From assembly GCA_902568875.1 (NCBI GenBank), contig CACFSG010000009.1:1-32061 (forward strand): a DNA stretch of 32,061 bases, written 5' to 3'. The number at the start of each line of letters is the position of its first letter. Within the stretch, counting starts at the first letter, position 1. Below the pieces are notes generated by a model. It saw nothing but the letters and a program-made list of their open reading frames with translations, ran no database searches and was not told the origin of the DNA. Shown here in pieces: positions 1 through 32,061 of the stretch. Source of the DNA: an uncultured Pelagibacteraceae bacterium (GTDB taxonomy: Bacteria > Pseudomonadota > Alphaproteobacteria > Pelagibacterales > Pelagibacteraceae). Both the position numbers and the translations under genes were made by a program.

Positions 1-875
1 GACCTACAGCATCCGGCAAATCTAACTTTGCAATAAAACTTGCTAAAAAAATTAATGGCGAAATAGTTAATGCAGATAGTATGCAAGTTTATAAAGAATT
101 AAAAGTTCTATCAGCTAGACCTTTTCAAAAAAATTTTCAAAAAATAAAACATCATTTATATGGATTTCAAAGTGTTAAAAAAAATTTTTCAACAGGTGAT
201 TGGTTAAAATTGGTTAATCAAAAAATTTTTGAAATTAAAAAAAGAAAAAAAGTTCCAATTCTAGTTGGAGGCACAGGTTTATACTTTAAAGGTTTAACCG
301 AAGGATTGGTTAATATCCCAAATATTACCGTTAGATTTAGAGAAAAAATAAGATTTTTACATAAAAAAATTGGACCTGAAAAATTTTATTTAAAATTAGT
401 TAAAATTGATCCTTTAGCAAAAAATCATGTTAATATTTCAGATACTCAAAGAGTCATAAGAGCTTACGAAGTAAAAAAATTTACAAAAAAATCTTTATAT
501 GATTGGTTCAAAAATACTAGATCGAATTATGAACAAAAAGACTTTTATAAAATTTACATTGATTTTCCAAGAGATGAGTTAATTAAAAGAATTACAAATA
601 GAGCTGTGGAAATGATTAAAAAAGGTGCAATTTTGGAAGTAAAAAAATTTATTAAGCTTAAAGTTTCTAAAAATAAAAGCGCAAACAAAGCCATCGGAGT
701 TATTGAGATTAAAGAATATATCGATAAAAAAATTCAAATTAATGAAGTAATTGAAAAAATATCAATAAAGACAAGGCAATATGCCAAAAGACAGACTACT
801 TGGGGTAGAGGAAATATGTTGGATTGGAAGAAGATAAAGCCAAACAGTTTAAATAAATTTTTAAAAAAAATTTAG
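1..875 (+). CDS. miaA: tRNA dimethylallyltransferase MiaA (5' end outside window)
   Basis: MiaA transfers the dimethylallyl group from DMAPP to N6 of A37 in tRNAs that read codons starting with U. The frame is open from the first bases: it reads PTASGKS from base 3, the P-loop, preceded by a partial Gly codon. NADSMQVY follows, so the gene begins before the window and the first ATG inside it (81) is internal. Further family marks are GGTGLYFKGL, the Asp-Thr-Gln-Arg-Val stretch near base 440, and the C-terminal TRQYAKRQTTW segment. From base 3 there are 290 codons before TAG. MiaA proteins are usually around 300 residues, so probably only about ten residues are missing. The gene is very Lys/Asn/Ile rich, like its neighbours. 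It lies 53 bp before ilvB. The identification is secure; the true start is not visible. Confidence 0.95.
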   Translation, partial: PTASGKSNFAIKLAKKINGEIVNADSMQVYKELKVLSARPFQKNFQKIKHHLYGFQSVKKNFSTGDWLKLVNQKIFEIKKRKKVPILVGGTGLYFKGLTEGLVNIPNITVRFREKIRFLHKKIGPEKFYLKLVKIDPLAKNHVNISDTQRVIRAYEVKKFTKKSLYDWFKNTRSNYEQKDFYKIYIDFPRDELIKRITNRAVEMIKKGAILEVKKFIKLKVSKNKSANKAIGVIEIKEYIDKKIQINEVIEKISIKTRQYAKRQTTWGRGNMLDWKKIKPNSLNKFLKKI

Positions 876-892
876 ATAATACGTACTTAGTC

Positions 893-922
893 TTGACCAA
901 TTAGCACAACTTCAGCTAGATT
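893..922 (+). promoter_or_regulatory. Possible sigma70-type promoter for ilvBNC
   Basis: TTGACC (893-898) and TAGATT (917-922) are separated by 18 bp in the short gap between miaA and ilvB. A start about seven bases past the -10 would fall at or near the ilvB ATG (929), giving a leaderless or nearly leaderless message. No Shine-Dalgarno sequence is seen before ilvB, which agrees with that. In DNA this AT-rich, such matches can occur by chance, so this is a suggestion only. Confidence 0.3.
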
Positions 923-928
923 GCATGA

Positions 929-2695
929 ATGTCAAAATTATATTCAGGTGCTGAAATCGTATTTAAGTGTTTAGAGGATCAAGGTGTTGATGTGATTTTT
1001 GGTTATCCTGGTGGAGCAGTGCTACCAATTTATGATGAACTTAAAAACTTTAAATCAATAAAACATTTTCTTGTTAGACACGAACAGGGTGCTGGTCATG
1101 CTGCAGAAGGTTACGCAAGATCTTCAGGTAAACCAGGAGTAGCTTTGGTTACATCGGGACCTGGAGCAACGAACATAGTAACAGCTCTAACAGATGCTTA
1201 CATGGACTCAATTCCAATTGTTTGTATTTCTGGACAAGTGCCAACTCATTTGATTGGTACCGATGCTTTTCAAGAATGTGACACGACAGGTATTACTCGA
1301 CCATGTACCAAACATAATTGGTTGGTCAAGGATGTAAAAAAATTATCAGAAATTATGCATAGAGCATTTGAAGTTGCAACAACTGGTAGGCCAGGACCAG
1401 TTTTAATTGATATTCCAAAAGATATTCAATTTCAAAAAACAACGTATACGAAATATAAAAAACAAAAAAAATTAAATGGCAAAACCCAGAATCATTTTAA
1501 GAAATCTGAGATTGATGAATTAATAAAATTAATGAACAAAGCTTCTAAGCCAATTTTTTATACTGGCGGAGGTGTGATTAATTCGGGACCTAGAGCAAGT
1601 GAACTACTGAGAGAATTAGTTTCTGCTACTGGATTTCCAATAACATCTACTCTTCAAGGACTAGGTGCTTTTCCAGCTGATAATAATCAATTTATAGGGA
1701 TGTTAGGTATGCATGGAACTTATGAGGCTAATAATGCAATGCATGACTGTGATTTGATGATTAATATTGGCGCAAGATTTGATGATAGAATAACGGGTAA
1801 GCTAGATGAATTTTCTCCTAAATCAAAAAAAGTTCATATTGATATTGATCCATCTTCCATAAATAAAAATGTAAAAGTAGATTTACCAATCGTAGGAGAT
1901 GTAGCTGAAGTAATTAATTTGACTTTAAAAACAATAAAAAAAGTAAAACCTAACTTTGCTAAATCCAATAAACAAAATATTTCAAATTGGTGGGAAAAAA
2001 TTGAAAAATGGCGGTCAGTTAATTCTTTAAATTACAAAAATAGTACTGAGACTATTAAACCACAGTATGCTGTTCAAAGATTGTATGAGTTAACAAAAGA
2101 TAAAGACACTTATATAACAACAGAGGTGGGTCAACATCAAATGTGGGCTGCACAACATTATAAATTTAATAAACCAAATAGATGGATGACATCAGGAGGT
2201 TTAGGCACTATGGGTTATGGGTTGCCAGCAGCGGTTGGAGTACAAGTTGCTCATCCAAAAAAATTAGTTATTGATATTGCAGGAGAAGCTTCTGTTTTGA
2301 TGACAATGCAAGAAATGTCAACTGCAGTTCAATATAGTTTACCTATTAAAATTTTTATTTTAAACAATGAGTATATGGGAATGGTTCGTCAATGGCAGGA
2401 ACTTTTACATGATAAAAACTATTCAGAAAGCTATACTGCTGCATTGCCTGATTTTGTTAAGTTAGCTGAAGCTTATGGTTGTGTTGGTATAAGAGCAACA
2501 AAACCTGAAGAATTAGATGATAAAATTATTGAAATGCTTAACACTGAAAAACCAGTTATATTTGATTGCAGAGTTGATAAAGTTGAAAATTGTTTTCCTA
2601 TGATTCCTTCAGGAAAACCTCATAATGAAATGTTGCTTGGTCCAAACGATAAAAAAGAAAAAAAAATTACTGGGAAAGGTAAAACATTAGTTTAA
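929..2695 (+). CDS. ilvB: Acetolactate synthase, large (catalytic) subunit
   Basis: This is the ThDP- and FAD-dependent enzyme that condenses two pyruvates to acetolactate, or pyruvate with 2-oxobutyrate, as the first common step of valine, leucine and isoleucine synthesis. It has the full three-domain layout in 588 residues. The N-terminal ThDP domain carries the catalytic Glu (E52 in RHEQGAGHAAEG). The central FAD-binding domain includes IGARFDDRITGKL. The C-terminal ThDP domain has TSGGLGTMGYGLPAA and LNNEYMGMVRQWQE. The metal-binding motif that begins Gly-Asp in most relatives reads Gly-Glu here (G452-E453, AGEAS). The stop overlaps the ilvN start by one base (TAATG), so the subunits are probably translationally coupled. 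An alternative ATG at 925 opens only a nine-codon frame and is ignored. Confidence 0.97.
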   Translation: MSKLYSGAEIVFKCLEDQGVDVIFGYPGGAVLPIYDELKNFKSIKHFLVRHEQGAGHAAEGYARSSGKPGVALVTSGPGATNIVTALTDAYMDSIPIVCISGQVPTHLIGTDAFQECDTTGITRPCTKHNWLVKDVKKLSEIMHRAFEVATTGRPGPVLIDIPKDIQFQKTTYTKYKKQKKLNGKTQNHFKKSEIDELIKLMNKASKPIFYTGGGVINSGPRASELLRELVSATGFPITSTLQGLGAFPADNNQFIGMLGMHGTYEANNAMHDCDLMINIGARFDDRITGKLDEFSPKSKKVHIDIDPSSINKNVKVDLPIVGDVAEVINLTLKTIKKVKPNFAKSNKQNISNWWEKIEKWRSVNSLNYKNSTETIKPQYAVQRLYELTKDKDTYITTEVGQHQMWAAQHYKFNKPNRWMTSGGLGTMGYGLPAAVGVQVAHPKKLVIDIAGEASVLMTMQEMSTAVQYSLPIKIFILNNEYMGMVRQWQELLHDKNYSESYTAALPDFVKLAEAYGCVGIRATKPEELDDKIIEMLNTEKPVIFDCRVDKVENCFPMIPSGKPHNEMLLGPNDKKEKKITGKGKTLV

Positions 2696-3243
2696 TGCCA
2701 AAATCTAAATCAGCTTATAGTATTCCTGGAAAAGTTGGCAAAATGGATACTCATATTTTTGTTGTATGGGTTGACAATGAAGCTGGTGTGTTAGCAAGAG
2801 TAGTCGGTTTGTTTTCTGGTAGAGGTTATAACATAGAGTCTTTAGCTGTAGCTGAAATTGATGCAACGAAAAATATTTCAAGAATTACTATAGTTACTAC
2901 AGGAACACCCCAAGTAATTGATCAAATAAAATTACAATTGAAAAAATTAATTCCTGTTCATAAAGTAGCTGATTTTAAAAGAGAAGATAAAAAAGTAATA
3001 TTTAAAGAAATGGCTTTGCTTAAAATTACAGGAAAGAAGAAAAAGATAGAAAAATGTCTTAAAGCCTGTAAAAGATTTAATCCAGTAATATTGGATAAAA
3101 CAAAACAATCAGTTGTTATTCAGATAACTGCTCTTAGAAGAGAAATTGACAAAATGAGTAAAAAATTAAAACCTCTAGGTCTAATAAGCACTTCAAGAAC
3201 TGGAGCTATAGCAATGACCAGAGGTGCAGAAGTTTTTAAATAA
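2695..3243 (+). CDS. ilvN: Acetolactate synthase, small (regulatory) subunit
   Basis: This is the regulatory partner of the acetolactate synthase large subunit. In the family it raises catalytic activity and gives feedback inhibition, usually by valine. The protein has 182 residues. The N-terminal ACT domain starts near residue 19 (HIFVVWVDNEAGVLARVVGLF, then GRGYNIESLAVA). A second ACT-like regulatory domain covers about residues 95-176 and ends SRTGAIAMTRG. This is the usual two-domain IlvH/IlvN length. The start ATG shares a base with the ilvB stop codon, which supports coupled synthesis of the two subunits. An extension of about 18 residues, rich in Lys/Ser, precedes the ACT domain, as in many alphaproteobacterial forms. 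The symbol ilvH is used for the same family. Confidence 0.95.
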   Translation: MPKSKSAYSIPGKVGKMDTHIFVVWVDNEAGVLARVVGLFSGRGYNIESLAVAEIDATKNISRITIVTTGTPQVIDQIKLQLKKLIPVHKVADFKREDKKVIFKEMALLKITGKKKKIEKCLKACKRFNPVILDKTKQSVVIQITALRREIDKMSKKLKPLGLISTSRTGAIAMTRGAEVFK

Positions 3244-3247
3244 ATAG

Positions 3248-4285
<1,038 letters not shown>

Positions 4286-4350
4286 TTTTACTTAAATAAA
4301 ATAGACTATAAAATTGAAAATAATTCACCTATACTTTCTTTATAATAATT

Positions 4351-4356
4351 AGGAGG
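4351..4356 (+). promoter_or_regulatory. Strong Shine-Dalgarno before the peptide-binding protein gene
   Basis: AGGAGG lies five bases upstream of the ATG at 4362. It is the strongest ribosome binding site seen in the window, where many genes have none. It suits a periplasmic binding protein that must be made in excess over its membrane partners. The 76-bp gap before the gene also contains TATAAT (4341-4346), but that is too near the ribosome site to be a convincing -10. Confidence 0.75.
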
Positions 4357-4361
4357 GGAAA

Positions 4362-5921
4362 ATGAAATTTAATAATTTTATTAAAATTTTATTGGCTTTT
4401 TTTATTATTTTTGCTCCAAACAATGGAATTGCAAAAACGATTAAATGGTCAATGCAAGGTGATAGTTTAACACTAGATCCACACGCACAAAATGAAGGTC
4501 CAACTACTCAAGTGTCTAGGCAAATTTATGAAGCTTTAGTTACTAGAGGTTTAGACATGTCAATAGGACCACAACTTGCAACTAAATGGAAAGCGGTTGA
4601 TCCAAACACTTGGTACTTTTTTTTAAGAGATGACGTTAAGTTCTCTAATGGACAAAAAATGACATCTGAAGATGTTGTATTTAGTATATTAAGAGCAAAA
4701 CAACCTACGTCAGATTTTAAAGAATATATTAGTACTATTTCAGGAGTTAAAGCGATTGATGATTACACAGTTCAAATTAAAACAAGTAAACCAAATCCAA
4801 TTCTTTTGAACCAGTTATCAAATATATTTATAATGTCTAAGCAATGGTCAACTGATAATTTTGTAGTAGCTCCACAAAATTGGGATGCAGGACAAGAAAC
4901 ATATTCTGCAACTAATGCAATGGGAACTGGTCCTTTTAAAATTACTTTAAGAGAGCCTAATACAAAAACTGTTTTTAAAAAAAACAATAAATGGTGGGGC
5001 AATGTTGAACATAATATAACTGAGATTCAGTTACTTCCAATTAAGAATGCCGCAACTAGAGTTGCTGCTTTGTTATCTGGAGAAATAGATTTAGTAACTG
5101 ATGCTCCTGTTCAAGACTTGAATCGTATTTCATCTTCTGGTGGACATAAAGTAGAAAGTACTCCACAGATGCGTACAATCTTTCTTGGAATGGACCAAGC
5201 TGCTGATCAACTAAGAACAGGTAATACTGGAGATAATCCTTTTAAGAAAAAAGAGGTAAGACAAGCTCTTTACCAAGCGATTGATATAGAAGCTATCAAG
5301 AAAAAAGTTATGAGAGGTTTAAGTGAACCAGCAGGAATTATAACTTTCCCAGGTGTTACAGGTTACACTAAGGCACTTGATAAAAGACTACCTTATGATG
5401 TTGGTGCAGCAAAAAAACTATTAGCTGATGCAGGCTATCCTGATGGTTTTGAAGTTGAGCTAAGATGTCCAAATGACAGATATGTAAATGATGAAGCAAT
5501 TTGTACAGCTGTTGTAGGAATGTTAGGAAAAATAGGTGTTAAAGTAAATCTATTTGCTCAAACTAAAAGTAAACACTTTAAGGAACTTAAAGATAACCAA
5601 GGCGACTTTTATATGCTAGGTTGGGGTGTTCCTACTTTAGATAGTCACTACGTATTCCACTATCTATACGAAACTGATGCAAGTTGGAATAAAGTTAACT
5701 TTAGCGATGCTGAAGTTGATGCTGCAATCAGAGTAATGGAAGGTGAAGTTGATCTAGATAAAAGAAATGCTGCTATAGCTAAAGCTTGGAAAATTGTAAG
5801 AGATAATATTGCTTATCTTCCTTTACATCACCAAGTAATTTCTTGGGCATCAAAATTAAATGTTGATGTTCCTATAAGACCGAATAATGAACCATTATTC
5901 CGTTTTTCTAAAGTAAACTAA
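4362..5921 (+). CDS. ABC transporter periplasmic binding protein, peptide/nickel family (SBP_bac_5)
   Basis: This is an extracytoplasmic solute-binding protein of the oligo/dipeptide-nickel class that delivers ligand to the two permeases encoded downstream. The 519-residue product has a typical Sec signal peptide: Lys-containing N-terminus, hydrophobic stretch to about residue 18, and likely cleavage after GIA near residue 24. The mature protein opens with the family pattern of ligand-binding beta strands (SLTLDPHAQNEG) and has VKFSNGQKMTSEDVVFS, NAMGTGPFK and VRQALYQAIDIEAI, all standard positions of the SBP_bac_5 fold. The length is normal. It is the first gene of a four-gene importer and has the window's strongest ribosome site. 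The substrate cannot be told from sequence: di- or oligopeptides are likely, but glutathione, opines or other small molecules are possible. Confidence 0.92.
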   Translation: MKFNNFIKILLAFFIIFAPNNGIAKTIKWSMQGDSLTLDPHAQNEGPTTQVSRQIYEALVTRGLDMSIGPQLATKWKAVDPNTWYFFLRDDVKFSNGQKMTSEDVVFSILRAKQPTSDFKEYISTISGVKAIDDYTVQIKTSKPNPILLNQLSNIFIMSKQWSTDNFVVAPQNWDAGQETYSATNAMGTGPFKITLREPNTKTVFKKNNKWWGNVEHNITEIQLLPIKNAATRVAALLSGEIDLVTDAPVQDLNRISSSGGHKVESTPQMRTIFLGMDQAADQLRTGNTGDNPFKKKEVRQALYQAIDIEAIKKKVMRGLSEPAGIITFPGVTGYTKALDKRLPYDVGAAKKLLADAGYPDGFEVELRCPNDRYVNDEAICTAVVGMLGKIGVKVNLFAQTKSKHFKELKDNQGDFYMLGWGVPTLDSHYVFHYLYETDASWNKVNFSDAEVDAAIRVMEGEVDLDKRNAAIAKAWKIVRDNIAYLPLHHQVISWASKLNVDVPIRPNNEPLFRFSKVN

Positions 5922-5929
5922 ATTAATTA

Positions 5930-5960
5930 TTACAAGCCCTTTTATACAAAGGGCTTGTAA
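5930..5960 (+). promoter_or_regulatory. Intercistronic stem-loop after the binding-protein gene
   Basis: Perfect 13-bp inverted repeat: left arm TTACAAGCCCTTT (5930-5942), five-base loop, right arm 5948-5960. It starts eight bases after the binding-protein stop codon. No run of T follows (the next bases are ACAAAATTTT), so it is not a classic intrinsic terminator. In ABC operons such stem-loops commonly protect the upstream message from 3' exonucleases or reduce read-through, giving more binding protein than permease. That role is inferred here. Confidence 0.7.
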
Positions 5961-5976
5961 ACAAAATTTTCGTACA

Positions 5977-6960
5977 TTGATAAAATATTTTTTGAAACGT
6001 TTATTTCAATCAGCAATGGTTATGCTGGTTGTTGCTTTTGTTTCATTCTCTTTATTCAATTTTGTAGGTGATCCAATTAACAATATGGTTGGAGAGGAAA
6101 CTTCAGATGAAGAAAGAGCTGAACTTAGAGATACTTTAGGATTGACAGATCCGATTCATATTCAATTTTCTAGATTTGTAGTTAATGCTTCAAAAGGTGA
6201 GTTTGGAATTTCTTATCAATTAAGAAGACCAGTTTCAGAATTAATTTCTGAAAGATTACCAGCAACTATTGAGTTGGTTTTAATTTCAGCTTTAATTGCA
6301 CTTGTTTCAGGTACTTTGTTAGGAGTTTATACAGGAATAAACCGAAAAGGTTTTTTGAGTGACATTATATTAGCTATTTCACTGCTGGGAGTTTCACTTC
6401 CCACATTTGTTATTGGAATATTATTTATTTATCTTTTTGCTGTAATCTTAGGAATATTACCTTCTTTTGGAAGAGGCGAAGTTGTTAATATAGGATTTTG
6501 GTCTACAGGTTTTTTAACATTGTCTGGCTTAAAGGCTATAATTCTTCCTTCTGTAACACTTAGTCTTTTTCAAATGACATATATTATCAGACTTGTTCGA
6601 GCTGAAATGATGGAAATATTGCAAACAGATTATATTAAGTTTGCAAGAGCAAGAGGTATAAATGAAAAAAGTATTCATTACAAACACGCATTAAAAAATG
6701 GCTTAATACCTGTAATTACTATTGCAGGAATAAATATTGGTACATTAATTGCATTTTCAATAATTACAGAAACAGTTTTTCAATGGCCTGGAATGGGTTT
6801 TCTTTTTATACAAGCTGTTCAGTTTGTAGATATACCAATCATGTCTGCTTATTTAGTTTTTATCGCATTTGTATTTGTGATGATAAATTTCATAGTGGAT
6901 ATTTTGTATTACTTTATTGATCCAAGAATAAGAGTTAAAGCGGAGGCAGTAAGTGGCTAG
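5977..6960 (+). CDS. ABC transporter permease, DppB/OppB type
   Basis: This is the first transmembrane subunit of the peptide-type importer and pairs with the next gene product in the inner membrane. The 327-residue protein begins with a membrane helix (about residues 9-30) and has the OppB-type periplasmic stretch (LGLTDPIHIQFSRFV). Several further helices follow. The EAA coupling loop is at YIKFARARGI with HALKNGLIPVITI after it, and the protein ends IDPRIR, the usual permease-1 terminus. The only start that keeps the N-terminal helix is TTG at 5977; there is no in-frame ATG or clear Shine-Dalgarno before it. A weak start right after a stem-loop suggests lower expression than the binding protein. 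It overlaps the next gene by eight bases. Confidence 0.93.
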   Translation: MIKYFLKRLFQSAMVMLVVAFVSFSLFNFVGDPINNMVGEETSDEERAELRDTLGLTDPIHIQFSRFVVNASKGEFGISYQLRRPVSELISERLPATIELVLISALIALVSGTLLGVYTGINRKGFLSDIILAISLLGVSLPTFVIGILFIYLFAVILGILPSFGRGEVVNIGFWSTGFLTLSGLKAIILPSVTLSLFQMTYIIRLVRAEMMEILQTDYIKFARARGINEKSIHYKHALKNGLIPVITIAGINIGTLIAFSIITETVFQWPGMGFLFIQAVQFVDIPIMSAYLVFIAFVFVMINFIVDILYYFIDPRIRVKAEAVSG

Positions 6961-7879
6961 TAAAAATTTAACATTGTTTAATAGAATTAGAGATAGTGAT
7001 ATTTACTTTAGTTTTATAAAATCACCAACAGCAATTGTATCAACAATTATTTTGCTAATAATTTTCTTTTGTTCTTTTTTTGTTGAATTTGTAACGCCTT
7101 ATAATCCATTTGATCCATCTTCTTTATCTTTAATGGATGCATTTACACCACCTTCATGGACAGAAGATGGACTAGCTAGATTTATTTTAGGAACTGATGG
7201 TCAAGGCAGAGATATGTTGGCAACAATTCTTTATGGATCAAGGATTTCTTTAATTGTTGGTTTTTCAGCAGTTATATTTGCCTTGGTATTAGGAGTGGCA
7301 TTGGGATTAACAGCAGGATACTTCGGAGGAAAATATGAAATGATTGTTATGAGATTAACAGATGTACAATTAACTGTTCCAAGTATTTTAATGGCTCTTT
7401 TGGTTGATGGAATAGCACGTGGAATTATTTCAAGAGAATTACATGATGAAATGGCAATTTATGTATTAATTTTTGCAATTGGTATTTCAGAGTGGCCTCA
7501 ATTTGCAAGAGTATCAAGAGCCGCCACTTTAGTTGAAAAAAATAAAGACTATGTTTCTGCTTCAACAATTATTGGAGTTTCAAATTTAATTATTATGTTT
7601 AAACACATCTTGCCAAATATTTTAAGACCAGTTCTAGTAATCGGAACAATAGGGTTAGCACTTGCGATAATAGCAGAAGCAACATTGAGTTTTTTGGGTG
7701 TGGGGGTTCCTCCAACAACACCTTCATTAGGAACATTAATTAGGCTTGGTAATGATTTTTTATTTTCCGGTGAGTGGTGGATAACTTTTTTTCCAGCAAT
7801 ATTTTTAGTTATACTAGCATTTTCAATTAATCTTTTAGGGGACTGGATGAGGGATACACTTAATCCAAAATTAAATTAA
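6953..7879 (+). CDS. ABC transporter permease, DppC/OppC type
   Basis: This is the second transmembrane subunit of the same importer. It has 308 residues. The N-terminal helix (about residues 27-47) is followed by the OppC-type periplasmic segment containing FILGTDGQGRDML. Further helices follow, and the EAA loop is near DYVSASTIIGVS with FKHILPNILRPVLVI after it. The C-terminus has FLGVGVPPTTPSLGTLI and GDWMRDTLNPKL, characteristic of this family. The start overlaps the end of the first permease by eight bases and the stop overlaps the ATPase start by one base (TAATG), so all three are probably coupled. The family assignment is clear; the substrate is unknown. Confidence 0.93.
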   Translation: MASKNLTLFNRIRDSDIYFSFIKSPTAIVSTIILLIIFFCSFFVEFVTPYNPFDPSSLSLMDAFTPPSWTEDGLARFILGTDGQGRDMLATILYGSRISLIVGFSAVIFALVLGVALGLTAGYFGGKYEMIVMRLTDVQLTVPSILMALLVDGIARGIISRELHDEMAIYVLIFAIGISEWPQFARVSRAATLVEKNKDYVSASTIIGVSNLIIMFKHILPNILRPVLVIGTIGLALAIIAEATLSFLGVGVPPTTPSLGTLIRLGNDFLFSGEWWITFFPAIFLVILAFSINLLGDWMRDTLNPKLN

Positions 7880-9561
7880 TGAGTTTTTTAAAAATAAATA
7901 ATTTAAGCGTTGATTACAAAATGAGAAGAGAAACTGTTTATGCAGCAAAAAATGTAAACATTGAAGTGAGTAAAGGAGAAATTTTAGGACTAGTTGGAGA
8001 GTCTGGTTCAGGAAAAAGTACAGTTGGCAATGCAATTATAAATCTTATTGATGAACCAGGAAAAGTTTCGAGTGGTTCAATATTTTTAGGAGACATAAAT
8101 ATTCATAAAGATCCAGAAAACATTGTTAAACACAGAGGTAAAAAGGTTGGTTTAATTTTTCAAGATCCTCAAACTTCTTTGAACCCAATATTTACAATAG
8201 GTGAGCAGTTAATTGAAACAATTCAAACGCATTTAAGTTTAAACAATGAAGAAGCTAAAATAAAAGCAATAAACTTATTAAAAGAAGTTGGTATTAAAGA
8301 CGCTGAAAAAAGATTTGATAATTATCCTCATCAATTTTCGGGCGGAATGAGACAACGAGTTGTTATTTCTCTAGCACTTTGTTGTGAGCCAGAACTTTTA
8401 ATTGCAGACGAACCTACAACAGCTTTAGATGTGTCAATTCAATCTCAAATTTTAGATTTAATCAAAAGATTAACGAAAGAAAGAAATTTAGCAGTCATAT
8501 TAATTACTCATGATATGGGAGTTATTTCTGAAACAACCGACAGAGTGGCTGTAATGAAAAATGGTGATTTAGTAGAAATTGGAACTACTAAGGAGATTTT
8601 AACTAAACCAAAGGAAATTTATACTAAGAGCCTTGTAAGTTCAGTTCCCCCAACAAATAAAAAAATTAATAGATTTAAAATAATCGAAAAAGAAAACAAA
8701 AGTCAGAAGGAAACTAATATTAAAATTTTAAATAGATGGACTAAAAAAGAAATTATTAATCAAGATCTGGTTCAAATAAAAAACTTAAGCAAAACATTTG
8801 ATGATAGTTTTTTTACTGAAAGTTCAAAAAATACAGTTATGGCAGTAGACGATATTTCATTTAACATTAAAGAAGGTCAATCATTTGGACTAGTAGGAGA
8901 GAGTGGTAGTGGAAAATCTACGATTGCTAAAATGATTGTTAATTTATTTAGACCAAGTGGCGGAGATATTTACTTTGACAATGTTTGTATAACAAAAATT
9001 AAAAATAAGAATGAAATGTTGAAGTTTAGAAAGCAAATTCAGATGATATTTCAAGATCCTTACTCTTCATTAAATGGAAGATTAAAGGTTAAAGATATAA
9101 TTGCTGAACCTATTAAACTTCACAATCCTTCAATTAGTTCAAAAGATAAAGATAATTATATTTATGACTTATTAGAATCTGTTGAGCTAACACAACAATC
9201 AGCTGAACGTTATCCTCACGAATTTTCAGGAGGTCAAAGACAAAGAATATCAATAGCAAGAGCGCTTGCAACCCAACCCAGATTATTAGTTTGTGATGAA
9301 CCAACTTCTGCTTTAGATGTAAGTATTCAAGCTCAAATATTAAATTTATTAAAAGATCTTCAGGAACAACTCAACTTAACAATACTATTTATAAGCCACG
9401 ATTTACCAGTTGTAAGACAGATGTGTGACAGAATTGGAGTATTAAAAAATGGTAAATTATGTGAAATTTCTAATACAGAAGAGTTATTTTTAAAACCTAA
9501 ACATGATTATACAAAAGAGCTTTTACGTTTAATGCCAAAAATTGAGTCTATTTATAATTGA
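7879..9561 (+). CDS. Fused double ATPase of the peptide-type ABC importer
   Basis: This 560-residue protein joins the two ATPases (DppD-like and DppF-like) that are separate in many bacteria. Each half has a full nucleotide-binding domain. In the first, the Walker A motif GESGSGKST lies near residue 41, the signature is FSGGMRQR, and the Walker B region is LLIADEPTTALDVS. In the second, the same Walker A sequence occurs near residue 341, with FSGGQRQR and LLVCDEPTSALDVS. A Lys-rich linker lies between (about residues 255-300), and each half ends with the oligopeptide-transporter C-terminal pattern. Fusions of this kind (YejF-like) are known. The gene overlaps the second permease by one base and is the last gene of the transporter. 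Both halves look catalytically intact. Confidence 0.94.
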   Translation: MSFLKINNLSVDYKMRRETVYAAKNVNIEVSKGEILGLVGESGSGKSTVGNAIINLIDEPGKVSSGSIFLGDINIHKDPENIVKHRGKKVGLIFQDPQTSLNPIFTIGEQLIETIQTHLSLNNEEAKIKAINLLKEVGIKDAEKRFDNYPHQFSGGMRQRVVISLALCCEPELLIADEPTTALDVSIQSQILDLIKRLTKERNLAVILITHDMGVISETTDRVAVMKNGDLVEIGTTKEILTKPKEIYTKSLVSSVPPTNKKINRFKIIEKENKSQKETNIKILNRWTKKEIINQDLVQIKNLSKTFDDSFFTESSKNTVMAVDDISFNIKEGQSFGLVGESGSGKSTIAKMIVNLFRPSGGDIYFDNVCITKIKNKNEMLKFRKQIQMIFQDPYSSLNGRLKVKDIIAEPIKLHNPSISSKDKDNYIYDLLESVELTQQSAERYPHEFSGGQRQRISIARALATQPRLLVCDEPTSALDVSIQAQILNLLKDLQEQLNLTILFISHDLPVVRQMCDRIGVLKNGKLCEISNTEELFLKPKHDYTKELLRLMPKIESIYN

Positions 9562-9580
9562 TACTTTTACAGTCTCAAAT

Positions 9581-9606
9581 AGTTAAATAATAAGAAAAAT
9601 TTAACT
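9581..9606 (+). repeat. Short inverted repeat after the peptide transporter operon
   Basis: AGTTAAA (9581-9587) and TTTAACT (9600-9606) are inverted copies around a 12-base AT-rich spacer, 20 bases after the last transporter gene. A weak transcription end is possible, but the stem is short and has no clear T run. Confidence 0.25.
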
Positions 9607-9613
9607 AATTATT

Positions 9614-9641
9614 TTGCAATCTCACTTATAGATTGTATTAT
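9614..9641 (+). promoter_or_regulatory. Possible leuA promoter with an inverted repeat in its spacer
   Basis: TTGCAA (9614-9619) and TATTAT (9636-9641), 16 bp apart, resemble a sigma70 promoter in the 103-bp gap before leuA. CAATCT (9617-9622) and AGATTG (9630-9635) form an inverted repeat around a seven-base loop, filling most of the spacer. That is a plausible place for a repressor or for an RNA hairpin. Only the symmetry is directly visible. Confidence 0.3.
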
Positions 9642-9664
9642 AGAATTTAAAAAATATTTAAGTT

Positions 9665-11230
9665 ATGAGTGACAAAGACAAAGTCTTTATATTCGATACA
9701 ACTATGCGTGATGGTGAGCAATCACCTGGAGCATCAATGAGCCTTGAAGAGAAAATTCAGATTTCAAGAGTTTTTGATGAGTTAGGAATTGACATTATTG
9801 AAGCAGGTTTCCCAATAGCTTCACCTGGAGATTTTGAAGCAGTTAAAGCTATAAGTAAAATTTTAAAAAATTCAATACCCGCTGGTTTATCTAGAGCAAA
9901 TAAAAAAGATATTGATGCATGTCATGAGGCATTAAAATCTGCTCCTAGATTTAGAATTCATACTTTTATTTCAACGAGTCCTCTTCACATGAAACACAAG
10001 TTAAATAAAACTCCAGAACAAGTTGTAGATGCAATTAAAGAAAGTGTTACATATGCAAGAAAATTTACTGATGATGTTGAATGGTCTTGCGAGGATGGAA
10101 CAAGAACAGATATGGATTTTATGTGCAAAATAGTAGAACTTGCAATTAAAAGTGGTGCTAAAACAGTTAATATTCCTGATACTGTTGGTTATACAACTCC
10201 ATCAGAATTTACAAAAATAATTACAACTTTAAAAAATAAAGTTCCAAATATTGATAAAGCAATTTTATCAGTTCATTGTCATAACGATTTAGGGTTAGCT
10301 GTAGCAAATTCATTAGCAGGTGTTTCTGCAGGAGCAAGACAAGTAGAGTGCACAATTAATGGAATTGGTGAAAGAGCAGGAAATGCAGCTTTAGAAGAAA
10401 TAGTAATGGCAATAAGAACTAGAAATGATTTAATGCCTTATACAACTGGAATTAAAACAGAATTATTAAGTAAAGCTTCAAAAGTTGTATCAAATGCAAC
10501 ATTTCCTGTACAGTTTAACAAAGCTATTGTTGGAAAAAATGCTTTTGCACATGAAGCAGGTATTCATCAAGATGGAATGCTTAAAAATAGAGAAACTTAT
10601 GAAATTATGACACCTGAGAGTGTTGGAGTTAAAAAAACATCCCTAGTAATGGGTAAACATTCTGGAAGACATGCATTTAAAGAAAAATTATCAGATCTTG
10701 GGTACGTTGGAGTTACTGACGATGTAATACAGACAGCTTTTGGAAAATTTAAAATATTAGCTGATAAAAAAAAACATGTTTATGATGATGATATAGCAGC
10801 ATTAGTTGATGACAGTATGGTCTTAGAAAAAAATGTTATTAATTTAAAATCTTTAAAAGTTTTTGCAGGAACAGGTGAACCACAAAAAGCTGAAATGACC
10901 CTTGATGTTTATGGAGAAGTTAAAAAAACTTCAGAGACTGGGGATGGACCTGTAGATGCAATATTTAAATGCATAAAAATTTTATTTCCTCACGATGTTA
11001 AACTTTTATTATATCAAGTTCATGCTGTGACTGAAGGAACAGATGCTCAAGCAACAGTAAGTGTTCGTATTGAGGAAAATGGCAAAACAACTGTTGGTCA
11101 GGCAGCAGATACAGATACATTAGTTGCTTCAGCAAATGCTTATATTGCTGCATTAAATAAAATGATCATTAAAAGAAACAAAACAGCTCCAATGATGGAG
11201 TTAGAAAACGAAAAGGTAAGAGGTATTTAG
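9665..11230 (+). CDS. leuA: 2-isopropylmalate synthase
   Basis: LeuA condenses acetyl-CoA with 2-oxoisovalerate, the committed step of leucine synthesis and the first step after the shared IlvBNC pathway. The 521-residue protein has the catalytic TIM barrel with FDTTMRDGEQSPG (R15, D16), the metal-binding H204-C-H206 followed by NDLGLAVANSLAG, and GIGERAGNAALEE. A linker segment with FAHEAGIHQDGM and GKHSGRHAF follows. The C-terminal LeuA regulatory domain covers about residues 390-515 and in the family is the site of leucine feedback inhibition. Length and domain order fit the alphaproteobacterial enzyme. The ATG at 9665 lacks a clear Shine-Dalgarno. Its TAG stop is directly followed by the mreB ATG, an unusual physical join. 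Confidence 0.95.
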   Translation: MSDKDKVFIFDTTMRDGEQSPGASMSLEEKIQISRVFDELGIDIIEAGFPIASPGDFEAVKAISKILKNSIPAGLSRANKKDIDACHEALKSAPRFRIHTFISTSPLHMKHKLNKTPEQVVDAIKESVTYARKFTDDVEWSCEDGTRTDMDFMCKIVELAIKSGAKTVNIPDTVGYTTPSEFTKIITTLKNKVPNIDKAILSVHCHNDLGLAVANSLAGVSAGARQVECTINGIGERAGNAALEEIVMAIRTRNDLMPYTTGIKTELLSKASKVVSNATFPVQFNKAIVGKNAFAHEAGIHQDGMLKNRETYEIMTPESVGVKKTSLVMGKHSGRHAFKEKLSDLGYVGVTDDVIQTAFGKFKILADKKKHVYDDDIAALVDDSMVLEKNVINLKSLKVFAGTGEPQKAEMTLDVYGEVKKTSETGDGPVDAIFKCIKILFPHDVKLLLYQVHAVTEGTDAQATVSVRIEENGKTTVGQAADTDTLVASANAYIAALNKMIIKRNKTAPMMELENEKVRGI

Positions 11231-12265
<1,035 letters not shown>

Positions 12266-12270
12266 GAGAA

Positions 12271-13503
12271 ATGGCATCAAGCAGAGATGATTTTATAATA
12301 GCAATTCGTTCTGCCTTTTTAAAAAAAAGCACACAGCAAAAGTTTTCATTATTAACATTAGTATTTATCTCTATTTTTATAATTGTATTATCTAGTTTAG
12401 ATTTTAAAGCTGTAAGATATTTAAAAACAGCGATTAATGAAGTAGTATATAGATCATCATTTATTGTATCAATTCCTGAAAATTTTATAAAAAATAGTTT
12501 TATAGAAATAAGTGAATATACGACTTTTTTTAATAATTATAAAAAAAACCAAGAGGAACTAAATAAACTTAAATCGAATTATGTTTCAAATGAAATTATT
12601 CAATATGAAAATAATGAATTGAAAGAATTGATTAATGATTATGTATATAGTTCAAATAAAATATTAGCAAAAATTATTGTAGATCATAATAGTCCATTTT
12701 TAAAAAGTATAATTATAAATAAAGGCAGTAAAGATGGCATTAAAATAGGAACCAATGTATATGACCAATCTTATTTGGTAGGAAGAGTAATTGAAGTTAA
12801 TTATAAAACATCAAGAGTATTATTATTATCCGATTTAAATTCTAATGTTCCAGTTACAATTGCTCCTCAAAATATTCAAGCAATTATCACAGGTACAGGG
12901 AATAATTATGGACAAATTAAATATATCAAAGATGGTTTTTTAGATAAATTTTCAGGACAAAGTATAATTTATACTTCAGGAACTGGTGCACTTTTTAAAA
13001 GTGGTATTCCTATAGGAAAATTGACCAGTATTGATGATAATTCTACTAATAAACTTAACGTAGATTTTTTTAGTGATTTTTCTCAACTTAAATATGTTTT
13101 TGCAGAAATAACAATTAAAACTGAAATAAAAAAAACAGAATTAGATAATACTGAAAATGATGTTGAAAATAATAAGTTAATAGATGCAAAATTAGAAATT
13201 CTCGAGAATGAGAAAAACATTATTGAGCAAACTAATATTAAATTTCAAGAAGAAAACGAAATTTTAAAAAATAAAAATAATATTTTAAGCAATAAAATTT
13301 TAAGCTTGAATAATGAAATTTCTACTCAAAAAAAAATTATCAACCAATTTAATGTTGATAAAGAAGAGTTAAAATTTTTAAGACTTAATTTGCAATATGG
13401 ACATAAGTGCCGAAGATCCTTTTTTAATAATAAGGGTTTTATGATAGGGAGCAATGAATATAAAAACTGTGTATTAAACAAAGGAAGAATAAATAATGGC
13501 TAG
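12271..13503 (+). CDS. mreC: Rod-shape determining protein MreC with an extra C-terminal tail
   Basis: MreC is a bitopic membrane protein whose periplasmic beta domains link MreB/MreD with PBP2. Here the N-terminal cytoplasmic part is followed by one membrane helix (about residues 26-45) and a coiled coil (about 80-120). The MreC beta domain follows, with INKGSKDGIKIG, YLVGRVIEV, LLLSDLNSNVPV and FFSDFSQLKYVFAEI, ending near residue 285. The 410-residue product then carries roughly 125 further residues: a Lys/Asn/Glu-rich coiled coil (about 300-370) and a tail with C380, the patch GFMIGS and C400 (EYKNCVL). MreC proteins are usually nearer 270-370 residues. The tail is well conserved in style (paired Cys, Gly-Phe, Gly-Ser) and not obviously read-through. 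The gene overlaps mreD by eight bases. Confidence 0.92.
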   Translation: MASSRDDFIIAIRSAFLKKSTQQKFSLLTLVFISIFIIVLSSLDFKAVRYLKTAINEVVYRSSFIVSIPENFIKNSFIEISEYTTFFNNYKKNQEELNKLKSNYVSNEIIQYENNELKELINDYVYSSNKILAKIIVDHNSPFLKSIIINKGSKDGIKIGTNVYDQSYLVGRVIEVNYKTSRVLLLSDLNSNVPVTIAPQNIQAIITGTGNNYGQIKYIKDGFLDKFSGQSIIYTSGTGALFKSGIPIGKLTSIDDNSTNKLNVDFFSDFSQLKYVFAEITIKTEIKKTELDNTENDVENNKLIDAKLEILENEKNIIEQTNIKFQEENEILKNKNNILSNKILSLNNEISTQKKIINQFNVDKEELKFLRLNLQYGHKCRRSFFNNKGFMIGSNEYKNCVLNKGRINNG

Positions 13504-14002
13504 TTTAAGTACAAAAAGTTCTTTTTCTAAAATTTACTATTTGTTACCGATAATAGTTTTATTTATTTCAGTACTTAATGAATTTGATTTTAATTATCTA
13601 AACCTTAAGTATTTTTCTTTTAATTTTCCTTTTATTCTAATTTTTTTCTTTAGTTTAAAAGAATTTAAATATTTTGATTATTTATTAGTTTTTATTGCTG
13701 GACTAATTAATGATACTGTCGTTGGCTTACCTTTAGGAATTAGCAGTTTATCCTATATATTAATTTGTATTGCCACATCTTATTTAAGAAATATTACTAT
13801 TAGACCTCATCCAATAAAAGATTGGTTCTTTTTTTTATTTATTATCAGTTTAATTAATTCAATAAATTATTCTATTTTATCTTTATTTTTTTCTTATAAT
13901 TTAATTTTAGAAAATTATTTAATAAATAATTTTTTTACGTTTTTATTTTATATAATTTTTGTAAATATCTTTAAATTTTATTTGAAAGGCATAAATGATT
14001 AA
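13496..14002 (+). CDS. mreD: Rod-shape determining protein MreD
   Basis: This is a small inner-membrane subunit of the elongation (Rod) complex. The 168-residue product is very hydrophobic, with about five membrane helices, and contains the MreD-typical stretch FIAGLINDTVVGLPLGISSL near the middle, where the family has the conserved Gly-Leu-x-x-Asp pattern. MreD sequences diverge strongly, so the position between mreC and the PBP2 gene carries much of the weight. It overlaps mreC by eight bases at its start and mrdA by eight at its end, so the four proteins are probably translated as a coupled set. Length is normal. Confidence 0.88.
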   Translation: MASLSTKSSFSKIYYLLPIIVLFISVLNEFDFNYLNLKYFSFNFPFILIFFFSLKEFKYFDYLLVFIAGLINDTVVGLPLGISSLSYILICIATSYLRNITIRPHPIKDWFFFLFIISLINSINYSILSLFFSYNLILENYLINNFFTFLFYIIFVNIFKFYLKGIND

Positions 14003-15869
14003 TTCTACTAGTGATAATGTAAAAAAACTTAATTCAATTAATAGAAGGATGTTTATTACCGGTTCATTAAAATTTTTTATAATGGTAGGAATAATAAGTA
14101 GATTATTTTTTTTACAAGTTAAAGAAAACAAAAAATATTTAACTCTTTCAGATAAAAATAGAATTAGGGAATGGAAATTAGCACCTGTTAGAGGTGAGTT
14201 TTATGATTATTTTGGTAATATTGTAGCTGGAAATTTTGAAGCATATCAGCTTCATGTTATTCCTGAACAAGTAGAGGACTTTAGATATTTAGTTTATAGA
14301 TTAAAAGACTTATTGGAATTATCCGATAATGAATTTAAGAAAATAATAAAAAAGAAAAAAGAGATAAAACCTTGGGAAACATTAATTGTATCAGATAATT
14401 TGAGTTGGAAAAAATTTTCAAAAATAAATAATCATTTATACGATTTAAATGGAGTTAAACCTGTTATATCTATTTCTAGAAATTATCCTTTTGGAGAAAA
14501 CTTTACACATGTGATTGGATATGTAAGTCAAGCTAACAAAAATGACATTGAAAGTAATGAATCGATAAAGAAAAATTTTGTTCCAGGTCTTAAAATTGGA
14601 AAAACAGGTTTAGAAAAATCTTTTGAAAATAAATTAATTGGAACTAATGATATCGAGAGATATGAAGTAAATGCTTATGGCAGACGAATTAGTCAGTTAG
14701 AATTTCAAAAAGGAAAAAAAGGAGATTCTGTTAAATTAACAATAGATACTAAAGTTCAACAATTGGCTAATGAATTATTGAAAGATCAAGCTGGTTCAAT
14801 ATGTGTCATGGATATTTATTCTGGTTCAGTAATTGCGATGCATTCATCACCCTCATTTAATCCAAACTTATTTGTTTTTGGCATAAGTCAAGATGATTGG
14901 CAGACTATCCGCAACGATCCTATGAAACCATTAATTAATAAAACTTTACAAGGAAATTATTCTCCAGGTTCAACAATAAAGCCAATAGTAGCTTTATCAG
15001 CTTTAGAAAATGGAATTATCAATCCAAATTTTACTGTTAAATGTACTGGTAAAACTGAAATGTATGGACAAACTTATCATTGTTGGAAAAAGAAAGGACA
15101 TGGATTCGTTAGTCTTAGAAATGCGATAAAACAATCTTGTGATACATATTTTTATGAAATAGCGAGAAAACTTGGCGTAGACAAATTAAGTGAAACTGCA
15201 AAAAAATTTGGTTTAGGTGAAAAAGTTTTTGGAAACTTATTTGATGTTGAAAAACAAGGTTTAATTCCTAATACTCAATGGAAAAAAAATGCTTTAGGAA
15301 AAGGTTGGTTGCTAGGTGAAACCATGATTACTGGAATTGGCCAAGGTTATATTCAAACAACACCAATTCAATTATGTTTAATGACAGCACAAATAGCAAA
15401 TGGAGGTTATAAAATTTATCCCAAAATTATTGTAAATGAAGAGAATAACATTCAGCCTAGTGATAAATATGTTCCATTATATCAAAATTCTAAAAATATA
15501 AAGATTGTTCAAGATGCAATGTTTGGTTCGACAAATGAAGTTATGGGAACTTCTTATCGATCTAGAATAGATGACTTAAAATATCAATTTGCTGGCAAAA
15601 CTGGTACGGCTCAGGTTAAAAAAATCACAGAGGAACAAAGAGAATTAGATTTAAAAACTTTTCAGATACCATATGAGGAAAGAGATCATGCTTTGTATAT
15701 AGCTTTTGGACCTTATAAAAATCCTCAATATGCTTTAAGTATATTAGTTGAACACGGAGGAAATGGAAGTACAACAGCAGCACCTATGGCAAAAAAATTA
15801 TTTAAATTAATAATTGATCGACATTTATTAAGACAGTCAGTCAATAATAAAAAATATCTAGAGATTTAA
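13995..15869 (+). CDS. mrdA: Penicillin-binding protein 2 (elongation transpeptidase)
   Basis: PBP2 cross-links peptidoglycan during side-wall growth, working with the glycosyltransferase RodA. The 624-residue protein has an N-terminal membrane anchor (about residues 20-41). The PBP dimerisation (pedestal) domain includes the APVRGEFYDYFGN and NYPFGENFTHVIGYV motifs. The transpeptidase domain holds all three active-site motifs: S326-TIK (nucleophile Ser and Lys of SxxK), S381-C-D (SxN position) and K535-TG. The domain order and length are those of class B PBP2. The SxN motif reads Ser-Cys-Asp, as in other PBP2 proteins, rather than Ser-x-Asn. It overlaps mreD by eight bases and abuts rodA directly. 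Confidence 0.96.
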   Translation: MINSTSDNVKKLNSINRRMFITGSLKFFIMVGIISRLFFLQVKENKKYLTLSDKNRIREWKLAPVRGEFYDYFGNIVAGNFEAYQLHVIPEQVEDFRYLVYRLKDLLELSDNEFKKIIKKKKEIKPWETLIVSDNLSWKKFSKINNHLYDLNGVKPVISISRNYPFGENFTHVIGYVSQANKNDIESNESIKKNFVPGLKIGKTGLEKSFENKLIGTNDIERYEVNAYGRRISQLEFQKGKKGDSVKLTIDTKVQQLANELLKDQAGSICVMDIYSGSVIAMHSSPSFNPNLFVFGISQDDWQTIRNDPMKPLINKTLQGNYSPGSTIKPIVALSALENGIINPNFTVKCTGKTEMYGQTYHCWKKKGHGFVSLRNAIKQSCDTYFYEIARKLGVDKLSETAKKFGLGEKVFGNLFDVEKQGLIPNTQWKKNALGKGWLLGETMITGIGQGYIQTTPIQLCLMTAQIANGGYKIYPKIIVNEENNIQPSDKYVPLYQNSKNIKIVQDAMFGSTNEVMGTSYRSRIDDLKYQFAGKTGTAQVKKITEEQRELDLKTFQIPYEERDHALYIAFGPYKNPQYALSILVEHGGNGSTTAAPMAKKLFKLIIDRHLLRQSVNNKKYLEI

Positions 15870-16997
15870 ATGTATCAACACACAAGATTAACAACTAATC
15901 AGTTTAATTTTTTTCAAAAATTCAAAAATTTTGATTATATTTTATTAGTTTGTATTTTATTATTAGGTTTTATTAGCCTTGTCACCATGTATTCAACAGA
16001 AGGTGGTAAAATTTTATTTCATACCAAGAGTCATTTTACTAAATTAATTGTTTTTACAGTCATGATGTTAATATTTTCATTTATTAATATAAAATTTTGG
16101 TTTTCAATTGGATACTTTTCTTATTTTATAGCTATTTGCCTATTAGTTTGGACTTACTTTTTTGGACTAACATCTTCAGGCTCTAAAAGATGGATTGATT
16201 TATATTTTATTAATTTGCAACCATCTGAATTAATGAAAATTTTTATAATTTTATGCCTTGCTAAATATTTTCATAGAATGAAATTAGAGAATGTGAATTC
16301 TATTTATACAATTTTGACGTCTTTAATAATAATTATATTACCTATGGGTATGGTAATTGTTCAACCTGATTTAGGAACTTCAATCCTTATAGCAATTAGT
16401 GGAATAGCAGTCTTGTGGTTTGCAGGCATAAACTATAAATATTTTATTTACACAGTTTTGGGATTTTTAATTTTATTACCTTTTATTATTGCTTTTTTAA
16501 AACCATATCAAAAATTAAGAGTTTTAACTTTTTTAAATCCAGACAAAGACCCTTTAGGTGCCGGATATCAAATTATTCAATCTAAAATTGCTGTTGGCTC
16601 GGGTGGAATTTTTGGAAAAGGTTTTTTAAAAGGAACTCAGAGCTATTTAGAGTTTTTGCCAGAAAAACACACTGATTTTATTTTTACACTTTTTTCTGAA
16701 GAGTTTGGTTTTGTAGGCTCAGCTTTACTTTTAGTAATTTATGCAATTATTATTTATAGAATAGTCGCAATAGGTGCATCATCAAGAAGTTATTTTGCAA
16801 AGATATTTTGTTATAGTTTTGGCGCTGCAATTTTTGTTTACATAATAATTAATATGAGCATGGTTCTTGGTTTGCTTCCAATAGTTGGATCACCATTACC
16901 AATAATGTCATATGGAGGTTCATCAATGTTAGCAACAATGATAGGTTTTGGTATAGTGATGAGCGCCAAAGTTCACAATCAACAATTAATTGCTTAA
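15870..16997 (+). CDS. rodA: RodA, SEDS peptidoglycan glycosyltransferase
   Basis: RodA polymerises lipid II into glycan strands in the elongation complex and is activated by PBP2. The 375-residue protein has about ten membrane helices. SEDS marks are SGSKRWIDLYFINLQPSEL (early loop), GMVIVQPDLGTS, the large periplasmic loop with GFLKGTQSYLEFLPEKHTD, and the C-terminal SPLPIMSYGGSSML. D269 in the EKHTDFIF motif matches the catalytic Asp position of the family. The start ATG directly follows the mrdA stop, and this is the last gene of the mre operon. A 49-bp gap with no clear terminator separates it from the next gene. RodA is preferred over FtsW because of the mre context. Confidence 0.96.
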   Translation: MYQHTRLTTNQFNFFQKFKNFDYILLVCILLLGFISLVTMYSTEGGKILFHTKSHFTKLIVFTVMMLIFSFINIKFWFSIGYFSYFIAICLLVWTYFFGLTSSGSKRWIDLYFINLQPSELMKIFIILCLAKYFHRMKLENVNSIYTILTSLIIIILPMGMVIVQPDLGTSILIAISGIAVLWFAGINYKYFIYTVLGFLILLPFIIAFLKPYQKLRVLTFLNPDKDPLGAGYQIIQSKIAVGSGGIFGKGFLKGTQSYLEFLPEKHTDFIFTLFSEEFGFVGSALLLVIYAIIIYRIVAIGASSRSYFAKIFCYSFGAAIFVYIIINMSMVLGLLPIVGSPLPIMSYGGSSMLATMIGFGIVMSAKVHNQQLIA

Positions 16998-17046
16998 ATA
17001 TAATTTGTCGCTTAAGTTATTTTAAAATTTTGTTGTATACATTGCC

Positions 17047-18288
17047 ATGAATAATAATATTAAAATTGGGATAGTTGGAGTTGGCATTCAAGGGATCTCA
17101 AATGCTTTATTTCTTCAAAAAAAAGGTTTTGATGTAACAATTTTTGATAGAGATGAACCAGGAAGTCCAGCTGCTTCTTATGGGAATGCCGGTCATTTTT
17201 CTCCTTATGCATCATTATCATTAAATAGGACAGATGTTTTATTAGATGTACCGGCAATGCTATTGAGCTCAACTGGGCCTTTAGCTCTTAAATGGAACTA
17301 TGTTCCAAAGATGATACCTTGGTTTATAAAATTTATTTTAAATACTTCGAAAAGCAAAATGATGCATACAGCAAAAAACATGCATCAGATTTTGGATTTA
17401 GCTTTACCAACATATGATGAACTTTTTAATGAAATTGATTTAGATGGCCTAGTAGAAAGTAAAGGAATTCTTTATATTTGGAATAATAAAGATTTAAAAA
17501 GTAGAGAATTAGAAATTAAAGTAAGAGATGAATTAGGAGTAAAACAACAACTTGTAAATAAAAAAGAAATTCATGATTTAGAACCAAATATTAAGCCATT
17601 TTATCATGGAGGTGTTTATTATCCTTACGCAAAACATACAAGAAATCCAAAAAAAATTTTATTAAAATTTTTTGATCTATTTTTAAAAAAAGGTGGAAAA
17701 TTTAACAAGATGAATATTGAAGACATACAATTTGATAATGAAAAACCTATTTTTAAAACTGATTCACAAAAATATAAATTTGATAAAGTGATTATTGCAT
17801 GTGGAGCTTTTTCAAAAAAATTGACAGACAATTTAGGTGAAAAAATTCCACTTGATACGGAAAGAGGCTATCATGTTCATTTTAAAAATTGTGATCATCT
17901 TTTAAACAGACCAGTCATTTTTTCAAATAGAGGATTTGGAATTACTCCTATGGAACAAGGATTAAGAGTGGTTGGAACGGTTGAATTTGGTGGTTTATAT
18001 AATCCACTCTCAAAATCGAGAATTAAAAATTTAATTAATAATGCAAAATATATGTTGGGAGAATTACCAGATCATGAAGATGAATGGTTAGGTTTTAGAC
18101 CTACACTACCTGATTTTTTACCAGTGATGGGGCCTTCAAAAAATCATAAGAATGTATTTTATTGTTTTGGTCATCATCATTTGGGATGGACATTGGGTCC
18201 AATATCTGGGAAAATTGTATCAGGAATGGTTGCTGGAGAAAATACAAATCTAAATTTAAAACCATATAGCTCACAAAGATTTAATTAA
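17047..18288 (+). CDS. FAD-dependent oxidoreductase, DadA-like (D-amino acid dehydrogenase family)
   Basis: This is a DAO-superfamily flavoenzyme that probably oxidises an amino acid or N-substituted amine, passing electrons to the membrane chain. The 413-residue protein starts with the dinucleotide-binding fold (G11-V-G13-I-Q-G16, acidic D34 at the end of beta 2). The DadA-like ASYGNAGHFSPYA stretch follows. Late motifs are VGTVEFGG, WLGFRPTLPDFLPVMGP and GHHHLGWTLGP, which match DadA-type enzymes at the flavin-binding C-terminus. It directly abuts the EamA gene, whose GTG follows its stop, and sits 49 bp after rodA. D-amino acids from wall turnover are an appealing substrate given that neighbour, but the substrate is not determined; hydroxyproline-type or other D-amino acids are alternatives. 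It does not look like LhgO. Confidence 0.85.
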   Translation: MNNNIKIGIVGVGIQGISNALFLQKKGFDVTIFDRDEPGSPAASYGNAGHFSPYASLSLNRTDVLLDVPAMLLSSTGPLALKWNYVPKMIPWFIKFILNTSKSKMMHTAKNMHQILDLALPTYDELFNEIDLDGLVESKGILYIWNNKDLKSRELEIKVRDELGVKQQLVNKKEIHDLEPNIKPFYHGGVYYPYAKHTRNPKKILLKFFDLFLKKGGKFNKMNIEDIQFDNEKPIFKTDSQKYKFDKVIIACGAFSKKLTDNLGEKIPLDTERGYHVHFKNCDHLLNRPVIFSNRGFGITPMEQGLRVVGTVEFGGLYNPLSKSRIKNLINNAKYMLGELPDHEDEWLGFRPTLPDFLPVMGPSKNHKNVFYCFGHHHLGWTLGPISGKIVSGMVAGENTNLNLKPYSSQRFN

Positions 18289-19191
18289 GTGAGCAAGTCA
18301 TCTAATTTCATTGCATATATTTTTTTATTATTAACCGTCACTTTTTGGGCGGGAAATTTTATAGTTGGAAAATTTGCAAGTTTTTATGAGGTTCCACCAT
18401 TTTCATTAAATTTTTACCGATGGTTTTTTGCATGGTTAATTTTAGCACCATTTACAATTCCTGAAATTTTTAAAAATAAAGATTATATTAAGGAAAACTA
18501 TAAATTATTTTTAGTTCTTGGAGTTACTAGCATTACTGTATTTAATTCAATAGTTTATTACTCACTAAATTTTACTCAAGTAATAAGCGGTGTATTGATG
18601 ATATCAACAATACCGGTGATGATAATGTTTATTTCATCCATTTTAAAAATTGAAAAAACAAATATTTTTCAGATTTTAGGAGTATTATTTTCTTTCACTG
18701 GAGTTATATTAATTATTACTAAAGCTAATTTAGAAATTTTAAAAAATTTAGATTTTAATAAAGGAGATATTACAATGGTTATTGCAATGTTTTCTTGGGC
18801 CTTATATTCAGCTCTATTAAAAAAACAAACATATAAATTATCTCAATTAAGTCTTCTACAGGTAATTATTTCATTTGGATTATTATTTTTAATTCCAATT
18901 TATTTTTTTGAGTATCAACTAGGATTTAGAATTCAGCTAGAAAAACCATTTATAATGATTTTAAGTTACGTTGTTTTATTTCCAGGACTTGCTTCTTTTA
19001 TATTATGGATAAAAGGAATTTCTTTAATTGGTGCTAATAGATCAGGTGTATTTTTGCATTTAATGCCAATCTTAAGCGCTATAATGGCTATGATTATTTT
19101 TGATGAAAAATTTATGCTTTATCATGTGTTAGGTGCAACTTTTATTTTAACAGGAATAATATTGTCAAATAGAAAGACAAATAATGTTTAA
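18289..19191 (+). CDS. EamA/DMT-family transporter
   Basis: This is an inner-membrane drug/metabolite transporter-superfamily protein with 300 residues, about ten membrane helices and two EamA repeats. The first repeat begins with VTFWAGNFIVGKFA and the second near GDITMVIAMFSWALYSALLKK. The C-terminal motif LMPILSAIMAMIIFDEKF followed by GATFILTGIIL is typical. Members commonly export amino acids or other metabolites. The start is GTG at 18289, immediately after the preceding stop, and gives the expected N-terminal helix; no ATG lies near. It overlaps the next gene by eight bases. Its place between an amino-acid dehydrogenase-like protein and a 2-hydroxyacid dehydrogenase suggests a substrate or product of those enzymes. 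Confidence 0.88.
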   Translation: MSKSSNFIAYIFLLLTVTFWAGNFIVGKFASFYEVPPFSLNFYRWFFAWLILAPFTIPEIFKNKDYIKENYKLFLVLGVTSITVFNSIVYYSLNFTQVISGVLMISTIPVMIMFISSILKIEKTNIFQILGVLFSFTGVILIITKANLEILKNLDFNKGDITMVIAMFSWALYSALLKKQTYKLSQLSLLQVIISFGLLFLIPIYFFEYQLGFRIQLEKPFIMILSYVVLFPGLASFILWIKGISLIGANRSGVFLHLMPILSAIMAMIIFDEKFMLYHVLGATFILTGIILSNRKTNNV

Positions 19192-20134
19192 AGTTGCTAT
19201 TTTAGATGACTACCAAAATGTTTCACAACAATTTGTTGATTTGAAGAAACTTTCAGGAAAATATGAATTTAAAATTTTTAGTAAGCCTTTTTTAGATGAA
19301 GCTGATGCTCTTGAGCAATTAGAAGATTTTGAGGCATTGTTGATAATGCGAGAAAGAACTCCAATAACTAAAAATTTGATAGATAATTTAAGTAAATTAA
19401 AATTTATAATTACAAGTGGTTTAAGAAATAAATCAATAGATCTTGAGGCTGCTAAAAAAAGGAAGATTATTGTTTGTGGAACAGAGACAAATATTCATCC
19501 AACTCCAGAATTAACTTGGGCTTTAATATTAGGATTAGCCAGAAATTTAAAAGAAGAAATAGACAATATGTATCAAGGTTATTGGCAAACTACAGTAGGA
19601 GTTGAGCTAAAAGGAAAAATTTTAGGCTTAATTGGTCTAGGAAAAGTAGGATCTCAAGTTGCTAAAATTGGAAAAGCATTTGGTATGCAAGTAATGGCTT
19701 GGAGTGAAAATCTTAATTTAGACATATGCAAAGAGTTAGATGTACTACCATGTAGCAAAGATGATCTTATAAAAAATTCAGATTTTTTATCTATTCATGT
19801 TCAAGGTGGAGATAGATACAATAATTGTATTACTTTAAAAGAATTAGACAAAATGAAAAAGACAGCTTTTTTAATAAATACTTCTAGAGGTCCAATAGTT
19901 AATGAAGATGATTTAATCATTGCTTTGTCAACAAATGAAATAGCAGGCGCAGGTATTGATGTTTATGAAAAAGAACCTTTGCCAGAAAATAATAAATTAA
20001 GATTTTTACCAAATGCATTACTTACCCCACATATTGGATATGTGACTGCGGAAAATTACAGCATCTTTTATAATCAAATGATTGAAGCACTAGAAGCCTG
20101 TGTTAATGGTAAACCTATTCGTGTTATTGAATAA
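19184..20134 (+). CDS. NAD-dependent D-2-hydroxyacid dehydrogenase family protein
   Basis: This enzyme probably interconverts a 2-oxoacid and a D-2-hydroxyacid with NAD(P)H. The 316-residue protein has the split catalytic domain and central nucleotide fold with G151-L-G153-K-V-G156. It has the three catalytic positions: R235 (INTSRGPIV), E264 (YEKEPLP) and H283 (TPHIGYVT). No C-terminal ACT or other regulatory domain is present, so it is not a full-length SerA. The residue after the second strand is Trp-Ser (MAWSE) rather than the usual Asp, which may alter NAD/NADP preference. It overlaps the EamA gene by eight bases. Hydroxypyruvate/glyoxylate reductase or a phosphoglycerate dehydrogenase-like role are possible. 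Confidence 0.88.
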   Translation: MFKVAILDDYQNVSQQFVDLKKLSGKYEFKIFSKPFLDEADALEQLEDFEALLIMRERTPITKNLIDNLSKLKFIITSGLRNKSIDLEAAKKRKIIVCGTETNIHPTPELTWALILGLARNLKEEIDNMYQGYWQTTVGVELKGKILGLIGLGKVGSQVAKIGKAFGMQVMAWSENLNLDICKELDVLPCSKDDLIKNSDFLSIHVQGGDRYNNCITLKELDKMKKTAFLINTSRGPIVNEDDLIIALSTNEIAGAGIDVYEKEPLPENNKLRFLPNALLTPHIGYVTAENYSIFYNQMIEALEACVNGKPIRVIE

Positions 20135-20160
20135 AAACTTTAATAAATTATTATAATTGA

Positions 20161-20532
20161 ATGAATAAAAAAAATTCAAATCTATCTGTTGAGCAAAAAT
20201 TAGTTATGTTTGAAGATGGAACAGAACCACCAGGAACAAGTGAATTAAATAGTGAAAAGCGTGAAGGAAGTTATCATTGTGCTAACTGTGGAGTAAAATT
20301 ATTTGACTCAAACACTAAATATGAAAGTGGTTCAGGTTGGCCATCATTTTATCAGTCATTACCAAATGTTTTTGAAACTAAAACAGATCATTTATTAGGT
20401 TATGCTAGAACAGAATATCATTGTAAAAAATGTGATGCTCATCATGGTCATATTTTTGATGATGGTCCACAACCAACTGGTAAAAGATATTGTAACAATG
20501 GAGTATGTTTAATTTTTAAACCTAAAAAATAA
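20161..20532 (+). CDS. msrB: Peptide methionine (R)-S-oxide reductase MsrB
   Basis: MsrB reduces the R form of methionine sulfoxide in oxidised proteins. The 123-residue protein is a single SelR domain with four zinc-binding cysteines in two CxxC pairs (C40/C43 and C88/C91). It has the YESGSGWPSF stretch and HHGHIFDDGPQPTGKRYC, in which C111 is the catalytic cysteine. The usual resolving Cys is not evident at its common N-terminal position. TATAAT at 20152-20157 with TTGAAT 19 bp upstream could be a promoter, though it would put transcription start at the ATG. The gene abuts the following membrane-protein gene with a one-base overlap (TAATG). Confidence 0.94.
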   Translation: MNKKNSNLSVEQKLVMFEDGTEPPGTSELNSEKREGSYHCANCGVKLFDSNTKYESGSGWPSFYQSLPNVFETKTDHLLGYARTEYHCKKCDAHHGHIFDDGPQPTGKRYCNNGVCLIFKPKK

Positions 20533-20873
20533 TGATAATTAAATATATTAGCTTTCTAATAGGAGTTATTTGGTCATATTCAATTATAAAAACTCAATCA
20601 GTTTTTAGTAAAAAAGCTGGAATTATTTTTAAAATTTTTATTACGAAAGTTTCTTGGTTTACCTTAATAGCTGCTTGTTATTTTGGTTATAAAAATTTTT
20701 CTATTAAATCTACTATAATTGGTATTATTGTTGCTATTTTATTAGTTAATATTGGATTTTATTTCTCAAAAAAATTTATTAATCAAAGGTTAAGTGAAAA
20801 ACAAATCGTAATATTTAAAAGTTTTTTTGAATATACTTTAATTTTTTGGGTTGTTTATTACGTTTTATTTTAA
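20532..20873 (+). CDS. Small four-helix membrane protein of unknown function
   Basis: I do not recognise this 113-residue protein. It has about four hydrophobic helices (roughly residues 3-19, 31-50, 58-78 and 92-113) separated by short Lys-rich loops, and ends right after the last helix (VVYYVLF). There is no signal peptide, Cys pair or conserved acidic motif that suggests chemistry. It overlaps the msrB stop by one base, so it is probably co-transcribed with msrB. Its end overlaps the convergent glutaredoxin gene by nine bases. Base composition matches its neighbours, so it is likely a real gene. The setting among thiol-repair genes hints at an oxidative-stress or redox link, but that is inference. 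Confidence 0.75.
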   Translation: MIIKYISFLIGVIWSYSIIKTQSVFSKKAGIIFKIFITKVSWFTLIAACYFGYKNFSIKSTIIGIIVAILLVNIGFYFSKKFINQRLSEKQIVIFKSFFEYTLIFWVVYYVLF

Positions 20874-21119
20874 AAGATCTTTTAATTTATTTTCTTTTTC
20901 TAAAGTTCTTACTTCATCATAGCCACCAATGTGTTGATCATCAAAAAATATTTGTGGGATTGTTTTTTTTCCATTAGTTTTTTTAATCATTTCATCCATA
21001 GCACCATTAACTGTTGCAACATTAATTTCTTTATAAGTTACATTGTTTCTGGCTAACAATCTTTTTGCTGCTTCACAATAATTACAAAGTGGACCTGTAT
21101 AAATTGTAATATTTTTCAT
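20865..21119 (-). CDS. grxC: Glutaredoxin (class I, GrxC-like) with a CNYC site
   Basis: This is a small dithiol glutaredoxin that uses glutathione to reduce disulfides. The 84-residue protein has the thioredoxin-fold order: beta strand, active site C12-N-Y-C15 (GPLCNYCEAAKRLL), then the cis-proline motif TIPQIFFD and the GGYDEV motif that helps bind glutathione. The length is typical of bacterial GrxC. The usual CPYC centre has Asn in place of Pro, a change that can alter redox potential or cluster binding in this family. It is the only gene here on the minus strand. It is convergent with the msrB pair and divergent from the LysE-family gene, with 303 bp of non-coding DNA upstream. Confidence 0.92.
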   Translation of the reverse strand: MKNITIYTGPLCNYCEAAKRLLARNNVTYKEINVATVNGAMDEMIKKTNGKKTIPQIFFDDQHIGGYDEVRTLEKENKLKDLLK

Positions 21120-21164
21120 AACTTATAAATAATCACTTTTTTTTAATTTACTAGTAATTTATTT

Positions 21165-21178
21165 TTTGAATATTCAAA
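21165..21178. repeat. 14-bp palindrome upstream of grxC
   Basis: TTTGAATATTCAAA is a perfect palindrome about 46 bases from the grxC start on the minus strand, a typical place for an operator. It is AT-rich, so chance occurrence is quite possible. Confidence 0.3.
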
Positions 21179-21329
21179 TTTTTTTTAATTTTTAAAAAAT
21201 GATTCTATCTGTACTGATAACGCAAAAGACCCAATTTGAACTTTCAATATTAAGCTTTTGATTTTTAACAGGTGCCAAAAAAAGAGGTGCGACTTTTTTT
21301 TATAATTTCCTCATATTTTAAAAAAAATC

Positions 21330-21335
21330 TATAAT
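21330..21335 (+). promoter_or_regulatory. Possible -10 box for the LysE-family leader
   Basis: TATAAT is followed by about 85 bases before the likely ATG at 21423. No good -35 lies 16-18 bp upstream (the bases there are TTCCTC), so this rests on one element in AT-rich DNA. If real, transcription would begin near 21342 and the hairpin at 21368 would lie wholly in the leader. Confidence 0.3.
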
Positions 21336-21367
21336 GCATTTTTTTTTAGAACTGATATAAAGGTATT

Positions 21368-21420
21368 GATAGTCCTTATAGCCATCTTTAGCTCCCGGTT
21401 TTTAAGGGCTATCTTTTTTT
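21368..21420 (+). terminator. Terminator-like hairpin in the leader of the LysE-family gene
   Basis: GATAGTCCTTA (21368-21378) pairs with TAAGGGCTATC (21403-21413) over 11 bp with one G-U pair. The loop is 24 bases and seven T follow at once (21414-21420). The predicted gene start is two bases later. A second upstream segment, ATAGCC (21378-21383), can pair with GGCTAT (21407-21412) inside the same right arm, so two mutually exclusive foldings exist. This fits an attenuator or riboswitch expression platform. It could also simply end a small RNA that starts around 21340. Confidence 0.6.
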
Positions 21421-21422
21421 AT

Positions 21423-22037
21423 ATGCTTCCCCTAGATTTTATACTTTTTTTACAAATTATAATTTTTTTGTTTATTACACCCGGAACACCAAGAATAGTT
21501 ATTATTTCTTATTCCATGAATTATGGAATTCAAAAGTGTATTTGGACAGCATTAGGTGACATTACTGCAAATTTTATTCAAGCAACTTTGGTTATCTTTG
21601 TTTTAGGAAATTTTTTTTCAGATAATCCAAATTTTTTAAATATTTTTAAGTGGATTGGAGTAATTTATTTGTTTTATTTAGCTTATGATGTTTATAAATC
21701 AGCACCTAAAGATATAAATTCAAAAATAATTACTTCAAAAAGTTTTTTTTCTTTTTTTAAAGATGGTTTTTTGGTTGCAGGAACAAGTCCAAAGGCTTGG
21801 TTATTTTTTCCTTTAATATTTCCACAATTTATTGATTTTAATTTAAATTATATTTTTCAATTTTTTATTTTAATAACGACCTATGTAATTTTAGATTTTT
21901 TATCTTTAATGGGTTATGCTTTGCTCGCACAAAAATTAATTAATTGGATAAAAGCAAATCCAAAAACAATTAATACAATCTCAGCGAGTGTTTTAGTTAT
22001 AATCGCTTTAATAATTATTGTTACACAACAGTATTGA
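21423..22037 (+). CDS. LysE/RhtB-family amino-acid exporter
   Basis: This is an inner-membrane translocator that exports amino acids or related metabolites. From ATG 21423 it has 204 residues, the normal length, with about six helices. The signature LFITPGTPRIVIISYSMNYG follows the first helix, where the family has the conserved Pro-Gly-Pro stretch; here it is Pro-Gly-Thr-Pro. A second conserved region is GFLVAGTSPKAWLFF (Asn-Pro-Lys in most members, Ser-Pro-Lys here). The frame is open further upstream to a TTG at 21366, but that would translate the terminator-like hairpin and add residues with no match in the family, so ATG 21423 is chosen. No Shine-Dalgarno is visible in front of it. The substrate is unknown. 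Confidence 0.88.
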   Translation: MLPLDFILFLQIIIFLFITPGTPRIVIISYSMNYGIQKCIWTALGDITANFIQATLVIFVLGNFFSDNPNFLNIFKWIGVIYLFYLAYDVYKSAPKDINSKIITSKSFFSFFKDGFLVAGTSPKAWLFFPLIFPQFIDFNLNYIFQFFILITTYVILDFLSLMGYALLAQKLINWIKANPKTINTISASVLVIIALIIIVTQQY

Positions 22038-22124
22038 AATATTAGGTTTGCTATTTTTGTTACTTGCAAAAAAGTGATTTTCTTTATTAAATTGATTTAT
22101 TAATTAATTAACAAGGGAAATAAA

Positions 22125-23363
22125 ATGAAAATAAATAAAATAATCTTGGGTTTTATTTCTGCATTAGCAATATTATTATCAACATCAGTAACATCTTTTG
22201 CAAAAGTTGTTGGTGATAAGATAGTTTTAGGTGCTGCTGTTTCACTAACAGGAAAATATTCATCTAATGGTGTTCACACTCAAAATGGCTATAACATGGC
22301 TGTTGACAGAATTAACAGCATGGGTGGTATTAAAGTTGGTGGAAAAACTTATAAGTTTGAAATCATTTACTACGATGATGAATCAAATCCTAAAAGAGCC
22401 GCACAACTTGCAGAAAGATTAATTTCACAAGATGGTGTTGAGTTTATGCTTGGACCATACAGTTCAGGTTTAACTAAAGCAATAGCGCCAGTTACTGAAA
22501 AATATGGTGTTCCAATGGTTGAAGCAAATGGTGCTTCTAGATCTTTATTTACTAAAGGTTACAAATATTTATTTGCAGTGTTAGCACCAGCAAATTTATA
22601 CCTAGACGTAGCTATTAGAACTGCTGTTGAATTAAATGGCGGTAAAGGTGTTAAAATTGCACAAGCTTTTGAGCAAGACGCTTTTTCTCAAGACGTTAGA
22701 TTAGGTATTTTAGATGCTGCTAAAGACACAGGTTCTGAAATCATAATTGACGATAAATTGCCAAAAGAACTTAATGATATGGCTGCAACTTTAGTTAAAG
22801 TAAAACAAATGAAGCCAGATGTACTTGTCGTATCAGGCCATACAAAAGGAGCTTTAACTGCTATCAGACAAATTTCTGAAATGAAAGTTGATGTTCCAAT
22901 GCTTGCAATGACACACTGTGATGCTGCAAAACTATCTAAGCAACATGGTAAAAATGCTCAGTATGCTTTATGTGCTTCTCAATGGCATAAAACTTTAACT
23001 TACAAAGACAAGTGGTTTAAAGATGGAATGACGTATGATGCAGACTTTACTAAAATGTTTGGATATGCGCCACCGTATCAAGCCGCTGAATCTTCAGCAG
23101 CTTTATTGGTTTTTAAAGATGCTTTTGAAAGAGCAAATTCTTTTGACCAAAAGAAAGTAAGAGATGCTCTTGCTGCTACAGACATGCAAACTTTTTATGG
23201 AAATATAAAATTTGCTCCAGGCGGTCAAAACGTTTCTAAACCCATGGTATTATTCCAAGTTATTTGTGATAGCTCTGGAAAATGTGAAAATAAAGTTGTT
23301 GCTCCACTTAAGTGGGCCTCTGCTAAGTTAATTCACCCAGTACCAAAGTGGTCTGAAAGATAA
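22125..23363 (+). CDS. ABC transporter periplasmic binding protein, branched-chain/polar amino-acid (HAAT) family
   Basis: This is a type I periplasmic binding protein (Peripla_BP_6 / Leu-Ile-Val-binding fold) that feeds the LivHMGF complex downstream. The 412-residue product has a Sec signal peptide with likely cleavage after SFA (A26|K27). The mature start IVLGAAVSLTGKYSSNG and YYDDESNPKRAAQLAERLI are standard for the family, followed by MLGPYSSGLTKAIAPVTE with the ligand-contacting Ser/Thr region. AAGGGA at 22113-22118 gives a good ribosome site. A strong hairpin terminator after its stop separates it from the permeases. The ligand is not evident; amino acids or small amides are usual for this fold. 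A 12-bp AT palindrome (22100-22111) precedes the ribosome site, of doubtful meaning. Confidence 0.93.
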   Translation: MKINKIILGFISALAILLSTSVTSFAKVVGDKIVLGAAVSLTGKYSSNGVHTQNGYNMAVDRINSMGGIKVGGKTYKFEIIYYDDESNPKRAAQLAERLISQDGVEFMLGPYSSGLTKAIAPVTEKYGVPMVEANGASRSLFTKGYKYLFAVLAPANLYLDVAIRTAVELNGGKGVKIAQAFEQDAFSQDVRLGILDAAKDTGSEIIIDDKLPKELNDMAATLVKVKQMKPDVLVVSGHTKGALTAIRQISEMKVDVPMLAMTHCDAAKLSKQHGKNAQYALCASQWHKTLTYKDKWFKDGMTYDADFTKMFGYAPPYQAAESSAALLVFKDAFERANSFDQKKVRDALAATDMQTFYGNIKFAPGGQNVSKPMVLFQVICDSSGKCENKVVAPLKWASAKLIHPVPKWSER

Positions 23364-23376
23364 CAACTAATCTATA

Positions 23377-23409
23377 AATACCCCCTAAACTCTAGGGGGT
23401 ATTTTTTTT
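23377..23409 (+). terminator. Intrinsic terminator/attenuator after the HAAT binding-protein gene
   Basis: An 11-bp perfect stem, AATACCCCCTA (23377-23387) with TAGGGGGTATT (23393-23403), has a five-base loop, and a run of eight T starts at 23402. This is the best intrinsic terminator in the window. Since the permease and ATPase genes follow in the same direction only 13 bases later, it probably ends most but not all transcripts, so that binding protein is made in excess. Confidence 0.88.
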
Positions 23410-23421
23410 CAAGGGAAAATT

Positions 23422-24315
23422 ATGGATTTTATGGTCTTCCAATATCCGATGATAACTATCCAAGCTTGCTTGGACGGTATACTTCTTGGTATTTTATTTG
23501 CATTGATTGCTTATGGTATGGCTCTGCAATGGGGAGTAATGAATATCATAAATATTGCTCAAGGTGATTTAGTTATTCTAGGAGGATATATTGCATACTT
23601 CATGTATCTTTATGGAATTCATCCTGCTTGGGGTGTGATTGTGTCACCAATTATAATGTATTTTGTTGGTGTTGGAATTTATAAATTAGTAATTAATAAA
23701 GTTGTTGATCGAGATTTATTCATCTCAATTCTTGCTACATTTGGAATAAGTATTCTTTTTATGCAACTAATGAATTTTGCATTTGGTGCAGATGTTGTTT
23801 TAGCTAATTCAGGTTATGGAACTACTTTTTTATTTGATAGCAATGTTGTTTTACCAAATTCAAAAATATTTTCTGCTTTTATTAGTATTTTGTTTGCGAT
23901 TTGTTTAGTGATATATATGAAAAAATCTAAACTTGGTCGCGCAATTAGGGCGACTGCACAAAATTCAAGAGCAGCCAAGATTTTAGGAGTAGATACAGAG
24001 AAAGTTTATGCTGCTACTTTTGGTATAAATGCTGCACTTTGTGGTGTTGCAGGTGCATTAATATCAATAACATTTACAATACATCCTTACATGGGATTAC
24101 CATACACAATTAGGTCTTTCATGATCGTTATTGTTGCAGGTTTAGGAAATCTTCCTGGCGTAGCATTATCGGGGATGGGTTTAGGAGTTTTTGAGGAATT
24201 TGCCGATTATATATTGGGTACTGAGTTCAGAATTGGTTCTGTATTTTTATTATTAGTATTAATTTTAGTTTACAGAAGATTTAAATTATCAAGAAAAAGA
24301 GAATATTTAAAATGA
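23422..24315 (+). CDS. livH: HAAT ABC transporter permease LivH
   Basis: This is the first inner-membrane permease of the amino-acid importer. The 297-residue protein has about eight helices and the LivH motifs WGVMNIINIAQGDLVILGGY, GRAIRATAQNSRAAKILGVD (EAA-like coupling loop) and FMIVIVAGLGNLPGVALSGMG. Length and motif order fit the family. AAGGGA (23411-23416) lies five bases before the ATG. The gene starts right after the terminator that follows the binding-protein gene and overlaps livM by four bases (ATGA), so permease translation is coupled. Confidence 0.94.
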   Translation: MDFMVFQYPMITIQACLDGILLGILFALIAYGMALQWGVMNIINIAQGDLVILGGYIAYFMYLYGIHPAWGVIVSPIIMYFVGVGIYKLVINKVVDRDLFISILATFGISILFMQLMNFAFGADVVLANSGYGTTFLFDSNVVLPNSKIFSAFISILFAICLVIYMKKSKLGRAIRATAQNSRAAKILGVDTEKVYAATFGINAALCGVAGALISITFTIHPYMGLPYTIRSFMIVIVAGLGNLPGVALSGMGLGVFEEFADYILGTEFRIGSVFLLLVLILVYRRFKLSRKREYLK

Positions 24316-25361
24316 ATAAAAACTTAATTTTATATGTGATAATATTAGCTTTTGGATTAACAGCTCCATTTGTATTTCCAGCATTTAAAGTTCAATTATC
24401 TATTCTTTGTGTTCTAATTATTTTAGCAGTTACCTGGAATATACAAGGTGGTGAGATGGGTTATAATTCGTTCGGAAACATTTTATTTTATGGGCTTGGC
24501 ATGTATTTATGTGCATCAGTGCAAGTTGGCATGTTTTTTCCATTAGCTGAGTGGACTGAAAGTGGTGGAGAAAAAACATTTGTACATACTCCGGCTCAAT
24601 TTTTTCAAGGAATGGCAGTTGGACTTGTAGTGGCAGCGGTTGTTCCAACAATTGTTGCGGGCTTAATTGGATATTCAATTTTAGGATTAAGAGGTCATTA
24701 TTTTGCAATATGTACTTTGGGATTAGGAGTTGCAGCTGGAGAAATTTCTGGAGGTATTGAAATTATAGGAGCTGGCCAAGGATTTACAACACCGCCTTTC
24801 CCCAATGTTGGAGGATTGGAAGCAAGAGGAGAGTTTTTTTATTTTTGTAGTTTTTTTGCTCTAGTACTTGCATTCATAACTATAAGAGCAATTTACTCTA
24901 CTCGTTTTAAATTAATTCTAAATGCTATTAGAGATAATGAAGATAAAGCTGAAGCAATGGGTATTGAAACTATGAAGTATAAAATAATTGGTTGGATGGT
25001 GTCTGCATTCTTCTGTGGTTTAGCAGGAGGAATCATGGGAGGATTGGTTGGATATATAGACTCAACAGATGTTGCTTTTGATGGAAGAGAAATGGGAGTG
25101 TTCATGGTGCTTATGGCAATCTTAGGTGGAAAAGGAACTTTATGGGGTCCAATTATTGGAGCAACAGTCTTTCATATTTTTAAAGAAGGTTTTTGGACAT
25201 TCTTTTTAGGTTGGCAGTATGTTGCCTTGGGAGTCCTAATCGTAGTTATAGTAATTTACTTCCCAGAAGGAATTATGGGTTGGCTCAGAGAAAAATATCC
25301 CGAAAGATTTGGGGAAGTTGTAGATGAAGCAGATCGAAAAGCACAGGTGGAATTAAAATGA
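24312..25361 (+). CDS. livM: HAAT ABC transporter permease LivM
   Basis: This is the second inner-membrane permease of the importer and partner of LivH. It has 349 residues and about nine helices. Family features are the VTWNIQGGEMGYNSFGNILFYG stretch near residues 40-60 (broken here by no insertions), GLRGHYFAICTLG, the coupling loop IRDNEDKAEAMGIET and FMVLMAILGGKGTLWGPIIG near the C-terminus. The C-terminal tail (PERFGEVVDEADRKA and following) is a short cytoplasmic extension. It overlaps livH by four bases and livG by four bases. Confidence 0.94.
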   Translation: MNKNLILYVIILAFGLTAPFVFPAFKVQLSILCVLIILAVTWNIQGGEMGYNSFGNILFYGLGMYLCASVQVGMFFPLAEWTESGGEKTFVHTPAQFFQGMAVGLVVAAVVPTIVAGLIGYSILGLRGHYFAICTLGLGVAAGEISGGIEIIGAGQGFTTPPFPNVGGLEARGEFFYFCSFFALVLAFITIRAIYSTRFKLILNAIRDNEDKAEAMGIETMKYKIIGWMVSAFFCGLAGGIMGGLVGYIDSTDVAFDGREMGVFMVLMAILGGKGTLWGPIIGATVFHIFKEGFWTFFLGWQYVALGVLIVVIVIYFPEGIMGWLREKYPERFGEVVDEADRKAQVELK

Positions 25362-26098
25362 GCATTCTAGAAGTCAACAATGTAAGTAAATCATTTGGTG
25401 GTGTTAAAGCTAATGTTGATATTTCAATGTCCGTTGAGAAAGGAAAAATTGTTGGTTTAATAGGCCCTAATGGATCTGGTAAGACAACTTTATTTAATTC
25501 TATTGTTGGTACTTACCCTATAGATAATGGATCTATTAAATTTAATGGAAAAGAGGTATCAGAACTTCCAGTTCCTGTAATAGCGAAACTTGGTTTACTA
25601 AGAACTTTTCAGCAAACAAGAATTTATGGAAAGCTTAATTGTGTAGAAAATATGCTTATCAGTCATAAAGGAAGTGACTCAAGTTTATTAAAGATATTTT
25701 CAAAAATTCCAAAAGAGCTTACAGAAAAAGCTGAAAACCTACTTAGTTTTGTAGGATTATATCAAAAAAGAAAATTAAGAGCTGGAGACTTATCATTTGG
25801 TCAACAGAAATTGTTAGAATTAGCAATGGCTTTGATGAATGAACCTGAAATGCTTTTATTAGATGAACCGACCGCAGGAATTAATCCTACTTTAATAAAT
25901 GGTATTATAGATAGATTAATTAAAGTAAACCAAGATTTTGGAATTACATTGTTAGTAATTGAACACAATATGAGAGTAATTATGCAATTAGCAGAAAATA
26001 TATTCTGTTTAGCTCATGGCAAAATGTTAGCCAATGGTTCTCCAGATGAAATTAAAAATGATAAGCGAGTAATTGACGCTTATTTAGGAGCACAATAA
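25358..26098 (+). CDS. livG: HAAT ABC transporter ATPase LivG
   Basis: This is one of the two ATPases that energise the LivHM permease. The 246-residue protein has the Walker A motif GPNGSGKTT near residue 37, the LivG hallmark LLRTFQQTRIYG, a signature written LSFGQQKLLEL (Phe in place of the first Gly, common in LivG) and Walker B MLLLDEPTAGINP. The switch His is in VIEHNMRVIM. The C-terminus ends IDAYLGAQ, as is usual for LivG. It overlaps livM by four bases and livF by one base (TAATG). Confidence 0.95.
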   Translation: MSILEVNNVSKSFGGVKANVDISMSVEKGKIVGLIGPNGSGKTTLFNSIVGTYPIDNGSIKFNGKEVSELPVPVIAKLGLLRTFQQTRIYGKLNCVENMLISHKGSDSSLLKIFSKIPKELTEKAENLLSFVGLYQKRKLRAGDLSFGQQKLLELAMALMNEPEMLLLDEPTAGINPTLINGIIDRLIKVNQDFGITLLVIEHNMRVIMQLAENIFCLAHGKMLANGSPDEIKNDKRVIDAYLGAQ

Positions 26099-26883
26099 TG
26101 TCTAATCAATATGAAGTTTTGGGAAAAGCTCCTGTAGCTGGAGATTTAAAAAAACTAACATCATCAGATATACATCTTACAATAAAAAATTTAAATGCTG
26201 GTTATGGTAAAATGGAAATTTTACATAATTTTGATTTATTTGTAAGTAAAGCTCAATCCCTTTGTTTAATTGGGCCAAATGGAGCTGGTAAATCTACTAT
26301 ACTTCATTCGATTTATGGTTTTACCAATATTTTTTCTGGTAAAATTGAAATTAATGGTAAGGAAATAACAAATTTAACGCCAGCAGAGAAGCTTAAATCA
26401 GTTGGTATAGCTTACATTTTACAAGATAATTCTGTTTTTCCCGATATGACAGTTGAAGAAAATTTACTTATGGGTGGTTTTATTAAGGATAAATCCGAGG
26501 AGTCATTTGAAGAAGCAGAAAAGGTTTTGCAAAAATATGAGAGATTAAGAAATAGAAGGGGTCAACCAGCCAAAGTTTTGTCTGGAGGTGAAAGAAGATT
26601 ATTGGAAATATCAAGAGCATTAGTAATGAAACCTTCAGTACTATTAGTTGATGAACCTTCAATAGGTTTAGAGCCAAAATATATTGATATGGTGTTTGAA
26701 ATTTTAAGAGATCTTCAACAAAATGAGAAAAAAACAATTATCTTAGTTGAACAAAATGCTAAAAAAGGTCTAGAGTTTGCAGACATAGGCTATGTTTTAG
26801 TTTCAGGTCAAACGGCAATAGCTGGTAAAGGAGATGATCTTTTAAATAATCCAGATGTAGGTCGCCTATTTTTAGGTGGCTAA
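26098..26883 (+). CDS. livF: HAAT ABC transporter ATPase LivF (with N-terminal extension)
   Basis: This is the second ATPase of the importer. The 261-residue protein has Walker A GPNGAGKST near residue 60, Q-loop region YILQDNSVFPDMTVEENL, signature LSGGERRLLEI, Walker B VLLVDEPSIGLEP and switch region LVEQNAKKGLEFAD. It ends VGRLFLGG, the LivF terminus. LivF proteins are usually about 235 residues. Here about 25 additional residues precede the first strand (LTIKNLNAGYGKMEIL), and the start codon is fixed by the one-base overlap with livG. The catalytic motifs are complete. Confidence 0.94.
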   Translation: MSNQYEVLGKAPVAGDLKKLTSSDIHLTIKNLNAGYGKMEILHNFDLFVSKAQSLCLIGPNGAGKSTILHSIYGFTNIFSGKIEINGKEITNLTPAEKLKSVGIAYILQDNSVFPDMTVEENLLMGGFIKDKSEESFEEAEKVLQKYERLRNRRGQPAKVLSGGERRLLEISRALVMKPSVLLVDEPSIGLEPKYIDMVFEILRDLQQNEKKTIILVEQNAKKGLEFADIGYVLVSGQTAIAGKGDDLLNNPDVGRLFLGG

Positions 26884-26885
26884 TA

Positions 26886-27590
26886 ATGATTAATTTAAAA
26901 TATTTTTTCAAAGGTTTTGCATCAATAAAAGGTGTTGGTAGTCCAGCTATAGCATTAGGCGCAAGTTTTATTGCAATCGGAGCATTATTAAAAAATTTAG
27001 GCTTTTCAATTCAAGAAAGTATTTTTTCTACTTTCTTAACTTATGCACTACCTGGTTCATTAGTTATGGCAGAGTCAATGCTTATAGGAGCTTCTCTAAT
27101 AAATATTTTTATCGCTGTATGGTTAGTTAATGCAAGACTTTATCCAATGACGGTATCATTAATGCCACTGTTAATGCATAAAAATCAACCAAGATGGAAA
27201 TATTATTTATCATGTCATTTTATAGCGGTTTCATCGTGGCTAATTATGAAAGATAATTATGAAAATATAGGAAAAGAAAATAGAATTGATTTTTGGATAG
27301 GAATTGGAACAGCAACTTGGTCAGTAGCAATTGTTTCAACTGTTATTGGTTATGTTGCCTCTGATTTTTTAAATAAAGATATACTTATTGGCTTAGCGAT
27401 TGTTAATCCAATTTACTTCATATGCATGATGATAGGAGCAATGAAAACAATACAAATAAGTTTATCTGTAGCTTTGGGGACGATCTTAGGTCCAGCATTT
27501 TACTTCTTATCTCCTGAGTGGTGTATCTTGTTTGGAGGATTTACAGCAGGCACAATTGCATTTTTGTTTGGAGAAAAAAATGGCAAATAA
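26886..27590 (+). CDS. azlC: AzlC-family branched-chain amino-acid exporter subunit
   Basis: AzlC is the larger membrane subunit of the AzlCD exporter, which expels branched-chain amino acids (or analogues) when they accumulate. The 234-residue protein has about six helices, with typical motifs near FSTFLTYALPGSLVMAES (AzlC N-terminal repeat), VNARLYPMTVSLMPLL and the mid-protein region with ATWSVAIVSTVIGYV. It starts two bases after the livF stop and overlaps azlD by 11 bases. Pairing an importer with an exporter for the same class of solutes in one operon suggests overflow control. The substrate is inferred from the family and context. Confidence 0.9.
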   Translation: MINLKYFFKGFASIKGVGSPAIALGASFIAIGALLKNLGFSIQESIFSTFLTYALPGSLVMAESMLIGASLINIFIAVWLVNARLYPMTVSLMPLLMHKNQPRWKYYLSCHFIAVSSWLIMKDNYENIGKENRIDFWIGIGTATWSVAIVSTVIGYVASDFLNKDILIGLAIVNPIYFICMMIGAMKTIQISLSVALGTILGPAFYFLSPEWCILFGGFTAGTIAFLFGEKNGK

Positions 27591-27903
27591 TATTTTAATT
27601 GTAATTTTTGTTACCTCATTAGCAACTTATTTATCTAGATTTTTAGGCGTTGTCAGTGCAGAAAAAATTAAAGAAACATCCAAAATGTTTAGATGGTTTA
27701 ACTGTCTTGCATATTCTACCCTAGCAGCTTTAATTGCAAGAATATTAACTTTTCCCTCAGGAACTTTATCTGAGGTAGATTATTTAATTAGAATTATTGT
27801 AGTTATTTTATCAATAGCTATTTTTTATCTAACTAAAAAAAATTTAGTTTACCCTACACTTTTCTCTGTTATCATATTATCATTTTTTAGTAGTTATTTA
27901 TGA
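27580..27903 (+). CDS. azlD: AzlD-family branched-chain amino-acid exporter subunit
   Basis: This is the small membrane partner of AzlC. From ATG 27580 it has 107 residues and about four helices, with the AzlD pattern ATYLSRFLGVVSAEK near the N-terminus and YSTLAALIARILT in the second helix. The frame is open upstream to another ATG at 27532, but the first 16 residues from there are polar, Gln-rich and coded by the azlC sequence in another frame. The start at 27580 gives the normal AzlD length. The stop overlaps the start of the next gene by four bases (ATGA). Confidence 0.88.
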   Translation: MANNILIVIFVTSLATYLSRFLGVVSAEKIKETSKMFRWFNCLAYSTLAALIARILTFPSGTLSEVDYLIRIIVVILSIAIFYLTKKNLVYPTLFSVIILSFFSSYL

Positions 27904-28814
27904 TCGAAACAATTGATGGATTTGAAATTTCACCTAACAAATTATCTTCTAGAATAATTGATATAAAAATAAAAAATGAAACAATAGAAAAATTAATTTT
28001 TCCTTTTAAAAAATTCGATTTAACTGCAATTGAATACAAACCCTTTACTAGATTTACAATTGCAAAAAGTTTGGATGATTTAAGTCAAAATAAACTTAGT
28101 ATTTTATTAAATAGAATTATTAGAAATAGAAAATATGGTTGTTTTATAATTGGTCCAGAAGATAAAAACTCAAATATCAATGATATTTTTTTAGTTAAAT
28201 TATCAACAGCAATCTCTCATTTAATAGGTAATCCCAATCACGATTCTATGGCAGGAAAATATTATGCAAGATTCCATGTTAAGCATGAGGATAAAAGCGA
28301 CTCATATTTAAGGAAAGCTTATATAAATATGGATCTTCATACTGATGGAACTTATATAAAAGAAGTTACTGATTGGCTTTTAATGACAAAGATAGAAGAA
28401 AAAAATGTTGAAGGAGGAGAGACAGCAATGTTACATTTGGATGATTGGGAATATTGTGATGAATTATTTAACGATCCAATAGGAAAAGAAAATTTTTTAT
28501 GGTCTTCTCCTAAAAGTAAAAATATAGATTATAAAGTTGAACATCCAGTATTTTCAAAAGATGAAAATGGTAAACCACAAATTTCCTATATTGATCAATT
28601 CCCGGAACCAAAAAATATGTCACAAGGAAATTTTTTACAAAAATTGTCAGACTGTTTGGAGGAAAGTACAAATAAAGTGATAACTAAACTCCCAGTAGGT
28701 TCAACTATAGTAGCAAACAATTATTTTTGGCTACATGGGAGACGTCCTTTTAAAGAAAATAAAGATTTAAGCAGAGAACTCTTAAGAATTAGGGGTTCAT
28801 TTTTTAAAAATTAA
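27900..28814 (+). CDS. glaH: Glutarate 2-hydroxylase (CsiD/GlaH family)
   Basis: This is an Fe(II)/2-oxoglutarate-dependent oxygenase of the CsiD family. The E. coli member hydroxylates glutarate, a lysine-degradation product, to L-2-hydroxyglutarate with loss of CO2 from 2-oxoglutarate. The 304-residue protein has the iron ligands H147 and D149 (DLHTDGTY) and distal H279 (WLHGRRPF). It also has the C-terminal RELLRIRG pattern (R296 and R298), matching the two Arg that bind 2OG and substrate. Family stretches MAGKYYARF, SDSYLRKA, ISYIDQFPEPK and LHLDDWEYCDELF agree well with CsiD as I recall it. It overlaps azlD by four bases. No L-2-hydroxyglutarate oxidase (lhgO) is visible in this window. 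A different dicarboxylate substrate is possible, but CsiD/GlaH identity is strong. Confidence 0.9.
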   Translation: MIETIDGFEISPNKLSSRIIDIKIKNETIEKLIFPFKKFDLTAIEYKPFTRFTIAKSLDDLSQNKLSILLNRIIRNRKYGCFIIGPEDKNSNINDIFLVKLSTAISHLIGNPNHDSMAGKYYARFHVKHEDKSDSYLRKAYINMDLHTDGTYIKEVTDWLLMTKIEEKNVEGGETAMLHLDDWEYCDELFNDPIGKENFLWSSPKSKNIDYKVEHPVFSKDENGKPQISYIDQFPEPKNMSQGNFLQKLSDCLEESTNKVITKLPVGSTIVANNYFWLHGRRPFKENKDLSRELLRIRGSFFKN

Positions 28815-28848
28815 TCTATCATCTTAAAAAGAAAAAATTTACAAATTT

Positions 28849-29616
28849 ATGAAACTCGGATTTATTGGAACAGGAAAAATAGCTTCATCTGTTATAATAG
28901 GAATTTGCAACTCTAAAATAGAATATAATCAAATAATAATATCTCCAAGGAACAGAAAAATTGCAAATAGCTTAAAAAGAAGATTTAAGAAAATTTCTAT
29001 TGCAAAAAATAATCAAGAAATAGTCGATAAGTCAAACTGGGTATTTTTATCTGTTACACCAAAAGTAGGTGAGAAAATAATTAAACGTTTAAAATTTAAA
29101 GCTAGTCAGACAGTTGTAAGCTTTATTTCAACAATAAATCTTTCGGAGCTTAAAAAAATGATTAAAGTGAAATCTAAAATTGTTAGAGCAATTCCACTTC
29201 CACCAATATCACTTAAGAAAGGCCCCGTTCCTATTTGTCCACCTAATAAAAAAGTTAAGAATTTTTTTGATAAAATTGGATCTACAATTGAAATTAAAAA
29301 TGAAAAATTATCTATAAACTTTTGGTCTACTTCAGGAATGATGGCATCTTATTATGATATGTTAAGAGTAATAAGTGATTGGTTAGTAAAAAAAGGAATT
29401 AAAAGACAAGATGCTCAAAAATATATCACCACATTATTTTTGGCATTATCTGAAGATGCAGTAGTTAATTCACAAAAAGAATTAAAATATTTAGTTAAAG
29501 AGTCCCAAACACCAAAAGGATTAAATGAGCAAGGTTTAAAAATAATGAGCAAAAAAGGTGTTTATAAATCAGTAATCAATACTTTAAATAGTATTCATAA
29601 AAGATTAAATAAATAA
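28849..29616 (+). CDS. Pyrroline-5-carboxylate reductase-like NAD(P) oxidoreductase
   Basis: This is a dehydrogenase of the ProC/NADP-oxidoreductase superfamily, function uncertain. The N-terminal Rossmann fold shows GFIGTGKIASSV from residue 4. SVTPKVGEKIIKRL follows and then RAIPLPPI, the spot where ProC has Arg-Ala-Met-Pro-Asn-Thr-Pro. The helical dimerisation domain is present, but key ProC residues differ: the Ser-Gly-Pro-Ala motif is S162-G-M-M, and the Thr-Ser-Pro-Gly-Gly-Thr-Thr loop is Q220-TPKGLNEQ. The 255-residue length is slightly below ProC (about 270). It lies 34 bp after glaH and three bases before livG of the second transporter. A changed substrate is more likely than true proline synthesis. 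Confidence 0.75.
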   Translation: MKLGFIGTGKIASSVIIGICNSKIEYNQIIISPRNRKIANSLKRRFKKISIAKNNQEIVDKSNWVFLSVTPKVGEKIIKRLKFKASQTVVSFISTINLSELKKMIKVKSKIVRAIPLPPISLKKGPVPICPPNKKVKNFFDKIGSTIEIKNEKLSINFWSTSGMMASYYDMLRVISDWLVKKGIKRQDAQKYITTLFLALSEDAVVNSQKELKYLVKESQTPKGLNEQGLKIMSKKGVYKSVINTLNSIHKRLNK

Positions 29617-29619
29617 TTA

Positions 29620-30405
29620 ATGTCTGAAAACATCCTAGAGATCAGCAATCTATCAAAATATTTTGGGGGTTTAGCAGCAGTCTCTGACTGTTCTCTAAAA
29701 GTAAAAAAGGGAACAATTACTGGTATCATTGGTCCTAATGGATCTGGTAAAACAACTTTGTTTAATTTAATTGCTGGTAATTTAAAGTCATCATCAGGTA
29801 GCGTAATGTTTAATAATGAAAATATTACAGATGTTCCTTCTTATGAATTATTTTCAAAAGGATTACTAAGAACGTTTCAAATAGCACATGAGTTTACAAA
29901 TTTATCCGTTTTAGAAAATTTAATGATGGTTCCAGGCAATCAATCTGGAGAAAAATTAATGAATGCTTTGTTAAAGCCTTCATTGGTTGCAAAAGAAGAA
30001 AGTCAAATAAAAGAAAAAGCTATGGAGGTTGTTGATTTTTTAAATTTAAGTCATTTGAAAAATGAATTAGCTGGAAATTTATCTGGAGGACAAAAAAAAT
30101 TATTGGAATTAGGTAGAACGATGATGGTTGATGCTAAATTAGTTTTATTGGATGAAGTTGGTGCAGGAGTTAATAGAACTTTACTAAAAGATCTTGGTAC
30201 AGCTATAGAGAAATTAAATAAAGAAAAAGGCTATACTTTTTGTATGATTGAACACGATATGGATTTCATAGGAAGATTATGTGATCCAGTAATTGTTATG
30301 GCTGAAGGATCTGTCCTTTTTAAAGGATCAGTTGAGGATGCGAAAAAAGATGAAAAAGTTATTGAAAGTTATTTGGGTAGAGGTTCAAAATTAAAGGATA
30401 ATTAG
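29620..30405 (+). CDS. livG: Second HAAT ABC transporter ATPase LivG
   Basis: This is the ATPase of a second amino-acid/urea-type importer. The 261-residue protein has Walker A GPNGSGKTT near residue 36, LLRTFQIAHEF (the LivG hallmark position), signature LSGGQKKLLEL and Walker B LVLLDEVGAGVN. Val follows the catalytic Asp-Glu instead of the more common Pro, a variation seen in LivG proteins. The switch region is MIEHDMDFIG and the end is IESYLGRGSK. It differs clearly from the livG at 25358, so the two systems are distinct, not a recent duplication. The gene starts three bases after the ProC-like gene stop; livF follows after two bases. Confidence 0.92.
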   Translation: MSENILEISNLSKYFGGLAAVSDCSLKVKKGTITGIIGPNGSGKTTLFNLIAGNLKSSSGSVMFNNENITDVPSYELFSKGLLRTFQIAHEFTNLSVLENLMMVPGNQSGEKLMNALLKPSLVAKEESQIKEKAMEVVDFLNLSHLKNELAGNLSGGQKKLLELGRTMMVDAKLVLLDEVGAGVNRTLLKDLGTAIEKLNKEKGYTFCMIEHDMDFIGRLCDPVIVMAEGSVLFKGSVEDAKKDEKVIESYLGRGSKLKDN

Positions 30406-30407
30406 TA

Positions 30408-31115
30408 ATGGCATTTTTTGAAGGTAATAAGATGACTGGTGGATATGGAAGTGGTCCAGATATAATTAATTCATGCTCCGTAAATGTTGAAAGAGGTGAA
30501 ATAGTTTCAATTCTTGGACCAAATGGTGCTGGAAAATCTACAGCTATGAAAGCAATGTTGGGTTTATTAAATTTAAAATCCGGATCAATTATTATTGATG
30601 GAAAAGATATTTCAAAACTATCACCTCAAGATAGAGTAAAAGAGGGCATTTCATTTGTACCTCAAACAAAAAATGTTTTTGCAGGTATGACAGTTGAAGA
30701 AAATTTAGAGATGGGAGCTTTTTTAATAAATAGTGATTTTAAATCAGTGATAGATGAAATTTATGACCTATTTCCAATACTTAAAGAAAAAAGAAGTCAG
30801 TTAGTTGGAGAATTATCTGGAGGTCAAAGGCAGCAAGTAGCACTGGGTAGGGCATTAATGATCAAACCATCAGTTTTAATGCTTGATGAGCCAACAGCAG
30901 GCGTTTCACCTATAGTTATGGATGAATTGTTTGATCATATAATTAAAGTTAAGAGAACCAATGTTGCAATTTTGATGGTTGAACAAAATGCTAAACAAGC
31001 ATTGAATATTTCTGATAGAGGCTATGTTTTAGTTACAGGAGAAAATCGTTATTCTGGAACTGGAAAAGAATTATTAGATGATCCAAGAGTAAGAAGCTCT
31101 TTTTTAGGTGGTTAA
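30408..31115 (+). CDS. livF: Second HAAT ABC transporter ATPase LivF
   Basis: This is the partner ATPase in the second importer. At 235 residues it has the normal LivF length, without the N-terminal extension of the livF at 26098. Walker A is GPNGAGKST near residue 38, the Q-loop region is FVPQTKNVFAGMTVEENL, the signature is LSGGQRQQVAL, Walker B is VLMLDEPTAGVSP and the switch region is MVEQNAKQALNI. The C-terminus is VRSSFLGG. It is followed after one base by a LivH-type permease gene, giving the order livG-livF-livH, opposite to the permease-first order of the first system. Confidence 0.93.
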   Translation: MAFFEGNKMTGGYGSGPDIINSCSVNVERGEIVSILGPNGAGKSTAMKAMLGLLNLKSGSIIIDGKDISKLSPQDRVKEGISFVPQTKNVFAGMTVEENLEMGAFLINSDFKSVIDEIYDLFPILKEKRSQLVGELSGGQRQQVALGRALMIKPSVLMLDEPTAGVSPIVMDELFDHIIKVKRTNVAILMVEQNAKQALNISDRGYVLVTGENRYSGTGKELLDDPRVRSSFLGG

Positions 31116-31116
31116 T

Positions 31117-32061
31117 ATGGATTTCTTAAATGCAATTATTCTTTTGTTAAATTATATTTTTGTGCCAGCCTTAGCATATGGATCTCAGTTAGCATTAGGT
31201 GCAATTTTTGTAACTTTAATTTATGGAATTCTAAGATTCGCAAATTTTGCTACAGGAGACATGATGTCTTTTGGAACAATGTTTACTATCTTATTTACCT
31301 GGTATTTTCAATCTGTTGGTATCAGTCTTGGAGTTTTACCAACAGCTCTCTTAGCAATTCCTTTTGCTATTGTTTTTATGGTTAGTTATATGCTCCTTAT
31401 AGATAAATTTGTTTTTAAATATTACAGAGTCAACAAAAGTCCACCAGTTCAATTAGCAATGGTAAGTATCGGTGTGATGTTTGTAACTCAAGCTGTTGTA
31501 AGAATAATAATAGGCCCTTCTGATAGAAGATTTTTTGATGGTGAAAAATTTTTGATTAGAGCAGGAGAATTTAAAGAAATGACAGGTTTGAATGAGGGAC
31601 TGGCAATAAAATCAACTCAAGTCATTACAATTTTGGTTACTTTAATTCTCGTTTCTACTCTTTTTTGGTTTTTAAACAAAACTAAAACTGGAAAGAGTAT
31701 GAGAGCATATTCTGATAATGAAGATTTAGCATTACTCTCTGGAATTGATCCAAAAAAAATAGTCATGATAACTTGGATTATTGCAGGTATTTTAGCTACA
31801 ATTGGTGGAGCACTTTATGGTTTAGACAAAAGTTTTAAACCTTTTACGTACTTTAATAATATGCTTCCAATATTTGCTGCTGCAATTGTAGGAGGTATTG
31901 GAAATCCTTTTGGAGCATTCTTAGGAGGCTATGTAATAGCTTTTTCAGAAATACTTTTGACATATGCTTACAAAAAATTTTTTATGTATATATTGCCAGA
32001 AAGCATGGAACCAAATGGACTGGTACAGTTACTTTCAACTGATTATAAATTTGCGGTATCT
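31117..32061 (+). CDS. livH: Second HAAT ABC transporter permease LivH (3' end outside window)
   Basis: The frame starts at ATG 31117, one base after the livF stop, and stays open to the window edge (315 codons, no stop). The protein begins MDFLNAIILLLNYIFVPALA and has about eight helices. LivH marks are ILRFANFATGDMMSFGTMF near residues 45-60, the coupling loop GKSMRAYSDNEDLALLSGID and FAAAIVGGIGNPFGAFLGGY. Most LivH proteins have about 290-310 residues, so this one either has a C-terminal extension or ends just outside the window. Residues after the last helix (PESMEPNGLVQLL and beyond) look like an extra tail. The remaining parts of this transporter (livM and a binding protein) are expected to follow but are not seen. 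Confidence 0.9.
   Translation, partial: MDFLNAIILLLNYIFVPALAYGSQLALGAIFVTLIYGILRFANFATGDMMSFGTMFTILFTWYFQSVGISLGVLPTALLAIPFAIVFMVSYMLLIDKFVFKYYRVNKSPPVQLAMVSIGVMFVTQAVVRIIIGPSDRRFFDGEKFLIRAGEFKEMTGLNEGLAIKSTQVITILVTLILVSTLFWFLNKTKTGKSMRAYSDNEDLALLSGIDPKKIVMITWIIAGILATIGGALYGLDKSFKPFTYFNNMLPIFAAAIVGGIGNPFGAFLGGYVIAFSEILLTYAYKKFFMYILPESMEPNGLVQLLSTDYKFAVS

Follow-up and report, generated by a model that had tools for sequence, protein, structure and literature searches.

The window, the whole stretch of 32,061 nucleotides analysed here, carries on its plus strand a mreC gene with a C-terminal extension (12271..13503; 410 codons plus stop). The assignment rests on the open reading frame, on the Pfam MreC family PF04085, matched at 111.5 bits with a cut-off of 28, and on the equivalog model TIGR00219, whose cut-off of 92.75 is exceeded with a score of 107.4; the cut-offs of the PRK13922 models, which are narrower than TIGR00219, were not reached by this protein. 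Judged from the list of open reading frames, the genes beside mreC resemble MreB on the upstream side and MreD, PBP2 and RodA on the downstream side. The next reading frame (13496..14002, plus strand), labelled mreD-like from its place and hydrophobicity, shares eight bases with the end of mreC (13496-13503). Such an overlap, or a gap of a few bases, was seen in nearly all relative loci that were read, with the extension present or absent.

MreC serves the wall-elongation complex as its scaffold, and MreC proteins are known to have one N-terminal membrane helix, with the remainder in the periplasm, a topology presumed here for the window protein. It has a hydrophobic stretch at about residues 26-43, where a low-confidence model places a helix. 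Its barrel core is delimited by PF04085 to residues 135-277 (12673..13101), and solved MreC chains (6zlv, 6zm0, 7eft, 2j5u, 9dvb) match it only to residue 255-282, so that none covers the extension. The short N-terminal part, the barrel and the MreB-like and MreD-like neighbours are as in known MreC (PF04085, TIGR00219 and the chains just named). Unlike these, the window protein continues behind the barrel into a second rod and a two-cysteine tail, whereas the coiled coil of E. coli MreC is N-terminal according to passages of PMC8804602. Literature searches, mostly of open-licence papers, on a C-terminal coiled coil or cysteine tail of MreC, on MreC in Pelagibacter, and on SAR11 shape, MreC structures, the periplasm and the two-cysteine motif returned nothing on point. 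Passages of PMC8804602 and PMC5626683 do not mention such an MreC part, PMC7793260 contains none of three terms looked for in it, and passages of PMC6509183 contain no periplasm size for Pelagibacter.

The original prediction, whose span of 13160-13503 corresponds to residue 297 to the stop codon, had described an extra C-terminal part of about 125 residues, formed by a rod and a two-cysteine tail behind a barrel ending near residue 285. Such a part is borne out by the reading frame, the Pfam match and the cysteine count in 77 extended proteins, but with the Pfam barrel ending at residue 277 it comprises 133 residues. It begins with a variable stretch (residues 278-295, 13102..13155), defined from the alignment and falling in a low-confidence part of the model, followed by a rod predicted as one helix (residues 296-380, 13156..13410) from the model and a heptad test, of which residues 306-376 (13186-13398) form the heptad part. 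The conserved end of the rod (residues 363-379, 13357..13407) reads DKEELKFLRLNLQYGHK. The tail proper (residues 380-405, 13408..13485), delimited by conservation, model and motif kinship, contains C380 (codon 13408-13410), GF at residues 389-390 (13435-13440), G393-S394, Y397 and C400 (codon 13468-13470), and the model places a second helix at residues 395-404. All these features are on the plus strand.

Conservation was evaluated in 77 distinct extended MreC proteins, obtained from the best 80 of 436 confirmed loci (all extended) plus the window and minus a duplicate contig; because they were drawn from the best matches, they are not a random sample. The cysteine pair anticipated for the tail, C380 and C400, is the only cysteine content of the window protein, and all 77 proteins have exactly two cysteines, at these same positions. 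Among 18 unextended MreC proteins, with the fragment L029 left out, 17 have no cysteine and one (L024) has a single one near the N-terminus. Nine positions are invariant throughout the 77 (D363, E366, L370, N373, L374, C380, G389, Y397 and C400), more than expected by chance, and five of them belong to the rod end. The distance from D363 to C380 is 17 residues in every protein, H378 is present in 69, and the cysteines are 20 residues apart in 68 proteins, 23 in seven and 19 in two. An exact-ruler reading of the rod was rejected: the barrel end and the first cysteine are separated by 99-107 residues in 75 of the 77 proteins (two were not measured) and by up to 113 in others.

Estimates of dN/dS, restricted to pairs whose silent sites are unsaturated (173 of 2926), were 0.076 for residues 1-131, 0.060 for the barrel, 0.183 for residues 278-362, 0.051 for the rod end (363-379) and 0.106 for the tail (380-405); the rod is therefore the loosest region, and the tail is conserved. 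When all pairs are included, pN amounted to 0.247 for the tail, 0.303 for the rod and 0.127 for the barrel. The tail value lies closer to that of the rod than to that of the barrel because positions in the tail loop vary. An extreme rod is found in one species at locus L012 (genome G030), where KAEKARIKAEE repeats flank a run of N and the terminal LNLKYGSKC...LYKVGTPEYRACVLNKG is retained. This stretch is on the minus strand of that locus, at about 1520-1040, and the run of N within it represents a repeat left unresolved by the assembly.

AlphaFold modelling of the whole protein with 37 sequences was poor overall (mean pLDDT 55.3, pTM 0.25), with blocks from residue 321 to 400 averaging 82-91 and helices at 296-380 and 395-404. 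Residues 326-410 modelled alone with 29 sequences gave a mean pLDDT of 92.8 and helices at positions 2-55 and 70-77. The suspected separate small terminal module thus appears in the prediction as a helix-turn-helix hairpin in which each arm carries one cysteine (positions 55 and 75), as a stapling disulfide would require; this arrangement is itself predicted. Foldseek found no solved structure resembling the hairpin at E 10, the tail profile A1 had no solved relative, and for the motif profile A2 (see below) only the flagellar hook protein FlgE (E 0.48) and a spike-protein entry (1.2) were returned. A coiled coil in the rod, likewise proposed at the outset, received mixed results. A fixed heptad was strong in the column profile of the 77 proteins (reached by 1 of 20000 shuffles) but weak in residues 306-376 of the window sequence alone (314 of 20000), and free-period Fourier tests were not significant (410 and 385 of 1000; 273, 400 and 539 of 2000). 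Across the 77 proteins, residues 306-376 contain no proline and eight glycines. DsbB, the oxidase of the disulfide pathway, was detected in 34 of 41 related genomes, including the extended G003, G007, G012, G014, G019 and G021, whereas the genome that the window comes from, at 67% completeness, gave no DsbB match. Taken together, the cysteine pattern, the hairpin model and DsbB in relatives make a C380-C400 disulfide plausible.

MreC was matched in 49 of 61 related genomes, and in ten of these, the window's included, the match extends to residue 406 or beyond; an eleventh extended relative is G030 (L012), whose tail was located after the run of N. The mreC of G015 is cut at a contig end after 77 residues, too early to show whether an extension is present. 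Across the order Pelagibacterales, 256 of 297 genomes gave an MreC match; a hand count of rows assigns 171 of them to the window's genus, 43 to the family's other genera and 42 to a different family. At least 59 of the 171 reach residue 407 or more, and no extension was seen outside the genus, as judged from match scores and from the rows for the 61 relatives; one more genome, G598, is cut at a contig end. Tail profile A1 matched strongly in 11 of the 61 relatives, every time in MreC, and, among 289 class genomes, in two that belong to the window's genus (L053 was read). Weak A1 matches outside MreC were discarded, the motif being absent from the subset that was read. Routine occurrence elsewhere in the Alphaproteobacteria had been named as the finding that would speak against a distinctive extension. 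MreC was matched in 129 of 142 class genomes, where, among the matches listed, no other open frame exceeds 372 (the window's has 414), and the 30 best-scoring of these 129 proteins from outside the order have neither a cysteine behind the barrel nor the motif. A tail that is not conserved within SAR11 had been the other such finding, and neither was obtained in the proteins read: the tail is conserved wherever it is present, as in the 77 proteins, though both the 61-relative and the 297-genome scan include many Pelagibacter that have MreC without the extension.

A quick MreB+PBP2 tree with 38 tips places the 20 extended ones in two groups, one of 18 (support 94) and one of L010 and L012 (support 53), and at least two changes are needed on it. 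Adding MreC to MreB+PBP2 gave supports of 98 and 85 for the two groups, and a tree of the MreC core divided the extended tips into six groups, mostly with weak support. A single clade of extended MreC was rejected (p-AU 0.022). These results are compatible with a single gain followed by losses, with two gains and with transfer. An origin of the tail from phages or plasmids was also discarded: a scan of viral contigs yielded ten pattern matches and no confirmed relative, tblastn against phages matched Streptococcus phages alone, none better than E 0.4, and phrog_25846 (E 0.0042) was too weak to be used. At E 1, a lipoprotein motif query had no match among plasmids or phages.

The tail had been said to recall a motif of periplasmic proteins or lipoproteins. 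We built profile A2 from five examples of this motif; it matched in nine of 142 class genomes at E 0.01 and in five of the 61 relatives at E 0.05, three of the latter matches being MreC tails, and most of the class matches that were read were lipoproteins. From A2-match sequences we then derived A5, a 13-row profile of C-x3-GF-x2-GT-x2-[FY]-x2-C with no MreC row. At E 0.001 it had matches in 29 of 289 class genomes, including seven that had supplied A5 rows, and at 1e-4 in 15 of 398 phylum genomes, 14 within the class and one outside, two of the 15 having supplied rows. Within the genus, A5 at E 0.1 found matches in 31 of 121 genomes: 22 were MreC tails (E 4.3e-4 to 0.077), six, which scored highest, were other proteins with the full motif (one had supplied a row), and three were chance matches or unread. 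A profile built without MreC thus finds the MreC tails, and its hosts are mostly lipoproteins, which supports the proposed kinship. An hhalign comparison of A1 with A5 gave 96.5% over 18 columns, covering only the second half of the motif.

Forty distinct motif proteins from loci L186-L221, near-twins from sister genomes among them, were inspected with our own lipobox expression: 34 contain a lipobox, five have a signal-like start (doubtful in L209) and one has neither. The count becomes 26 of 30 once the ten suppliers of A5 rows are excluded, and 17 of 487 other reading frames in the same loci match the expression. A chance origin of the motif was dismissed, since the motif expression occurs in none of 527 shuffled reading frames. 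Across these loci of Alphaproteobacteria and Pelagibacter the module, written as C-x3-G[FYL]-x2-x[TS]-x2-[FY]-x2-C, recurs in small lipoproteins, often twice per protein. Five motif proteins compared with Pfam, and five compared with NCBIfam (four of them shared), gave nothing over cut-off; among five further hosts, Sel1 repeats are present in one and a glycine zipper in another, in each case away from the motif, so that no curated family lies over the motif itself in the ten hosts scanned. The two-cysteine module is thus real, extracytoplasmic and placed on varied hosts, and it matched no model in the libraries tried.

MreC tails share GF-x2-G[TS]-x2-[FY]-x2-C with the lipoprotein module at the same spacing, and in the small alphaproteobacterial lipoproteins, as in the MreC tail, the equally spaced GF-x2-G[TS]-x2-Y-x2-C is extracytoplasmic. 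The first cysteine precedes GF by eight residues in the window protein and by 7 to 11 in other tails, against three in the lipoproteins, and we therefore liken the MreC tail to the module and do not call it a strict member. MreC also differs from 34 of the 40 other hosts in lacking a lipobox (it has no cysteine before residue 380) and from the lipoprotein hosts in mounting the module on the long rod of an inner-membrane scaffold. In plan the tip resembles CHCH-type twin-cysteine hairpins, two short helices held by cysteine pairs; the MreC tail has a single pair with another spacing, and no homology is claimed. Motif host L199 scored 17.9 against PF05254 (UPF0203), below the cut-off of 27.

Anatomy, conservation, predicted fold and motif kinship of the extension are the observations to be explained. 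We favour a periplasmic rod whose disulfide-stapled hairpin binds an envelope partner, a reading to which we give an even chance, with the disulfide, the dimer and the binding all inferred. The rod would start behind the MreC barrel, extend over up to 85 residues, probably as a coiled coil in an MreC dimer, and continue without a break as the hairpin's first arm. The turn would fall at GF-x2-G[TS], and the short second helix would fold back so that a C380-C400 disulfide could staple the tip. The rod would act as a spacer of nearly free sequence, and function would reside in the stapled tip, through which MreC would touch another component of the envelope; small lipoproteins may use their like hairpin in this way too. 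Binding is suggested because the tip is conserved while the rod is free, and because like motifs serve other envelope proteins. Several results weigh against a stapled contact tip: the larger distance of the first cysteine from GF than in lipoproteins, the half-motif hhalign match, the missing DsbB in the window's own genome, a tail pN above that of the barrel, the null Fourier and Foldseek results, and the many Pelagibacter living without the extension.

A plain structural cap is a serious rival, though less likely than the favoured reading: the disulfide would close the coiled-coil end, stabilising the MreC dimer or guarding the C-terminus, with no partner. The tip directly terminates the predicted coiled coil, is kept in L012 despite a rod of quite different sequence, and tolerates a variable loop length, as seen in the three cysteine spacings, all of which a cap would explain; but similar motifs occur in small lipoproteins without an evident long rod, and the invariance of Y397, G389 and the rod end seems to exceed the needs of a clamp. 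That an isolated cysteine pair in a protein otherwise free of cysteine might serve as a redox switch or metal site, reporting the state of the periplasm to MreC, appears improbable, as the tail has no invariant histidine or acidic residue near the pair (H378 is not universal) and the sharing of the pair by many lipoproteins would rather favour a plain structural disulfide. Neutral C-terminal drift or read-through, a functionless extension inherited by one clade, would suit the patchy distribution, with its two or more changes on the MreB+PBP2 tree and many genus members lacking the extension; given the dN/dS of tail and rod end and the nine invariant positions, this already disfavoured reading is very improbable.

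If the favoured contact tip exists, the wall-building machine of one Pelagibacter branch may gain an extra contact point through its conserved two-cysteine end, and a bound partner would offer a handle on how wall growth is tied to the remaining envelope in these very abundant marine cells. A wider proposal, speculative and rather unlikely in its full form, is that the disulfide-hairpin module of alphaproteobacterial envelope lipoproteins is a general docking piece which, set on the MreC rod in this branch, would let the wall-elongation machine reach a fixed partner, either in the wall or in the outer membrane, and so couple inner and outer envelope growth in very small cells. The finding also draws attention to a short module found repeatedly in envelope lipoproteins and unmatched in the family libraries tried. 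Its hosts are diverse: a Sel1-repeat protein and glycine-zipper lipoproteins terminate in the motif (L199; L205/L206), and in another genus of the family (L193, genome G158) a signal-like protein of 236 residues carries it C-terminally, as CEDLGFKPKTEKFGECVLRLLEAAN, after a Lys/Ser-rich linker.
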